The translations under genes and the position numbers were made by a program. Positions 1 through 64,000 of a stretch of 64,000 bases of DNA are shown here, in pieces. Source of the stretch: Roseococcus pinisoli (lineage in GTDB: Bacteria; Pseudomonadota; Alphaproteobacteria; Acetobacterales; Acetobacteraceae); assembly GCF_018413645.1 (NCBI RefSeq), contig NZ_JAHCDA010000001.1:682001-746000 (forward strand), given 5' to 3'. The notes beneath the pieces were generated by a model that was given only the letters and a program-made list of their open reading frames with translations, did not search any database and had not been told where the DNA came from. Positions within the stretch are counted from its first letter, which is position 1. Every line of letters begins with the position of its first letter.

Positions 1-816
1 TGGCGGATCGTCCACGACGACGTCCACCGCCCGCCCCCAGGCGCGCTGCGGGTCCCCCGCCCCGGGGCGGGGGTCGATATACAGCAGCCCACGATCCGCC
101 AGGGCGATCTGCAGGCGCGAGAAGGGGTCGGCCAGGGAGGCGAAGCGCTCGCCCCGCATGGCGCCCAGGGCGCCCACCGCGCCCACATGGCCGGGATAGC
201 GGGCCAGCAGCCAGTCCAGCCGCTCGGCATTCGCGGTCCAGGGCAGCGTGGTCATCAGCGCGCGATTGCCGGGATCGTGCAGCGGGAAACCCGCCGGCTC
301 CATCGGGAGGGCAAGAAGCGTCTCGAAGCCGCGCCCCCGCGCGCGCTCGATCAGGGGCTCGGCGCGGGCGGCATAGGGGCTGAAGGCCAGCGCGACGGTC
401 CGTGGCAGCGTGTCGATGGCCTCTTCCGAAAGCGCGTTGGACAGGCCGATGCCGCCCACGATCAATGCGACGCGCGGCCGCGTCTCGCTGGCCGGGAAGT
501 CCCGCGCATAGGCGCGCAGCGGCATCTGCCCGTCACCGCCGATCTTGGGCAGCAGGCCGACGGGGCTCGCCTCGATGAGGTTGGGGTCGATGTAGCGCTG
601 CAGCACGGGCGGCAGGCGGGCCTGCAGCGGACCGAGGGTGAGGGGCGGCGCCGGATCGAGCGGCGCGGGAGGCTCGGCGGCCGCGACAGGAGGGCCATCG
701 GGCGGCCCCAGCACGGCGAGGCGCCAGGCGCCCCCGCCGAAAACCAGCAGGACAAGGACCCAGAACAGCCCCAGCCAGCGCCAACCGCGGCTGCCGCGCG
801 CAGAAGCCTCGCTCAC
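1..816 (-). CDS. Divergent polysaccharide deacetylase family protein (3' end outside window)
   Basis: The first 272 codons are visible; the C-terminus lies beyond the left edge. The start is GTG at 816, 12 bases after the ctpA stop. A membrane segment or uncleaved signal at about residues 12-30 (LGLFWVLVLLVF) is followed by a Pro/Ala-rich linker. The conserved core then opens with RPRVALIVGGIGLSNAL and continues with LPRTVALAFSPYA, a pattern typical of the YibQ-type divergent deacetylases. Members of this family are envelope proteins predicted to act on polysaccharide or peptidoglycan, but their reaction is poorly defined. Pairing with a CtpA-type protease just upstream is common in alphaproteobacteria and suggests an envelope-remodelling unit. 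Confidence 0.85.
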   Translation of the reverse strand, partial: MSEASARGSRGWRWLGLFWVLVLLVFGGGAWRLAVLGPPDGPPVAAAEPPAPLDPAPPLTLGPLQARLPPVLQRYIDPNLIEASPVGLLPKIGGDGQMPLRAYARDFPASETRPRVALIVGGIGLSNALSEEAIDTLPRTVALAFSPYAARAEPLIERARGRGFETLLALPMEPAGFPLHDPGNRALMTTLPWTANAERLDWLLARYPGHVGAVGALGAMRGERFASLADPFSRLQIALADRGLLYIDPRPGAGDPQRAWGRAVDVVVDDPP

Positions 817-828
817 GCCATCACGTGC

Positions 829-2211
829 TCAGCGCTGGGCGCGGCGCTGCGGCTGGGCCGCCATGGCGCGGACCAGCGAGGTCGCCTGCTGGAGCTGGAA
901 ATCCGTCTCCGGCTTCGTGGGGTCGAGCGCGGGGAAGCCTTCCGGCGGCTGGCGCTGCACGCGCTCGGTGATGGCGGCGGGCAGGTTCAGCGGCGGCAGC
1001 GGCGTCGCGCCGTTCTGCGTCTCCGAGCCTTCGGCGCGGAGCGCGCGGCGCAGATCGGCCTCGCGGTCCCGCGGATTGGCCGAGGCGGTCTGCGGATCCT
1101 GCCGCGCGGCGCGCACCTCGATGTCCGGCTCGATGCCGGTCGACTGGATGGAGCGGCCGGAGGGCGTGTAGTAGCGCGCCGTGGTCAGCCGGATGGCGCC
1201 GTTATTGCCGCCCAGCGGCATCACGGTCTGCACCGAGCCCTTGCCGAAGCTGCGCGTGCCGAGGACGACCGCGCGGCGATGGTCCTGCAGGGCGCCGGCC
1301 ACGATCTCGCTGGCCGAGGCGCTGCCGCCATTCACCAGCACCACGATCGGCAGGCCGTTGGCGATGTCGCCCGAGCGCGCGTTCCAGCGCTGCGCATCCT
1401 CCGGACGGCGGGCGCGGGTGGAGACGATCTCGCCCTGGTCGAGGAAGTCGTCGGCGACCTGGACCGCCTGGTCGAGCAGGCCGCCCGGGTTGTTGCGGAG
1501 GTCGAGCACCACGCCCTTGAGGTTGCCGCCCGCCTGCTGGCGAAGCGCCGTCATGGCGCGGCGGAGGTTGGTGTCGGTCTGCTCGTTGAAGGAGGTGACG
1601 CGGATATAGGCGACGTCGTTGCCCTCGAGCCGGTAGCGGACCACCTGCGGGCGGATCACATCGCGCGTGATGGAGACCTCGACGGGGCGGGCCTCGCCCT
1701 CGCGGCGGATGGTGAGGCGGATCGCGGTGCCGCGCTCGCCGCGCATCTGCTCCACGGCCTCCTGCAGGGTCAGGCCCTGGGTGCTGGTGCCGTTGAGGTG
1801 GGTGATGAAGTCGCCGGGCTTCACGCCCGCACGGGCGGCCGGCGTCTCGTCGATCGGGGAAATGACGCGGATATAGCCGTTCTCCTGCGTCACCTCGATG
1901 CCGAGGCCGCCGAACTCGCCCCGCGTCTGCACCTGCATGTCGCGGAAATTACGCGGGTTCAGGTAGGCGCTGTGGGGATCGAGGCCGGTGAGCATGCCGT
2001 TCACGGCATTCTCGACCAGGTCGCGGTCCTGCACCGGCTCGACATATTCGGCCCGCACGCGGGCAAAGACGTCCCCGAACAGCTGCAGCAGCCGGTAGGT
2101 CTCGGCTCGGCCGCCATCCGCTTGCGCCCAGGCGGCAACCTGCGGACCGATGATGATCCCGGCCGCAAAGGCGGCCGCGACGGCGGCGGTGGTCCCGACC
2201 CTGAGCTTCAT
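829..2211 (-). CDS. ctpA: S41 family carboxyl-terminal processing peptidase
   Basis: This 460-residue tail-specific serine protease should act in the periplasm. An N-terminal signal or anchor (residues 1-30, ending AAWAQ) is followed by a helical domain, a PDZ domain at roughly 95-175 (GEFGGLGIEV, GVKPGDFITHLNG) and the S41 protease domain. The Ser-Lys dyad is visible: Ser299 in GGSASASEIVAGAL and Lys324 in RSFGKGSVQT, 25 residues apart as in E. coli Prc. The C-terminal 70 residues are Pro/Gln/Arg-rich and look disordered. It is the first gene of a unit with the deacetylase downstream. Length and domain order are normal for CtpA. Confidence 0.95.
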   Translation of the reverse strand: MKLRVGTTAAVAAAFAAGIIIGPQVAAWAQADGGRAETYRLLQLFGDVFARVRAEYVEPVQDRDLVENAVNGMLTGLDPHSAYLNPRNFRDMQVQTRGEFGGLGIEVTQENGYIRVISPIDETPAARAGVKPGDFITHLNGTSTQGLTLQEAVEQMRGERGTAIRLTIRREGEARPVEVSITRDVIRPQVVRYRLEGNDVAYIRVTSFNEQTDTNLRRAMTALRQQAGGNLKGVVLDLRNNPGGLLDQAVQVADDFLDQGEIVSTRARRPEDAQRWNARSGDIANGLPIVVLVNGGSASASEIVAGALQDHRRAVVLGTRSFGKGSVQTVMPLGGNNGAIRLTTARYYTPSGRSIQSTGIEPDIEVRAARQDPQTASANPRDREADLRRALRAEGSETQNGATPLPPLNLPAAITERVQRQPPEGFPALDPTKPETDFQLQQATSLVRAMAAQPQRRAQR

Positions 2212-2392
2212 ACAGGTAGCCTCTTCCTACGATCCCATACGCCTTGCCCCGCCGGCCAAGCCAAGCAGGACGCCGATCGGCCACCGGCGTATCCCGCTTT
2301 TCTACACCATTGGCGAAGGAAAAGCTTAATCCTTCATCTACCAGCGCGAAGCCGGGCGGGGCAAAAATCGCGAAACGGCCGGTAAGTCTTTG

Positions 2393-2983
2393 TCACGAAA
2401 TAATTCGTGCCGGCACGCCGGCCACGCGTGAAAAGGCGTCCACCTCGGTGGTCACGGCCGCGCCGGCGCCGATCACGGCGCCCTCGCCGACCCTGACATT
2501 GGGCGCGACGACCGCCCCGGCACCGACCATGGCACGCGGCCCGATCCGCACGCCGCCGCAGAGGATCGCGCCGGGCCCGATATGCGCCCCCTCCCCCAGC
2601 TCGACATCATGCTCGACGATGGCGCCCGTGTTCACCAGCGCCAGGCGGCCGATCCGCGCCTGGGCGCCCAGCACGGCCCGCGGCATGACCACCGCCCCCT
2701 CGGCGATCTCGGCGCTCCGTGCCTTGATCGCACTGGGATGCAGCAGGACGGGCAGCGGGGCGCGCAGCCGGGCGGCCGCCGCCAGCCTCGCGGCATTGTC
2801 GCCGAAAGCGATCAGCAGCGGCCCGCCCTCATGCGCCGCCTCGGTGCCGAGCACCGGCAGGCCCAACACTGCCGGCAGCGGCGCCCTTCCGTCGAGAAAG
2901 CCCGCCACCTCGAAGCCCGCATCCAGCGCCGCCTCGCAAACGGCGCGGCCATGCCCGCCCGCGCCCAGGATCAGGACCCGCAT
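2393..2983 (-). CDS. NeuD/PglD-family sugar O-acyltransferase (hexapeptide repeat)
   Basis: This 196-residue protein starts with a Rossmann-like nucleotide-sugar binding motif (MRVLILGAGGHGRAV). Its C-terminal left-handed beta-helix, from about residue 85, has visible hexapeptide repeats such as IGRLALVNTGAIVEHDVELG and VGEGAVIGAG. The family transfers acetyl or related acyl groups from acyl-CoA to the amino group of nucleotide sugars for surface polysaccharides. The histidine in IVEHDVEL matches the usual catalytic position. No sugar-biosynthesis genes lie next to it, so the acceptor cannot be inferred. It is divergent from the serine hydrolase gene, whose start is 54 bases away. Confidence 0.85.
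   Translation of the reverse strand: MRVLILGAGGHGRAVCEAALDAGFEVAGFLDGRAPLPAVLGLPVLGTEAAHEGGPLLIAFGDNAARLAAAARLRAPLPVLLHPSAIKARSAEIAEGAVVMPRAVLGAQARIGRLALVNTGAIVEHDVELGEGAHIGPGAILCGGVRIGPRAMVGAGAVVAPNVRVGEGAVIGAGAAVTTEVDAFSRVAGVPARIIS
2394..2409 (-). terminator. Short inverted repeat across the stop codon of the acyltransferase gene
   Basis: CACGAA and TTCGTG form a perfect 6-bp stem with a 4-base AT loop that includes the TGA of the gene ending at 2393. It could stop transcription of that gene, but the stem is short and no T-run follows. Confidence 0.3.
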
Positions 2984-3037
2984 TCCGCCCCCAATGCGAC
3001 TGTGCCTAAGATCGACGAACCGGAGGAACCCCTAAGC

Positions 3038-4582
3038 ATGACCGATCTCGACCTGCTTCGACTCGAACGTTGCCTGGACCGCCTGCTCGACCTGCCGGCC
3101 GGCGCGCCCGGCGCCACCATCGGCGTGGCGCGCGATGGCCGGATCCTGGCGCATCGCTCGGCCGGCCTCGCCTCGGTCGAGCTGGGCGTGCCGATCGGGC
3201 CCGGCACCAACTTCCGCATCGCCTCCGTCTCCAAGCAGTTCACCTGCGCCGCCATCCTGCTGCTCGCCCGGGAAGGGCGCCTCGCCCCCAGCGATCCCAT
3301 CAGGCGGCACCTGCCGCAACTGCCAGCCATCCTGGACAGCATCACGCTCGACCATCTGATGCGCAACACCTCGGGCCTGCGGGACATGCTGGAGCTCAAC
3401 CGCCTCGGCGGCGTGGATCTGGGAACGCCCCTCGCCGAGGAGGAGCTGGATGCCTCCATCGCCCGCCAGTCGACGCTGAACTTCCCCCCCGGCACGCGCT
3501 ACCTCTACTGCAACAGCGGCTTCCGGCTGCTCGGGCAGGTGGTGGAGCGCCTCTCCGGCCAGAGCCTCGCGGCCTTCCTGGAGACGCGCTTCTTCACCCC
3601 GCTCGGCATGACGCGGACGCGGCACACGCCCAGCGTCGCGACCCCGATCCCGAACCTCGCGACCGGCTACCTACCGGAGGGCGGCGGCTTCGTCCGGGCC
3701 ACGCAGGGCTTCCCGCTGGGCGGCGAGGGCGGGCTGGTCTCCTGCGTCGAGGATCTGATGCTCTGGGCGGACGCCATGGCGAAGGGCGCGCTGGGCCACC
3801 TCGCGGCCGAGCTTGAGGCACTGGTCCCTTTCCCCAACGGCGAGCCGGGGCGCTATGCGCGCGGCCTCCAGGCGGATGCCTGGCGCGGGCTGGACACCGT
3901 CAGCCACGGCGGGCTCTGGCCCGGCTACAAGACCGCCTATCTGCGGATCCCGGCCAAGGGGCTGACGGTGGTAGCCATCGCCAACAACGCCGCACTCGAT
4001 CCTGCCGCCTTCGCCAATGCCGCCGCCGCTGCCGCGCTCGCCGGCGATGCGGACCTGCTGGCCGAGCCGCCGGCGATCGACCGCGCCTCCATGGTGGGCA
4101 CCTGGCTTTGCGAGGAGGACGGGCTTTCACTGGATTTCGGCGAGGACGGCGTGGCCCGCATGCACGGCGTGCCCTATGCGCTGGCGCCCACGGCGGATGG
4201 GCGGCTCGCCGCCCTGCGCGGCAGCTTTCCCTTCATCGCGGCACCGCCGCGCGACGGGGTACTGGAAGTCGAATTCGATGCCGGGCGGCGGCGCAACTTC
4301 CGCCGCGCCTCCACCGTGCCCGCGCCGATGCTGGATGGAAACTGGAGCTGCCCGGAGCTGGCCACGCGCTGGCACATCGAGGGCGGGAGCGTCCAAGCCG
4401 CCGGCCCCGTGCGGACGGCCGTGGCGCCCTGGCGCGTGGAGGCGCTGACGCCGCGGAACCTGCGCGTGCACATCCCGTCGTCGCTGTTTCCGGCCTGGGC
4501 CGATGTCGTGGTATCGGAGGATGGCAGGGCGCTGACCGTCAATGCGGGCCGTGCCCGCGGCCTGGTCTTCGAGCGCGCCTGA
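3038..4582 (+). CDS. Serine beta-lactamase-fold hydrolase, D-aminopeptidase (DAP) type
   Basis: This 514-residue penicillin-recognising enzyme has the three class C/DAP motifs in order: S63-x-x-K66 (IASVSKQF), Y157-x-N159 (YLYCNSG) and H290-x-G292 (HGGLWPG). Spacing and overall length are very close to Ochrobactrum anthropi D-aminopeptidase (520 residues; Ser62, Lys65, Tyr153, His287). The C-terminal 200 residues would be the two beta-barrel domains of that enzyme. Expected reaction: release of N-terminal D-amino acids from peptides. No signal peptide is seen, so it is probably cytoplasmic. ATG 3038 is preceded by GGAGGA. An esterase-like beta-lactamase homolog is the alternative. Confidence 0.8.
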   Translation: MTDLDLLRLERCLDRLLDLPAGAPGATIGVARDGRILAHRSAGLASVELGVPIGPGTNFRIASVSKQFTCAAILLLAREGRLAPSDPIRRHLPQLPAILDSITLDHLMRNTSGLRDMLELNRLGGVDLGTPLAEEELDASIARQSTLNFPPGTRYLYCNSGFRLLGQVVERLSGQSLAAFLETRFFTPLGMTRTRHTPSVATPIPNLATGYLPEGGGFVRATQGFPLGGEGGLVSCVEDLMLWADAMAKGALGHLAAELEALVPFPNGEPGRYARGLQADAWRGLDTVSHGGLWPGYKTAYLRIPAKGLTVVAIANNAALDPAAFANAAAAAALAGDADLLAEPPAIDRASMVGTWLCEEDGLSLDFGEDGVARMHGVPYALAPTADGRLAALRGSFPFIAAPPRDGVLEVEFDAGRRRNFRRASTVPAPMLDGNWSCPELATRWHIEGGSVQAAGPVRTAVAPWRVEALTPRNLRVHIPSSLFPAWADVVVSEDGRALTVNAGRARGLVFERA

Positions 4583-4588
4583 ACGCAA

Positions 4589-4617
4589 TGCGGCCCGCCA
4601 AGGAATAGCGGGCCGCA
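4589..4617 (+). terminator. Hairpin terminator between convergent genes
   Basis: TGCGGCCCGC and GCGGGCCGCA form a perfect 10-bp stem with a 9-base loop. It sits 6 bases after the hydrolase stop and 17 bases before the end of the opposing DUF2171 gene, so it can serve both. There is no long T-tract. Confidence 0.7.
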
Positions 4618-4634
4618 CTTGGGAGGCTTCGGGG

Positions 4635-4877
4635 TTAACCGGGAGCCTGGGTCTGCAGCGATTTCTTGGCCTCACCCGAATTGACCGTCAGGACGACCTT
4701 ATCGCCCTCGACGCCCTTCACCTGGCTCAGCGGCAAGTAATGGTGATGGCCCTGCCCATGGGGATCGCTGTCCCGCGTGAGCTTGATGCGGTCGCCGTCG
4801 AGATGATCCACCTTGCCGACCGGGTTCCCGCAAGAACCGACGACCTGCATGTGCTCCTTGATGTCCGCCTTGTTCAT
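4635..4877 (-). CDS. DUF2171 domain protein
   Basis: This small, hydrophilic, soluble protein of 80 residues matches DUF2171 in pattern: MNKADIKEHMQVVGSCGNPV, then GKVDHLDGDRIKLTRDSDP, a His-rich turn (HGQGHHHYLP) and PLSQVKGVEGDKVVLT. Related PRC-barrel-like folds often occur in small stress or housekeeping proteins, but no function is established. The start at 4877 is chosen because AAAGGAAA lies just upstream. An upstream ATG at 4913 lacks such a site and would add a basic tail. Confidence 0.8.
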   Translation of the reverse strand: MNKADIKEHMQVVGSCGNPVGKVDHLDGDRIKLTRDSDPHGQGHHHYLPLSQVKGVEGDKVVLTVNSGEAKKSLQTQAPG

Positions 4878-5008
4878 CTGGGTTTCCTTTCTGCTTCGGC
4901 GCCGAGACAGCACCGTTACTGAGAGGAACGCCCCGTCGGCAGCCAGGTTGCCCCACGGCGCCTTACGTCAGCGCCATGGGGTGGTCACTCCCGGCCCAAG
5001 AGAGGGAG

Positions 5009-6217
5009 TTACGGCTGGGTGAGGCTGTCCATCGCCGCCTGGACACCGCCCTTGGCATGGGGAATGCCCGCCAGGCCCAGCGCCATCTCGACCGAGGCCA
5101 GCGTGCCCAGGATCATCGGCTCGTTGAGGTCGCCGAGATGCCCGATGCGGAAGACCTTGCCCGACAGGTTGGAAAGGCCCGCGCCGGTGGAGACGTTGAA
5201 CCGCTCCAGCGCGATCTTGCGCACGGCCTCGGCATCGGTGCCCTCGGGCATCAGGATCGCGGTCACGCTGTCGGAATAGCGCTCGGGATTCTGGCAGAAG
5301 AGCTGCGGGCCGTTATTGCCGGACCAATGCTGCACGCAGGCGCGCACGGCCTTCGCCAGTCGCGCATGGCGCTTGAAGACGTTCTCCAGCCCTTCCTCCT
5401 CGAGGATGAGCCGCAGGGCCTCCTGCAGGCCGTAGAAGAGCGTGACCGGCACGGTGCCGACGAAGCTCTTCTGCTTGCGCGCCAGCATCTCCGTCCAGTC
5501 GAAGTAGTGGCGCGGATGGGTGCTGGCCCGGTGCGCCGCCATCGCCTTCTCGGAGGCGCCGGTGAAGCTGAAGCCCGTGGGCAGCATGAGGCCCTTCTGG
5601 CTGCCGCCCACGCAGACATCGACGCCCCACTCGTCCATGCGGAAATCGAAGCAGCCGAGCGAGCTGATCGTGTCCGTCATCAGCAGCGCCGGGTGCTTCA
5701 GCTCATCGAGGATGGCGCGGACCTGGTCGATCGGCAGGCGAGTGCCGGCGGCCGTCTCGTTGTGCACGCAGCAGACGGCCTTGATCTCATGCGCCGTGTC
5801 GGCGGCCAGCGCCTCGCGGATCGCCGACATCTCGACGCCGCGGCGCCAATCGGCGGCGACCGGCTGCGTGCGGAAGCCGAGGGTGCTGCACATCTTGGTC
5901 CAGGAGGCGGAGAAATGGCCCGTCTCGGGGATCAGCACGAGGTCGCCCGGCGAGAGCGTGTTGACCAGCGACGCCTCCCAGGCGCCATGGCCGGAGGCGG
6001 TGTACATGAACAGGTGCTGCTCGGTCTTGATGACCTTCTTCAGCCCCGCGAAGCAGGCATCGTAGACGGCCATGAAGGCAGGATCGTTGAAGTCCATGCT
6101 GGCGCGCGCGGTCGCGAGCAGCACGGAATCGGGGATGTTCGTCGGGCCCGGATTGGCGAAGAAAAGCCGGCCGCGCGCCATGGGACGCGCGGTGATCGGG
6201 GCAGTGTGACCGTCCAT
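5009..6217 (-). CDS. Class V PLP-dependent aminotransferase (serine/alanine-glyoxylate type)
   Basis: This 402-residue cytoplasmic PLP enzyme carries family hallmarks: LFFANPGPTNIPDSV near the N-terminus, the substrate-entry region TASGHGAWEASLVN, the aspartate in LLMTDTISSLG and the Schiff-base lysine in CVGGSQKGLMLPTGF. Members transfer amino groups from serine or alanine to glyoxylate; the ureidoglycine-glyoxylate enzymes are close relatives. No serine-cycle genes (hpr, glyA, mtkAB) are nearby, so the exact donor is unresolved. ATG 6217 is preferred over the ATG at 6280, since the motif-bearing part begins there and AGGAAAG precedes it. The 80 bases upstream contain two strong inverted repeats. 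Confidence 0.88.
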   Translation of the reverse strand: MDGHTAPITARPMARGRLFFANPGPTNIPDSVLLATARASMDFNDPAFMAVYDACFAGLKKVIKTEQHLFMYTASGHGAWEASLVNTLSPGDLVLIPETGHFSASWTKMCSTLGFRTQPVAADWRRGVEMSAIREALAADTAHEIKAVCCVHNETAAGTRLPIDQVRAILDELKHPALLMTDTISSLGCFDFRMDEWGVDVCVGGSQKGLMLPTGFSFTGASEKAMAAHRASTHPRHYFDWTEMLARKQKSFVGTVPVTLFYGLQEALRLILEEEGLENVFKRHARLAKAVRACVQHWSGNNGPQLFCQNPERYSDSVTAILMPEGTDAEAVRKIALERFNVSTGAGLSNLSGKVFRIGHLGDLNEPMILGTLASVEMALGLAGIPHAKGGVQAAMDSLTQP

Positions 6218-6243
6218 TTTCTCGTGACTTTCCTGCGAATTCG

Positions 6244-6265
6244 TTCCGGCCAGTATTGGCCGGAA
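6244..6265. promoter_or_regulatory. Inverted repeat upstream of the aminotransferase (operator candidate)
   Basis: TTCCGGCCA and TGGCCGGAA form a perfect 9-bp dyad around GTAT. It lies 27 bases before the aminotransferase ATG and within 5 bases of a second, larger repeat at 6270-6304. It may be a repressor site or part of the upstream gene's terminator. Confidence 0.4.
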
Positions 6266-6269
6266 CCAC

Positions 6270-6304
6270 GCGCTGATCAACGCCGCCCCGGCGTTGATCA
6301 GCGC
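6270..6304 (-). terminator. Strong hairpin at the end of the Bug receptor gene
   Basis: GCGCTGATCAACGCC and its exact complement form a 15-bp stem with a 5-base loop. It begins inside the last codons of the Bug receptor gene (stop at 6298-6300). It should end transcription from upstream before the aminotransferase gene. No T-run follows. Confidence 0.6.
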
Positions 6305-7287
6305 TGCAGGCGGATGCCCGTGCGCGCCACCACGTCGCGGTACTTGGCCACCTCGGCCGCCATGAAGGCGCGCGTCGTCTCCGGCGTGTTCGGCTCGGTC
6401 CAGGCCGAGACGCCGGCGCCCAGCAGCCGGTCGCGCAGCGACGCGTCCGAGACCGCGGCCACCAGCGCGCGGTTGATCTGCGCGACCAGGGCGGGCGGCA
6501 TGTTCGGCGGGCCCACGATCATGTTCCAGGTCGTCATCTCGAAGCCGGGCATCGCGGCCTCGTTCAGCGTCGGCACATCGGGGAAGGAGGGGAAGCGCTC
6601 GCGGCTCGTCACCGCGAGGCCGCGCACCATCCCGTCCCGCACCTGGCCCGCCGCGCTCGCCAGCACGGCGATGCCGAACTGGCCCTCGCCCTGGTGGATC
6701 GCGGTCAGCATCAGACCGCCGCTGCGATAGGGGACGTGGGTGAAGCGCGCGCCACCCAGCGCCAGCGCCATCACCTCGACCGCGAGATGCGGGATGGAGC
6801 CGACGCCCGAGGTCGCATAGGCGAATTCCTCGGGACGCGAGGCGCGCAGCCGCGCGACCGCTTCGGAGGCAGTGCGGGCGGGGAAGTTCGGGTTGGAGAC
6901 GAGGATGAGCGGCGCGGTGCCGACCATGCCGATATGCGTGAAATCCGCCATCGGGTCATAGGGCGTGCCGCCCTCCAGCGCGGCCGGCGCGATGGCATGG
7001 GAAGAGACTTCGACCAACATGATCGTGTGCCCGTCCGGTGCCTGGCGGCGCAGCCAGTCCGAGGCCACGACGCCGGAGGCGCCGGCCCGGTTCTCCACCA
7101 CCATGCGTGCGCCGGGCGAGATCTGGGCCGCGAAGCGCTCCGAGATCAGGCGCGAGGCGATATCCGTGCTGCCACCCGGGGCAAAGCCGGTCGCGAGCGT
7201 GATGGCACGCTCCGGATAGGTCTGCGCGCCGAGCGGCGAGGCGAGCACGGCAAGACAGGACGCGGCGAGCGCGAATCTTCGGAACAA
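6298..7287 (-). CDS. Bug-family tripartite tricarboxylate transporter receptor
   Basis: This is a 329-residue periplasmic binding protein. A signal peptide (MFRRFALAASCLAVLASPLGAQ, cut near residue 22) is followed by the family signature YPERAITLATGFAPGGSTDI and later APDGHTIMLVEVSSHA, FTHVPYRSGG and FPDVPTLNEAAMPGFE. Bug proteins bind carboxylates or small amides. They feed TctAB-type symporters, but no tctA or tctB is present in this window, so this is an orphan receptor. It lies between the aminotransferase and a second Bug gene (140-base gap), which suggests a shared theme of organic acid or amino acid use without proving co-transcription. Confidence 0.92.
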   Translation of the reverse strand: MFRRFALAASCLAVLASPLGAQTYPERAITLATGFAPGGSTDIASRLISERFAAQISPGARMVVENRAGASGVVASDWLRRQAPDGHTIMLVEVSSHAIAPAALEGGTPYDPMADFTHIGMVGTAPLILVSNPNFPARTASEAVARLRASRPEEFAYATSGVGSIPHLAVEVMALALGGARFTHVPYRSGGLMLTAIHQGEGQFGIAVLASAAGQVRDGMVRGLAVTSRERFPSFPDVPTLNEAAMPGFEMTTWNMIVGPPNMPPALVAQINRALVAAVSDASLRDRLLGAGVSAWTEPNTPETTRAFMAAEVAKYRDVVARTGIRLQR

Positions 7288-7427
7288 CGGATGATCCCCC
7301 TGGTTTTTGTTGGGTCGATCAAGCCCGAGGCCTCGCGCGGACGCAAGCCGTCACGATGCGCAGGGCAAGGCAAGGCGAATGGTGTCCGCCCTGCCCGTTC
7401 CCGCCGCCGCCCGACGCGGGAGGCGCG

Positions 7428-8384
7428 TCAGGGACGCTCGAGCCGGAGCCCCGCGCCTTCGGCAATGCCGCGAAACTTCGCGACCTCGGCCGCGATGAAG
7501 CGCGACGTCGCTTCCGGCCCCGTCGGCGGGGGCACGGCGACGCCGAGGCCGGCCAGCCGCTCGGCCAACGCGGGTTCGGCCAGGCAGTCCTGCACGGCGG
7601 CGGCCAGCGTCGCGATCCGCGCGGGCGGCGTGCCGCGCGGCGCCAGCAGCGCGTTCCAGGTCGAGACGTCGAAGGGCGCGAGACCGCCTTCCTCCAGCGT
7701 CGGCAGCTCGGGCCAGGTCGGGGTGCGGGCGGGCGTCGCCACGGCCAGCAGCCGCACGCGGCCGTCGCGCGCGATGCCGGACAGGCTCGCCAGCGTCTCG
7801 AACACGAAGGAAACCTCGCCGCGCGCCAGCGCCTCCAGGGCGGGGCCGCCGCCGCGATAGGGGATGTGCTCGGCACGCAGCTGCGTGCGCGCCAGGAAGA
7901 GCTCGGCGGCCAGATGCGTGATGCTGCCCGCCCCGGCGGAGCCATAGGTGCCCGGCGCTTCCGCCAGGGCACCGCGCAGCGCGGCGAGGTCGCGAGGGCC
8001 GTTCGGTGCCACCGCGAGGGCCAGCGGCGTCACACCCGTCAGCGCCACCGCGTCGAAGTCCCGGACCGCGTCATAGGGGAGATCCTGGAAGACGGCGGGA
8101 TTGGCGCCATGCGAGCTGGCCGAGGCGAAGAGCAGGGTATGGCCGTCCGGCATGGCGCGCTTGGCGGCCTCGCTGCCGACGGCGCCGCCGGCGCCCGCCC
8201 GGTTCTCGACCACCACGCGGGCCGAGAGCCGGGCCGAGAGACGATCAGCCAGGAGGCGCGCGGCGATATCCGTGCTGCCCGCCGGCCCGAAAGGCACGAT
8301 GAGGGTGATGCCGCGCTCGGGAAAGGCCAGCGCGGCGGTGGGGAGGAAAAGGCCCGCAAGGACGAGGAGGGAGCGTCGCTTCAT
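7428..8384 (-). CDS. Bug-family tripartite tricarboxylate transporter receptor
   Basis: This second orphan Bug receptor has 318 residues. The signal peptide is at residues 1-20 (MKRRSLLVLAGLFLPTAALA), followed by FPERGITLIVPFGPAGSTDI, AMPDGHTLLFASASSHGANP and AEHIPYRGGGPALEAL. Its sequence clearly differs from the neighbouring Bug protein, so they probably bind different ligands rather than being a recent duplicate. The start is uncertain: an in-frame ATG at 8396 would add four residues (MSRG), and neither ATG has a clear ribosome binding site. It lies 69 bases after the unknown gene of the ABC-importer operon and may be its last member. Confidence 0.88.
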   Translation of the reverse strand: MKRRSLLVLAGLFLPTAALAFPERGITLIVPFGPAGSTDIAARLLADRLSARLSARVVVENRAGAGGAVGSEAAKRAMPDGHTLLFASASSHGANPAVFQDLPYDAVRDFDAVALTGVTPLALAVAPNGPRDLAALRGALAEAPGTYGSAGAGSITHLAAELFLARTQLRAEHIPYRGGGPALEALARGEVSFVFETLASLSGIARDGRVRLLAVATPARTPTWPELPTLEEGGLAPFDVSTWNALLAPRGTPPARIATLAAAVQDCLAEPALAERLAGLGVAVPPPTGPEATSRFIAAEVAKFRGIAEGAGLRLERP

Positions 8385-8453
8385 GCCGCGCGACATGCCG
8401 AAAGCATGTTGCCACGGCATGTCGGTCTTGCGGCGTTACGAAGAAGTCGGTGC

Positions 8454-9131
8454 CTACTCCGGCACCGCTCCAAACAACCCGTGATCCAGCGAGGCGCGAT
8501 AGACCCGCACCGGGAACTCCGAGGCGCCGGCCGCGCCGCGCAGCGCCGCCACATCCTCGTCCATCAGGGGCGTGATGACCGGCAGGAAGCGCGGCGTGGG
8601 CAGCGGCGTCACCGGCCGGCCCAGCAGCGTCTCGATCACCTCGTCCGTGAGCGGTGAGATCGCGCCGCAGGTCATCTCGAAGCCGCCCAGGCGCATGAGG
8701 CGCCCGGCGAAGGCCGTGCCCTCCATGCCGTCCTGCGCCAGCATCCGGTCCTCGATGCGCAGCTTGGTGCCGCGCAGCAGGTCGTCCGCCTCGACGCCCC
8801 CTTCGGGATGCGGCCGGACGACGCGGAACAGCGTGAAATGGGCCCGCGAGAGCGCGGCCAGCACGGCCGCCTCCTCGCTGCCCTCGGGGTACTCACCGGC
8901 CTTGGCCTCGCGGTCGAGCGCCCGCGAATGCCCGCCCATCGGCCCGAAGACGCCGAGGTCGAGCACCAGCTGGAACTGCGCCTCGTTGGCGACCTGGACC
9001 TCGTCATCCTTCCAGCCGAAGCCCAGCGCCCGCGCCTGGGACGCCGCCGACGCGCGCGGGATGCGGCGCGCGGCGGCGGTCAGGATGCGCTCGCGGATGG
9101 CCCGGTAGGTCTCGTAGAGCGAGGTGCTCAC
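8454..9131 (-). CDS. Protein of unknown function coupled to the Ldh-type dehydrogenase
   Basis: I do not recognise this 225-residue protein. It has no signal peptide or membrane segment and looks like a soluble alpha/beta protein. Landmarks are an N-terminal amphipathic region (LYETYRAIRERILTAAAR), LGFGWKDDEVQVANEAQFQL, GPMGGHSRALDREAKAGEYP, an acidic helix EEAAVLAALSRAHFTLFRVV and FAGRLMRLGGFEMTCGAI. It starts with GTG, and the four bases GTGA are shared with the stop of the Ldh-type gene, so the two are translationally coupled. The coupling suggests a role with that dehydrogenase or with the substrate of the ABC importer. Codon use looks normal and the gene is surely real. Confidence 0.8.
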   Translation of the reverse strand: MSTSLYETYRAIRERILTAAARRIPRASAASQARALGFGWKDDEVQVANEAQFQLVLDLGVFGPMGGHSRALDREAKAGEYPEGSEEAAVLAALSRAHFTLFRVVRPHPEGGVEADDLLRGTKLRIEDRMLAQDGMEGTAFAGRLMRLGGFEMTCGAISPLTDEVIETLLGRPVTPLPTPRFLPVITPLMDEDVAALRGAAGASEFPVRVYRASLDHGLFGAVPE

Positions 9132-10213
9132 GGGCCGTTGATGCCGAGCGACGCCGCCGTGTCGAGGATGCTCTGCCAGGCGTCACGCGCCAGCGGCACG
9201 CCCGAGACGGTGCGCGCGGCGCGGCGGTGGTTCTCCGGCTCACCGGGGACGAGGACCGGCGAATCCGCCACGGCCGGGGCGCAGGACTTAATCCAGGCCA
9301 GGTAGTCGGCGGCCGCCTGGTGGAAGGCGTCCTCGTCGCCGAAATGCTGCGGCGAGAGGTAGATGGACAGCATGCCGTTGGCGATGCGGCCGCGCTCGGT
9401 GATCGGGCCGGAGGTGCCGCCGCCCGTCAGGGCGCCCGCCAGCAGCTCGCACATCAGCGCGAGGCCGGAGCCCTTGTGATCGCCGAAGGCGCGGATCGCG
9501 CCCGTGCCGTTGCTCGGTGAACGGGGGCCGACCTGCGCATAGGGTCCGTAGAGGGTGTGCGGATCGCCGGACATCTCGCCATCGGCGGTGATCAGCGCGG
9601 TGTCGGGCAGCGCCTTGCCTCCGTTGGAGGCGACCAGCACCTTGCCCTCGGCCACGAAGGAGGTCGCGAAGTCGAGGATGACCGGGCCGCCGGGCAGCGG
9701 AACGCCGATGCTCATCGGCGCGGTGGAGAAGCGGCGCTCCTTCCCGCCGAAGGGCGCGACCAGCACGGAGCCGGCGACGTTCACGAAGTGGATCGAGATC
9801 AGGCCCTGGGCCGTCGCCATCTCGGCATAGTCGCCGGTCCGGCCGATATGGCCGGCATTGCGCATGCCGACGATGCAGGAGCCCTTCTCCAGGGCGCGGG
9901 CGATGCCGAATTCGGTGGCCTGCTTCGCGACCGTCTGGCCGAAGCCGAAATTGCCGTCGAGCAGGGCGAAGGCACCGCCGTCGCTGATCACGCTGATCTT
10001 CTGGTCGGGGAGGACATAGCCCGCCCGCTTCCACTCGACGTAGCGCGGCACGCGGTCCACGCCATGGCTGTCATGCCCCGACAGGTTGGCGCCGACCAGA
10101 TGGTTAGAGATCCGCGCGGATTCCTCCGCGCTGCAGCCGGAGGCCGAGAAGATCCTGGTGACGAAGTTCTCCAGCTCGGTCACGGGGATAAAGACGTAGT
10201 CGGGCTCGGCCAT
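9128..10213 (-). CDS. Ldh family (malate/L-lactate dehydrogenase type) oxidoreductase
   Basis: This 361-residue NAD(P)-dependent enzyme belongs to the family of malate/sulfolactate/ureidoglycolate dehydrogenases, which differs from classical Rossmann LDHs. The signature region ANLSGHDSHGVDRVPRYVEW contains the conserved histidines. IVGMRNAGHIGRTGDYAE, GVPLPGGPVILDFATSF and FGDHKGSGLALMCELLAG match the cofactor and dimer elements. Substrates in the family are 2-hydroxy acids or imines. ATG 10213 is preferred because GAGGAAC precedes it; an upstream ATG at 10246 has no such support. It follows the ABC ATPase gene by 130 bases and overlaps the next gene by 4, so the importer probably brings in its substrate or a precursor. 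Confidence 0.9.
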   Translation of the reverse strand: MAEPDYVFIPVTELENFVTRIFSASGCSAEESARISNHLVGANLSGHDSHGVDRVPRYVEWKRAGYVLPDQKISVISDGGAFALLDGNFGFGQTVAKQATEFGIARALEKGSCIVGMRNAGHIGRTGDYAEMATAQGLISIHFVNVAGSVLVAPFGGKERRFSTAPMSIGVPLPGGPVILDFATSFVAEGKVLVASNGGKALPDTALITADGEMSGDPHTLYGPYAQVGPRSPSNGTGAIRAFGDHKGSGLALMCELLAGALTGGGTSGPITERGRIANGMLSIYLSPQHFGDEDAFHQAAADYLAWIKSCAPAVADSPVLVPGEPENHRRAARTVSGVPLARDAWQSILDTAASLGINGP

Positions 10214-10301
10214 GTGCGTGTTCCTCTTCTGGCCAGGAAATTGCACTCGGGCCGCGGGCGCGTCCAGACCTCCGGCGGCGCCTGCCGGACGAGGACCCCA
10301 C

Positions 10302-10318
10302 GGGCGGAGGCTCCGCCC
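10302..10318 (-). terminator. Hairpins between the ABC ATPase and Ldh genes
   Basis: GGGCGGA and TCCGCCC form a 7-bp stem with a 3-base loop, and a second small dyad (TCCGGC/GCCGGA) lies at 10271-10289. They could lower read-through from the importer genes into the dehydrogenase, or act as an mRNA-stabilising element. There is no T-run. Confidence 0.4.
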
Positions 10319-10343
10319 TGGGGGGCCTCGCCAGGGGCTGGTC

Positions 10344-11432
<1,089 letters not shown>

Positions 11433-11502
11433 AAAAGATTCCCCTGTTGGCCCGGCCGGTCCACGCCGTCGCACCTGGGGCACGACGGCGATCGGGCGGG
11501 CT

Positions 11503-12408
11503 TCAGCCCTTGGTGGCGCCGGCGGTGAGGCCGGCAATGTAGTAGTCCATGAGGAACGCGTAGATGACGACGGGCGGCAGCGCCGCAAGCAGCGCGCCGG
11601 CCATGATCTGCCCCCAGGCGAAGGTGTCCGCGCGCACCAGCTGCGAGACGATGCCGATCGTCAGCGGCATCTGGTCCGGCGTGGTGACGAAGGCCGTCGG
11701 ATAGACGAAGGCGGCCCAGGACACGGTGAAGGCGAAGATGGTCGCCGCGATGATCCCGGGCATCGCGACGGGGATGAAGATCTTCGTCAGCATCTGCATC
11801 CAATTGGCGCCGTCGATCAGCGCCGCCTCGTCCAGCTCCTTCGGAATGGAGGCGAAGTAGCCGATCATGATCCAGGTGCAGAACGGTACGGTCAGCGTCG
11901 GATAGACGAGCACCAGCCCCCAGATGGAGTTCAGCAGCCCCAGCCCGCCCACGATCTGGTAGAGCGGGATGAAGAGCAGCGTGTCCGGCACCAGATAGGT
12001 GAGGAAGACGCCGGTCGCGAGGAACTGGCTGCCGAAGAAACGCATGCGCGCCAGCGCGAAGGCGGCCAGCACCGAGATCACCATGGTGATCAGCACGACC
12101 AGCCCGGTGATGATGAAGCTGTTCAGGAAGAAGCGCAGGAACATCGTGTTGCCGAGCAGCGCGGTGTAGTTCTCCGCCGTCGGATTGCGGACCAGCCAGG
12201 GATTGCCCTGCATGTTCGCGATCTCGGCGCTGCCCTTCAGGCTCGTGATGAACATGTAGACCGGGGGCGCGAGGAAGATGATCGTGGCCAGGATCAGCGA
12301 GGCATAGGCCGTCCAGAGGGCCCAGCGCCTCTCGCTCGAGAGGCTCCCGGCCTTGCTGTAGATGCCGCTGCCCTTGGCGACATCTTTCGAAGCGGTCGCA
12401 GCCGACAT
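11503..12408 (-). CDS. Carbohydrate-type ABC transporter permease (MalG-like)
   Basis: This 301-residue inner-membrane protein has about six transmembrane helices, the first at about residues 28-50 ([19 protein letters not shown]). The EAA loop that contacts the ATPase is visible as [20 protein letters not shown]. The start ATG at 12408 shares one base with the upstream stop (TGATG) and is preceded by GGAGCAA; a GTG one codon earlier is possible. It forms a heterodimer with the MalF-like permease encoded just before it. Confidence 0.93.
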
Positions 12409-13343
12409 CACATTTGCTCCTTGTTCCGACGGGTCACGCCGCGCAGCACGAAGAAGGCGCAGACCGCGAGGATCGGCAGCATGAAGAGGGAGACGGCCGC
12501 GCCGCGCGGGATGTTTCCGCTCAGGATGCCGACCTGGAAGGCGTAGCTCGCAAAGACATGCGTGAGGTCACGTGGGCCGCCATTCGTGAGCACGCGCACG
12601 ATGTCGTAATTCGCGAAGGTCACGATCAGGCTGAACAGCACCGTGATGGAGATGATGTTCGCCATCATCGGCACGGTGACGTAGCGCAGGCGCTGGAAGC
12701 CCGTGGCGCCGTCGATCGCCGCGGCCTCGTAGAGCTGCTCCGGCACGCTCTTCAGCGCGGCGAGGTACATGATCATGAAGAAGGGCGCGCCCACCCAGAC
12801 GTTCACGATGATGATGGCCGCGCGCGCCCAGATCGGCTCGCCGAGCCAGGGCACCGGCGGCGCGCCGACGATGGAGATCAGGTAGTTGATGGAGCTGTAG
12901 GAGGGGTCGTACATCCACCACCAGCCGAGCGTGGACAGCGCGGGCGGAATGACCCAGGGCACCAGCAGCATGCCGCGCCATTTGCGCTGCCCCTTGGTCG
13001 GGATGTGATGCAGCATATGCGCCAGCCAGAAGCCGATCAGCGCCTTCGCGATCACCGCCGTGATGGCGAAGATGCAGGACTGCCAGACCACGTTCCAGAA
13101 GGTGTCGGTGTCGAACAGGATCTCGAAATTGCCGAGGCCGATGCTGCGTTCCATCGTCCGGTTCAGCGTCGAGAGATAGACGCCATAGGCGGCCGGATAG
13201 GCGACGAGGCAGACGATCACCAGCAGAAGCGGCAGGGTCATCAGGAAAGCGATGGTGGACCGGCGCCGCGTGAAGCGCCTCAGGCTGCCCGTCCCGGGCT
13301 GCGGCGCCAGGCGGGTGTCGACGGAGAGGGTGTCGGCGGACAT
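12408..13343 (-). CDS. Carbohydrate-type ABC transporter permease (MalF-like)
   Basis: This 311-residue partner permease has six predicted membrane helices starting at about residue 30 (IAFLMTLPLLLVIVCLVAYP) and an EAA motif VPEQLYEAAAIDGATGFQRL. The stretch GMLLVPWVIPPALSTLGWWW is typical of the family. It lies 64 bases after the binding-protein gene and overlaps the second permease gene by one base. There is no sign of truncation. Confidence 0.93.
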   Translation of the reverse strand: MSADTLSVDTRLAPQPGTGSLRRFTRRRSTIAFLMTLPLLLVIVCLVAYPAAYGVYLSTLNRTMERSIGLGNFEILFDTDTFWNVVWQSCIFAITAVIAKALIGFWLAHMLHHIPTKGQRKWRGMLLVPWVIPPALSTLGWWWMYDPSYSSINYLISIVGAPPVPWLGEPIWARAAIIIVNVWVGAPFFMIMYLAALKSVPEQLYEAAAIDGATGFQRLRYVTVPMMANIISITVLFSLIVTFANYDIVRVLTNGGPRDLTHVFASYAFQVGILSGNIPRGAAVSLFMLPILAVCAFFVLRGVTRRNKEQM

Positions 13344-13407
13344 TTGGAGGTCTCCTGCCCTGCATCAAAGGTGGGCGGGGACGACGCCCCCGCCCGAGAT
13401 GCCGGCG

Positions 13408-14766
13408 TTAGCCGCGGGCGAAGTTGCGCAGCTCGCGCTCCGCCCAGTTGAGCGCCTGGTCGATCGTTTCGCCGCCCTGGGCCACGCGGGCGATCATCTT
13501 GGTGTTGACCGCCTGATTGTAGCCCTGCACCGCGATCTCCGCCGGGGCCGGCGCGAAGGCGATGTTCTGCTGGGCGTGGTGATGCGGCTTGACCGGGTAG
13601 TTGAAGACCACGCCCGTGGGCGGGCCTTCGGTTTCCCAGATCTTGAAGTCCGTCATCGTATTGAAGGGCGGGATGTCGTAGCCGGAGCTCGTCGTCGTCT
13701 GAGCCTCGGCCTGCTCGCGCTCGGAGAGGAATTCCAGCAGCGCCTTGGCCGCCGGCTTGGCGCGGCTGAAGCTCCAGATGCCCCAGAAATACGGCAGGTA
13801 GGGCGTGAAGCGGCCCTGCGGACCCGCCGGCATGGGGAAGGTCCAGCACTTCTCCGCCACCGCGGGGGCGTCGCGCCGGGCGACCGCCCAGGTCGAGGGC
13901 GGGTTGAAGATGAGCGCCGAGCGGCCCGAGATCAGGGCGCGGTTGTTCGACGCATCGTCCCAGGCATAGACGTCATTGGGCAGGAAGCGGCAGAGGCGGA
14001 CCGCATATTCCAGCACCTGCCGCACCGCGGGGTTGCTGCGCACCGTCACATTGCCGCGCTCGTCGACCAGCGTCGCGCCGAAGCTGCGGAACATGGAGCC
14101 GACCCAGTCCACCGCGTCGCTGAAGCTGCCCAGCGGCAGGCCGAAAGGCACCTGGGCCTGCGCGCATTTCTCGGCGGCGATCAGGAAGTTGTCCCAGTTC
14201 CATTGGTCGACGCCGGGGCCGGTCTGGTTCGCCGCCGGATACATGGCCTGCACGTCGATGCCCGCATGCTGCTTCAGCAGGTCGAAGCGGGCGAGGGACG
14301 GCTTCTGCTGGCTGCCGGAAACGGCCGGGATCGCGACCCACTTGCCGTCCCGCTTGGCCAGGTATTCGCCGATCGGGTTCACCGGCCCGTATTTGGCGAC
14401 CAGGCGGCCGATCACGTCGTCCACCGGCTCCAGCAGCCGGGCATGCGCCGCCGGCTCCCAGGTCGGGAAGCTGAGGATGTCATGCCCCGAGCGGCTCTGC
14501 GCCTGGGCGGCGATGGTGAGCAGGTTCTGGTTGCCGACCGAGGTGATGAAGTCCACCTGCACGTCCACGCGGTTGCGCTGGCCCCATTCGGCGCAGAGCC
14601 GGCGCATCACGTCGTTGCCGACGGGAACCCAGTGGTCCCAGAAACCGCAGCGGAGCGTGCCGCCCGTGCCCTGCGCGTGAACCATCGGAGCCGAGAGGAC
14701 GCCTGCGGCGATCACTCCGGCCCCCGAGCGCAGCGTTGTGCGCCGGGTCATCCCGTTCCCTGCCAT
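13408..14766 (-). CDS. Extracellular solute-binding protein (family 1) of ABC importer
   Basis: The 452-residue periplasmic receptor has a twin-arginine-like leader (MTRRTTLRSGAGVIAAGVLS) ending in VHAQ, followed by TLRCGFWDHWVPVGNDVMRR and the family's bilobal fold. Length is typical of sugar or amino-sugar binding proteins of family 1. ATG 14766 follows AGGGATGG; an internal ATG at 14751, just before the two arginines, also has an AGGGAA site and could be the true start. It heads the importer operon, and its promoter must lie in the 116 bases shared with the divergent FAD oxidoreductase gene. Confidence 0.92.
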   Translation of the reverse strand: MAGNGMTRRTTLRSGAGVIAAGVLSAPMVHAQGTGGTLRCGFWDHWVPVGNDVMRRLCAEWGQRNRVDVQVDFITSVGNQNLLTIAAQAQSRSGHDILSFPTWEPAAHARLLEPVDDVIGRLVAKYGPVNPIGEYLAKRDGKWVAIPAVSGSQQKPSLARFDLLKQHAGIDVQAMYPAANQTGPGVDQWNWDNFLIAAEKCAQAQVPFGLPLGSFSDAVDWVGSMFRSFGATLVDERGNVTVRSNPAVRQVLEYAVRLCRFLPNDVYAWDDASNNRALISGRSALIFNPPSTWAVARRDAPAVAEKCWTFPMPAGPQGRFTPYLPYFWGIWSFSRAKPAAKALLEFLSEREQAEAQTTTSSGYDIPPFNTMTDFKIWETEGPPTGVVFNYPVKPHHHAQQNIAFAPAPAEIAVQGYNQAVNTKMIARVAQGGETIDQALNWAERELRNFARG

Positions 14767-14882
14767 CTTGAACCATCCCTGTGTTTTCTTGTGCGGTCTG
14801 CGCCGCCGTCCCGAGGTTAGGCGGTCTGCGCCGGGCAGCGCAACCGATTGCTGCAATCCTCAGCAGGTATGAAGATAGCGGA

Positions 14883-15989
14883 ATGAACACGCAGAGTTTC
14901 GATGCCCTCGTCATCGGCGCCGGCATCGCCGGGGCCACCGCGGGCGCCCATCTTTCCACCACGCATCGCGTGGCGCTCCTCGAGGCCGAGGAGACCGCCG
15001 GCTATCACACGACGGGGCGCTCCGCCGCGATCTGGATCCTCAGCTATGGCAGCGAGGACGCGCAGATCCTGACCGGCGCCTCGCGCGACTTCCTCGAGGA
15101 GCCCCCGCCGGGCTTCACGGAGGTGCCGCTCGCCCATCCGCGCCCCGTGCTCAACGTGGCAAAGGCGGAGGACCTCGCGGATCTGGAGCAGACGCTGCAG
15201 CATGGCCGCGTGCCCCTCAGCCTCGCCGAGGCGAAGGCGCTGGTGCCGGCGCTCAGGCTCGATGCCCTGGCCGGCGCCGCGATCGAGCACGATGCCTTCG
15301 ACATCGACATCGCCGCGCTGCACCAGGGCTTCCTGAAGCAGATCCGCGGCAATGGCGGCACGCTGACGCTGCGCCACCGCGTCGGCCGGATCTGGCGCGA
15401 GAACGGCCTCTGGCATGCCGAGGCGGCCAATGGCGCCGTCCACTCGGCGCCCGTGATCGTGAACGCGGCCGGCGCCTGGGGCGACGTGGTGGCGGGGATC
15501 GCGGGCGTCGCGCCCATCGGCCTGCAGCCCAAGCGCCGCACGGCCCTCATCATCGATCCGGGCCCCTACGACACGGCGGACTGGCCGATGGTCGTGGACG
15601 TGAACCATTCCTGGTACGTGCGGCCCGAGGCGCGGCGCAAGCTCATGGTCAGCCCGGCCGACGAGACCGACAGCGAGCCCATGGACGCGCAGCCTGACGA
15701 GCTCGACGTCGCCATCGCCATCGACCGGATGCAGCAATGCCTCGACATCCCGGTGACCCGCGTGGAGCACCGCTGGGCGGGGCTGCGCACCTTCACGCCG
15801 GATCGCGGCCTCGCGATCGGCCCCTCCGAACAGCCCGGCTTCCACTGGTTCTGCGGCCAGGGCGGCTATGGTATCCAGACCGCGCCGGCGGCGGGGCGAC
15901 TGCTCGCCCAGCTGATCCGGGGCGACACCCTCGACGCGGACATCCTTCCCGCCGTCGCGCCCACCAATCCACTGAGGTTCGCCCGATGA
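14883..15989 (+). CDS. FAD-dependent amine/glycine oxidase-like oxidoreductase (DAO fold)
   Basis: The 368-residue flavoprotein opens with the dinucleotide-binding motif ALVIGAGIAGATAGAHLS (G12-x-G14-x-x-G17), then YHTTGRSAAIWILSYGS. A C-terminal FAD-binding segment, FTPDRGLAIGPSEQPGFHWF, precedes GQGGYGIQTAPAAGRLLAQL. DAO-family enzymes oxidise D-amino acids, glycine, sarcosine or related amines, or act as dehydrogenases. It is divergent from the ABC-importer operon and overlaps the dehydratase gene by 4 bases. This points to oxidation of an imported amino acid or amine followed by ammonia release. The start is inferred from the family motif; the ribosome binding site is weak. Confidence 0.85.
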   Translation: MNTQSFDALVIGAGIAGATAGAHLSTTHRVALLEAEETAGYHTTGRSAAIWILSYGSEDAQILTGASRDFLEEPPPGFTEVPLAHPRPVLNVAKAEDLADLEQTLQHGRVPLSLAEAKALVPALRLDALAGAAIEHDAFDIDIAALHQGFLKQIRGNGGTLTLRHRVGRIWRENGLWHAEAANGAVHSAPVIVNAAGAWGDVVAGIAGVAPIGLQPKRRTALIIDPGPYDTADWPMVVDVNHSWYVRPEARRKLMVSPADETDSEPMDAQPDELDVAIAIDRMQQCLDIPVTRVEHRWAGLRTFTPDRGLAIGPSEQPGFHWFCGQGGYGIQTAPAAGRLLAQLIRGDTLDADILPAVAPTNPLRFAR

Positions 15990-16960
15990 CCCTTCCCGAT
16001 TTCGACGATGTTCGCGCCGCGGCCGAGCGGCTCAAGGGCCGCATCCGCCGCACGCCCATGCTGCGCCACCGCGCGCTCGACGCGGCCGCCGGCGGCGTGG
16101 TGCTCGTCAAGCCGGAGCCGCTGCAGGTCACGGGCAGCTTCAAGTTCCGCGGCGCGACCAATGCCTCGCTGCGCCTCGGCGAGGCGGCCCGCAAGGGCGG
16201 CGTGGTCACGCATTCCTCAGGCAATCACGGCCAGGCCGTGGCCGCGGCCTGCCACGCCCTCGGCATGCCGGCGCTGATCGCCATGCCGCAGGACGCGCCC
16301 TCGGTGAAGGTCGAGGCCACGCGCGCCTGGGGCGCCGAGATCCACTTCTTCGACCGCCACAACACCGACCGCGAGGCGCTGACCGCCGAGCTCGCGCAGA
16401 AGCGCGGCGCGACGGTGGTGCCGCCCTTCGACCACCCGGACGTCATCGCCGGCCAGGGCACCGCGCTGCTCGAACTGCTGGAGGATGCCGAGGCGGCCGG
16501 GCTGAAGGTCGACCAGTTCGCCATCAACACCGGCGGCGGCGGCCTGCTGGCGGGCTCGGCGCTCTCCGCCAAGGCGCTGGCGCCCCAGGCGAAGATCTAT
16601 GCCGTCGAGCCCGAGGGCTGGGACGATTACGGCCAGTCCCTGCGCGCCGGGGAGCGCGTGCCGGTCGACGGCAAGGGCGCGGGTCTCTGCGATTCCCTGC
16701 TCTCCAAGGTGCCGGGCGTGTTGACCTTCGCGATCAACTCCCCGCGCGTCGCCGACGGGCTGTCGGTCACCCCGGCGGAGGTCTTCGCGGCCATGCGCTT
16801 CGCCTTCACGCATCTGAAGGTGGTGGTGGAGCCGGGCGGCGCGGTCTCGCTGGCCGCGCTGCTGGCCGGCAAGCTGGAGACGCGGGACCGGGTGACGGCG
16901 CTGATCCTCAGCGGCGGCAATGTGGACGCCGCCGTCTTCGGCCAGGCCATGGCAGCCTGA
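15986..16960 (+). CDS. Threonine/serine dehydratase (PLP fold II)
   Basis: This 324-residue PLP enzyme releases ammonia from threonine or serine to give a 2-oxo acid. The PLP lysine is K53 in VTGSFKFRGATN, the phosphate and substrate loop is VTHSSGNHGQAVA, and the glycine-rich loop is AINTGGGGLLAGSALS. It lacks the C-terminal ACT domain of biosynthetic IlvA, so it is a short catabolic or racemase-like member. A hydroxyaspartate dehydratase or serine racemase is an alternative. Its ATG overlaps the oxidoreductase stop (ATGA), so the two are coupled. Confidence 0.88.
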   Translation: MTLPDFDDVRAAAERLKGRIRRTPMLRHRALDAAAGGVVLVKPEPLQVTGSFKFRGATNASLRLGEAARKGGVVTHSSGNHGQAVAAACHALGMPALIAMPQDAPSVKVEATRAWGAEIHFFDRHNTDREALTAELAQKRGATVVPPFDHPDVIAGQGTALLELLEDAEAAGLKVDQFAINTGGGGLLAGSALSAKALAPQAKIYAVEPEGWDDYGQSLRAGERVPVDGKGAGLCDSLLSKVPGVLTFAINSPRVADGLSVTPAEVFAAMRFAFTHLKVVVEPGGAVSLAALLAGKLETRDRVTALILSGGNVDAAVFGQAMAA

Positions 16961-16965
16961 TCCCC

Positions 16966-17589
16966 ATGCCGCTCGCCGCCACGCTCCGGCACAGCTTCCT
17001 GCTGCGGGCGCTGGCGGCGGGCCTGCTTGTCTTTGGTGTCCTGTCCCTCGTCCTGCCTTTGCGGCAGGCGGGGATGCTGGGCTGGTGCGCCAATGTCGGC
17101 GCCTATGCCGCGCTGCTCTTCGCCTATCTCGGTGATGCGGACCCCGACACCATGCGCCGCCGGGCGCAACAGCTGGCGGAGGGCCGCGCGGTCGTGCTCA
17201 CGCTTGCGCTGCTGGTGGCGACGGCCTCGCTCCTGATCGTCGCCCTGCTGCTCGCCACCCGCAACCAGGGCGCGACGGAGCAGGTGCTCTCGATCTTCGT
17301 CATCATCGCGGCGTGGTTCTACCTGCACCTGCTTTTCGCGCAGGAATATGCCCACGAATTCTGGATGACGGGCGAAGGGCTGGACTTCCCGGGCGGCGAG
17401 GACGAGCCTTCTTTTGGGGAATTTCTCTATTTCGCCTTCGTGGTCGGCTGCACCTTCCAGGTCAGCGACGCCACCACCAATACGCCGCGCATGCGGCGCA
17501 TCGTGCTGCTGCACGGCATGACGGCCTTCTGGTTCAACACCGTGATCCTGGCTTCCGCCGTCAGCACGGTGCTGAGCCTGGCCGGTTGA
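16966..17589 (+). CDS. DUF1345 integral membrane protein
   Basis: The 207-residue protein has about four or five membrane helices: residues 12-30, 36-50, 75-96, 106-125 and 185-205. The conserved DUF1345 stretch is FLYFAFVVGCTFQVSDATTN. Function in the family is unknown. It begins 5 bases after the dehydratase stop, so it is probably the last gene of that three-gene unit and could be an efflux or permease component. Confidence 0.85.
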   Translation: MPLAATLRHSFLLRALAAGLLVFGVLSLVLPLRQAGMLGWCANVGAYAALLFAYLGDADPDTMRRRAQQLAEGRAVVLTLALLVATASLLIVALLLATRNQGATEQVLSIFVIIAAWFYLHLLFAQEYAHEFWMTGEGLDFPGGEDEPSFGEFLYFAFVVGCTFQVSDATTNTPRMRRIVLLHGMTAFWFNTVILASAVSTVLSLAG

Positions 17590-17596
17590 ACGAGGG

Positions 17597-17626
17597 CCGG
17601 GCAGCGGCAAGCCGCGCCCAGCCCGG
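17597..17626. terminator. Compound hairpin between convergent genes
   Basis: Outer arms CCGGGC/GCCCGG enclose an inner GCGGC-AA-GCCGC stem. It starts 7 bases after the DUF1345 stop and ends 10 bases before the end of the opposing SYLF gene, where it can act in both directions. Confidence 0.55.
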
Positions 17627-17635
17627 ATACCCGAA

Positions 17636-18196
17636 TCAGGTCGGGTTGATACGCGTGATCTTCGTGCCGTTGAGCGCGATCGCGGCCATCAGGCCCTGCT
17701 GGTTGAAGGTGATCGCATAGACCGGCTCCGTCAGCGTCGTGGAGGTCGCATTGGCCTGCACGCCGCGGTCGAGCACCACGACGCTCGGCCCGGTGCCGAT
17801 TTCCCAGCCCTCGGCGTTCATCAGCGCGCGCAGGGCTTCGTCCGTCATGAAGAACATGGCGAGGCCCGCGGCCTGGGCGCCGGCCAGCAGGCCGAAGGAC
17901 AGGCCCGCGATGTTGAAGTAGCCGGCATTGGTTTCGCCGCGCATCAGCGCGCCTTCGCCGAACTGGCCGCCGACGATGAAGCCGCCGCTCACGATGCGGG
18001 GAAACACCAGCACGGCCTTCGCGCTGCGGAAGAGCGGCGCGGCATTCTCCATTCGATGCAGGCGCACCAGCGAGGCGCTGACATCGGCGTTGATCTCGCT
18101 GCGGGTGGCGGCCTCGGCGCGCCGGGGAACGACCAGTGGCGCGGCGGCGAGGAAGGGAAGCAAGGTGGCGGCACGAGCCAGCTGTCGGCGTTGCAT
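17636..18196 (-). CDS. SYLF-domain (Ysc84-like) lipid-binding protein, exported
   Basis: The 186-residue protein has a Tat/Sec-type leader (MQRRQLARAATLLPFLAAAP) followed by a SYLF domain. Hallmarks are AKAVLVFPRIVSGGFIVGGQ, GYFNIAGLSFGLLAGAQAAG and AMFFMTDEALRAL. SYLF domains bind phosphoinositides in eukaryotes; bacterial members are periplasmic and of unknown role. ATG 18196 is preferred because AGGAGT lies just upstream. It is a single gene, convergent with the DUF1345 gene and divergent from the glutathione transferase gene. Confidence 0.87.
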   Translation of the reverse strand: MQRRQLARAATLLPFLAAAPLVVPRRAEAATRSEINADVSASLVRLHRMENAAPLFRSAKAVLVFPRIVSGGFIVGGQFGEGALMRGETNAGYFNIAGLSFGLLAGAQAAGLAMFFMTDEALRALMNAEGWEIGTGPSVVVLDRGVQANATSTTLTEPVYAITFNQQGLMAAIALNGTKITRINPT

Positions 18197-18309
18197 GGGA
18201 GACTCCTGTTGCTCGGATAGCACGGACCACAAACGCTCCCGTGGGGGGGAGGTTGCACCCGCCCCGAGGCCGGGCGACCTTGCGCGCCATTGCCTTGGGA
18301 GAAAGCGAC

Positions 18310-18948
18310 TTGATCCGGATTCTCGGCCGCGCGAACAGCACCAACGTCTGGAAGCCCCTGTGGGTGCTCGAGGAGCTCGGCCTCCCCTACGAGCGCAGCG
18401 ATGCCGGTATGGAGCACGGCGTGGTCGACACGCCCGAATACCGGGCGCTGAACCCCAATGGCCGCGTGCCCTCCCTCCGGCATGGCGAGGTGGAGCTGTG
18501 GGAGAGCAATTCCATCTGCCGCTACCTCTGCCTGGTGGCCGGCGGCGACGCCAAGGGCCTCTACCCGACGGAGCCGGGCCGCCGCGCCAGCGTGGACCGC
18601 TGGCTGGACTGGCAGCTCTCCACCCTCTCGCCGGTCGAGCGGGATCTCTTCTGGGGCATGGTGCGGACGCCGGCCGAGAAGCGCGACATGCAGGCCGTGC
18701 GCCGCGCCGTGGAGGGCAGCGCGAAGTGCTGGGCCATCCTGGAGAACCGCCTGGGCGATGGGCGCCGCTACATCGACGGCGACACGCTGACCTTGGCCGA
18801 CATCATCCTCGGCTGCTACGCGCGGCGCTGGTTCGGGCCTGAGGTGCGGGTTTCGGACATGCCGGAATTCCCGAAGCTCGAGACCTGGTTCGCCCGCCTC
18901 GGCGAGCGGCCGGGCTTCCAGCGCTTCGTCGCGCCTGAGCTGTTCTGA
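18310..18948 (+). CDS. Glutathione S-transferase family protein
   Basis: The 212-residue two-domain enzyme has a thioredoxin-fold N-terminus (RILGRANSTNVWKPLWVLEE), the conserved cis-proline region LNPNGRVPSL and the glutathione gamma-glutamyl site WESNSICRYL. The helical C-terminal domain has the N-capping motif GDTLTLADIILG. Asn/Ser in RANSTN resembles beta-class-like or Nu-class relatives. I choose TTG at 18310, preceded by GGGAGA at good spacing. No ATG fits the family N-terminus. Substrate unknown. Confidence 0.88.
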   Translation: MIRILGRANSTNVWKPLWVLEELGLPYERSDAGMEHGVVDTPEYRALNPNGRVPSLRHGEVELWESNSICRYLCLVAGGDAKGLYPTEPGRRASVDRWLDWQLSTLSPVERDLFWGMVRTPAEKRDMQAVRRAVEGSAKCWAILENRLGDGRRYIDGDTLTLADIILGCYARRWFGPEVRVSDMPEFPKLETWFARLGERPGFQRFVAPELF

Positions 18949-18961
18949 AGTAGCAGGAGGC

Positions 18962-18992
18962 GCCCGGTCCGGCACGGTGTGCCGGACCGGGC
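18962..18992. terminator. Strong bidirectional hairpin terminator
   Basis: GCCCGGTCCGGCAC and its exact complement form a perfect 14-bp stem with a 3-base loop. It lies 13 bases after the glutathione transferase stop and 6 bases before the end of the opposing kinase gene. It should end transcription from both sides. Confidence 0.75.
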
Positions 18993-18998
18993 CCTCGA

Positions 18999-20387
18999 TC
19001 AGGGGGTCACGCGGACCTCGCCGCCCCATTCGCGCAGCAGGGCCGCCAGTTCGCCGCCGCCGGCATGGCTGGCGACCAGCACGTCCGGGCGCAGCAGGCG
19101 CAGCAGTTCCTCGCCGCCGCTATCGGCACCGATCGCGACCAGATCGACTTCCGGCCGCTCTGCAAGGCTGTCCGCCGCCTCGCCTTCGCCCGCCACGCCC
19201 ACCAGCAGCCGGTCGCACCAGCGGCGCGCCTGCTCGGTCAGGGCCGGCGGACAGGGCTCGCCATTCACCTGCAGCAGGCCGATGCGCCAGCCGCGATGCT
19301 TCCAGCGTTCGATCACCTCGGCGGCGAGCGGCAGGGAGACGAGCTTGCGCGCCGCGCCGCGGCCGGGCGTCAGCCCTTCCAGCAGTTCCTCCGCCCGGAC
19401 GGGCGCGATGCCCGACTTGCGGCTAACGATGCCCAGCGCGAGGGCGGCCAGCCGCGCCACGGAGGCGAGCGACAGGCCGGTGGCCATGCCGGCCGCCACG
19501 ACCGCGACCACGGCATCGCCGCCGCCCGCCGGGTCATGCACCTCGGAGGCCTCGGCGCGGAAATGGCGGATCGTCTCGGTGCCGTCGGCCTCGACCTCGA
19601 GCAGGGTGAGGCCTTCCGGCGCTCGCGGCACCAGCACGGCGCCGAAGGAATGCGCCCGGCGCAGCGCGCTCGCGGCAGCGGCGACGCTCGCCTCATCATG
19701 CACGGGCATGCCCGTCGCGCCGGCGAGCTCGGCCGGTTCGGGGATGATGAGGTCGGCGCCCGCGAAGCGCCCATGATCGCCGCCCTTCGGGTCGACCACG
19801 ATGCGGCGGCCGGCCGCCTTGGCGGAGGCGATCAGGCGCGCCGGGATATCGCCCGCCAGCACGCCCTTCCGGTAGTCCGAGAGCACGAGGGTGGTGGTCG
19901 CGGCCACCGCGTCGGACGCGATCTTGACCAGGCGATCGGCCAGGCGGGGATGGATGGGAGCGGATTGCTCCCGATCGGTGCGCAGCAGGTGCTGGCCGCC
20001 GGCGACGAAGCGCGTCTTCATCGTGGTGGCGCGGCCGCCCTGCACGAGCAGCCAGGGCTCGACGCGCGGCTGGCCGCCGATCAGGCCGGTGAGGTCGCTT
20101 CCCGCCTGGTCGTCGCCCACGACGGAAACGAAGGCCACGGCCGCGCCCAGCGCGGTGAGGTTGCGCACGACATTGCCGGCGCCCCCGGGCAGCGCGACCT
20201 CGCGCTCGACGGTGAGGATGGGCACGGGGGCTTCGGGGCTGACGCGATCGACCGTGCCGTAGACATAGCGGTCCACCATGGCGTCCCCGACGACGAGGAC
20301 GGTGCCACGCGCCAAGCCTCGCACCGCCTCCGACAACTGCGCGGGTGTCGCCGCGTCATGAATGGGCGAAGAAGGAGTCTCTGGCAT
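18999..20387 (-). CDS. HldE-like PfkB kinase with a degenerate nucleotidyltransferase domain
   Basis: The 462-residue protein has the architecture of bifunctional heptose kinase/adenylyltransferase HldE, but with a decayed second half. Residues 25-335 are a PfkB/RfaE-type kinase: VVGDAMVDRYVYGTVDRVSP, LPGGAGNVVRNLTALGA, VLSDYRKGVL, VDPKGGDHGRFAGADLIIPE and the catalytic Asp291 in DPAGGGDAV (usual GAGD is GGGD). Residues 347-462 align in outline with the HldE adenylyltransferase (RKLVSLPLAAEVIERWKHRG, CDRLLVGVAG, LLRPDVLVAS). The nucleotide-binding NGCFDILHxGH segment is replaced by LQVNGEPCPPALTEQA and the domain is shortened. It may be a single-function kinase or an enzyme for another sugar. 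No heptose-pathway neighbours are present. The start is uncertain; TTG at 20423 is possible. Confidence 0.8.
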   Translation of the reverse strand: MPETPSSPIHDAATPAQLSEAVRGLARGTVLVVGDAMVDRYVYGTVDRVSPEAPVPILTVEREVALPGGAGNVVRNLTALGAAVAFVSVVGDDQAGSDLTGLIGGQPRVEPWLLVQGGRATTMKTRFVAGGQHLLRTDREQSAPIHPRLADRLVKIASDAVAATTTLVLSDYRKGVLAGDIPARLIASAKAAGRRIVVDPKGGDHGRFAGADLIIPEPAELAGATGMPVHDEASVAAAASALRRAHSFGAVLVPRAPEGLTLLEVEADGTETIRHFRAEASEVHDPAGGGDAVVAVVAAGMATGLSLASVARLAALALGIVSRKSGIAPVRAEELLEGLTPGRGAARKLVSLPLAAEVIERWKHRGWRIGLLQVNGEPCPPALTEQARRWCDRLLVGVAGEGEAADSLAERPEVDLVAIGADSGGEELLRLLRPDVLVASHAGGGELAALLREWGGEVRVTP

Positions 20388-20570
20388 TGGCGATGGCCTA
20401 GCGCACGACATGAACGGCCGCAATAAAATGTGACAAAGCTCGTAACGGTTTCATCCGGATTTTTGTCGTGCGCTTCTTTCTTGCCGAGGTCTGCCGAAAT
20501 GCCAGCCTAGCGATTCATTAAGTTTTGCCGACGGAAAATGGGCCGTGGCGCAGGAAGGGCCGCGGATTTC

Positions 20571-21476
20571 ATGTTTTTTCCCGTCTCGGTGGATTGGCGA
20601 ACCGCCCTCGCCGCGGCGCCGGCCGGCGGCCTGGCCCTGTTCAATCCCGCGCGCGGCCCCCTGGCAGTACGGCAAGTGGCGCGCGCCCTGCTGGAGGAGG
20701 CCGCGGTGCTGGGCGGTGGGCAGGTGCTGCATCTGCCGGGCGGCGACCTGCTGGTGGGGGCGCAGGCGGCGCCTGGTCTCCGGGCCGGCCAGCTCATCGC
20801 GGAGCTGACCGGGAAGATGCCCGAAAGCTGGCCCCTCCCCGAAGGACGCGCGCAGGCCGAGGCGCGTTGCCGCAACGCCTCCCCCGCCGGGGAACTACCC
20901 ACCCTTGCGGCGCTGGAGGCGCGATGCGCCGCCCTGCCGGTCACGGAGCTGTCCCGTCTCACCTTTTTCGCGGAGGGCACCAGCGAACGCCCCGTCGCGC
21001 AGCGGCTGGCTCCCGTCTCGCTGGGCCTGCCGGATCCCGGGCTGGAAGCGTTGGCGCGCGAATGGATCTGTCGCCGGTTGCTGGCCGCGCTCGCCGATCC
21101 CGCCCAGCGAAGCGCCCTTCCCGCGCTCTGGCCCGAGCTCCGGCTGATCCTCGATCTGCCGCAGGGCGGCCTTTCGAAAGGGGCGGCGACGGGGAGCGGG
21201 ATCGGCGCCCTCGCCCTGCTGCCGCTGGTCTCGCGCGCCGATCCCGCGCGCTTCGCCTCGACCGAGGCAAGCCTTCGCGCCGCCGGCTGGGCGGTGGGCC
21301 TGGTAGCGACGGATGCCCGCGCCCTGGACTGGGTGGAGGCGCCAGGTGCCGCCTGGGCCGTGCCGGTCTCCGCGGTGCCTCCCAGACAGCTCCCGGCCCA
21401 GCTGATCCTCCTGGGCCAGCCCGTGCCCGACTGGGCCCGCAGGCCCGGCGTGCTGCACGAGGTCCAGACGCCATGA
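20571..21476 (+). CDS. Unknown protein, possible degenerate GGDEF/EAL family member 1
   Basis: This soluble protein of 301 residues has no signal peptide and I do not recognise it directly. It shares an N-terminal motif with the next gene: QVLHLPGGDLLVGA here and RLYELPGGDLVVLS there. This resembles the core of a GGDEF domain (GGDEF followed by a beta strand) with the catalytic acidic residues lost. The C-terminal half (LRLILDLPQGGLSKG, LRAAGWAVGLVATDARAL) could be a remnant EAL-like barrel. The stop overlaps the next start by 4 bases, so the pair is co-translated. The start is ATG 20571, with AGGAAGGG upstream. The 183 bases before it are AT-rich and shared with the divergent kinase gene. 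Confidence 0.7.
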   Translation: MFFPVSVDWRTALAAAPAGGLALFNPARGPLAVRQVARALLEEAAVLGGGQVLHLPGGDLLVGAQAAPGLRAGQLIAELTGKMPESWPLPEGRAQAEARCRNASPAGELPTLAALEARCAALPVTELSRLTFFAEGTSERPVAQRLAPVSLGLPDPGLEALAREWICRRLLAALADPAQRSALPALWPELRLILDLPQGGLSKGAATGSGIGALALLPLVSRADPARFASTEASLRAAGWAVGLVATDARALDWVEAPGAAWAVPVSAVPPRQLPAQLILLGQPVPDWARRPGVLHEVQTP

Positions 21477-22642
21477 GCCAGGCCGCGCCCGACCTGTTCT
21501 GGGAGGGCAGCGCGCCCATGCGCGACGCCATGGCCCTGGTGACGCTCGCCCGGGAATGCGTGGCCTCCGGCGTGGAGCGGCGGGCGCTCTACCTGCGCCT
21601 CTCGCTGCTGCCCGCCCGGCTGCGCGACCCGCGCCATCACCGCCTGGTGCGCGAGGTGCTGGCGCCCGTGCTGCGCCCGACACGGGCCCGGCTCTACGAG
21701 CTTCCCGGCGGCGACCTGGTCGTGCTTTCGCCCCCGCCCGGCGAGCATCTCGACGAGGTGCGAAAAAGCGTCTGCCGCGTGCTGCCCGAAATGGCGCGGG
21801 ACAGCGCCATGCCCCTCCTGCGGCTGCCGGCAGAATCGGCCCGGATGCTGAGCCTGCTGGAGGCGGCGCTGGGGCTGCAGGCCTTGCCAGTCGCGGCGCA
21901 GGAAATCGCAGCAGCGCTGCCCATCCCCTCGTCCGCCGAGATGGACGCGGCGCTCCGCGCGCTGGCGACGGCCAATCTCTCCGCCTATCTGCGCCGGCAG
22001 ACGATCTGGCGGCTGGTGGCCGGCGACGAGGAGCCCCAGCCGATCTGGACCGAGCTCCGCCCGCATGTGCCGGATATCGCCGCTGCGCTCCTTCCCGGTC
22101 GGGCGCTCGCCGCCCATCCAGCTTTCGCGCGCCGCTTCCGCCACGCCGCGGAGCGCCGGATCCTGGCCGAGCTCTCCCGGCCGGAAGAGGCGAGGAAGCT
22201 GGGCGCGGCCTGCCTGCCGCTTGGCCTCGGCACGGTGACGGAAGCGGAGTTCCTGCGGCTCGAAGCCGTGCTCGGACCGCGCGGCCGGCGCGACCTCGTG
22301 GTCTGCATTCCGGTCGAGGAGATGCTGCTGGACCCGGCCGGTTTCGCGCTCGCCCGCGAACTGGCGGATCGGCGCGGCTGGCGGCTGGGCCTCGACGAGA
22401 TGGAGCCGGAATTGCTGCCGCTGCTTCCCGCCTCGCGCCTTGATCTCCCGCTGCTGCGGCTCCGCTTCCGGCCGCAACTGGTCTCCGGGGATGGCGCCCT
22501 GCGCGCGACTTGGGACGCGGCGCTGCCGGCCGATCGCTCGCGCATCGTGCTGATCGGCGCCGACGCGCCGGTCGCCGTCGCCTGGGCCTGGCAGCGCGGC
22601 ATCACGCTCTTCGGCGGACGCGTGCTGGAGGCGCGCCTTTGA
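21473..22642 (+). CDS. Unknown protein, possible degenerate GGDEF/EAL family member 2
   Basis: The 389-residue soluble protein pairs with the previous gene. The motif ELPGGDLVVLSPPPGEHLDE (residues 76-95) resembles a GGDEF half-site. The last 120 residues look like an EAL phosphodiesterase that has lost its metal ligands. LVVCIPVEEMLLDPAGFALA stands where the EAL strand would be, GWRLGLDEMEPELLPLL where the DDFGTG region would be, and VAWAWQRGITLFGGRVLE where the terminal GI-x-x-x-QG segment would be. If so, it would be a c-di-GMP sensor or scaffold rather than an enzyme. The assignment rests on eye alignment only. The gene is coupled by ATGA and ends 4 bases before the opposing livF gene. 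Confidence 0.7.
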   Translation: MSQAAPDLFWEGSAPMRDAMALVTLARECVASGVERRALYLRLSLLPARLRDPRHHRLVREVLAPVLRPTRARLYELPGGDLVVLSPPPGEHLDEVRKSVCRVLPEMARDSAMPLLRLPAESARMLSLLEAALGLQALPVAAQEIAAALPIPSSAEMDAALRALATANLSAYLRRQTIWRLVAGDEEPQPIWTELRPHVPDIAAALLPGRALAAHPAFARRFRHAAERRILAELSRPEEARKLGAACLPLGLGTVTEAEFLRLEAVLGPRGRRDLVVCIPVEEMLLDPAGFALARELADRRGWRLGLDEMEPELLPLLPASRLDLPLLRLRFRPQLVSGDGALRATWDAALPADRSRIVLIGADAPVAVAWAWQRGITLFGGRVLEARL

Positions 22643-22646
22643 TCCC

Positions 22647-23348
22647 CTAGACCGTGAGGTACTGCGCGCGCGCGGCCTCGTCGGCCATCAGCGCCTCCAT
22701 GCGGCCTTCCCAGCGGATCGCGCCCTTTTCCAGCACGCAGGCGCGGTCGGAGACGAGGCGCGCGAAATGCAGGTTCTGCTCGCTCAAAAGCACCGTCAGC
22801 CCTTCGCGCTTGAGGGCGAGGATGGCCTCGGCCATGCGCTCGATGATGACGGGGGCCAAGCCCTCGCTCGGCTCGTCGAGCAGGATGAGACGGGGATTGC
22901 CCATCAGCGTGCGGCCGATGGTGAGCATCTGCTGCTCGCCGCCGCTCATGCGGCCGCCCGGGCGCTTGCGCATGGCGCCGAGGCTGGGGAAGAGGGCGAA
23001 GACGCGCTCCGCCGTCCAGGGCGCGAGGCCCTCGCGCGCCGGCATGCGGCCGACCTCCAGATTCTCCAGAACGGAGAGCTCGGTGAAGATGCGGCGCTCC
23101 TCGGGGACATAGCCGATGCCGCGGCGCGCGATCTCGAAGGGTTCGCGGCCGGCGATGTCCTCGCCCCGGAAGCGCACCGCGCCGGAGGTGGGGCGCAGCA
23201 GGCCCATGATCGACTTCATCGTCGTGCTCTTGCCCGCGCCATTGCGGCCGAGCAGCGCCAGAACCTCGCCCTCGCCCGCGCGCAGCGTCACGCCCTGGAG
23301 GATATGCGCCCGGCCGTAATGCGCGTGGAGGTCCGTGACGTCGAGCAT
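22647..23348 (-). CDS. livF: Branched-chain amino-acid type ABC transporter ATPase LivF
   Basis: The 233-residue ATPase has Walker A GRNGAGKSTTMKSIMGLL, the LivF-type PEERRIFTELSVLENL, signature MSGGEQQMLTIGRTLMGN and Walker B LILLDEPSEGLAPVI. It is the second ATPase of a HAAT-type importer. Its ATG overlaps the livG stop by one base (TGATG). Normal length. It converges with the GGDEF/EAL-like pair with only 4 bases between stops, so the two transcripts must overlap. Confidence 0.93.
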   Translation of the reverse strand: MLDVTDLHAHYGRAHILQGVTLRAGEGEVLALLGRNGAGKSTTMKSIMGLLRPTSGAVRFRGEDIAGREPFEIARRGIGYVPEERRIFTELSVLENLEVGRMPAREGLAPWTAERVFALFPSLGAMRKRPGGRMSGGEQQMLTIGRTLMGNPRLILLDEPSEGLAPVIIERMAEAILALKREGLTVLLSEQNLHFARLVSDRACVLEKGAIRWEGRMEALMADEAARAQYLTV

Positions 23349-24103
23349 CAGCTGTAGCCGTGAGTCGCGCCGGTGCCGAGATAGACCTCCCGCACGCGCG
23401 CATCGCGGCGGACCTCGGCGGGTAGGCCTTCGGCGATGGGCTTGCCGCGGTCGAGCACCAGGATGCGGTCCGCATGGGCGAAGACGACGTCCATGTCGTG
23501 CTCCGTGAAGAGGACGGCGATGCCGCCCTCGCGCGCGATCCGGGCGGCGAGTTCCATGAGCGCCACGCGCTCGGCCGGCGCCATGCCCGCCGTGGGCTCG
23601 TCCATCAGCAGGAGGGAGGGGTCATTGGCCAGCGCCACCGCCAGCTCCACCCGCTTGAGGTCGCCATAGGCCAGCACCCCGCAGGGCCGCGCCGCCTGGC
23701 CCGCCATGCCCACCCGATCGAGCAGCGCCATGGCCCGCGCCGGATCCTGCTTCGAGACCGGATTCCAGATGTCGTAGAGCCGGCGCGCGTGGCTCAGCAG
23801 CGCCATCTGCACGTTCTCCAGCACGGTCATGGAACCGAAGGTCGCGGTGATCTGGAAGGTGCGGCCCACGCCCATCCGCCAGATCCGGCGCGGGGCGAGG
23901 CCTGTGATCTCCTGCCCGCGCAGCTTTACCGAGCCGCGGTCGGGACGGAGCTGGCCGTTCAGCATATTGAAGCAGGTGGATTTCCCCGCGCCGTTCGGGC
24001 CGATCAGCGCCAGAAGCTCGCCGGCCGCGACGCTCAGCGACACGCCGGAGACCGCCTGGACGCCGCCGAAGCTCTTGTGCAGGTCGCGGACCTCGAGCGT
24101 CAC
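23348..24103 (-). CDS. livG: Branched-chain amino-acid type ABC transporter ATPase LivG
   Basis: The 251-residue ATPase has Walker A GPNGAGKSTCFNMLNGQL, the LivG-specific GVGRTFQITATFGSMTVLEN and Walker B PSLLLMDEPTAGMAPAE. The usual LSYG signature is replaced by LAYGDLKRVELAVAL, which is normal for LivG. The start is GTG 24103, overlapping the livHM stop by 4 bases (GTGA). It pairs with LivF. Confidence 0.93.
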   Translation of the reverse strand: MTLEVRDLHKSFGGVQAVSGVSLSVAAGELLALIGPNGAGKSTCFNMLNGQLRPDRGSVKLRGQEITGLAPRRIWRMGVGRTFQITATFGSMTVLENVQMALLSHARRLYDIWNPVSKQDPARAMALLDRVGMAGQAARPCGVLAYGDLKRVELAVALANDPSLLLMDEPTAGMAPAERVALMELAARIAREGGIAVLFTEHDMDVVFAHADRILVLDRGKPIAEGLPAEVRRDARVREVYLGTGATHGYS

Positions 24104-25932
24104 GACCGCCCCTCCCGGCGCCCCAGCGCGCCGGCGAGGCCCTGCGGGAAGAAGAGCACCAGCGCCAGGATGATGATCCCGAGGAACAGGCGCCACAGGT
24201 CGAAGGCCCGCATGAGCTGCTCATGCAGCCAGGTATAGGCCAGCGCGCCCGCGATCGGGCCGCTCACCGTCTTCACGCCGCCGAGCAGCACCATCAGCAG
24301 CCCATCCACGCTGCGCGAGATGCTCATATAGGTCGGGAAGACGCTGCCCTTGGAATAGGCGAAGAGCCCGCCCGCGATGCCCGCCGCAACGGCCGCGAGG
24401 ATGAAGGCGAACCAGCGGATCCGGAAGCCGTCCATGCCGATGGCCTCGGCGCGCAGCGGACTGTCGCGCCCCGCGCGCAGGGCGTAGCCGAAGGGCGCGA
24501 AGATGGCGCGCCGCAGCAGCATCACCGCCCCCACGCAGAGCGCCAGGGAAAGGTAGTAGAAGACCAGCTTCGACTGCGCCCAGGCGCTGGGCCAGACGCC
24601 GAGGATGCCGTTGTCGCCGCCCGTCATCTCCACCCATTGGAAGGCGGTGGACCAGGCGATCTGCGCGAAGGCCAAGGTGAGCATGGCCGCATAGACGCCG
24701 GAAAGCCGCACGCAGAAGAAGCCGAAGACGAGGCCGCCGAGCCCCGCCATGAAGGGGGCAGCGAGCAGGCCGAGCTCCATCGGCGCGGCGAAGTGCCGCA
24801 CCAGCAGGGCCGCCCCATAGGCGCCGAAGCCGAAATAGGCCGCGTGGCCGAAGCTCGCCATGCCGCCCGGCCCCATGATGAAATGGAGGCTCGCGGCGAA
24901 GAGCATCATGATCGCGATCTCGGTGAAGACGATCAGCGCGTAGTCGCCGAGGAAGGGCGGCACGATCACCGCGAGGAGGAGAAGCCCGAGGCCCGCCCAC
25001 CGTCGCCAGGGCGAGGCCGGGAGGTAGGGCGGCTCCGGCGCCGCGGCGGCATGGGCGGTGGAGGGCGCGCGGCCCAGCAGCCCGTGCGGGCGGATCACCA
25101 GCACGACGGCCATCACCAGGAAGGCCAGGACCAGCGTGATGCGCGGAAAGATCAGGATGCCGAAGGCCTGGAGCTCGCCGATCAGCAGCGCGGCCAGGAA
25201 GGCGCCGGGCAGCGAGCCCAGCCCGCCGACCACCACCACCACGAAGGCCTCGACGATGACGACGAGGTCCATCTGCAGGTTCACGCTCTCACGCGGGATC
25301 TGCAGCGCGCCGCCCAGCCCGGCCAGGACCGAGCCCAGGAAGAAGACCGTGGTGAAGAGCGCGCGCTGGTTCACGCCGAGCGCGCCGACCATCTCGCGGT
25401 CGGCCGTGGCGGCGCGCACCAGCGTGCCCCAGCGCGTGCGGTTGAAGAGCAGCCAGAGCAGCGCCAGCACCACCGGCCCCACGGCGATCAGGAAGAGCTC
25501 GTAGAGGGGGAAGCGCACGCCCAGCACCATGGTGGCACCGCGCAACCCCGGCGCGCGGGGGCCCAGCAGGTCCTGCGGCCCCCAGATCAGCAGCGCGACA
25601 TCCTGCACGATGAGCACGACGCCGAAGGTGGCGAGAAGCTGGAACAGCTCCGGCGCCTTGTAGATCCGGCGCAGCAGCAGCACCTCGATCAGCACGCCGA
25701 CGACGCCCACGATCAGCGCGGCGAGGGCCACCCCGCCCCAGAAACCCAGATGCCCGCGCGGAAGCTGGGTGACCAGCGTCCAGGACAGGTAGGCGCCCAG
25801 CATGTAGAGGCTGCCATGCGCGAAGTTCACGATGCGCGTGACGCCGAAGATCACCGTGAGGCCGGAGGCGACAAGGAAGAGCGAGGAGGCGGTGGCCAGC
25901 CCGCTCAGCCCCTGGACCAGGAGGTTCTCCAA
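24100..25932 (-). CDS. Fused LivH-LivM branched-chain amino-acid type ABC permease
   Basis: A single 610-residue protein carries both permease halves. Residues 1 to about 295 are LivH-like (GLTVIFGVTRIVNFAHGSLY, FVVVVVGGLGSLPGAFLAAL). Residues 330-610 are LivM-like (LHFIMGPGGMASFGHAAYFG, EMTGGDNGILGVWPSAW, VLLGGVKTVSGPIAGALAYT). The join is an Ala/Pro-rich linker (STAHAAAAPEPPYLPA). Fusions of this kind occur in alphaproteobacteria. No ATG exists between the upstream stop and the conserved N-terminus; TTG at 25932, 14 bases after the receptor gene stop, is the best start, so translation probably relies on coupling. Confidence 0.88.
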   Translation of the reverse strand: MENLLVQGLSGLATASSLFLVASGLTVIFGVTRIVNFAHGSLYMLGAYLSWTLVTQLPRGHLGFWGGVALAALIVGVVGVLIEVLLLRRIYKAPELFQLLATFGVVLIVQDVALLIWGPQDLLGPRAPGLRGATMVLGVRFPLYELFLIAVGPVVLALLWLLFNRTRWGTLVRAATADREMVGALGVNQRALFTTVFFLGSVLAGLGGALQIPRESVNLQMDLVVIVEAFVVVVVGGLGSLPGAFLAALLIGELQAFGILIFPRITLVLAFLVMAVVLVIRPHGLLGRAPSTAHAAAAPEPPYLPASPWRRWAGLGLLLLAVIVPPFLGDYALIVFTEIAIMMLFAASLHFIMGPGGMASFGHAAYFGFGAYGAALLVRHFAAPMELGLLAAPFMAGLGGLVFGFFCVRLSGVYAAMLTLAFAQIAWSTAFQWVEMTGGDNGILGVWPSAWAQSKLVFYYLSLALCVGAVMLLRRAIFAPFGYALRAGRDSPLRAEAIGMDGFRIRWFAFILAAVAAGIAGGLFAYSKGSVFPTYMSISRSVDGLLMVLLGGVKTVSGPIAGALAYTWLHEQLMRAFDLWRLFLGIIILALVLFFPQGLAGALGRREGRS

Positions 25933-25946
25933 GGACGCGGCGCCGG

Positions 25947-27161
25947 CTAGCCCTGCGGACGCATGGACCGCACGACATCGTCGGTCGGCAGGTAGTTCTT
26001 CCCGTCGCAATAGCGCCAGTTCAGCATGACGCCGCGGCCGTCGCGCAGGCCGGTCTTGCCGACATAGGCCCCCATCGTCGCCTGGTGGTCGAGGGCGCGG
26101 AATTCGGACTCCGCCTCGCCGAAGGCGCCGCTGTAGGTGAGGCCCGACATGCCGTCCACCATGTGCTCGGTCTCGGTGGAGCCCGTCTTGCGCAACATGG
26201 CGGCGATGGCCGTCACGGTATCGGCGCCCACGATGCTGCCCAGCTTCGGCAATTCGTTGAAGCGGGCGCGATAGGCATCGCGGAAGCGGACGTGGCCGGG
26301 ATTCTGGATATCGGCCACGGGATATCCGGTGACGATCCAGCCCTCCGGCGCCTCGTCGCCCAGGGGGCCGAGATATTCCGGCTCGCCGGTCAGCATGGAG
26401 ACGACGGTGCGACCCTCGAAGAGGCCGCGCGTGGTCCCTTGCCGCACGAAGTTCGTGAGGTCGGTGGCGAAGGTCACGTTGAAGATAGCCTGCGGATTGG
26501 CGCTGGCCAGCGCCTGCACCGTGGCGCCGGCATCGATGCGGCCCTGCGCGGGGAACTGCTCGGCCACGAAGGTCGTGCCGGGCTTGGCGCGGAGCAGCAG
26601 CTCCTTGAACCAGCGGACGGCGGACTGGCCGTACTCGTAGTTCGGCGCGACGGTGGCCCAGCGCATCGGCGGCAGCTTGGCCGCCTCCTCCACCAGCATG
26701 GCGGCCTGCATGTAGGTGCTGCAGCGCAGGCGGTAGGTGTAGCGATTGCCGCGCGACCAGACGAGCGCATCGGTCAGCGGCTCGGAGGCGACGAAGAGGC
26801 GGCGGTTCTGGTTCGCGAAATCGCTGAGCGCAAGGCCGACATTGGAGAGGAAGCCGCCCGCGAGGATATGCACGCGCTCGTTGTTCAGGAGCTCGCCCGC
26901 GTGGCGGACGGCATCCTCCGGCTTGCCGGCATCGTCGCGGAAGACGGTCTCGATCCGCCGGCCGTTGATGCCGCCGGCCGCGTTGACCTCATGCTGGATC
27001 AGCGCCCAGGCGTTGCGGTAGGGCGCGAGGAAGGCCGGCTGAGCCGAGTAGGAATTGATCTCGCCAATCCGGATCGGCCCCTCCTGCGCGATCGCGGCGG
27101 GCGCGGCCAGCGTGGCCGCGGCGCTCAGCAGCGCAGTGCGGCGGGGAAGCACGAAAGACAT
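25947..27161 (-). CDS. ABC transporter substrate-binding protein, branched-chain amino-acid type
   Basis: The 404-residue periplasmic receptor heads the livHM-livG-livF operon. The leader (PRRTALLSAAATLAAPAAIA) precedes IRIGEINSYSAQPAFLAPYR. The type I periplasmic fold follows: INGRRIETVFRDDAGKPEDA, HILAGGFLSNVGLALSDFAN and ATVAPNYEYGQSAVRWFKEL. Family members bind branched-chain amino acids, amides, urea or aromatic acids. The ligand cannot be read from sequence. Proximity to a dicarboxylyl-CoA-type beta-oxidation operon upstream makes an organic acid ligand plausible. ATG 27161 has TGGAG upstream. Confidence 0.9.
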   Translation of the reverse strand: MSFVLPRRTALLSAAATLAAPAAIAQEGPIRIGEINSYSAQPAFLAPYRNAWALIQHEVNAAGGINGRRIETVFRDDAGKPEDAVRHAGELLNNERVHILAGGFLSNVGLALSDFANQNRRLFVASEPLTDALVWSRGNRYTYRLRCSTYMQAAMLVEEAAKLPPMRWATVAPNYEYGQSAVRWFKELLLRAKPGTTFVAEQFPAQGRIDAGATVQALASANPQAIFNVTFATDLTNFVRQGTTRGLFEGRTVVSMLTGEPEYLGPLGDEAPEGWIVTGYPVADIQNPGHVRFRDAYRARFNELPKLGSIVGADTVTAIAAMLRKTGSTETEHMVDGMSGLTYSGAFGEAESEFRALDHQATMGAYVGKTGLRDGRGVMLNWRYCDGKNYLPTDDVVRSMRPQG

Positions 27162-27401
27162 GGCAAGGCTCCAGGATGACGGCGGCATCCAAGCAAGCGG
27201 CGAGCAATGCCGCAATGCAAAATCCGGAAAATCAGCGCTTTAGAGGCGGTTATCCCCTGCCATCAGGGAAGGTCGACCAGGCGCTTTGCGCGAGGGATAG
27301 TCCGATGCGCGATCGGCCCGCAATGGCCGAGCGAGGAAGGCGATCTGGCGCCCCGACGCAGGGAGGCCCGAAGACCTCCCCGCGCCCGGGCGCCGGATCT
27401 G

Positions 27402-28547
27402 TCAGGCCGCCTGGACGAGGCCCCCGGCATCGGCCAGGGCGCGGAGGTGATGGTCGGTGTCGCCGAACATCGCCTCGTTCACGGTCAGGCGCTTGAAGTA
27501 ATGGCCCGCGCCGTATTCCATCGTCATGGCGATGCCGCCATGCAGCTGGATGCTCTGCTGGCCCACGAAGCGCTGCGAACGCCCGATCTGGGCCTTCACC
27601 GCGTGCATGTTCTTCCGCCGCTCCACGGCATCGCTGCCCTGCGCGGCCATGGTCGCGAAATAGGCCATGCTGCGCGACTGCTCGAGCGCCACGAGCATGT
27701 CGGCGGCGCGGTGCTGCAGCGCCTGGAAGGTGCCGATGACCTTGCCGAACTGCTGGCGGGTCTTGAGGTAGTCCAGCGTCATGTTGTGGACGACCTCCAT
27801 CGCGCCGATCGCCTCGGCGGCGAGGGCCGCGATGGCCTCGTCCACCACGCGGTCGAGGATGGGCAGGCCGCCCTCGGCGTCGCCGAGCACGGCATGGGCG
27901 CGGGCATTGGTGAAGTCCACCTCGGCCGCGCGGCCGCCATCGACCAGGCGGAAGCCACGAACGTCCACGCCCGGCGTCTTCGCCGAGACGAGGAACAGGC
28001 CGATACCGCCCTTGTCGCGCTGGCCGCCGGAAACGCGGGCCGAGACGACGAACCAATCGGCCGTGTCGCCGTGCAGCACCATGCCCTTGCGGCCGGTGAT
28101 GGCGTAGCCCTCGCCGTCCTTCTTCGCCGTGGTCGTCACGTCGAAGAGGTCATAGCGCGACTGGCGCTCGACCTGGGCGAGCGAGATCAGCGCCTCGCCC
28201 GCGGCGATGGCCGGCACCAGCTCGCCGCGCAGCGCAGCGTCGGCGCCGTGGCGGAGGAAGCCGCCGCCCAGCACGACCGTGCTGAACCAGGGCTCCAGCG
28301 TGATGTGGCGGCCCATCTGCTCGGCGACGAGCATCGTCTCCTCGGGACCGCCGCCGAAGCCGCCATCCTCTTCGGAGAAGGGCAGGCCCAGCAGGCCGAG
28401 CTCGGCATACTGCGCCCACATCTCGCGGCTCCAGCCGGTCTCGCTGGCCATATAGGCCTTGCGATTCTCGAAGCCGTACTTCGCGGTCAGGCTCTTGCGG
28501 ATGCTGTCCTGCAGGAGGGCCTGGGACTCGTTGAGATCAAAATCCAT
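27402..28547 (-). CDS. Acyl-CoA dehydrogenase, PimD-like small subunit
   Basis: The 381-residue flavoprotein has standard dehydrogenase segments: LLGLPFSEEDGGFGGGPEET, YAITGRKGMVLHGDTADWFV, RQQFGKVIGTFQALQHRAAD and QSIQLHGGIAMTMEYGAGHY. The usual glutamate-bearing stretch is not obvious, as in the small subunits of two-component dehydrogenases such as pimeloyl-CoA dehydrogenase PimD. It follows the large-subunit-like gene by 6 bases, which supports a heteromeric PimCD-type enzyme. Last gene of a three-gene operon. Confidence 0.82.
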   Translation of the reverse strand: MDFDLNESQALLQDSIRKSLTAKYGFENRKAYMASETGWSREMWAQYAELGLLGLPFSEEDGGFGGGPEETMLVAEQMGRHITLEPWFSTVVLGGGFLRHGADAALRGELVPAIAAGEALISLAQVERQSRYDLFDVTTTAKKDGEGYAITGRKGMVLHGDTADWFVVSARVSGGQRDKGGIGLFLVSAKTPGVDVRGFRLVDGGRAAEVDFTNARAHAVLGDAEGGLPILDRVVDEAIAALAAEAIGAMEVVHNMTLDYLKTRQQFGKVIGTFQALQHRAADMLVALEQSRSMAYFATMAAQGSDAVERRKNMHAVKAQIGRSQRFVGQQSIQLHGGIAMTMEYGAGHYFKRLTVNEAMFGDTDHHLRALADAGGLVQAA

Positions 28548-28553
28548 GTGTTT

Positions 28554-29756
28554 TCAGAGCCCCAGGAACGCTTTGGCCATGATGTTCCGCTGGATCTCGT
28601 TGGATCCACCGTAGATGCTCTGCTTGCGCCAGTTGAAGTAGATCCCGGCAAGGCCGAAGGCCCAGTCAGGCGCCACATCCCACTCGTTGGTGCCCTCGGC
28701 ATCTGGATCGCCGTCGACCCAGGCATAGGGGCCGGCCGCCTTCATCAGAAGCTCCGACACGCCCTGCTGGATCTCCGTGCCCTTGATCTTGAGGACCGAG
28801 GTCGTGGGATCGGGCTTGCCGGTGCCGGCGCGCTTGGTCTCGTTGGCGATGACGCGCATGACGGACATCTCGAGCGCCTTGAGCTCGACTTCCATCTCCG
28901 TCACCTGGCGCCGGAACTCCGGATCCTCGATGAGGGGACGGCCGCCATCCATCGTCTCCTTGGCGATGGCCTTGAGCCGGCGGATGCGCTCGCGCGAGGC
29001 GCCGACGCGGGCCTGGCCGAAGCGCTCGTTGCCCAGCAGGAACTTGCCGCAGTCCCAGCCCTTGTTGACTTCGCCGACCAGCAGGTTCGCGGGGACCTTC
29101 ACGTCGTCGAAGAAGACCTCGTTCACCTCATGCCCGCCCTCGATCGTGATGATCGGGCGTACCGTGATGCCGGGGGTCTTCATATCGACGAGGAAGAAGG
29201 AGATGCCCTCCTGCTTCTTCGCGTTGGGATCGGTGCGGGCGAGCACGAAGATCCAGTCCGCGTGCTGGGCGAGCGTCGTCCAGGTCTTCTGGCCGTTGAT
29301 CACCCATTCGCCGTTCTCGAGGACGGCCTTGGTCTTGAGGCCCGCGAGGTCGGAGCCGGCGCCGGGCTCGGAGAAGCCCTGGCACCACCAGTCGTCGAGG
29401 TTGAGCATGCGGGGCAGGAAGCGCTCCTTCTGCTCCTTCGTGCCGAACTGGATGATGACCGGGCCGCACATGTTGATGTTGAAGCCGAGCGGCATGGGCG
29501 CCGGCCACATCTGCAGCTCCTCGCGGAAGATGTACTTCTGCGCGGGCGACCAGCCGGGGCCGCCGTATTCGGCGGGCCATTCCGGCGCCGCCCAGCCCTT
29601 CTTGTTCAGCTTGCGCTGCCATTCGACGACCATCTCCTTGGTCGGCGACTTGCCCGAGATCAGGTGCTGGCGCGTGGCGTCCGGCAGCTCGGCCGCGAGG
29701 AAGGCGCGAACCTCCTCGCGGAAAGCGACCTCGGCATCAGTGAAGCGAAGTTCCAT
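28554..29756 (-). CDS. Acyl-CoA dehydrogenase, PimC-like large subunit
   Basis: This 400-residue dehydrogenase has WCQGFSEPGAGSDLAGLKTK, VINGQKTWTTLAQHADWIFV and the C-terminal YGGSNEIQRNIMAKAFLGL. The pattern closely recalls the large subunit of pimeloyl-CoA dehydrogenase from Rhodopseudomonas, and the gene order with a small subunit and a FadB-like enzyme matches the pim cluster. The expected reaction is alpha-beta desaturation of a long-chain or dicarboxylyl-CoA. Spacing is 11 bases after the preceding gene. Substrate is inferred, not shown. Confidence 0.85.
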   Translation of the reverse strand: MELRFTDAEVAFREEVRAFLAAELPDATRQHLISGKSPTKEMVVEWQRKLNKKGWAAPEWPAEYGGPGWSPAQKYIFREELQMWPAPMPLGFNINMCGPVIIQFGTKEQKERFLPRMLNLDDWWCQGFSEPGAGSDLAGLKTKAVLENGEWVINGQKTWTTLAQHADWIFVLARTDPNAKKQEGISFFLVDMKTPGITVRPIITIEGGHEVNEVFFDDVKVPANLLVGEVNKGWDCGKFLLGNERFGQARVGASRERIRRLKAIAKETMDGGRPLIEDPEFRRQVTEMEVELKALEMSVMRVIANETKRAGTGKPDPTTSVLKIKGTEIQQGVSELLMKAAGPYAWVDGDPDAEGTNEWDVAPDWAFGLAGIYFNWRKQSIYGGSNEIQRNIMAKAFLGL

Positions 29757-29767
29757 GGATGCGTCTC

Positions 29768-31852
29768 CTAGGCCGCGCGCTTGACGCCGAAGGAGGCGAA
29801 GTTGCCGCCCTCAGCCGCGAGCTGCTCGATTAGTTTGGCCGGCTTCAGGTTGGCGTCCCCGGTCAGCTCGGCATAGTGCTCGAGCCGGTCGCGGACGTTC
29901 TTCAGGCCCATGCGGTCCGCCCAGAACATCGGGCCGCCGCGCCAGGCCGGCCAGCCGAAGCCGTTGCAGAACACCACGTCGATGTCGACGGCGCGATAGG
30001 CCACGCCTTCCTCGAGGATGCGCGCGCCCTCGTTCACCATCGGCAGCAGCATGCGCTCGAGAATCTCCTGATCCTCGATCTTGCGGCGGCGGACCTGCAG
30101 CTTCTCCGCGACGTCGAGAATGATGGCCTCGACCTCGGGATCGACGAGGCGCGTGCGCTTCTCGTCGTACATGTACCAGCCCTTGCTGGTCTTCTGGCCG
30201 AAGCGGCCGAGCGCCACGACCGCATCGGCGATCGGCGCCACGGTGCCGCGCGCCTTGCGGACGGCCGCGCCGATGTCGAGGCCGGCGAGGTCACCGGTCG
30301 CGAGCGGGCCCATGGCCATGCCATAGGTCTCCATCACGCGGTCGATGTCCTGGGGCAGGCAGCCTTCCAGCAGCAGCTTCTCGACCTGCGGGGTGCGCTT
30401 GCCGGTCATGCGGTTGCCGACGAAGCCGTCGCAATTGCCGACCAGCACCGGCAGCTTGCCGATGCGCTTGCCCACTTCCGTCGCCGTCGCGATGGCGTCG
30501 AAATTGGTCGCGGCGCCACGGACGTTCTCCAGCAGGCGCATCACATTCGCCGGCGAGAAGAAGTGCATGCCGATGACGAGCTCAGGGCGGCTGGTGGCCG
30601 AGGCGATCTCGTCGATCGAAAGCGTGGAGGTGTTGGAGGCGAGCACGACGCCCGGCCGCGCGAGCTTGTCCAGCTTCGCGAAGATCTCCTTCTTCACTTC
30701 CATGTTCTCGAACACGGCCTCGATCACGAGGTCCGCGTCCTTGACCACGTCGAGGGTGGTGCTGCCCTTCAGGAAGGAGCGGCGCTTCTCGTACTCGGCC
30801 TGGCTGAGGCGGCCGCTCTTCAGCGTGCGCTGCCAGTTGGCGTCACAGCGCGCGAGGCCCTTGTCCAGCGCCTCCTGCGTCGTCTCGACGATGGTGACGG
30901 GGATGTAGTTGTTCGCGAAGTTCATCGCGATGCCGCCACCCATGGTCCCGCCGCCGATCACGACCGCGTTCTTCACCGGCAGGGACTTCGTGCCCTCGGG
31001 CATGCCCGGGATGCGCTGCGCCTCGCGCTCGCCGAAGAAGACGTGGCGGAGCGCCTGGCTCTGCTCGCCGGAGACGAGGCGCTGGAACTGCTCGCGCTCG
31101 ATCGCCAGGCCTTCGTCGAAGCTGGTGGTCAGCGCGGCGCGGACGGCGGTCACGCAGCCCTTCGGGCTCTCCTGCCCGCGCGAGCGCTTCAGCAGCGCGG
31201 CGGCGGCGGCGTCGAAGGCGGCCAGGTCGGCGCCCTTGATCTTGTCCGTGCGGTGACGCGCGAGGGTGAAGGTGTCGCCGGCATGGGCACGCGCCCAGGC
31301 CACGGCCGAGGCCTCCAGCGGCTCGTCCACGATGGCATTGATGAAGCCGAGCTTCACCGCCTCGCCGGCCGAAATCGGCTCACCGGTCACGATGATCTTG
31401 AGGGCGGCTTCGCCACCGATCATGCGCGGCAGGCGCTGCGTGCCGCCGGCGCCGGGCACGAAGCCGCGCTTCACCTCGGGCAGGCCCACCTGCGCCGAGG
31501 CCAGGGCCACGCGCGCGTGGCAGGCGAGCGCCAGCTCCAGCCCGCCGCCGAGCGCCGAGCCATGGATCGCGGCCACGACCGGCACCTTGCAGTTCTCGAT
31601 CTCGTCGAAGACCTCGGGGAGGCTCGGCGGCTGCCGGGGCTTGCCGAATTCGGTCATCTCCGCGCCGGCGGAGAACATGCGGCCGTCGCCGATCAGCACG
31701 ATGGCGCGGGCGCCTTCCTTCACGGCGGCGCGGATGCCGAGGTGAAGCCCCTCGCGGACGCCGGTCCGGAGCGTGTTGACGGGGGGATTCGCAATGCGGA
31801 GGACATGGATGTCCCCATCGCGCGCGTGTTCGACAAAGCGCTCTTCGGCCAT
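29768..31852 (-). CDS. Bifunctional enoyl-CoA hydratase/3-hydroxyacyl-CoA dehydrogenase (PimF/FadJ-like)
   Basis: The 694-residue protein performs hydration and oxidation in beta-oxidation. The N-terminal crotonase domain (about 1-190) has the oxyanion region HGSALGGGLELALACHARVA and the catalytic pair Glu106 and Glu126, 20 residues apart as in E. coli FadB. The NAD domain starts near 293 (KNAVVIGGGTMGGGIAMNFA). The catalytic histidine lies in VIGMHFFSPANVMRLLE. Two C-terminal dehydrogenase domains follow. The start at 31852 has CGAGGAAG upstream. It is first in an operon with two acyl-CoA dehydrogenases and lacks its own thiolase partner in the window. Confidence 0.93.
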   Translation of the reverse strand: MAEERFVEHARDGDIHVLRIANPPVNTLRTGVREGLHLGIRAAVKEGARAIVLIGDGRMFSAGAEMTEFGKPRQPPSLPEVFDEIENCKVPVVAAIHGSALGGGLELALACHARVALASAQVGLPEVKRGFVPGAGGTQRLPRMIGGEAALKIIVTGEPISAGEAVKLGFINAIVDEPLEASAVAWARAHAGDTFTLARHRTDKIKGADLAAFDAAAAALLKRSRGQESPKGCVTAVRAALTTSFDEGLAIEREQFQRLVSGEQSQALRHVFFGEREAQRIPGMPEGTKSLPVKNAVVIGGGTMGGGIAMNFANNYIPVTIVETTQEALDKGLARCDANWQRTLKSGRLSQAEYEKRRSFLKGSTTLDVVKDADLVIEAVFENMEVKKEIFAKLDKLARPGVVLASNTSTLSIDEIASATSRPELVIGMHFFSPANVMRLLENVRGAATNFDAIATATEVGKRIGKLPVLVGNCDGFVGNRMTGKRTPQVEKLLLEGCLPQDIDRVMETYGMAMGPLATGDLAGLDIGAAVRKARGTVAPIADAVVALGRFGQKTSKGWYMYDEKRTRLVDPEVEAIILDVAEKLQVRRRKIEDQEILERMLLPMVNEGARILEEGVAYRAVDIDVVFCNGFGWPAWRGGPMFWADRMGLKNVRDRLEHYAELTGDANLKPAKLIEQLAAEGGNFASFGVKRAA

Positions 31853-32004
31853 GGACTGGCTTCCTCGTTCCAAGAATAGGTCGTTGCGGGACTTTCCTTC
31901 CGAGGCGTCGTGCCTGTCAACGGCCGCCGGGCCGCGCCGACGCAACGAGTTTCATCGATATCGCGGAACCCAAGGGAAAAGGCCGTATTCCCCTCGACCC
32001 CCGA

Positions 32005-32020
32005 CCGACCGGATGGTCGG
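32005..32020. promoter_or_regulatory. Palindrome resembling a TetR-type operator upstream of the beta-oxidation operon
   Basis: CCGACC-GGAT-GGTCGG is a perfect dyad, about 150 bases before the pimF-like start. TetR-family repressors of acyl-CoA catabolism in proteobacteria often bind dyads of CCGACC/GGTCGG type, so this is a candidate regulatory site. No TetR gene is present in the window. Confidence 0.4.
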
Positions 32021-32143
32021 CAAAGCGCTCCGGCGCGCCGGCATTAGGACCGATACGGACGGCCGTGAGACGTCCGGCGGGGCCGCCCGGCCGGAAAGAG
32101 GGCACCAGGTTGCGTGTGGGAGAGGGGGTGGGAATCGGCGAGA

Positions 32144-32164
32144 GGGACGCCCTGGAGGCGTCCC
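32144..32164. terminator. Hairpin near the phoB end
   Basis: GGGACGCC and GGCGTCCC form a perfect 8-bp stem with a 5-base loop, 20 bases beyond the stronger terminator at 32184-32204. Probably a second transcription stop. Confidence 0.45.
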
Positions 32165-32183
32165 GCGGCCATCAGGAGCCGGC

Positions 32184-32204
32184 GAAGGGGGCAGAGCCCC
32201 CTTC
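32184..32204 (-). terminator. Terminator of the pst-phoU-phoB operon
   Basis: GAAGGGGGC and GCCCCCTTC form a perfect 9-bp stem with a 3-base loop, starting 4 bases after the phoB stop. Confidence 0.7.
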
Positions 32205-32208
32205 CTGG

Positions 32209-32931
32209 TCAGCCGTTATCTGCGTCCAGCGCGTAGCCGGCCGAGCGAACGGTGCGGATCAGGTCCACCTCGCCCTCGGCATTGATCGCCTTGCGCAGGC
32301 GGCGGATGTGGACGTCCACCGTGCGGAGCTCGACATGGATGTCGCGCCCCCAGACGGCGTCCAGCAGCTGCTCGCGCGTGAAGACGCGGCGCGGATGCGA
32401 GAGGAAAAACTCCAGCAGCCGGTATTCGGTGGGGCCGAGGTGCAGCGCGCGGCCGTTCCGCGTCACGCGATGCGCATCCTGGTCCATCGACAGGTCCAGA
32501 TAGGTGATGCTGCCCTTCGCCGAGACGTTGGACGCCCGGCGCAGCAAGGCGCGGATCCGCGCGAGCAGCGCCTCCACCGCGAAGGGCTTGGCGATGTAGT
32601 CGTCCGCGCCGGTGTCCAGGGCGCGCACGGCGTCCTGGTCCTCGGTGCGGGCGGTGACCATGATCACGGGCAGGTCGCGCGTCGCGGGGCGGCGGCGGAT
32701 CTGCCGGCAGACCTCGATCCCCGACATGGCGGGCAGCATCCAGTCGAGCAGCACCAGGTCCGGCTTGGCCTCGGAGATGCGCAGCAGCGCCTCCTGTCCA
32801 TCCGTCGCCTCGTCGACATGGAAGCCCTGGCGCTCGAGATTGTAGCGCAGCAGCGCGAGCAGCGGCGCTTCGTCCTCGACCACCAGGATGGTGGGCTTCC
32901 CCCCGCCGTTGAAACCTTCGGGCATCGGCAT
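32209..32931 (-). CDS. phoB: Phosphate regulon response regulator PhoB
   Basis: The 240-residue OmpR-family regulator has a receiver domain (ILVVEDEAPLLALLRYNLER) with phospho-acceptor Asp63 in LVLLDWMLP, Thr in VIMVTART and Lys in DDYIAKPF. The winged-helix C-terminus has HLGPTEYRLLEFFLSHPRRV and RTVDVHIRRLRKAIN, as in PhoB. It is last in pstSCAB-phoU-phoB, 6 bases after phoU. The cognate sensor gene phoR is not found in the window. It should bind the Pho box before pstS, giving autoregulation. Confidence 0.95.
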   Translation of the reverse strand: MPMPEGFNGGGKPTILVVEDEAPLLALLRYNLERQGFHVDEATDGQEALLRISEAKPDLVLLDWMLPAMSGIEVCRQIRRRPATRDLPVIMVTARTEDQDAVRALDTGADDYIAKPFAVEALLARIRALLRRASNVSAKGSITYLDLSMDQDAHRVTRNGRALHLGPTEYRLLEFFLSHPRRVFTREQLLDAVWGRDIHVELRTVDVHIRRLRKAINAEGEVDLIRTVRSAGYALDADNG

Positions 32932-32937
32932 GCTTCC

Positions 32938-33660
32938 TTAGCCTGGAGGATTGACCACGGCGGAGGAGGAGATGTCCGCCTTCGGGCGCTCATCCGTCAA
33001 CGCCTCGCCCAGCACCGCGAAATGCACGCGCTCGGCGATATTGGTGGCGTGGTCGCCGATCCGCTCCAGGTTCTTCGCGATGAAGAGCAGGTGCGTCGCG
33101 GCCGTGATGTTGCGGGCATCCTCCATCATGAAGGTCAGCATCTCGCGGAAGATGCCGTTGTAGATGCCGTCGATCGGCTCGTCATTGGCCCAGACCGCAT
33201 CGGCCTTCGCCGCGTCGTTCTCGACCAGCGCGTCGATCGCGCTCTTAAGGTTCTCCTGCACCAGCTCGGCCATGCGGCCGAAGCCGTTCAGGCTGCCCAT
33301 GCGGGGCTGCTGCGAGACGACGATCGCGCGCTTCGCACCGTTGCGGGCGTAGTCGCCGATGCGCTCGAGGTCCTGGCTGATCTTCATGCAGGCGATGATC
33401 AGGCGCAGGTCGGCGGCCATGGGCTGGCGGAGGGCGAGCAGGCGGACGCAATACTGCTCCACCTCGCGCTCCATGCCGTCGAGCGCCGCGTCGCGGGCGA
33501 CGACCTCGGCGGCGAGGACGCTGTCGCGCCGCATCAGCGCATCGACGGAATCGGCCACCTGGCGTTCCGCGAGGCCGCCCATGCGGGCGATCATGTCGCG
33601 CAGGCGCCGGAGCTCGTCGCCGTAGCTCGTGACGATGTGGGTCCGCGGGTTGGTCGGCAT
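32938..33660 (-). CDS. phoU: Phosphate signalling protein PhoU
   Basis: The 240-residue all-helical protein has two PhoU repeats with metal-binding E/D-rich helices: KISQDLERIGDYARNGAKRA and IAKNLERIGDHATNIAERVH. PhoU links the Pst transporter to PhoR and restrains PhoB activation when phosphate is plentiful. ATG 33660 has GAGGAGAAG upstream. It lies between pstB and phoB. Confidence 0.95.
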   Translation of the reverse strand: MPTNPRTHIVTSYGDELRRLRDMIARMGGLAERQVADSVDALMRRDSVLAAEVVARDAALDGMEREVEQYCVRLLALRQPMAADLRLIIACMKISQDLERIGDYARNGAKRAIVVSQQPRMGSLNGFGRMAELVQENLKSAIDALVENDAAKADAVWANDEPIDGIYNGIFREMLTFMMEDARNITAATHLLFIAKNLERIGDHATNIAERVHFAVLGEALTDERPKADISSSAVVNPPG

Positions 33661-33671
33661 GTCGCTTCTCC

Positions 33672-34514
<843 letters not shown>

Positions 34515-34528
34515 GATCTTCTCCTGGC

Positions 34529-35449
34529 TTACTTGCGCTTGCGCAGGAGAACCCGCGCGATGACGTTGATGGAGAGCACGCCGAGCGTGACGAGCAGCGC
34601 GCCCGCCCAGGCGATGTCGACCAGGTCCGGGAAGCCGGAATTGGCCTGCTGATAGATGGCGATGGGCAGGCTCGCCATCGAGCGGCCCAGATCCCAGCTG
34701 GTCACGCTGTTGCCGAAGCTGGTCAGCAGCAGCGGCGCCGTCTCGCCGGTGATGCGGGCGAAGGCCAGCAGCACGCCGGTCACGATGCCCGAAAGGGCCG
34801 CGCGCCAGGTCACGAGCGTGATCATCTTCCATTTCGGCGCGCCCAGGCCCACCACGGCCTCGCGCAGCGTGTTGGGGATCAGCGTGAGCATGTCCTCGGT
34901 GGTGCGGACGACGACGGGGATGACGATGATGGCCAGCGCCAGCGAGCCCGCAAGGCCCGAGAAGCCGCCCATCGGCAGCACCACCATCTGGTAGATGAAG
35001 AGACCGATGAGGATGGACGGGGCGGAGAGCAGGACGTCCGAGACGAAGCGGATGGCCTCGCCCAGCTTCGAGCCGCGCGCATATTCCGCGAGGTAGGTGC
35101 CTACCAGCAGCCCGATCGGCGTGCCGACGACGGTGGCGATCGCCGTCTGGATCAGCGAGCCGACGATCGCGTGGAAAAGTCCGCCGCGGATGGCGTCCGG
35201 ATCGCCATAGGTGGTCGGTTCGAACTCGCGGGTGAGCACCGTGAGGTCGAGCGCCCCGAAGCCGCGATAGATCAGCGTGGCAAGGATGGAGGCCAGGAAG
35301 ATGAGGCCAATGATCGTCGAGCCGATGCAGGCCCAGCGGACGATCCCGTCCACCGCGCGGCGGCGGCGCCCGAGGGCACGGGCGGTCGCCTGGTCCTTGG
35401 CGGGGGCGGCCGCCATCTGAAGGCCAGTGAGGCTGGTCGTGGAGCTCAT
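34529..35449 (-). CDS. pstA: Phosphate ABC transporter permease PstA
   Basis: The 306-residue permease has six predicted membrane helices. Family segments include [37 protein letters not shown] and the ATPase-contact loop [37 protein letters not shown] is typical of PstA. Partner of PstC. Confidence 0.95.
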
Positions 35450-35459
35450 GGGGCGCGCC

Positions 35460-36419
35460 TCACTTCAGCCGCGAACGGAGGAGCCAGCGCGAGGTCGCCA
35501 GCACGATGAAGGAGATGACGAAGAGCAGGAAGCCCAGCGCCAGCAGCGAGGACTGCTTGAGGCTGCCCATCAGGCTCTCCGGAAACTCCATGGCGACCAC
35601 CGAGGCGATGGTGGTCGAGGGATCGAAGATCGAGGTCGCGATGCGGTTCGCGTTGCCGATGACGAAGGTCACCGCCATGGTCTCGCCCAGCGCGCGGCCG
35701 AGGCCGAGCATGATGCCGCCGACGACCGAGACGCGGGTGTAGGGGATGACGACCTTGTTCATCACTTCCCAGCGCGTGCAGCCGAGGCCGTAGGCGCTCT
35801 CCTTGTACACGGCCGGCACGGTCAGGAAGACGTCGCGCATCGTGGCCGCGATGAAGGGCAGGATCATGATCGCGAGGACGACCGCGGCGGCGAAGAGCGA
35901 GGTGCCGGCGAAGTTGTTGCTCTCGAAAATCACGCCGATCACCGGGATCGCGCCCAGCACCTCGCCGAAAGGCAGCTGGATGTAGTTCTGGATGATGGGC
36001 ACCAGGATGAAGAGGCCCCACATGCCGAAGATGATCGAGGGGATGGCGGCCAGCAGCTCGATCGCGGTGCCGACGGGGCCGCGGATCCATTCGGGCGCGA
36101 GCTCCGTCAGGTAGAAGGCGATGCCGAAGGCGGCGGGCACGGCGATGAGGATGGCCAGGATCGCGGTGATCACCGTGCCCAGCACGGCCACGGCGGCGCC
36201 GTAGCTCTCACGGCCCTCGACCGGGTTCCAGTCCGTCGACCAGAGGAAGGAGACGCCGAATTCCCGGAAGGCCGGCAGGCCGCCGATGAAGAGCGTCAGG
36301 ATGATGGCGCCCAGGAGCGCCAGAACCAGCAGGCCGGCGCCGCGGCACAACCATTCGAAGATCTTGTCGCCGGCGGCGCCACTGGCGCGCGGGACGGAGG
36401 AAGTGGCGGATTGCTGCAC
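35460..36419 (-). CDS. pstC: Phosphate ABC transporter permease PstC
   Basis: The 319-residue permease has helices from about residue 25 (LLVLALLGAIILTLFIGGLP). Hallmarks are VSFLWSTDWNPVEGRESYGA, AIPSIIFGMWGLFILVP and ESAYGLGCTRWEVMNKVVIP. GTG at 36419 is chosen because AGAGG lies 9 bases before it. An ATG at 36455 would run further into the pstS-pstC gap without a better site. Confidence 0.94.
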   Translation of the reverse strand: MQQSATSSVPRASGAAGDKIFEWLCRGAGLLVLALLGAIILTLFIGGLPAFREFGVSFLWSTDWNPVEGRESYGAAVAVLGTVITAILAILIAVPAAFGIAFYLTELAPEWIRGPVGTAIELLAAIPSIIFGMWGLFILVPIIQNYIQLPFGEVLGAIPVIGVIFESNNFAGTSLFAAAVVLAIMILPFIAATMRDVFLTVPAVYKESAYGLGCTRWEVMNKVVIPYTRVSVVGGIMLGLGRALGETMAVTFVIGNANRIATSIFDPSTTIASVVAMEFPESLMGSLKQSSLLALGFLLFVISFIVLATSRWLLRSRLK

Positions 36420-36477
36420 GCGGGAACCTCTTGCAGGGGGGCGGGCTGGGCCCACCCCCGGTCAATGCCTCAGAGCG

Positions 36478-37545
36478 TCAGGCGGTCCAGATCGACGCGC
36501 CGGACGGGTTCTTCACGGCGCTCCAGCTGGCGCGGATGGCCGTGTGCACGGCGTCCGGCAGCGCGATGTATTCGAGCCGGCGGGCGGCCTCGCCACCGTT
36601 CTTGAAGGCCCAGTCGAAGAACTTCATCGAGTTCAGGCTGCCCGTGACGCGCTCGGCGGTCGGGTTGGTGGGCAGCAGGATGAAGGTCGGCGAGACGATC
36701 GGCCACACGGTCGCACCGGCCAGGTCCACCATGTCGGCCGCGAAGTTCGGCACCGTCCAGTCGGCGGCGGCGGCGGCGGCCTGGAAGGCCTCCATCGTCG
36801 GGCGGACGAAGTTGCCGGCCTTGTTGCGCAGCTGCGTCGTGACCAGGCGGTTCACGGTCGCATAGGCATTCTCGGTGTAGCCGATGGCGCCCGGCGTGTT
36901 GCGGACGGCGTTGGAGACGCCCTCATTGCCGCGCGCGCCGTTGCCGACCGGCCACTGGACGCTCGTCGCGGCGCCGGGGCCGGACTTCCACGCGTCGGAC
37001 ACGCGCGAGAGGTAGGTCGTGAACACGAAGGTCGTGCCCGAGGCGTCGGCGCGATAGGCCGGGGAGACCGGCAGGTTCGGCAGGCGCAGGTCGCGGTTGA
37101 GCTCGACGATCTTGGCGTCGTTCCAGCGCGTGATGCGGCCGAGGAAGATGTCGGCAAGCACTTCCGGCGTCAGCTTCAGCGTCTGGTCGGCCACGCCCGG
37201 CAGGTTCACGATCAGCACGACCGAGCCCAGGACCGTCGGGAACTGCAGCAGGCTGCGCTCGCGGAGCTGGTCGGCCGAGAGCGGGGCGTCGGAGGCGCCG
37301 AAATCGACGGTGCGGTTGGTGATCTGGTTGATGCCGCCGCCCGAGCCGATCGACTGGTAGTTCAGCTGCACGCCCGCGCCCTCGCGGGCGGCCTGGCCCC
37401 AGCGCTCATAGACCGGACGGGGGAAGCTGGCGCCGGCGCCGGTGATGGGGGCGAGCTGGGCGAAGCTCGGGCGGGCCAGCACGGGCGTCGCCGCCACGCC
37501 GGCGGCGAGAGCCAGAAGGTTGCGTCGGTTCACAGACATCTCCAT
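36478..37545 (-). CDS. pstS: Phosphate ABC transporter substrate-binding protein PstS
   Basis: This is a 355-residue periplasmic phosphate receptor. The leader (VNRRNLLALAAGVAATPVLA) is followed by the phosphate-binding GAGASFPRPVYERW, the serine-rich loop YQSIGSGGGINQITNRTVDF-GASDAPLS and ADASGTTFVFTTYLS. It heads the pst operon and has a Pho box 80-100 bases upstream. ATG 37539 is an alternative start two codons on. Confidence 0.95.
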   Translation of the reverse strand: MEMSVNRRNLLALAAGVAATPVLARPSFAQLAPITGAGASFPRPVYERWGQAAREGAGVQLNYQSIGSGGGINQITNRTVDFGASDAPLSADQLRERSLLQFPTVLGSVVLIVNLPGVADQTLKLTPEVLADIFLGRITRWNDAKIVELNRDLRLPNLPVSPAYRADASGTTFVFTTYLSRVSDAWKSGPGAATSVQWPVGNGARGNEGVSNAVRNTPGAIGYTENAYATVNRLVTTQLRNKAGNFVRPTMEAFQAAAAAADWTVPNFAADMVDLAGATVWPIVSPTFILLPTNPTAERVTGSLNSMKFFDWAFKNGGEAARRLEYIALPDAVHTAIRASWSAVKNPSGASIWTA

Positions 37546-37625
37546 CGGAACGAGGCGGGGCGATAGGCCCCCATCCTCTCGGGCCCAGCGGATATGCCCT
37601 CAGGAAGACCAAGGTGTTTCACATT

Positions 37626-37643
37626 TGTGAAGCTTATGTGACA
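37626..37643 (-). promoter_or_regulatory. Pho box upstream of pstS
   Basis: Read on the minus strand, TGTCACA-TAAG-CTTCACA is two 7-base repeats with an 11-base period and an AT-rich 4-base spacer, the classic PhoB half-site arrangement. It lies 81-98 bases before the pstS ATG. A third partial repeat (AATGTGAAA) follows it. It predicts induction of the whole operon at low phosphate. Confidence 0.75.
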
Positions 37644-37716
37644 CAGACCTTTGGGGCCAGTTGTAGGCCCTCCGAAGCGCGGAAATGCTTTCCCTGGAAT
37701 GGCCTGCGGGCCGGAA

Positions 37717-38052
37717 TCAGCGCGTGCGGGCAGGCGCCGTCGTGGGCGAGGCGTTCCCGCCGCCGCTGCCGGGCATGGTCGCGACGGCCGCGGCCAGCGC
37801 CGCGATGGGCAGGGCGATGAGCGCCGGCGCCGCCAGCCCTGATCCGAGGGAACCGCTGCCCTCCGCTATCGGCCGGGCGGTTCCGGCGCTGCGCAGCGGG
37901 ATCGTGGGGCGCGGCGCGTTCACCACGCGCGGTGACGCGGCGCCCCGGGCGGGGACCACCACCCCGGAGCCTGCCGGGATGACGAGGCGCTCCTGCGCCA
38001 GGGCCGGGCCGGCCATGACGGTGGCAAGGAGGGCGAGGGCGGCACGGCGCAT
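37717..38052 (-). CDS. Small exported Ala/Gly/Pro-rich protein of unknown function
   Basis: The 111-residue protein has a clear signal peptide (MRRAALALLATVMAGPALAQ), a basic/Pro-rich middle (RLVIPAGSGVVVPARGAASP) and one hydrophobic segment (LAAPALIALPIAALAAAVAT) followed by a Gly/Ser/Thr tail. No known domain recognised. It may be an envelope protein anchored by the C-terminal helix. It is a single gene just upstream of the pstS promoter region, on the same strand. Confidence 0.65.
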   Translation of the reverse strand: MRRAALALLATVMAGPALAQERLVIPAGSGVVVPARGAASPRVVNAPRPTIPLRSAGTARPIAEGSGSLGSGLAAPALIALPIAALAAAVATMPGSGGGNASPTTAPARTR

Positions 38053-38108
38053 GACCGATGCTGGCGTGGCACCGGCACCGGTTTCAAGAGAAATTCTGGC
38101 GTCGTAGC

Positions 38109-39251
38109 TCAGCCCGGCCGGCCGACCAGCCCCCGGGCGATGATCACCCGCATGATCTCGTTCGTGCCCTCCAGGATCCGGTGGACCCGAAGGTCGCGCA
38201 CGATCTTCTCGATGCCGTAATCGGCCAGGTAGCCGTAGCCGCCGAGAAGCTGCAGCGCCTCGTCCGCGATGCGGTGACACGTATCGGTCACGAAGCGCTT
38301 GGCCATGGCGCAGAAAGCGGTGGCGTCGGGCGCCTTCTCGTCCAGCTTCGCGCAGGCGCGCCAGAGGAAGCTGCGCGCGGCCTCGAGCTCGGTGGCCATG
38401 TCGGCCAGGCGGAACTGCGTCGCCTGGAAATCCGAGACCGCGCGGCCGAAGGCGCGGCGCGACTTCACGTAGTCCAGCGCGATGTCGAGCGCCGCCTGCG
38501 CCCCGCCGAGCGAGCAGGCGGCAATGTTCAGCCGCCCGCCGTCGAGCCCGGCCATGGCGTAGCGGAAGCCCTGCCCTTCCTCGCCCAGCAGGGCCTCGGC
38601 GGGGACGCGCGCCGCCCCGAAGAGGACCTGCCGGGTGGGCTGGGCGTTCCAGCCCATTTTGCGCTCATTGGCGCCGAAGCCGAGGCCCGGCGTCTCCTTC
38701 GGCACGAGCAGGGCCGAGATGCCGTCCGCCCCCGGCCCGCCCGTGCGCGCCATGGTCAGATAGAGATCCGAGACGCCGGCGCCGCTGATGAACTGCTTGG
38801 CGCCGTCCAGCACATAGCCCTCGTTGTCGCGGCGGGCCTTGGTGGCCAGCGCCACGGCATCGCTGCCCGATCCCGGCTCCGTGAGGCAGTAGGAGGCGAC
38901 CTTCTCCATAGTCAGCAGGCTCGGCAGCCATTGCGCGCGCTGCGCGTCGGTCCCCCAGCGATCGGTCATCCAGGCGACCATGTTGTGGATGGAGAGAAAG
39001 GCGCTGATCGTCGGGCAGCCCGTCGCCAGCGCCTCGAAGACCACCGCGGCGTCGAGGCGGGAGAGCCCGGCGCCGCCGCTCTCCTCGCGCACATAGAGCC
39101 CGGCCATGCCGAGTCCGGCCGCCTCCCGCAGGACGTCGAGCGGAAGGTGGCGGTCGCGGTCCCAGGCGATGGCCTGGGGCGCGATCCGCTCGCGGGCAAA
39201 ATCCAGCGCCGTCTCGCGCAGGGCCTTGGTGTCGGGCGAGAGATCGAACAT
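38109..39251 (-). CDS. Acyl-CoA dehydrogenase, isobutyryl/short-chain type
   Basis: The 380-residue flavoenzyme has SYCLTEPGSGSDAVALATKA, YVLDGAKQFISGAGVSDLYL, FGRAVSDFQATQFRLADMAT and the C-terminal HRILEGTNEIMRVIIARGLV. The catalytic glutamate is probably in the RILEGTNEIM stretch. The pattern with RDLRVHRILEG is typical of isobutyryl- or 2-methylacyl-CoA dehydrogenases. ATG 39251 lies 8 bases after the indolepyruvate oxidoreductase stop; a GTG overlapping that stop (39263) is possible. The pairing suggests breakdown of a 2-oxo acid to acyl-CoA followed by dehydrogenation. Confidence 0.9.
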   Translation of the reverse strand: MFDLSPDTKALRETALDFARERIAPQAIAWDRDRHLPLDVLREAAGLGMAGLYVREESGGAGLSRLDAAVVFEALATGCPTISAFLSIHNMVAWMTDRWGTDAQRAQWLPSLLTMEKVASYCLTEPGSGSDAVALATKARRDNEGYVLDGAKQFISGAGVSDLYLTMARTGGPGADGISALLVPKETPGLGFGANERKMGWNAQPTRQVLFGAARVPAEALLGEEGQGFRYAMAGLDGGRLNIAACSLGGAQAALDIALDYVKSRRAFGRAVSDFQATQFRLADMATELEAARSFLWRACAKLDEKAPDATAFCAMAKRFVTDTCHRIADEALQLLGGYGYLADYGIEKIVRDLRVHRILEGTNEIMRVIIARGLVGRPG

Positions 39252-39259
39252 GCCCGATG

Positions 39260-42200
39260 TCACTCCGCCGCCGCCGGGGTGTCCAGCATCGCCCATCGCG
39301 CCCGCGTGGCGGCGATGTTGCGCGCCTTGATCGGCCCGTAGCCCTTGATGCCGGCCGCCGCCTCGACCCAGTCGCAGGCCCGGGCGTGGTTGGTGGGATG
39401 CAGCCCAGCGAGGCGCTGCTCGATCCCCGCGCGGAATTCATCCACCAGCGCGCGCTCGGTACGCCTCTCCTCCGTCCGGCCGAAGGGGTCGAGGAAGCTG
39501 CCGCGCAGCACCTTGCCGTGCCGGAGCCAGCCCATGGCCTTCAGCATCCAGGGCCCGAAGGTCATCTTGCGCGGACGGCCGTCGCGCCCCTCCCGCGCCA
39601 GAAGCGGCGGGGCCAGGTGCATCTCGATCCGCGTCGTGCCCTCGAAGCCCGACCGGAGCTTCGCCTGCCAGGCCGGGTCGGCGTGGAGCCGGGCAACCTC
39701 GTACTCGTCCTTATAGGCCATGAGCCGGTAGAGCTGCGTCGCCACCGCCCGGGCCAGGCGCTGCTCGCCCGGCATCACCGCCTCCTCCGCCGCGCGCACC
39801 CGCGCCACCATATCGGCGTAGCGGGAGGCGTAACGCGCGCTCTGGTAGCCGCGGAGATCGTCGACGCGCCGTTCGATCAGCGCGTCCAGCGTCTCGGGCG
39901 CCGCCGGCCGCGCCTCGACCGCGAGCCGCCCGGCCTCGAAGGCCGCGAGGTTCTTCGGGATGGCCGCGCCGTTCAGCTCGATCGCCCGCCGCAGCGCGTC
40001 CCGCGACATCGGGATCATTCCGCGCTGGAAAGCCGCGCCCAGGAGAAAGATGTTGAGGAAGATGAGGTCGCCGAACTCGCGCTCCACCTCATGCGCGGCG
40101 TCCAGCGCCACCACGTCATGCGCGGCCGCCTGCAGGCTGGCCATCATGCCGGCGGGGTTCTCGCGCGTCTCGGGATCGAGCACGAAGCGGCCGGTCGGCA
40201 TGAGCTCCGTGCTGACCACCACGCGCGAGCGGCCCGGCCCGAGCAGCGGCCGCGCCGTGCGGCCATGCGCGCCCACCAGATCGGCCGCGATCATCGCATC
40301 CGCCTGGCCCTGGCCGATGCGCGGGCTCGCCACCTCCTCGCCCGGCCGGCCGACGCGCAGCTGCGCATAGACGCCGCCGCCCTTCTGCGCGAGGCCGAGC
40401 ATGTCCAGCGTGCGGACCGGCCGCCCCTCCAGATGCGCGGCCATGGCGAGGATAGCGGAGAGCGCGGTCACGCCCTGCCCGCCCACGCCAGCCAGCAGGA
40501 TGTTCCAGGCCTCGCCCGGCTTCGGCTCCGGCAGGACCGGCAGCGTGGCCTCAATGGAAATGACGGGTGTCGCCGGCTTCACCGGCTGCGCGCCCTCGAG
40601 CGTGAGGAAGGAGGGGCAGAAGCCCTCGACACATGAAAAGTCCTGGTTGCAGGCGGATTGGTCGATGCGGCGCTTGCGGCCCCATTCCGTCTCGACTGGC
40701 TCCACCGCGATGCAGTTGGAGACGCGCGAGCAGTCGCCGCAATCCTCGCAGACGCGCGGGTTGATCACGGCGCGCTTCCGGGCCTTGGGCGCGAGGTCAC
40801 GCTTGCGCTGGCGGCGGCGCTCGGTGGCGCATTGCTGGTCGTAGATCAGCGCCGTCACGCCCGGGATCTCGCGCAGCATGCGCTGCACCTCGTCCAGCTC
40901 GGCGCGTGGGAAGAAGCTGGTGCCGACGGGGATCAGCGGGTCGCCCTGATGGCGCTCGGGATCGTCGCCGACGATGACCACGCGCTGCGCGCCCTCGGCC
41001 CAGACCTGCGCCGCGATGCGCGGCACCGTCACCTCGCCCTCGGCGGGCTGGCCGCCCGTCATCGCGACGGCGGAGTTGACCAGGATCTTGTAGGTGATGT
41101 TCGCCTTCGCCGCGATCGCCGCGCGGATCGCCATCACGCCCGAATGCGCATAGGTGCCGTCGCCCATATTGGCAAAGACGTGCTTGGTTTCGGTGAAGTG
41201 CCGCTGGCCGAGCCAGGCCGCGCCCTCGCCGCCCATATGGCTGAACAGCTCGCTCTCGCGATTCATGTCCTTCACGAGGTAGTGGCAGCCGATTCCCGCC
41301 AGAGCATGGCTGCCCTCGGGCAGCTGGGTCGAGGTGTTATGGGGGCAGCCCGGGCAGAAATAGGGCTGCCGCAGCGCCAGGGGCTCGGCGGCCGAGGCGG
41401 CGAGCGCGTCGAGTTCCGCGAGGCGCGCCGCAAGCTTCTCCGTCCGCAGCGCCTCCGGCAGCACCCGGGCCAGGCCGCGCAGGATCATGGCCGCATCGAG
41501 CTCGGAGAGGTCGCTCAGCACGTCCTTGCCGTGAATGCGCGGGCGGGTGGGATCGGCGTAGAGCGCCTCACGCAGCTGCATCTCGAGGAAGGAGCGCCGA
41601 TCCTCGACGACCAGGACGGATTCCAGCCCCCGGGTGAATTCGCGCGCGCCCTCCACGTCCAGCGGCCAGGCAAGGCCGACCTTCCAGATCCTGAGGCCGC
41701 CCATCCGCGCGAGCTCGGGCGAAATACCCGCATCGGCCAACGCCTGACGCAGCGTGGACCATGCCTTGCCGCGCACCGCGATGCCCAGCCGCGCATTGGG
41801 CGCGTCCTGAACCAGGCGGTTGAAGCCGTTGACGCGGGCGAAGGCCAGCGCCGCCGGCACCTTGAAGCGTCGCACCCTTTCCTCAATGCCCAGCGCCGTG
41901 TCGCGCAGGCGGATATGCAGCCCGCCGGGCGGCATTTCGATGCCGTTGGGCACGACCGTGGCGAAGGCGGCCGGATCGACGGTGAGGCTCATCGTCGCGT
42001 CCATCGTCTCGGCGACGCATTTCATGCCCACCCAGAGCCCGCTGAAGCGCGAAAGCGCGAGAGCCTTCACGCCGTATTCCAGCACCTCGCCCACATCGGC
42101 GGGGTCGAGCATCGGGATCTCGAGATCGGCGAAGGCGTATTCGGAGCCGCTGGTGACGGTGGAGGACTTCGCCGCCGGATCATCGCCGGCCAGGGCCAGC

Positions 42201-42628
42201 ACGCCGCCCTCCGGTGAGGTGCCCGCGCCGTTCGCATGGCGCAGCACATCGCCGCTGCGGTCCACGCCCGGCCCCTTGCCGTACCAGATGGAAAAGACGC
42301 CGTGCTGCTTCGCGCCCGGGAGCAGCGCCACCTGCTGCGTGCCCCAGCAGGCCGTCGCCGCGAGGTCCTCGTTCAGCCCGGGCTCGAAGACGACATTGGC
42401 GGCGCGCAGCCGCGCCTTCTGCTTCCAGAGCTCCTTGTCGTAACCGCCGAGCGGCGAGCCGCGGTAGCCGGTGATGTAGCCGGCCGTGTCCATCCCGAGC
42501 GTGTCGTCCAGCAGGCGGCGCATGAGGGGCAGGCGGACCAGCGCCTGGGTCCCGGTCAGCAGAGTCTCCCGCCCGGCCGCCTCCCAACGCTCCTCGAGCG
42601 AGATGTCGGGGCGGATGATGTTGTTCAT
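39260..42628 (-). CDS. Indolepyruvate ferredoxin oxidoreductase family protein, fused alpha-beta
   Basis: The 1122-residue TPP enzyme decarboxylates aryl or branched 2-oxo acids to acyl-CoA with ferredoxin-type electron transfer. The N-terminal IorA-like part has TGYRGSPLGGYDKELW and WGTQQVALLPGAKQHGVFSI. The TPP site is FANMGDGTYAHSGVMAIRAA with NSAVAMTGGQP. A cysteine-rich Fe-S region follows (RVCEDCGDCSRVSNCIAVEP and CNQDFSCVEGFCPSF). The IorB-like gamma domain begins near ILLAGVGGQGVTALSAIL. Length is normal for the fused form common in aerobic proteobacteria. ATG 42628 has GGAGG upstream. A Lrp-type regulator is divergent. Confidence 0.93.
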   Translation of the reverse strand: MNNIIRPDISLEERWEAAGRETLLTGTQALVRLPLMRRLLDDTLGMDTAGYITGYRGSPLGGYDKELWKQKARLRAANVVFEPGLNEDLAATACWGTQQVALLPGAKQHGVFSIWYGKGPGVDRSGDVLRHANGAGTSPEGGVLALAGDDPAAKSSTVTSGSEYAFADLEIPMLDPADVGEVLEYGVKALALSRFSGLWVGMKCVAETMDATMSLTVDPAAFATVVPNGIEMPPGGLHIRLRDTALGIEERVRRFKVPAALAFARVNGFNRLVQDAPNARLGIAVRGKAWSTLRQALADAGISPELARMGGLRIWKVGLAWPLDVEGAREFTRGLESVLVVEDRRSFLEMQLREALYADPTRPRIHGKDVLSDLSELDAAMILRGLARVLPEALRTEKLAARLAELDALAASAAEPLALRQPYFCPGCPHNTSTQLPEGSHALAGIGCHYLVKDMNRESELFSHMGGEGAAWLGQRHFTETKHVFANMGDGTYAHSGVMAIRAAIAAKANITYKILVNSAVAMTGGQPAEGEVTVPRIAAQVWAEGAQRVVIVGDDPERHQGDPLIPVGTSFFPRAELDEVQRMLREIPGVTALIYDQQCATERRRQRKRDLAPKARKRAVINPRVCEDCGDCSRVSNCIAVEPVETEWGRKRRIDQSACNQDFSCVEGFCPSFLTLEGAQPVKPATPVISIEATLPVLPEPKPGEAWNILLAGVGGQGVTALSAILAMAAHLEGRPVRTLDMLGLAQKGGGVYAQLRVGRPGEEVASPRIGQGQADAMIAADLVGAHGRTARPLLGPGRSRVVVSTELMPTGRFVLDPETRENPAGMMASLQAAAHDVVALDAAHEVEREFGDLIFLNIFLLGAAFQRGMIPMSRDALRRAIELNGAAIPKNLAAFEAGRLAVEARPAAPETLDALIERRVDDLRGYQSARYASRYADMVARVRAAEEAVMPGEQRLARAVATQLYRLMAYKDEYEVARLHADPAWQAKLRSGFEGTTRIEMHLAPPLLAREGRDGRPRKMTFGPWMLKAMGWLRHGKVLRGSFLDPFGRTEERRTERALVDEFRAGIEQRLAGLHPTNHARACDWVEAAAGIKGYGPIKARNIAATRARWAMLDTPAAAE

Positions 42629-42693
42629 TGGGACGCCTCCGGTAGTCGGATCGATAGGCTGGAAGCCTGGCCCGGATTGCGCAAGAGTTACTG

Positions 42694-42711
42694 CTGCATT
42701 CTGTTGTGCAG
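42694..42711. promoter_or_regulatory. Candidate Lrp-type operator
   Basis: CTGCA-8 bases-TGCAG is a dyad in the 110-base divergent region between the oxidoreductase and the Lrp-type regulator. Lrp-family proteins bind such AT-centred dyads near their own gene. The site lies 28 bases before the regulator's GTG. Confidence 0.4.
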
Positions 42712-42738
42712 TGCCGAAATGGCAGAAGGATCTTCCGC

Positions 42739-43194
42739 GTGGACGCGATCGACCGCCGAATTCTTCGTGCATTGCACCAGGAAGGCCGCCTGACCAATGC
42801 GGAGCTCGCCGAGCGCGTGGGGCTTTCGCCCTCACCCTGCTGGTCGCGCGTAAGGCGCCTGGAGCAATCCGGCGTCATCCGCGGCTACCGCGCGGAGCTG
42901 GACCAGGCGAAGCTGGGCCTGCCCGACACCGTCATCATCGAGGTGATGACCGAGAAGCATGACGAGGAGCAGCTCAAGCGATTCGAGCAGGCCATCGCCG
43001 ACATGCCGGAGGTCATCGAGGCCTGGCTCGCCACCGGCGAGTACGACTACATCCTGAAGGCCGCGGTCAGCGGCACGGCCGGCTACGAGCGACTGCTGCG
43101 GGAGAAGATCTACCGCCTGCCCGGCGTGCGCCACACGCGCACCGCCTTCGGCCTGCGCTGCCTGAAGCAGCTCTTCACGCCCATGCCGGTGTGA
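42739..43194 (+). CDS. Lrp/AsnC-family transcriptional regulator
   Basis: The 151-residue regulator has an N-terminal helix-turn-helix (AIDRRILRALHQEGRLTNAE, VGLSPSPCWSRVRRLEQSGV) and a C-terminal RAM/AsnC ligand domain (ATGEYDYILKAAVSGTAGYE). GTG 42739 follows AAGGA and the family starts with DxxDRxIL exactly here. It is divergent from the indolepyruvate oxidoreductase gene, so it probably controls that gene in response to an amino acid such as an aromatic or branched one. Confidence 0.92.
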   Translation: MDAIDRRILRALHQEGRLTNAELAERVGLSPSPCWSRVRRLEQSGVIRGYRAELDQAKLGLPDTVIIEVMTEKHDEEQLKRFEQAIADMPEVIEAWLATGEYDYILKAAVSGTAGYERLLREKIYRLPGVRHTRTAFGLRCLKQLFTPMPV

Positions 43195-43238
43195 GGGCGC
43201 CTATCGTCCGACGAAGCAGGCTCTGCTAGCCTTCCCGC

Positions 43239-44207
43239 ATGCTTGCTCTGACCATGGGGGAACCCGCCGGGATCGGCGCCGAGATCGCCGCAAAGGCCTG
43301 GCTGGCCTTGCGCGACGGCGGGCCCGCCTTCTTTCTCATCGACGACGCGGACCGGATCGGCGGCGTGCCCGTCGAGCGCATCGCCTCGGCCGGCGAGGCG
43401 GCGGCGGTCTTTCCGCGCGCGCTGCCGGTGCTGCACCGCCCCCTGCCCTTCCCCGCCGTGCCGGGCCAGCCGAGCGTGGCCACGGCCGGTGCCGTCCTCG
43501 CCGCCATCGAGGAGGCGGTCGCGCTGGCCAAGGCCGGGGAGATCGGCGGGATGGTGACCAACCCCATCCAGAAATCGGTGCTGACGGCCGCCGGCTTCCC
43601 GCATCCCGGCCACACGGAATTCCTGGGCGAGCTGGCGGGCACGGGCGTCCCACCCGTGATGATGCTGGCCTCTTCCGAGCTGCGCGTCGTGCCCGTGACG
43701 GTGCACGAGCCCCTGGCCCGCGCCATCGCCCGCCTGACGCCGGAGCTCATCGTCGAGCATGCGCGCATCACCCATGCGGCGCTGGTGCGCGACTTCGGCA
43801 TCGCCGCCCCCCGGCTCGCCGTGGCGGGGCTGAACCCGCACGCCGGCGAGGCCGGGACGCTTGGCCACGAGGACCAGGCGATCGTCGCGCCGGCGGTGCG
43901 GATGCTGCGCGACCTGGGCATCGACGCCACGGGCCCCTATCCGCCCGACACGCTCTTCACCGCCCATGCGCGGCCGACCTACGACGCCGCCATCTGCCTC
44001 TATCACGACCAGGCGCTGATCCCGATCAAGACGCTGGACATGGCGGGCGGCGTGAACGTCACCCTCGGCCTCTCCATCGTCCGCACCAGCCCCGATCACG
44101 GCACGGCGCTCGACATCGCGGGCAAGGGGGTGGCGAGCCCCGACAGCCTGATCGCCGCCCTCCGGCTGGCCTCCCAACTCGCTGACAATCGAAGGAAACG
44201 GGCCTGA
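43239..44207 (+). CDS. pdxA: 4-hydroxythreonine-4-phosphate dehydrogenase
   Basis: The 322-residue enzyme makes the precursor of pyridoxal phosphate. MLALTMGEPAGIGAEIAAKA is the canonical start. The metal-binding histidines are in FPHPGHTEFLGE, AGLNPHAGEAGTLGHED and CLYHDQALIPIKTL. SIVRTSPDHGTALDIAGKG is typical. It overlaps pdxJ by one base (TGATG), forming a pdxA-pdxJ operon in which both products act in consecutive steps of the DXP-dependent B6 pathway. Confidence 0.96.
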   Translation: MLALTMGEPAGIGAEIAAKAWLALRDGGPAFFLIDDADRIGGVPVERIASAGEAAAVFPRALPVLHRPLPFPAVPGQPSVATAGAVLAAIEEAVALAKAGEIGGMVTNPIQKSVLTAAGFPHPGHTEFLGELAGTGVPPVMMLASSELRVVPVTVHEPLARAIARLTPELIVEHARITHAALVRDFGIAAPRLAVAGLNPHAGEAGTLGHEDQAIVAPAVRMLRDLGIDATGPYPPDTLFTAHARPTYDAAICLYHDQALIPIKTLDMAGGVNVTLGLSIVRTSPDHGTALDIAGKGVASPDSLIAALRLASQLADNRRKRA

Positions 44208-44926
44208 TGCGCCTCTCGGTGAACGTGGACCATGTGGCGACGCTGCGGAACGCGCGCGGCGGCGTCTTCCCCTGCCCGGTGGAGGCCGCGCGCGTGGCCA
44301 TGGCGGCCGGCGCGGACGGCGTGACGATGCATCTGCGCGAGGATCGCCGCCACATCCGCGATCGCGACCTGGAACGCGTGGCCGCCGAGGTCGACACCCG
44401 CCTCAACTTCGAGATGGCCGCGACGGAGGAGATGGTCGCGCTCTGCGAGCGGCTGCGCCCGCCGGCCTGCTGCATCGTGCCCGAGAAGCGCGAGGAGCTG
44501 ACGACCGAGGGCGGCCTGGATGTGCTGCGCGCCGGCCCCTACCTCGCCGAATCGATCCGCCGGCTCGCCGGCCTCGGCATCGAGGTCTCGCTTTTCGTGG
44601 AGCCGGACGCCGCGCAGATCGCCCGCACAGCCGAGCTCGGCGCCCAGGCCATCGAGTTGCACACCGGCACCTATGCCGAGGCTTCCGCCGAGGCGCGCCC
44701 GGCGCTGGCCGCGAAGCATGCGGAGGCGGCCCGGCTGGCCCGTTCGCTCGGCCTGCAGGTCCATGCCGGCCACGGGCTGAGCTACGAGACCATCGCACCC
44801 ATCGCTGCCATCCCCGAGATCAGCGAGGTCTCGATCGGGCACTTCCTGATCTCGACCTCGGTCTTCGAGGGGCTGCCGGTGGCGATCAAGCGGATGAAGG
44901 GCCTGATCGCCGCCGCGCGGGGCTGA
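44207..44926 (+). CDS. pdxJ: Pyridoxine 5'-phosphate synthase
   Basis: The 239-residue TIM barrel condenses the PdxA product with deoxyxylulose phosphate to form pyridoxine phosphate. Hallmarks: LSVNVDHVATLRNARGG, GVTMHLREDRRHIRDRDLER, CCIVPEKREELTTEGGLDV, LQVHAGHGLSYET and VSIGHFLIS. Translationally coupled to pdxA. It converges with the M81 peptidase gene with 7 bases between stops. Confidence 0.97.
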   Translation: MRLSVNVDHVATLRNARGGVFPCPVEAARVAMAAGADGVTMHLREDRRHIRDRDLERVAAEVDTRLNFEMAATEEMVALCERLRPPACCIVPEKREELTTEGGLDVLRAGPYLAESIRRLAGLGIEVSLFVEPDAAQIARTAELGAQAIELHTGTYAEASAEARPALAAKHAEAARLARSLGLQVHAGHGLSYETIAPIAAIPEISEVSIGHFLISTSVFEGLPVAIKRMKGLIAAARG

Positions 44927-44933
44927 GAGCCCG

Positions 44934-46472
44934 TCAGTTCCAGCCCGGATCGGTCCAGGCCGCCTCCGGGTCCAGCGGATAGGTGGGGCGCGGCAGTCGC
45001 TTCCACTTGAAGTTGGTCAGCACCGGGCTGGTGAGGCCCGGGCTGTCCACCTCGAAGATGCGGTCATTCGGGAAGAACTCGTCGAAGCCCGCGCGGAAAT
45101 GCCCGCGCGACTTCACCACGACCGTCTTCGCGGCGCCGATGTCGATGCCGTGCATCTCCAGCGTGCGCGGCTCATGGCACTGTCGGCGCAGGCTGACGAC
45201 CACGATGCGCATGCCCGAATCGTCGAGCTCCAGCAGCGCCGTGGGGCCGAGGTCGAAGAGCCTGCCGGCCATGGTCCCGCGCCGGCCCTTACCCTTTCCA
45301 TCGGTCAGCTTCAGCACCTTGGCGCCGCTCTCGAAGCGCCTCGAGAACTCGCTCTCTTCACGGTTGAAGACGGCGTGGAAATGCGCGCCCTCGCCCAGTG
45401 CCTGGGCCTCCGCCGCCAACGCGGGATCGACGAAGAGGCCGAGCACCACGCCCTGGGCCCGCGCCTCATGCAGCGCACGCAGCGTATAGGCCGTGCTGCC
45501 GCGCCCGCCGCCGCCGGGATTGTCACCGGCATCGGAGAAGATCACCGGCGCGACCTCTCCCTTGCCGGCCGCGACCGAGAGCGCCGCCGCCTCGTCCAGG
45601 CTCAGCAGGCGTCGCGTGTGCCGCTCCCGCTCCGCCCAGCCGCGCCGGGCGAGCTTCGCGCAGGCGCGCTTCGCCGCACCCTCGTCGCCATCGCGCGCAG
45701 TCACCGTGACCGTGATGCCGCATTTCGGCAGGTCGCTGAAGGTGAAGCCGCCGGTCACGCTGGCGTTCAGGATGGCGGGCTCCGCCGCCATGAGGGCCTC
45801 CGCGTCGCGGATCAGGTCCGCATAAGGCCCCTCGGCCGTGAGCAGCGTGACGGAGGGCGGCGTCAGCGGAAGTCGGAGAAAGGCCTTCGCCGTCTTCATC
45901 CCGCCGAGCAGTTCGCGCATCGCGTCAGCCGCCTCCGCCGCGCGCGCCGCCATGTCCACATGCGGGTTGGTGCGATAGGCGATGAAGACATCGCAGTTGT
46001 CGATCAGCTTCTCGCTGACATTGCAGTGCAGGTCGTGCGTGACGACGACGGGAACCGCCCGCCCCACCACCTGGCGGATCATCGCCAGCATCGTGCCGTC
46101 GCTGTCCTCGTCGCCCGTCGCGCTGCTGGCGCCGTGGCTTGCGACATAGACGCCGTCGAGCGGCAGGGCGGCGGCCAGGCCGCGCCGCATCTCGTCCAGG
46201 AAGGAAAGGAACAGCGCCTGGTCGATCGGCCCGCCCGGCGGCGCCGCCGCGACCAGCACGGGGCAGGGCGTCCAGTCGCCGGTCGCGTCCATGCGGCGAT
46301 AGAAGCCGCCGATCTCCGCCGGCATGGGCGAGGCCTCGGCGCGCGCGAGTCGCGTCATCTCCTCGCCGCGCGTCAGGCACTGCCGCTCGAAATCCTCCAG
46401 CCGTGTGATCGGCGCGAAGGCGTTGGCCTCCAGATGCAGGCCCAGAACGGCGATGCGCGGCACTCGTTTCAA
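44934..46472 (-). CDS. M81 family metallopeptidase (MlrC-like)
   Basis: The 512-residue protein belongs to the family of microcystinase C. Conserved segments are RIAVLGLHLEANAFAPITRL, GVYVASHGASSATGDEDSDG, VVVTHDLHCNVSEKLIDNCD, YRTNPHVDMAARAAEAADAM and IFSDAGDNPGGGGRGSTAYT; the histidines and aspartates there are likely zinc ligands. Members outside cyanotoxin degraders have unknown peptide or amide substrates. No signal peptide. No ATG fits; TTG 46472 has GGGGGA upstream, while GTG at 46463 is an alternative. Divergent from the argE-like gene. Confidence 0.88.
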   Translation of the reverse strand: MKRVPRIAVLGLHLEANAFAPITRLEDFERQCLTRGEEMTRLARAEASPMPAEIGGFYRRMDATGDWTPCPVLVAAAPPGGPIDQALFLSFLDEMRRGLAAALPLDGVYVASHGASSATGDEDSDGTMLAMIRQVVGRAVPVVVTHDLHCNVSEKLIDNCDVFIAYRTNPHVDMAARAAEAADAMRELLGGMKTAKAFLRLPLTPPSVTLLTAEGPYADLIRDAEALMAAEPAILNASVTGGFTFSDLPKCGITVTVTARDGDEGAAKRACAKLARRGWAERERHTRRLLSLDEAAALSVAAGKGEVAPVIFSDAGDNPGGGGRGSTAYTLRALHEARAQGVVLGLFVDPALAAEAQALGEGAHFHAVFNREESEFSRRFESGAKVLKLTDGKGKGRRGTMAGRLFDLGPTALLELDDSGMRIVVVSLRRQCHEPRTLEMHGIDIGAAKTVVVKSRGHFRAGFDEFFPNDRIFEVDSPGLTSPVLTNFKWKRLPRPTYPLDPEAAWTDPGWN

Positions 46473-46524
46473 CTCAATTCCCCCAAGGATGGACGCGAGG
46501 CCCCGAGTGGATAAGCTCCATGGC

Positions 46525-47688
46525 ATGTCGTCAATCGCGCGCGCCCTTCTCCTGCTGGAACGCCTCGTCGCCATCGACACGACGAGCGCGCGGAGCAATG
46601 CCCCGCTGATCGAGTTCGTGCGCGGAGAGCTCGCCGCGCAGGGCATCGAATGCCGCGTCACGGTGGAGGGCGAGAAGGCGAATCTGCACGCCATCATCGG
46701 CCCGCGCGTGGCGGGCGGACTGGCGCTCTCGGCCCATGTCGACTGCGTGCCCGTGGAGGGCCAGGCCTGGCTCGCCGATCCCTTCGCGCTGCGCCGCCAG
46801 GATGGTCGCGTGATCGGCCGCGGCGCCTGCGACATGAAGGGCTTCGTCGCCTGCGTCCTGGCGATGGTGCCGGAGATGCTGGCGGCCGATCTCGCGCGCC
46901 CCTTCCACCTCTGCCTCACCCATGACGAGGAGACGACCTTCCGCGGCGCCGACCGGCTGATGGACGAGCTCGGCCATGACGCGCCGCCCCCGGCGCTCTG
47001 CATCGTCGGCGAGCCGAGCGGCATGGCGCCGATCATCGCCCATAAGGGCTATGCCAGCTGGGACGTGGTCTTCACGGGTCTTTCCGGCCATTCCTCGCGC
47101 GCGGACACCACGGCGAACGCGCTGATGGCGGCGGCCGAGGCGGTGGCGTGGCTGAAGGCCGAGGCGCGGCGATTCGCCACGCAGGGCCGACGGGTCGAAG
47201 GCTTCGTGCCGCCCTACACGACGGTGCATGTCGGTACCTTTCGCGCCGGCACCGTGCTCAACATCGTGCCCGACCACGCCGCCTTCACGCTGGAGGTGCG
47301 CACCGTCCCCGGCGACGAGGCGAGCGAGGTGCTCGCGCGCTTCGTGGCGCAGGTGGAATCGGCGATCCTGCCGGAGCTGCGCGCCGTGCATCCCGAAAGC
47401 GCGATGATCGTCGCGCCCCGCGCGCGGGCCCCGGCGCTGGAGCTCGACGAGCATCACCCGCTGCTGGCGCTGGTGCAGCGCACCTCGGGCAGCAATTCGC
47501 GCGGCTTCGTCAGCTACGGCACGGAGGCGGGCTACTATCAGCGTGCCGGCATCCCGGCGATCGTCTGCGGGCCCGGGGACATCGCGCAGGCGCATCAGCC
47601 TGAGGAATGGATCGCCGAATCGCAGCTGCAGGCCTGCTGCACCTTCCTCGAACGCCTCATCGAGGATCAGGTTCGCGGCACCGGATGA
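46525..47688 (+). CDS. argE: Acetylornithine deacetylase (ArgE-type M20 peptidase)
   Basis: The 387-residue di-zinc amidohydrolase has H71-x-D73 (LSAHVDCVP), the bridging D103 in GRGACDMKGF, and the catalytic E135 with metal ligand E136 in LTHDEETTFRGAD. The lid domain has HKGYASWDVVFTGLSGHSSR. It should remove acetyl from N-acetylornithine; other N-acyl amino acids are possible. It overlaps an aspartoacylase/succinylglutamate desuccinylase-like gene by 4 bases, which favours a catabolic deacylase role over biosynthesis, the more so because argJ in this window already supplies a transacetylation route. Confidence 0.82.
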   Translation: MSSIARALLLLERLVAIDTTSARSNAPLIEFVRGELAAQGIECRVTVEGEKANLHAIIGPRVAGGLALSAHVDCVPVEGQAWLADPFALRRQDGRVIGRGACDMKGFVACVLAMVPEMLAADLARPFHLCLTHDEETTFRGADRLMDELGHDAPPPALCIVGEPSGMAPIIAHKGYASWDVVFTGLSGHSSRADTTANALMAAAEAVAWLKAEARRFATQGRRVEGFVPPYTTVHVGTFRAGTVLNIVPDHAAFTLEVRTVPGDEASEVLARFVAQVESAILPELRAVHPESAMIVAPRARAPALELDEHHPLLALVQRTSGSNSRGFVSYGTEAGYYQRAGIPAIVCGPGDIAQAHQPEEWIAESQLQACCTFLERLIEDQVRGTG

Positions 47689-48698
47689 AGCTGCACCTGC
47701 CGCCCACCCTCGATGCGCTGCTGCGCGGCGCCGGCGCCGACTGGCCAGGCATGCGGCTCGCGGCGCCCGATCTCCGCCGCTGGTGGGCGGGCAACGTAGT
47801 CCCGGGCGTCTGGAGCTTCGACAGCGGGCTGCCCGGCCTGCATGTCTGCCTGGTCGCGCTCACACATGGCAACGAGATCGCCGGCGCCGTGGTGCTCGAC
47901 CGGCTGCTGCAGGAAGGGCTTCGCCCCTCGCGGGGCCGGCTGACGCTGATCTTCGCCAATCTCGACGCCTTCTCGCGCTTCGAGCCCGACGACCCGACCT
48001 CGTCGCGCTTCCTGGAGGAGGACCTGAACCGCATCTGGGACCCTGAGACCCTCGAGGGACCGCGCCGGTCGAGCGAGATCCGCCGGGCCCGCGCCCTGCG
48101 TCCGGTGCTCGATTCGGCGGATGTGGTGCTGGACCTGCACTCCATGCTCTGGCCATCGGACCCGCTGTTCCTGGCCGGCACCTCGGAGGCCTCCATCCCG
48201 CTGGGGGTTTCGCTCGGCGAGCCGCCGCTGGTCGTCGCCGACCAGGGGCACAAGGCCGGGCAGCGCCTCATCGATCACGTGGCGGCGCGGGGCGGGCGGA
48301 GCCTCATCCTGGAGGCCGGCTGGCACTGGGAGCCGGAGACGGTGGTGCGCATGGAGAAGGCCGCGCGGCGGCTGCTCTCCGTCACCGGCGTCGTGCCCGG
48401 CGCGCTTCTACCCCTGCCGGCGCCGCGCGTCGCACGGGTGACGCAGAGCGTGACGGTGCGGGGAAAGGACTTCACCTTCGTCCAGCCCTGGCGTGGCGGC
48501 GCGATCATCCCCGAGGCCGGGACGCTGATCGCCCGGGACGGCACGGAGGAAATCCGCACGCCGCACGCCGATTGCCTGATGGTGATGCCGATGCTGCTGG
48601 CGCCGCCGGGGCAGACGGCGGTGCGCCTCGCCCGGATCGACGTGCCGGAAAAGCGGAGCGCCCGGCAGCCCCGCCGCGAAGGCGGCGCCTCGGCCTAG
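47685..48698 (+). CDS. Succinylglutamate desuccinylase/aspartoacylase family protein (M14-like)
   Basis: The 337-residue zinc hydrolase has the metal motif H61-x-x-E64 (ALTHGNEIAGAV) and His152 in DVVLDLHSMLWP, plus SSRFLEEDLNRIWDPETLEG, the family substrate loop. The C-terminal beta-domain contains VTVRGKDFTFVQPWRGG. Expected chemistry is hydrolysis of N-acyl amino acids. Coupled to the upstream argE-like gene by ATGA. Its stop TAG is part of the palindromic element at 48694-48802. Confidence 0.85.
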   Translation: MKLHLPPTLDALLRGAGADWPGMRLAAPDLRRWWAGNVVPGVWSFDSGLPGLHVCLVALTHGNEIAGAVVLDRLLQEGLRPSRGRLTLIFANLDAFSRFEPDDPTSSRFLEEDLNRIWDPETLEGPRRSSEIRRARALRPVLDSADVVLDLHSMLWPSDPLFLAGTSEASIPLGVSLGEPPLVVADQGHKAGQRLIDHVAARGGRSLILEAGWHWEPETVVRMEKAARRLLSVTGVVPGALLPLPAPRVARVTQSVTVRGKDFTFVQPWRGGAIIPEAGTLIARDGTEEIRTPHADCLMVMPMLLAPPGQTAVRLARIDVPEKRSARQPRREGGASA

Positions 48699-48802
48699 AG
48701 CATTTCCCGTTCGCGAAGGCTCACGGCAAACGCTCCGGCCCTTTGTCTTTCGAGCATCTTTACCCGATCAGACGGTGCCGTCTGATCGGGCGATGCTCTA
48801 GG
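48694..48802. repeat. 109-base palindromic element with 10-bp terminal inverted repeats
   Basis: CCTAGAGCAT (48694-48703) and its exact complement ATGCTCTAGG (48793-48802) bound a segment with an internal perfect 13-bp hairpin, 48763-48790, CCCGATCAGACGG with a 2-base loop. The left end provides the TAG stop of the aspartoacylase-like gene and the right end the TAG stop of cinA. Intergenic repeats beginning TAGAGCAT with a GATC-containing palindrome are widespread in Rhodospirillales genomes, so this is probably a copy of a dispersed MITE-like or REP-like family. It also serves as a two-way terminator. Confidence 0.7.
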
Positions 48803-49589
48803 CTCCAGGCTCGCCCTGCACGGGGCTCGCGCCCATGCCCACCAGCAGGGCGGTGATCTCGGCCGTCGCGGCCTCCACGTCCGACAGCGAGACGCCCTTC
48901 GAGACCAGCGCCACGCCGCCGCCCAGGAAGCCCGCGCCGCTGCTGTGCTGGCGGTAGAAGGGGTAGCTGCCGATATCCAGCGCGGGATAACGCTGCTGGA
49001 TCGCCGCCAGCCCCTCCGCGATATTCCCCTCGAAGACGCCGATCGCGTGCACGGCGCGGGAGACGACCGGTACGCCGCCCTGCAGCGAGGGCGCCAGCGC
49101 ATCGAACATCGACTGCATGATGCGCGGCACGCCGGCCATGACGTGCACATTCTCCATCGAGAAGCCGGGCGCGGTGGTCATGGCGCAGCGGATGGGCACG
49201 GCGCCCAGCGGCAGCGTCGCCATGCGCAGGCGGGCCGCGTTCATCTCCACCGGCGGGTCGCGGCGCGCATAATCGGCCGCCATCAGCGCGCGCGTCTCCT
49301 CATGGACGACCCAGGGCACACCGAAGGCCTGGGCCACGCATTCGCTGGTGATGTCGTCATGCGTGGGGCCGATGCCGCCCGTGGTGAAGACGTGGTCGAA
49401 CTTCTTCCGCACCTCGTTGACGGTGCCTACGATCGTCTCGACGACGTCGGGGATGACGCGCACCTCGCGCAGCGGGATGCCCATCTCGCCCAGCCGGGTC
49501 GCGAGGAACTGCAGGTTGGCGTCCCGCGTGCGGCCGGAGAGCACCTCGTTGCCGATGATGAGCAGGCAGGCGGTGGGATTCATGGCCAT
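48798..49589 (-). CDS. CinA N-terminal domain protein (molybdopterin-binding fold)
   Basis: The 263-residue protein contains only the COG1058/MoaB-like domain of CinA. Visible: LIIGNEVLSGRTRDANLQFL, VFTTGGIGPTHDDITSECVA, MATLPLGAVPI and VHVMAGVPRIMQSMFDALAP. The C-terminal PncC amidase half of long CinA is absent, which is usual for alphaproteobacterial members. The domain is linked to ADP-ribose or NAD metabolite hydrolysis in studied CinA proteins. ATG 49583 (MNPTA) is an alternative start. Confidence 0.88.
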   Translation of the reverse strand: MAMNPTACLLIIGNEVLSGRTRDANLQFLATRLGEMGIPLREVRVIPDVVETIVGTVNEVRKKFDHVFTTGGIGPTHDDITSECVAQAFGVPWVVHEETRALMAADYARRDPPVEMNAARLRMATLPLGAVPIRCAMTTAPGFSMENVHVMAGVPRIMQSMFDALAPSLQGGVPVVSRAVHAIGVFEGNIAEGLAAIQQRYPALDIGSYPFYRQHSSGAGFLGGGVALVSKGVSLSDVEAATAEITALLVGMGASPVQGEPGA

Positions 49590-49659
49590 CCTCTTTCGCG
49601 CGCCACTCGCTGGCGCCTTGCCGGAAAACCTAATCGTGTTTCCGCGGCCCGACCATCCG

Positions 49660-50610
49660 TCACAGGAAATCGCGCAGCAGCGCGACCAGCGGAACGTCGG
49701 CGGGCGGCATGGGGTAGTCGGCCAGCTTTTCCGGCCGCACCCAGGCCAGCGCCTGCCCCTCCGCCGAGGTCACGCGCCCCTGCCACTTGCGGCAGATGTA
49801 GAGCGGCATCAGCAGGTGGAACTTCTCGTAGGCATGGCTGGCGAAGAAGAGCGGCGAGAGGCAGGATTCCTGCGTCTCGATGGAGAGCTCCTCCCGCAAT
49901 TCACGGATCAGCGCCGCCTCCGGCGTCTCGCCGTCGTTCAGCTTGCCGCCCGGGAACTCCCAGAGCCCCTCCAGCTGCTTTCCCTTCGGGCGCTGCGCCA
50001 GGAGGATGCGGCCGTCGCTGTCCACCAGCGCGCAGGCGACGACGAGGAGGACAGGCTTGGGCGCGGGGGGCTTCGGCGGTTCGGCGACGCGCCGGAACAT
50101 GAGCACCGGCATCTTGCGGTTGCGCGAGAGGAACTGCTGCACGCCCGACCCGCTCTCGACGAAGCCGAGGTGCCGCAGCACGGCCTGCGAGGCCAGGTTG
50201 TCGGTGAGCACGTCCGCCTCGACCTCGACGAGGCCGAGCTCCGTCTGCGCCCAGTCCAGCAGGGCGGCCGCCGCCTCGCGCGCCAGGCCCTGGCCCCAGA
50301 ACTTCCGGCCGATCCAGTAGCCGATCTCGGGCAGGGCGTTGCGCCGCAGCGTGAGGCCGATGCAGCCGACCAGGGCGCCGTCCCGCGTGATGGCGAGGTG
50401 ATAGGCGTCCTTCGAATCGATCTGCGCGCCGGCCGAGGCGATCCATTCCTGCGCGAGCTGCTCGCGATAGGGGAAGGGCACGCGGGCGAGATTGCCCGCG
50501 ACCGAATAATCGTTGACCAGCCGCGTCACCGCGGCCGCGTCCTCCGCCACGAGACGGCGCAGCAGCAGCCGCGCCGTGACGATGGGAAGGCTAGCTCCGG
50601 TAGCTGCCAT
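49660..50610 (-). CDS. Bifunctional GNAT acetyltransferase / Nudix (MutT-type) hydrolase
   Basis: The 316-residue fusion has a GNAT domain (about 8-175; RKFWGQGLAREAAAALLDWA is the acetyl-CoA loop) joined by a Pro/Lys linker to a Nudix domain. The Nudix box is at 221-243 (GGKLNDGETPEAALIRELRE then EL) with all catalytic glutamates. The C-terminal half should hydrolyse oxidised nucleotides such as 8-oxo-dGTP; the GNAT substrate is unknown. Start at 50610 overlaps argJ by 20 bases; ATG 50628 would overlap by 38. This order behind argJ recurs in alphaproteobacteria. Confidence 0.88.
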   Translation of the reverse strand: MAATGASLPIVTARLLLRRLVAEDAAAVTRLVNDYSVAGNLARVPFPYREQLAQEWIASAGAQIDSKDAYHLAITRDGALVGCIGLTLRRNALPEIGYWIGRKFWGQGLAREAAAALLDWAQTELGLVEVEADVLTDNLASQAVLRHLGFVESGSGVQQFLSRNRKMPVLMFRRVAEPPKPPAPKPVLLVVACALVDSDGRILLAQRPKGKQLEGLWEFPGGKLNDGETPEAALIRELREELSIETQESCLSPLFFASHAYEKFHLLMPLYICRKWQGRVTSAEGQALAWVRPEKLADYPMPPADVPLVALLRDFL

Positions 50611-51820
50611 TGATGTCGATGTATCCATGCGTGAGGTCGCAGGTCCAGACGCGGGCCTTGCCGCGGCCGAGGCCGATATCGACCGTGATCTCGACCTCGC
50701 GCCCCTTCATGTGCGCGACGACGGGCGCCTCGTCGTAATCGGGGATCACGCCGCCGTCGCGCGCCATCCAGGTGCCGCCCACCGCCACCGAGAGCTTGTC
50801 GCGATCCGCCGGCTCGCCGGCCTTGCCGACGGCCATGACGATGCGGCCCCAATTCGCGTCCTCGCCCGCGATCGCCGTCTTCACCAGCGGCGAATTGGCG
50901 ATGGCCATGGCGATGCGATGCGCCGACTTCGCGCTGACCGCGCCCGTCACGTCGATGGTGATCAGCTTCTGGGCGCCCTCACCGTCGCGCGCGACCATCA
51001 GCGCCAGCTCGTGCAGCACCTCGTCCAGCGCGCGGGCGAAGTCCTTCAGGATGGCGCCGCCCTCGGCGGGGACGCGCGGGTGCTTCACTTGGCCCGTCGC
51101 GAAGAGGAGCACCGTGTCGGAGGTGGAGGTGTCGCTGTCCACCGTGATGCAGTTGAAGGTCTTCGCGGAGCCCTTCGACAGCAGCTTCTGCAGGACGGGG
51201 GCCGGGATCTTCGCGTCGGTCGCGATGAAGGAGAGCATGGTCGCCATGTCGGGCGCCACCATGCCGCTGCCCTTGGCGATGCCGCAGATCGTCACCACGG
51301 TCTCGCCGATCTTCGCCGTGCGGGTCGCGCCCTTGGGGAAGGTGTCGGTGGTCATGATGGCCTTGGCGGCGGACTGCCAGGAATCGGCCTCCAGCTTGCC
51401 CACGGCGCCCGGCAGCGCGGCCAGGAGCACGTCCGTCGGCAGGCGCTCGCCGATCACGCCGGTGGAGGCGATGAAGACCTCCTTCGGCTTGCAGCCCAGC
51501 AGCTGCGCCGTCTCGGCGGCCGTGCGCTCGCAGGTCTCGCGGCCGGCGCGCCCGGTGAAGACGTTGCTGTTGCCGGCATTCACCACCAGCGCCCGGGCCT
51601 TGCCGCCCTTGAGCGCCGCGCGGCACCAGTCCACCGGCGCGCCGGGGCACTTGTTCAGCGTGAAGACGCCCGCGACCGTCGTGCCGGCCGCGAAGCGGAA
51701 GACGGTCATGTCCTCGCGCTTCTTGTAGCGGATGCCGGCGGCCACGCTGGCGCATTCGGCACCGGCGATCGACGGCATCTCCGGCAGCGGAAGTGCCAGG
51801 GGCGAAACTTGCGTGCTCAT
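50591..51820 (-). CDS. argJ: Bifunctional glutamate N-acetyltransferase/amino-acid acetyltransferase ArgJ
   Basis: The 409-residue ornithine acetyltransferase recycles the acetyl group in arginine synthesis. It matures by self-cleavage before Thr194 in KGSGMVAPDMATMLSFIATD, the new N-terminal nucleophile. ALVVNAGNSNVFTGRAG and GEDANWGRIVMAVGKAG are also diagnostic. The C-terminus ends HGYIDINGSYRS, as in typical ArgJ. It lies 12 bases after the FMN reductase gene. Confidence 0.97.
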   Translation of the reverse strand: MSTQVSPLALPLPEMPSIAGAECASVAAGIRYKKREDMTVFRFAAGTTVAGVFTLNKCPGAPVDWCRAALKGGKARALVVNAGNSNVFTGRAGRETCERTAAETAQLLGCKPKEVFIASTGVIGERLPTDVLLAALPGAVGKLEADSWQSAAKAIMTTDTFPKGATRTAKIGETVVTICGIAKGSGMVAPDMATMLSFIATDAKIPAPVLQKLLSKGSAKTFNCITVDSDTSTSDTVLLFATGQVKHPRVPAEGGAILKDFARALDEVLHELALMVARDGEGAQKLITIDVTGAVSAKSAHRIAMAIANSPLVKTAIAGEDANWGRIVMAVGKAGEPADRDKLSVAVGGTWMARDGGVIPDYDEAPVVAHMKGREVEITVDIGLGRGKARVWTCDLTHGYIDINGSYRS

Positions 51821-51832
51821 ATCAGGTCTCTC

Positions 51833-52387
51833 TTAACCCTTCAGCTTGGCGATCCAGTTTCCGAAGGCCGCCATCAACCTGGCCACCGCGTCGCGCGTCG
51901 GCTGGTCAGTGAGCGTGCCCTCGGCATCGAACTTGTCCTGCGCGCGGATCACGAAGACCTCCGGCGAAGGCATGGTCAGCGCGCCGGTGCCCTGGAGCGA
52001 CTGGCGGAGCTGCAGCTGCGCCCGCGCCGTGCCGATCAGGCTCATCGAGGCGCCGAGAAGGGCGACCGGCCGGCCGACGAAGGGCGTCCGCGGCTCGCCA
52101 TCGGGGCGCGACAGCCAGTCGAAGGCATTCTTCAGCGGCCCGGCGATGCCGTAATTATACTCCGGGCAGCCGAAGAGGAGGCCGTCGGCCGCCTTGCCCT
52201 TGCGGCGCAGATTGGCCACGGCCTCGGGCGCGCCCTGCTTCTCGAGGTCCTCGTCGAAGAGGGGGACCCCCTCGATGCCCACGACCTCGACCTCCATCCC
52301 GGCCGGCGCGAGGGCGGCCGTGGTCCGGAGGAGGCTACGGTTGTAGCTTCCCCGGCGCAGGCTGCCGCAGATCGCGAGGACCTTCAC
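51833..52387 (-). CDS. NADPH-dependent FMN reductase
   Basis: The 184-residue flavodoxin-like protein has the phosphate-binding loop VLAICGSLRRGSYNRSLLR and the NADPH/FMN element GLLFGCPEYNYGIAGPLKNA with FDWLSRP, as in ChrR/ArsH-like reductases. It reduces FMN or quinones. Start is GTG 52387, overlapping the parvulin stop by 4 bases (GTGA), so translation is coupled. Confidence 0.92.
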   Translation of the reverse strand: MKVLAICGSLRRGSYNRSLLRTTAALAPAGMEVEVVGIEGVPLFDEDLEKQGAPEAVANLRRKGKAADGLLFGCPEYNYGIAGPLKNAFDWLSRPDGEPRTPFVGRPVALLGASMSLIGTARAQLQLRQSLQGTGALTMPSPEVFVIRAQDKFDAEGTLTDQPTRDAVARLMAAFGNWIAKLKG

Positions 52388-53436
52388 CTCCGGGGCTGGC
52401 CCCGGCCCGCCGGGGCGGCCGGCGGCGGCGGCTCGGCCTGGATGGCCGGCGGGGTGTTCGGCGCGGGGGTGGGCGTCGCGGCGGCCGGCGGGTCGACCAG
52501 CTCGATCTGCGCCCCGGCCCTGACGCGCTGGATGGCGGCCTGCACCTCCTCCTCGATCATGGTCTGGCGCAGCGTGTCGCGGCTCTCCTCGAAGCTCGGC
52601 CCGCGCGAGGAGCGACGCTCCTCCACCTTGATCACATGCCAGCCGAACTGGGTGCGGACCGGGTTCGGGCTGACCTGACCGGGCTGGAGCGCGAAGGCAG
52701 CGGTGGCGAATTCCGGCACCATGTCCCCCCGGCGGAAGAAGCCGAGGTCGCCGCCGTTACGGGCGGCCGGATCCGTCGAGCGGCGGCGGGCCACCTCCTC
52801 GAAGCTCGCGCCGCGCTGGATCTCGGCGAGGATGGCCCGGGCATCGGCCTCGTTCGGCACCAGGATATGGCGGGCGTGAACCTCTTCCTCCGGCGCGCGG
52901 TTCGCGGCGTCCCGCTCGTAGCGGGCGCGGATGGCCTCGTCGGTCACCCGGGGCAGGACCTCGCGCCGGAGCATCTGGTCGCGCAGCTCCGCATCCTCCG
53001 CGAGGCGGAGGCGCCGGCGGATCTCCGGATCCTGATCCAGGCGGGCAGCGCGGGCGGCCTGCACCATGACGCGATCGGTCACCGCCCGGTCGACCAGCTG
53101 CTGGAAGACCTGCGGCGGCAGCATGGAGCGCAGCAGGTGCGGCGGGACCTGGCGAAGCTCGGGCGGCATGGCCTCGGCCGCCGTGGCGATCACCTCATCC
53201 AGCCGGATCTCTTCGCCGTTGACGCGGGCGAGCACCGGGTTGCGGTCCTCGGGCGCGGCCGCCGCGGTGGTATCCGCCGGGGCGGGGGTGGCAGCGGGGG
53301 CAGGAGTCGCGGCGGGGGCGGGGGTCGAGGGGGCCGCGGCCGGCGCCGTGGGAGCCGCTGTCTGCGCTCGCACCCCCGGGGCAATCCCGAAAGCGACAGT
53401 CGCGAGCAGGAAGGCGGCAAAGGGGGTGCGGATCAT
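52384..53436 (-). CDS. Periplasmic peptidyl-prolyl cis-trans isomerase (parvulin/PrsA-SurA type)
   Basis: The 350-residue chaperone has a signal peptide (residues 1-25, ending VRAQ) and a long Ala/Pro/Thr linker (25-62). A SurA-like N-terminal helical domain (NPVLARVNGEEIRLDEVIAT) follows, then one parvulin domain at about 185-273 (VHARHILVPNEADARAILAE, GGDLGFFRRGDMVPEF, TQFGWHVIKVEE). The C-terminus is Pro-rich. It assists outer-membrane protein folding. Divergent from secA with a 196-base gap, a logical pairing for export and folding. Confidence 0.93.
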   Translation of the reverse strand: MIRTPFAAFLLATVAFGIAPGVRAQTAAPTAPAAAPSTPAPAATPAPAATPAPADTTAAAAPEDRNPVLARVNGEEIRLDEVIATAAEAMPPELRQVPPHLLRSMLPPQVFQQLVDRAVTDRVMVQAARAARLDQDPEIRRRLRLAEDAELRDQMLRREVLPRVTDEAIRARYERDAANRAPEEEVHARHILVPNEADARAILAEIQRGASFEEVARRRSTDPAARNGGDLGFFRRGDMVPEFATAAFALQPGQVSPNPVRTQFGWHVIKVEERRSSRGPSFEESRDTLRQTMIEEEVQAAIQRVRAGAQIELVDPPAAATPTPAPNTPPAIQAEPPPPAAPAGRGQPRR

Positions 53437-53632
53437 GGGGCGGGGTCCATTTGTTGCGCGGACAATGGCGGATGCCATGCTGGCCCACAACCCGCGCCGC
53501 CGATGGCGGTTACAGAGGGCGCTCCCCTGGCGTGTTGACGCAACACGTTGACCGGGGGGCATGCCGCGCCTACCTGTCTCCCGCCCCCTATCCGTGCGCT
53601 CGGCGCGCGGCGCCCGGAGAGTCCTGCCACCC

Positions 53633-56365
<2,733 letters not shown>

Positions 56366-56379
56366 GCCTGAATCCCGAA

Positions 56380-56414
56380 GGTTTGACCGGCAGGCATCGC
56401 CTTCCGGTCAAGCC
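56380..56414 (+). terminator. secA terminator hairpin
   Basis: GGTTTGACCGG and CCGGTCAAGCC form an 11-bp stem with one G-T pair and a 13-base loop, starting 14 bases after the secA stop. The next genes downstream are weak, so termination here is plausible. Confidence 0.6.
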
Positions 56415-56744
56415 GTAAGGGATGGAGTGGCCGCGACGGATCTGCCAATCCTTGCCAGCCCCGTGCACAAGGCACGGCCGCTCGGCGGAACATTCCGCAG
56501 TAAAAACTTCATCCCCGGAAAATCGGAAGAGTATCGCAAGGAGCTTTTACGCTTCTGGCGATAATACTGCTGCCCAAAGGCAGCTTCGGCGACTGGACCG
56601 CGGTCCTGATTTTATCCCATCTTCCTGGAATTTACCGAGCATTCCGTGCGAGCGGAAAATCATTCTTGACCATTGATCTGGCTCGTGATTTCATCCGCCC
56701 TGGTCAGGGCACTCGGTTGCCCGCGGCCACATGAGGAACAAGCG

Positions 56745-56879
56745 ATGGACTGCCACCCTAGTCGTGGCACCGCGCTCCCCGCCGTCTGCAGGTCGGGGGT
56801 CGTGGTGCCCCGGCATAACAATGCAGGCTCCCCGGCGCAGCGGCGCCGAGTGTCCCGGATGGCGCAACTCCACGCCTGA
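56745..56879 (+). CDS. Possible small protein 1 (44 residues)
   Basis: An ATG at 56745 follows GAGGAACAAGCG, a near-ideal ribosome binding site, and opens a 44-codon frame beginning MDCHPSRGTALPAVCRSG, with two cysteines and a basic tail ending RRRVSRMAQLHA. No family recognised. It is the first of three similar short frames. Coding status is doubtful without conservation evidence; part of it can fold (GGCACC pairing with GGTGCC). Confidence 0.3.
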   Translation: MDCHPSRGTALPAVCRSGVVVPRHNNAGSPAQRRRVSRMAQLHA

Positions 56880-56927
56880 CCCGTGACGTCTCCGCCGCAG
56901 CCCAAGGGGCGGCTGCGGAGATGCACG

Positions 56928-57131
56928 ATGAACAACTTTCCTTCCGACACAGCACGCGGCAACCGCGAAGTCTGCCCGCGCCTCGACGCCTCCTGCTCCC
57001 AGGATCAGCTGACGGGCCGGCCGGTCATGACGTGGCCCGCCGAAGCGGAGGCGCCGCCGCCGGCGGCTTCCTGGGCGGGTGTCGTCATGACCCGCCTGTA
57101 TCGAGCCGTCGCCGCACGCGGCACCCCCTGA
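56928..57131 (+). CDS. Possible small protein 2 (67 residues)
   Basis: ATG 56928 follows GCGGAG at 7-8 bases and opens a 67-codon frame starting MNNFPSDTARGNREVCPRLD. It has two cysteines, an Ala/Pro stretch and ends TRLYRAVAARGTP. No domain seen. The frame contains the 70-base compound hairpin at 57023-57092, which argues that the structure, not the peptide, may be what is selected. Confidence 0.3.
   Translation: MNNFPSDTARGNREVCPRLDASCSQDQLTGRPVMTWPAEAEAPPPAASWAGVVMTRLYRAVAARGTP
57023..57092. repeat. 70-base compound hairpin
   Basis: Outer arms GGTCATGACG (57023-57032) and CGTCATGACC (57083-57092) are perfect. Inside, CCCGCC-GAAGC pairs with GCTTC-...-GGCGGG, leaving a GC-rich apex at 57047-57065. 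This is far more structure than neighbouring coding DNA shows. Confidence 0.6.
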
Positions 57132-57144
57132 GCGAGGAAACACC

Positions 57145-57285
57145 ATGGACGACCCCTCCAGTCGCCCCACCGGTGCGTTCCTTTCGCGCACCGGTGGGGT
57201 TTGGCTCATCCCCTTCACTGATCATCAGGTGACACCCCCCGGAAGGCGGGCGGAACCCGCGCGAACAGCGTCAGGCAGGCCCTGA
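57145..57285 (+). CDS. Possible small protein 3 (46 residues)
   Basis: ATG 57145 follows GCGAGGAAACACC and starts MDDPSSRPTGAFLSRTGG. The frame ends at TGA 57283-57285. A perfect 13-bp terminator-like hairpin sits at codons 7-19, which makes real translation doubtful. Only 13 bases separate it from the previous short frame. Confidence 0.22.
   Translation: MDDPSSRPTGAFLSRTGGVWLIPFTDHQVTPPGRRAEPARTASGRP
57165..57199 (+). terminator. Strong intrinsic-terminator-like hairpin
   Basis: CCCCACCGGTGCG and its exact complement form a 13-bp stem with a 9-base pyrimidine-rich loop, followed by TTTGG. It would end any transcript coming from the small-ORF region. Confidence 0.65.
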
Positions 57286-57339
57286 CGGCTGCGCCGTCGG
57301 ATTCCGCCCCCCGCCGATGGAAGGGGCGCTCGCCGACGG
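57269..57339. repeat. Two tandem hairpins downstream of the terminator
   Basis: CGTCAGG/CCTGACG (57269-57287, 5-base loop) is followed by a two-step hairpin. CCGTCGG (57294-57300) pairs with CCGACGG (57333-57339), and inside it CGCCCC (57305-57310) pairs with GGGGCG (57323-57328), with a symmetric 4x4 internal loop. Purpose unknown. Confidence 0.5.
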
Positions 57340-57644
57340 AACGCAGAACATGATCTCCCCTGTCATCGGGCGGCCCCGGCAGGACGCCGCGGCACGCCGT
57401 GTCGAAGCCTTCCCCTTCCGCATGAACCTCACGCGGACAGCGCCGCTCCTTGGCGGCACGGCCATGGCTCCAGCGCTGAGCTCTTGCCTCCCCGGCCACG
57501 AAGCGTGGCAGCGGGACAGGGCCGGCGGGCGCCCTCCGCCGCGCCGGCAGACCGGCCGAACGGCCACCCGTCCCCACACCTCAATCTCCCCTTTCGCAGG
57601 CCCGGGCGCGCAAGATGCCCGTGGCCGATCACTGAGACTCGACC

Positions 57645-59075
57645 ATGACCTCAACGAATTTCCGCCCCGCCGCCCGTTCCGCGGCGGCTATCGCCCTGGC
57701 GATCGCGCTGGTTGCCCCGCTCTGTGCCATGGCACAGACGCCGCCGCTTTCTGCACGGATCGCGGGTGAAGAGGCACAGCTCTCCGCCCCTCCTGCTCCG
57801 GCGGAGGCGGCGCTGTTCCCGAGCCTTGCCGCATGGCAGGACCAGATGGAGAGCGAGGGCTGGCTGGTGCGCGGCCAGGCCACCTTCGTCATCCAGGGCC
57901 ACCCTTCCTTCCGTTCGCCCTATCGCGCGGCCGGCTCGCTGCGTCCTGCGGCGCAGGCCGCCAATACCTTCTCGTCGGATCTCGTGCTCGGCCGCCGGTT
58001 GTGGGCGGGCGCGGAGGTGCTGGTGAACGCCTCGGTCACGCGGGGCTTCGGCCTCTCCAACGCCACCGGCATCGCGGCCTTCCCGAACAACGAGGCCTTC
58101 CGCCTGGGCTCGACGGAGCCCTACATCTATACGCCGCGCATCCTGTTCCGGCAGACCATCGGGCTCTCGGCCGATACCGTGCCGAATGACGACCCGCTGC
58201 GCTTCAACGCGCCGCTGCCGCGCGAGCGCATCACCATCACCGCGGGCAAGATGAGCGTCTGGGACATCTTCGACGACAACCGCTACGCCCATGATCCGCG
58301 CACGCAATTCCTCAACTGGGCCCTGGTGGGCGGGGGCGCCTTCGACTACGCGGCCGATGCGCGGGGATGGACGCCGGGCGTGGCCATCGAATGGGAGAAT
58401 GGGAGCTGGGGCCTGCGCGCCGGCGCCTTCCAGGTCGCGCGCCGGGTCAACGGCCTCTTTCTCGATCCCGCCGTCACACGCGCCTGGCAGGCCCTCGCGC
58501 AGGTGGATCGCTTCTACACCGTGAACGGGCGGTCGGGCGCGCTCCGCCTCACCTACGGCGCCTCCCGCTCCCGGCAGTCCAGCTGGGGCGAGATCTTCCG
58601 CAACGGCTTCGATACCTTCGAGCAGAATCCCACCGGCTACCGCCTGAAGCACAACGTCAACCTGAGCTGGGACCAGGAGCTGACCGACGACCTCGGCGTC
58701 TTCGCGCGCCTCTCCTGGAATGACGGGCGCACGCAGAACTGGATGTTCACCGAGATGGACCGCGCGGTCTCCGGCGGCCTGTCCCTGCGCGGCCTGCGCT
58801 GGAACCGGCCGAACGACACGGTAGGACTTGGCGCCAATATCGGCTGGATCTCGGCCGGGCGGCGCCAGTACCTGGAGCAGGGCGGCATCGGCTTCATCAC
58901 CGGGGACGGCGCGCTGCGCTATCGGCCGGAAGTGGCCTCGGAGGTGTATTACGACGCCCGCGTGGCTCCGGGGGTCAATCTCGCGGTCAACTACCAGCTC
59001 GCGGTGAATCCGGCCTTCAATGCCGATCGCGGGCCGGTGCATCTCTTCGCCTTCCGCGCGCGCCTGGCCTTCTGA
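57645..59075 (+). CDS. Outer-membrane porin, carbohydrate porin (OprB)-like
   Basis: The 476-residue beta-barrel protein has a signal peptide (residues 1-31, AIALVAPLCAMAQ) and alternating strands throughout. Segments such as QATFVIQGHPSFRSPYRAAG, ITITAGKMSVWDIFDDNRYA, VEW-type strands near residue 245 and FARLSWNDGRTQNWMFTEMD match the carbohydrate-selective porin family. The C-terminal residue is Phe (FAFRARLAF), the usual barrel-assembly signal. It may take up sugars or other small solutes. Single gene, ending in a strong terminator shared with gdhA. Confidence 0.8.
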   Translation: MTSTNFRPAARSAAAIALAIALVAPLCAMAQTPPLSARIAGEEAQLSAPPAPAEAALFPSLAAWQDQMESEGWLVRGQATFVIQGHPSFRSPYRAAGSLRPAAQAANTFSSDLVLGRRLWAGAEVLVNASVTRGFGLSNATGIAAFPNNEAFRLGSTEPYIYTPRILFRQTIGLSADTVPNDDPLRFNAPLPRERITITAGKMSVWDIFDDNRYAHDPRTQFLNWALVGGGAFDYAADARGWTPGVAIEWENGSWGLRAGAFQVARRVNGLFLDPAVTRAWQALAQVDRFYTVNGRSGALRLTYGASRSRQSSWGEIFRNGFDTFEQNPTGYRLKHNVNLSWDQELTDDLGVFARLSWNDGRTQNWMFTEMDRAVSGGLSLRGLRWNRPNDTVGLGANIGWISAGRRQYLEQGGIGFITGDGALRYRPEVASEVYYDARVAPGVNLAVNYQLAVNPAFNADRGPVHLFAFRARLAF

Positions 59076-59106
59076 GCGGAAGCGGCGGCGGGAAGGCGGA
59101 AAGTCC

Positions 59107-59138
59107 GATCGGGGCCAGGCCTGCGCCCGGCCCCGATC
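59107..59138. terminator. Bidirectional terminator between porin and gdhA
   Basis: GATCGGGGCC and GGCCCCGATC form a perfect 10-bp stem with a 12-base loop, followed on the plus strand by CTTT. It lies between two convergent stops. Confidence 0.75.
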
Positions 59139-59145
59139 CTTTGCG

Positions 59146-60893
<1,748 letters not shown>

Positions 60894-61874
60894 ATGAGCG
60901 CGATCCCCCGCCGCTCTTTTCTCGCGCTTGCCAGTGGGGCCTGCGCGACGCCGGCCCTCGCCCAGGGCGTCTGGAATCCAGCCCGCCCGGTCACGATCGT
61001 GGTCGGCTTCCCCCAGGGCGGCCGGACGGATATCGCATGCCGGCTGCTGCTTCCCGGCCTGCAGGCGGCGCTGGGCGTCCCCGTCGAGATCGACAACCGC
61101 GCGGGCGAGGCCGGGAACCTCGGCACCGAAGCGGTGATGTCCGCCAAGCCGGACGGCTACACGCTGCTGCTCGGCAGCGTCGGGCCGATGACCATCAATC
61201 CCCACACGGTCGAGGGCATGACGCTCGACCCGCGCGAGCTGGCCCCCGTGGGCCTGGCCGGCCGGTCGGCGCTGGTGCTTTGCGCCGATCCGGCGCTCGG
61301 CCTCCGCGACCTGGCCGGGCTGAAGGCCTATCTGGCCGGGCGGCGGGAGCCGCTCGCCTATGGCTCGCCCGGCGCGGGCAGCCTGGCGCACCTCGCCATG
61401 GAGATGCTGCGCCAGCAGCTCGGCCGGCCGGCGATGGCGCATACGCCCAGCCGCGGATCGGCCGCCGCCCTGCAGGACCTCCTGGGCGGGCGCACCAAGC
61501 TTCTCTTCGACAACGCCTCGGCCGTCATGCCGGCGCTGCGTCGGGCCAAGGCGTCGGGGCTGCTGACGACGGGCCTCGCCCGCTGCCCTGCTTTGACCGA
61601 GATCGCGACCGCGCAGGAGCAGGGCCTGCCGGATCTCGCCTTCTACGCCTGGATCGGCCTCTTCGCGCCGCGCCGGACCGCCGCGCCCATGATCGTGCGC
61701 CTCAATGCGGCGCTGAACGCCGCCGTGGCCGAGGCGGGGCTGCGCGCCCATCTCACGGGCCGGGGCGACGAGCCCGGCGGCGGCACGCCCGAGGAGCTCG
61801 CCCGGCTGATGACCGCCGATTACGACCGCTGGGGTCGCCTGGCCCGGGCTTCTTCCATCCGAACGGACGCATGA
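60894..61874 (+). CDS. Bug-family tripartite tricarboxylate transporter receptor
   Basis: This third orphan Bug receptor has 326 residues. The leader RRSFLALASGACATPALA is Tat-like. The fold has NPARPVTIVVGFPQGGRTDI, AKPDGYTLLLGSVGPMTINP and AMAHTPSRGSAAALQDLLGG. In the usual PGGxxD motif the second Gly is kept and Arg replaces Ser (QGGRTDI). ATG 60894 has GGGAGGAAAAGG upstream. The following glutathione transferase begins 4 bases after its stop, so they are one unit. Confidence 0.92.
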   Translation: MSAIPRRSFLALASGACATPALAQGVWNPARPVTIVVGFPQGGRTDIACRLLLPGLQAALGVPVEIDNRAGEAGNLGTEAVMSAKPDGYTLLLGSVGPMTINPHTVEGMTLDPRELAPVGLAGRSALVLCADPALGLRDLAGLKAYLAGRREPLAYGSPGAGSLAHLAMEMLRQQLGRPAMAHTPSRGSAAALQDLLGGRTKLLFDNASAVMPALRRAKASGLLTTGLARCPALTEIATAQEQGLPDLAFYAWIGLFAPRRTAAPMIVRLNAALNAAVAEAGLRAHLTGRGDEPGGGTPEELARLMTADYDRWGRLARASSIRTDA

Positions 61875-61878
61875 CCGA

Positions 61879-62439
61879 ATGAAGCTCTATCTCTCCCCCG
61901 GCTCGAGCTCCATGGCCGCGCATATCGCCCTGCGCGAGGTCGGCGCCGAGTTCACCACGGCCTCGCTCTCCTTCGACCGGGGCGAGACGCGGACGCCGGA
62001 ATTCCTCGCCATCAACCCGCTCGGCAAGGTCCCGACGCTGATCGTCGACGGGCGCCCCCTCACCGAGGTGGCCGGCATCCTCTTCTACCTGGGGCGCCGC
62101 TTCCCCGAGGCGAAGCTGCTGCCCGAGGACATCGAGGAGCAGGCGCAGGTCGTCTCCTGGATGTCCTTCTGCGCCTCCACCGTCCATCCGGCGCGGCGCC
62201 AGGGCCTGGAGCACTCGCTGGAGATCTACCACGTCGTGGAGCGGAAGCTGGCGGGGCGCGAATGGTGCGTCGGCGCCTATTCCGTCGCCGACATCCACCT
62301 CTTCCGCCTCTACTGGCGCGTGCGGGACTGGCTGGACCAGCCGGCCGGCACCTTCCCCGCGCTCGAGGCCCATTACGCCCGCATGATGGCGCGTGACGCC
62401 GTGCGGGAGACCATCGAGGCCGAGAAGCGGCTGGGCTGA
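61879..62439 (+). CDS. Glutathione S-transferase family protein (short)
   Basis: The 186-residue protein has an N-terminal thioredoxin fold (MKLYLSPGSSSMAAHIALRE, beta-class-like), PLGKVPTLIVDGRPLTEVAG, and a shortened helical domain with WCVGAYSVADIHLFRLYWRV. The helical domain is about 20-30 residues shorter than in full GSTs, but ends cleanly. Co-transcribed with the Bug receptor; this pairing suggests use of an electrophilic or aromatic substrate, which is speculative. Confidence 0.85.
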   Translation: MKLYLSPGSSSMAAHIALREVGAEFTTASLSFDRGETRTPEFLAINPLGKVPTLIVDGRPLTEVAGILFYLGRRFPEAKLLPEDIEEQAQVVSWMSFCASTVHPARRQGLEHSLEIYHVVERKLAGREWCVGAYSVADIHLFRLYWRVRDWLDQPAGTFPALEAHYARMMARDAVRETIEAEKRLG

Positions 62440-62457
62440 GAGCCGCGGCCCGGGCCG

Positions 62458-63075
62458 TCAGACCGTCCCGATCGTGCCGCGCATCTCGCGCACCAGCTTC
62501 CGGCCGATGGCCTCGGCGAAGTCGGCGTAATCCGCGCAGTCCATGACGAAGGCGCCCGGCCCGCCCATCACCTCCGTGCGGTAATGCTCCAGCAGGTCCG
62601 GCTCCTCGTTCAGCACGGCGAGGCCGTTGATCGTGGCCCCGCCCGCCACCGCCACGTCGCGGATCGGCCCCGGCGGGCGCCCGCGGTTGCTGGCGCCGTC
62701 GCCCGAGACGTCCACGATCAGCCGCGTCGCATCGGCGGGGCATTGCGCCAGCAGGCGGAGGGCGGCCACCAGCCCCTCGCCCAGGGCGGTCGCCCCAGGA
62801 CGCGGAAGGCGGGGCGCGGCCTCGAGCGCCTCGGCCACCACCGCGCCTTCGGCCGCCGTCGCGATCCGCTGCCAGGGCAGCGCGACCTCCTGCCCGTCGG
62901 ACCAGAAGAGCGCGGCGACCGCCACGGCGCCGCGCGGCCCGCCCGTCGCGGCGGCGATCACGTCCGGGTCGAGGAAGGCCCGGCCCAGCCCGTTCACCAT
63001 CAGCGCGAATTCGTCGAAATCGACGCTGGCCGAGACGTCTATGGCCAGCACCAGCGCGAGATCCACCGCTTCCAT
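62458..63075 (-). CDS. DUF1194 (von Willebrand A-like) protein
   Basis: The 205-residue protein matches DUF1194: LALVLAIDVSASVDFDEFAL carries the MIDAS-like D-x-S-x-S metal motif, followed by GAVAVAALFWSDGQEVALPW and RLIVDVSGDGASNRGRPPGP. Function is unknown. Many homologs have a leader peptide; here none is obvious with ATG 63075, so the true start may lie slightly upstream. It ends 18 bases from the convergent glutathione transferase stop. Confidence 0.82.
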   Translation of the reverse strand: MEAVDLALVLAIDVSASVDFDEFALMVNGLGRAFLDPDVIAAATGGPRGAVAVAALFWSDGQEVALPWQRIATAAEGAVVAEALEAAPRLPRPGATALGEGLVAALRLLAQCPADATRLIVDVSGDGASNRGRPPGPIRDVAVAGGATINGLAVLNEEPDLLEHYRTEVMGGPGAFVMDCADYADFAEAIGRKLVREMRGTIGTV

Positions 63076-63104
63076 GGCCGGGATGCCGCGCGCGGGCCCG
63101 CCGC

Positions 63105-64000
63105 CTAGAGCGGCGGCAGCGGATCGGCGATCCGGCGCTCCAGCGTCAGCCGCGCGGGGCTGCTCCAGCTGCGGTCGTATTGCGGTGGGATGGCCAGCGC
63201 CTCCGTCCGGCCCAGCGCCACGGCGGCATTCAGCGTCCAATAGGGGTCACGCAGGAAGGCGCGCGCGAGCAGGATGAGGTCCGCCTTGCCCTCGTCGAGG
63301 ATCTCCTGCGCCTGGGCCGGCTCCGTGATGAGACCGACGGCCATGACCGGGACCGCCGCGCCGGACTTCACCGCCGCCGCGCCCGGCACCTGGTAGCCCG
63401 GGCCCATCGGAATCTTCTGCCCCGCATCCAGGCCGCCCGAGCTCACATCGACGATGTCGACGCCGAGCTCCTTCACCAGCTGGGAGAGGCGCACGCTCTC
63501 CTCCGTATTCCAGCCGCCCTCGACCCAATCGGTGTGGGAGATGCGGATGGACAGCGCCAGCTCGTCGGGGATGGCGGCGCGGACGGCCTTCACCACCTCG
63601 CGCGCCAGCCGGGTGCGGCCGTCGAAATCGCCGCCCCAGCCGTCATTGCGCTGATTGGAGAGGGGGGAGAGGAACTGGTGGATCAGATAGCCATGCGCGC
63701 CATGGATCTCGATCAGGCGGTAGCCCGCCTGCACCGAGCGCCGGGCCGCCGCGACGAAGGCCTGGATGGTCGCCTCGATCTCGGCCTCGCTCAGCGCCTG
63801 GGGCGGCAGGAAGTCGCCGAAGGCGGCGGCGCTCGGGCCGAGGGTCTGCCAGCCGCCTTCCGCCGGGGCGGGCGCCTCCCAGGGCCGCGACCGGCTGGCC
63901 TTCCGGCCCGCATGCGCGATCTGGATGGCCGGCACGGAGCCCATGGCGGCGATGGCACCGGCCAGGCGGGCATGCGGGGCGGTATGCGCGTCGCTCCAGA
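63105..64000 (-). CDS. NADH:flavin oxidoreductase, Old Yellow Enzyme family (YqjM-like; 5' end outside window)
   Basis: The visible part (297 residues plus stop) lacks the N-terminus, which lies beyond the right edge. FMN barrel motifs are clear: WSDAHTAPHARLAGAIAAMG, VPAIQIAHAGRKASRSRPWE, LIEIHGAHGYLIHQFLSPLS and NQRNDGWGGDFDGRTRLARE, with AFLRDPYWTLNAAVALGR near the end. The pair of histidines in EIHGAHGYL is the substrate-binding site region. It reduces activated C=C bonds with NADPH. The last residues PQYDRSWSSPARLTL show the arginine-finger tail of YqjM-type dimers. Confidence 0.93.
   Translation of the reverse strand, partial: WSDAHTAPHARLAGAIAAMGSVPAIQIAHAGRKASRSRPWEAPAPAEGGWQTLGPSAAAFGDFLPPQALSEAEIEATIQAFVAAARRSVQAGYRLIEIHGAHGYLIHQFLSPLSNQRNDGWGGDFDGRTRLAREVVKAVRAAIPDELALSIRISHTDWVEGGWNTEESVRLSQLVKELGVDIVDVSSGGLDAGQKIPMGPGYQVPGAAAVKSGAAVPVMAVGLITEPAQAQEILDEGKADLILLARAFLRDPYWTLNAAVALGRTEALAIPPQYDRSWSSPARLTLERRIADPLPPL

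Follow-up and report, generated by a model that had tools for sequence, protein, structure and literature searches.

What kind of genetic element lies between secA and the gene of an OprB-family porin in Roseococcus pinisoli? In the stretch of 64,000 nucleotides analysed here (the window), the region is flanked on its 5' side by secA (53561-56365), whose product carries the SecA domains and the SEC-C motif, and on its 3' side by the porin gene (57645-59075). An earlier note had described it as rich in short frames and hairpins, which might represent a structured non-coding RNA, a leader-peptide system, or a small-protein operon. Among these, we favour the leader-peptide system, with covarying RNA structure as part of it: the region is probably a cis-acting mRNA leader that couples the translation of leader peptides to a magnesium-uptake regulon, with the porin as a putative target. 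It is read as a magnesium-uptake switch because similar leaders precede known magnesium-transport genes in related bacteria. Its features are as follows:

56733-56738, + strand: Shine-Dalgarno sequence of uORF1, GAGGAA, as read from the sequence.
56745-56879, + strand: uORF1, leader peptide MDCHPSRG..., 44 aa, first 8 codons largely kept over 10 loci.
56753-56767, + strand: CCAC-N7-GTGG over uORF1 codons 3-8, a possible mini-hairpin, arms kept in 10 of 10 uORF1 (alignments).
56766-56809, + strand: helix P1 (56766-56774 with 56801-56809), beginning at uORF1 codon 8, from covariation; z of the stretch -5.0.
56831-56850, + strand: helix P2 (56831-56836 with 56845-56850), from covariation.
56887-56923, + strand: hairpin holding the uORF2 Shine-Dalgarno sequence, arms 56887-56898 and 56912-56923, from folding; helix test p 0.005.
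56928-57131, + strand: uORF2, small protein of 67 aa with W-A-GVV-MT-RL-Y-R near its C-terminus, a motif unchanged across all 8 aligned rows.
57134-57139, + strand: Shine-Dalgarno sequence of uORF3, GAGGAA, 2 nt past the uORF2 stop.
57145-57285, + strand: uORF3, leader peptide MDDPSSRP..., 46 aa, its motif found directly before mgtE in other genomes.
57165-57202, + strand: 13-bp hairpin inside uORF3 from codon 7 (57165-57177 with 57187-57199), then TTT, from folding; z -5.7.
57289-57346, + strand: hairpin holding the next ribosome-binding site, arms 57289-57300 and 57333-57346, followed by ATG 57350, from folding; z -3.0.
57645-59075, + strand: OprB-family porin, the presumed target gene, PF04966 E 9.5e-35.

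The anatomy given in the earlier note holds at the level of the sequence. The three short frames are all present, at 56745, 56928, and 57145, each behind a purine-rich ribosome-binding site, which is GGAGAT for the second start (ATG 56928) and GAGGAA for both the first (ATG 56745) and the third (ATG 57145), the two that had been noted as alike. The further similarity pointed out between these starts, CCAGTCG/CCTAGTCG, corresponds to AGT CGN at codons 6-7 of both MDCHPSRG... and MDDPSSRP.... The 13-bp hairpin followed by TTT (57165-57177/57187-57199) and the two further hairpins (56887-56898/56912-56923 and 57289-57300/57333-57346) were recovered as well, the last one ending at 57346, 7 bases beyond the end of the stretch first described. 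The compound hairpin sits at 56761-56814, inside uORF1, and reaches its reported 70 bases only if counted from the ATG. From the hairpin-covered ATG (57350), it is a further 295 bp to the porin start. A 139-aa open frame, 57350-57769, begins at this ATG and crosses the porin start out of frame; it gave no Pfam match.

Could such an arrangement arise from G+C-rich intergenic DNA alone, with frames and hairpins occurring by chance? Base composition does make long frames and hairpins common here, and many open frames of at least 30 aa overlap the stretch on both strands. As a full account, chance is nevertheless refuted: the element recurs in 12 genomes, its helices covary, uORF2 shows selection at the codon level, and the gene association is consistent. 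We give chance next to no probability. The note had named a lack of conservation in relatives as evidence against its proposal, and the opposite was found: 13 leader loci are spread over 12 genomes, all within a single family (Acetobacteraceae/Roseomonadaceae group; the two named species checked are placed in Roseomonadaceae), and most stand before magnesium-transport genes or a porin of the kind seen in the window. The genomes are the window genome (G000, two loci), G001, G013, G020, G041, G044, G064, G106, G131, G140, G190, and G230. The loosest locus is that of G020, with only a uORF3-like frame, MPEEGDSRP, where AGT CGG comes one codon later.

Several searches contributed to this count. 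A DNA search of the window genome itself detected a second copy of the uORF1 part of the leader before mgtC (L002, the mgtC confirmed by PF02308), and the whole-locus DNA search in the genus gave short matches in 6 of 21 genomes, the informative ones being L002 and L007, a congener locus with the same three-frame layout before mgtE; L003, L005, and L006, read in part, look like pieces of unrelated genes. A pattern search of the family matched 6 of 200 genomes, one of them by chance, and a second one matched 10 of 397 genomes, 6 of them with counted loci, the reversed control pattern giving 8 matches in the search of 397 genomes. Two-mismatch pattern matches in G074, G069, G105, and G326, and a second one in G001, were left uncounted, and the pattern match L010, with its early stop, was dismissed as chance. 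Searching the contigs of named genomes with the pattern yielded four loci, in Belnapia rosea, Crenalkalicoccus roseus, and two Roseicella; over 600 bases counted from the uORF1 start, the sequences of these records are identical to those of G190, G041, G131, and G044, respectively, and each was counted once. The uORF3 motif was found in 4 of 299 genomes, namely the window genome and three with mgtE directly after it, and the MgtE loci of the genus also fed the count. The uORF1 covariance model R1 matched 8 of 249 genomes (one weakly) and, order-wide, 8 of 274 (two weakly), all of the latter in the window's family, the 274 being listed without the share that other families have in them. An R1 match in G145 (E 0.015), which appears to fall in coding sequence, and another in G568 (E 0.030) were not included. 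Beyond the family, uORF3 was not seen when 30 class-level MgtE loci were scanned with M..[DE]..SR[PG], neither of the matches in L063 and L076 being convincing, and viral contigs had no match to the leader pattern.

The genes behind the leader point to Mg2+. Over the 13 loci, the next gene is mgtE in six (G001, G013, G020, G041, G064, and G106), mgtC in one (the window genome's own second leader copy, L002), an OprB-family porin in four (the window, G190, G230, and G140), and none of these in two. In the congeners G013 and G001, the leader is followed by mgtE, then an OprB porin, then mgtC (by Pfam for G013), and these operon porins share 79% and 73% identity with the window porin, respectively, over the aligned part. 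G041 has mgtE after the leader and then a more distant OprB porin (E 1.5e-78), and in G106 (L159, 5100-9716, minus strand) uORF3 lies in the short gap between two tandem mgtE genes, and mgtC comes later on the same side; between the second mgtE and mgtC, a Pfam scan of a single frame left part of the stretch without a match. In the window genome, nothing matched MgtE_N above the cut-off of the family, so here the porin and mgtC each carry their own leader copy. MgtE_N exceeded the cut-off in seven congeners, and four of them (G002, G003, G005, and G007) have no such leader in the scanned loci; thus, mgtE does not require the leader.

Some loci depart from this picture. Downstream of the leader in the two Roseicella (G044 and G131; L020 and L163), no MgtE, MgtC, or porin match was obtained, and the next gene in L020, which is convergent, encodes an alcohol dehydrogenase of the zinc type; L019/L020 retain uORF1 and uORF2 despite no mgtE, mgtC, or such porin following them. 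In G064 (L158, ~6129-7673, minus strand), mgtE is divided between two frames, one with MgtE_N and the other with the CBS and MgtE core domains, which we attribute to decay or sequencing error. The porin frame of G140 (L127) breaks off early, after the signal-peptide region, into unrelated sequence, possibly through an insertion element, and the uORF1 of this locus has also lost Asp2. The upstream stretches read at two other MgtC loci of the genus, L130 and L132, contain no leader, the MgtC loci covered being these two, those of G013 and G001, and the window genome's own copy; in L132 (G014), mgtC lies close downstream of the end of a secA-like gene, and secA also precedes the leader in the window.

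The window porin (P0001) belongs to the OprB family (PF04966, 121.1 bits vs. a cut-off of 22.9), and its link to Mg2+ rests on gene order and on the shared leader. In the porin tree, which leaves many forks unresolved and places the G041 porin on a very long branch, the porins linked to a leader are not gathered in a single clade; four changes account for the six leader-linked rows, and 479 of 500 shuffles required more. The window genome encodes a second OprB porin (L160, G000:C5, ~969248-970600), ~70% identical to the window porin, at which neither the start-motif scan nor model R1 detected a leader.

Turning to the peptides themselves, uORF1 and uORF3 appear to be variants of a single module. 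The ten uORF1 start with MDCHPSR (five), MDCHQRR (two), MDCHPRR, MDPHPRR, or MAPHPRR (one each), in the variants MDCHPSRG, MDCHPRRG, MDPHPRRG, MAPHPRRG, and MDCHQRRG. Six of the seven uORF3 start with MDD or MDE, two residues, and S-[R/P], and the seventh with MPEEGDSR (variants MDDPSSRP, MDDGSSRP, MDEGSSRG, MDEGSSPA, and MPEEGDSRP). Acidic residues near the start number one in uORF1 and two or three in uORF3. The codon AGT stands at position 6 in 6/7 uORF3 (two AGT in a row in five) and in only 3/10 uORF1; it makes up 0.9% of the 693 serine codons of 33 window frames, a figure lowered by the choice of these frames for third-position G+C. Past their first codons, the peptide sequences are not conserved, which is what leader peptides or constraint on the RNA would predict: dN/dS over the whole uORF1 frame was 0.97, 0.93, 0.86, 1.07, and 0.5 in five pairs, and that of uORF3 was 1.14 in one pair. 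No NCBIfam match was obtained for uORF1, uORF3, or four uORF2.

The covariation analysis over related genomes that the earlier note had proposed as a check supports the RNA structure within uORF1, where helices P1 and P2 covary. Over 8 rows and 14 pairs, 94.6% of cells are paired, and 5 of the 14 pairs show changes on both sides. The score of 0.339 compares with 0.181 +/- 0.031 in shuffled alignments (0/500 as high), and no slid register comes close; four of five measures gave 0/500 shuffles as high, and the fifth, the number of pair types, was unremarkable (102/500). This covariation is also what a metal or metabolite riboswitch would display, in which a ligand, Mg2+ for example, is bound directly by the uORF1 RNA (mini-hairpin, P1, and P2) and what look like conserved codons are in fact aptamer nucleotides. 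The codons CAC, CGT, and GGC of uORF1, identical in 10/10 loci even though CGT accounts for only 5.1% of arginine codons, would fit such an aptamer, as would the dN/dS near 1 of the whole uORF1 frame in four of the five pairs. However, uORF3 shares the start and the spacing of uORF1 but not its RNA sequence, and occurs without uORF1 before mgtE in G020, G064, and G106; moreover, start and stop codons are kept in all 8 uORF1 and 7 uORF3 analysed. No Rfam family reached its cut-off in the window or in the leaders of 10 loci, apart from one tRNA, and this includes the M-box riboswitch (RF00380), without a gathering-level match in either set. We therefore consider a riboswitch unlikely. Sub-threshold Rfam matches within 56366-57700 (up to E 5), to two microRNA families and one sRNA (E 1.7-3.8), were taken as chance.

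The layout common to the modules, with a leader peptide, an early hairpin, a stop codon, and a hairpin over the next site, points instead to control by leader-peptide translation. Behind each leader peptide come 37-64 nt (94 nt for one of the Roseicella) before the next frame, and in this gap the 3' arm of a hairpin holds all or part of the next Shine-Dalgarno sequence. This was analysed in 15 modules, leaving out the second Roseicella and G140, by shuffling the part upstream of the Shine-Dalgarno sequence 200 times. The helix over the next Shine-Dalgarno sequence had p < 0.05 in 8/15 gaps and 0.11 to 0.47 in the other 7/15 (0.11 for the window hairpin at 57289-57346 taken alone), with a Fisher combined p of ~1e-8 over the 15 gaps, which is optimistic given that G001 and G013, and the Belnapia pair, are related. 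As a set, the next ribosome-binding site thus lies within a hairpin just past the leader peptide. The position equivalent to the window's 57350 start is the mgtE start in six other loci. Against 200 dinucleotide shuffles each, the early hairpins of the window had z -5.0 (uORF1) and -5.7 (uORF3), and its inter-ORF hairpins -5.3 and -3.0. Some hairpins elsewhere are no stronger than shuffles, with inter-ORF z near 0 in the genus Belnapia, and early-hairpin z of -0.1 in G064 and -0.3 in the uORF1 of G001. We rejected the 13-bp hairpin as an intrinsic terminator, which has only three T and is absent from the + strand terminator-like sites of a simple scan; no T run follows the equivalent hairpins among those read in relatives. 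A pairing of the AGTCG motif with CGACT was also rejected, since CGACT is absent from all 10 leaders tested.

The middle frame, uORF2, looks like a real small protein. It is under purifying selection in one genus, Belnapia, with dN/dS of 0.21, 0.26, and 0.19 in three pairs of this genus; in the Belnapia-G230 comparison, the value of 0.21 in frame contrasts with 1.2 and 2.8 in the other frames. The evidence is weak for G001/G013 (0.64 in frame vs. 1.7 and 0.9), and the two Roseicella gave 0.52. W-x-G-V-V-x-x-R-L-x-R is common to the eight aligned uORF2, no Pfam match was found for three that were scanned, and the own mgtC locus and G041 have a different small protein in its place, with VA[ST]W-x-LD-xx-T. 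The distance from uORF2 to uORF3 is 11-13 nt in three loci (13 nt in the window), with a 17-nt overlap in G041; lying within a few bases of each other, both frames are probably translationally coupled.

This raises the question of whether the regulated product might be uORF2 itself, as an accessory protein of Mg2+ uptake, with uORF1 and uORF3 being minor. The selection on uORF2 would agree with this, as would the two Roseicella loci, in which uORF2 is the final product remaining and the surroundings showed no mgtE, mgtC, or porin of this kind. Against it, uORF3 precedes mgtE without uORF1 in three genomes, with neither uORF2 type in the loci read there, the two uORF2 sequence types are unlike each other, and the profile of the GVV type was confident only at leader loci, in 6/249 genomes, all six being sources of profile rows. 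We regard a small-protein operon as improbable, more so than a riboswitch. Weak matches to the uORF2 profile (E 1e-4 to 0.05; eight read) were taken as chance, several of them with a W-x-GVV-like string; in the loci scanned around them, no uORF1- or uORF3-like start was detected, except for a string MDCSPSRG in L178.

Under the preferred reading as a leader-peptide system, the leader would consist of two copies of one module, each with a leader peptide M-D-x-x-x-[S/R]-[R/P], a hairpin from around codon 7-8, a stop codon, and a second hairpin. The latter would hold the ribosome-binding site of the next frame, which would be uORF2 for module A, and mgtE or the 57350 start for module B. The uORF1 and uORF3 peptides would be translated, and the passage of the ribosome over the start of the leader peptide, with its acidic residue, rare codons, and hairpin, would decide the opening of the next site. 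The signal may be intracellular Mg2+, to which the target genes point, and the OprB-family porin of the window probably helps Mg2+ to cross the outer membrane.

Folding with a ribosome footprint placed at four codons and at the stop was carried out in the 15 modules. Opening the next site became cheaper by more than 2 kcal/mol with the footprint at one of the four codons in 6/15 modules, as in Belnapia module A, where a footprint at codon 6 lowers the cost from 9.2 to 6.9. With the footprint at the stop, the cost fell by more than 1 in 5/15 modules (12.2 to 6.6 in G013 module B). In the remaining modules, the cost was little changed or higher, and Shine-Dalgarno accessibility was equally mixed; folding thus did not consistently free the next site or single out the event that opens it. 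A more specific proposal, a two-stage ribosome relay, is that two related leader peptides in series open the next sites in a Mg2+-dependent manner, forming a graded switch for an entire route of Mg2+ import, made up of the outer-membrane porin, inner-membrane MgtE, and MgtC, where the porin would be an outer-membrane entry channel for Mg2+ in Proteobacteria and the counterpart of mycobacterial PE20-PPE31. We put this forward tentatively, as an idea that could well be wrong.

In translational attenuators of the erm type, a hairpin hiding the next ribosome-binding site comes after the leader peptide, and the present leader shares both elements. To our knowledge, no drug-dependent stall site exists in it, unlike in the erm-type systems, and folding did not show the alternative pairing on stalling here.

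Literature searches retrieved no published description of this leader, and, as far as the available text of the sources goes, it looks undescribed, its nearest relative by design being the Mbox-uORF-PE20/PPE31-mgtC operon of Mycobacterium. The pe20 operon of M. tuberculosis (Mbox-uORF1-uORF2/Rv1805A-PE20-PPE31-...-mgtC) is described as raised in low Mg2+, and similarly has two uORFs in its leader, of which the second encodes a conserved peptide, before mgtC and PE20-PPE31, a proposed channel for Mg2+ uptake, and a ribosome-binding site hidden by pairing (PMC12810186). Unlike the present leader, it has an M-box aptamer, and its peptide and transport proteins differ; the accessible part of that account describes no repeated leader-peptide module and lists no mgtE (PMC12810186).

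Among enterobacterial systems, the mgtL leader of mgtA is likewise a short leader peptide with early acidic residues before a Mg2+ transporter gene, whose translation sets mgtA expression; in Escherichia coli and Salmonella, poor translation of its acidic or proline codons at low Mg2+ raises mgtA (PMC11282234, PMC11552253). The trait shared here is a uORF3 start of MDD, MDE, or MPEE before mgtE in six loci, the next known gene in the window being the porin. However, mgtL has EPDP (PMC11552253, PMC11282234), whereas the present leaders have MDD/MDE, MPEE, or MDCH, and no EPDP-like acidic-proline motif occurs in the uORF1 and uORF3 starts listed. EE or DE alone conferred no EttA dependence in YFP, in the part of that study available (PMC11282234); with this result, and with few acidic residues, drop-off of the mgtL type is not secured here. 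Also unlike mgtL, as far as its accessible descriptions go, the present leader repeats its module and a hairpin covers the next Shine-Dalgarno sequence (PMC11552253, PMC11282234). The mgtCBR leader resembles ours in having two short ORFs, mgtM and mgtP, in one leader before mgtC; mgtM answers to ATP, and mgtP, rich in proline codons, to proline-charged tRNA (PMC3641672). No such run of codons is seen at the start of uORF1 or uORF3. Finally, the mgtE motif of Thioalkalivibrio is also a structured leader before mgtE, with the Shine-Dalgarno sequence at the bottom of a stem, and is set apart by its description, in the accessible text, as a riboswitch candidate rather than a uORF, reported only from that genus (PMC11109978).

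If the proposed reading is true, this leader would represent a leader-peptide Mg2+ switch beyond enterobacteria and mycobacteria, made of a repeated module. A porin from a family named as carbohydrate-selective shares an operon with mgtE and mgtC in G013 and G001, which points to a porin as part of a dedicated route of Mg2+ uptake.
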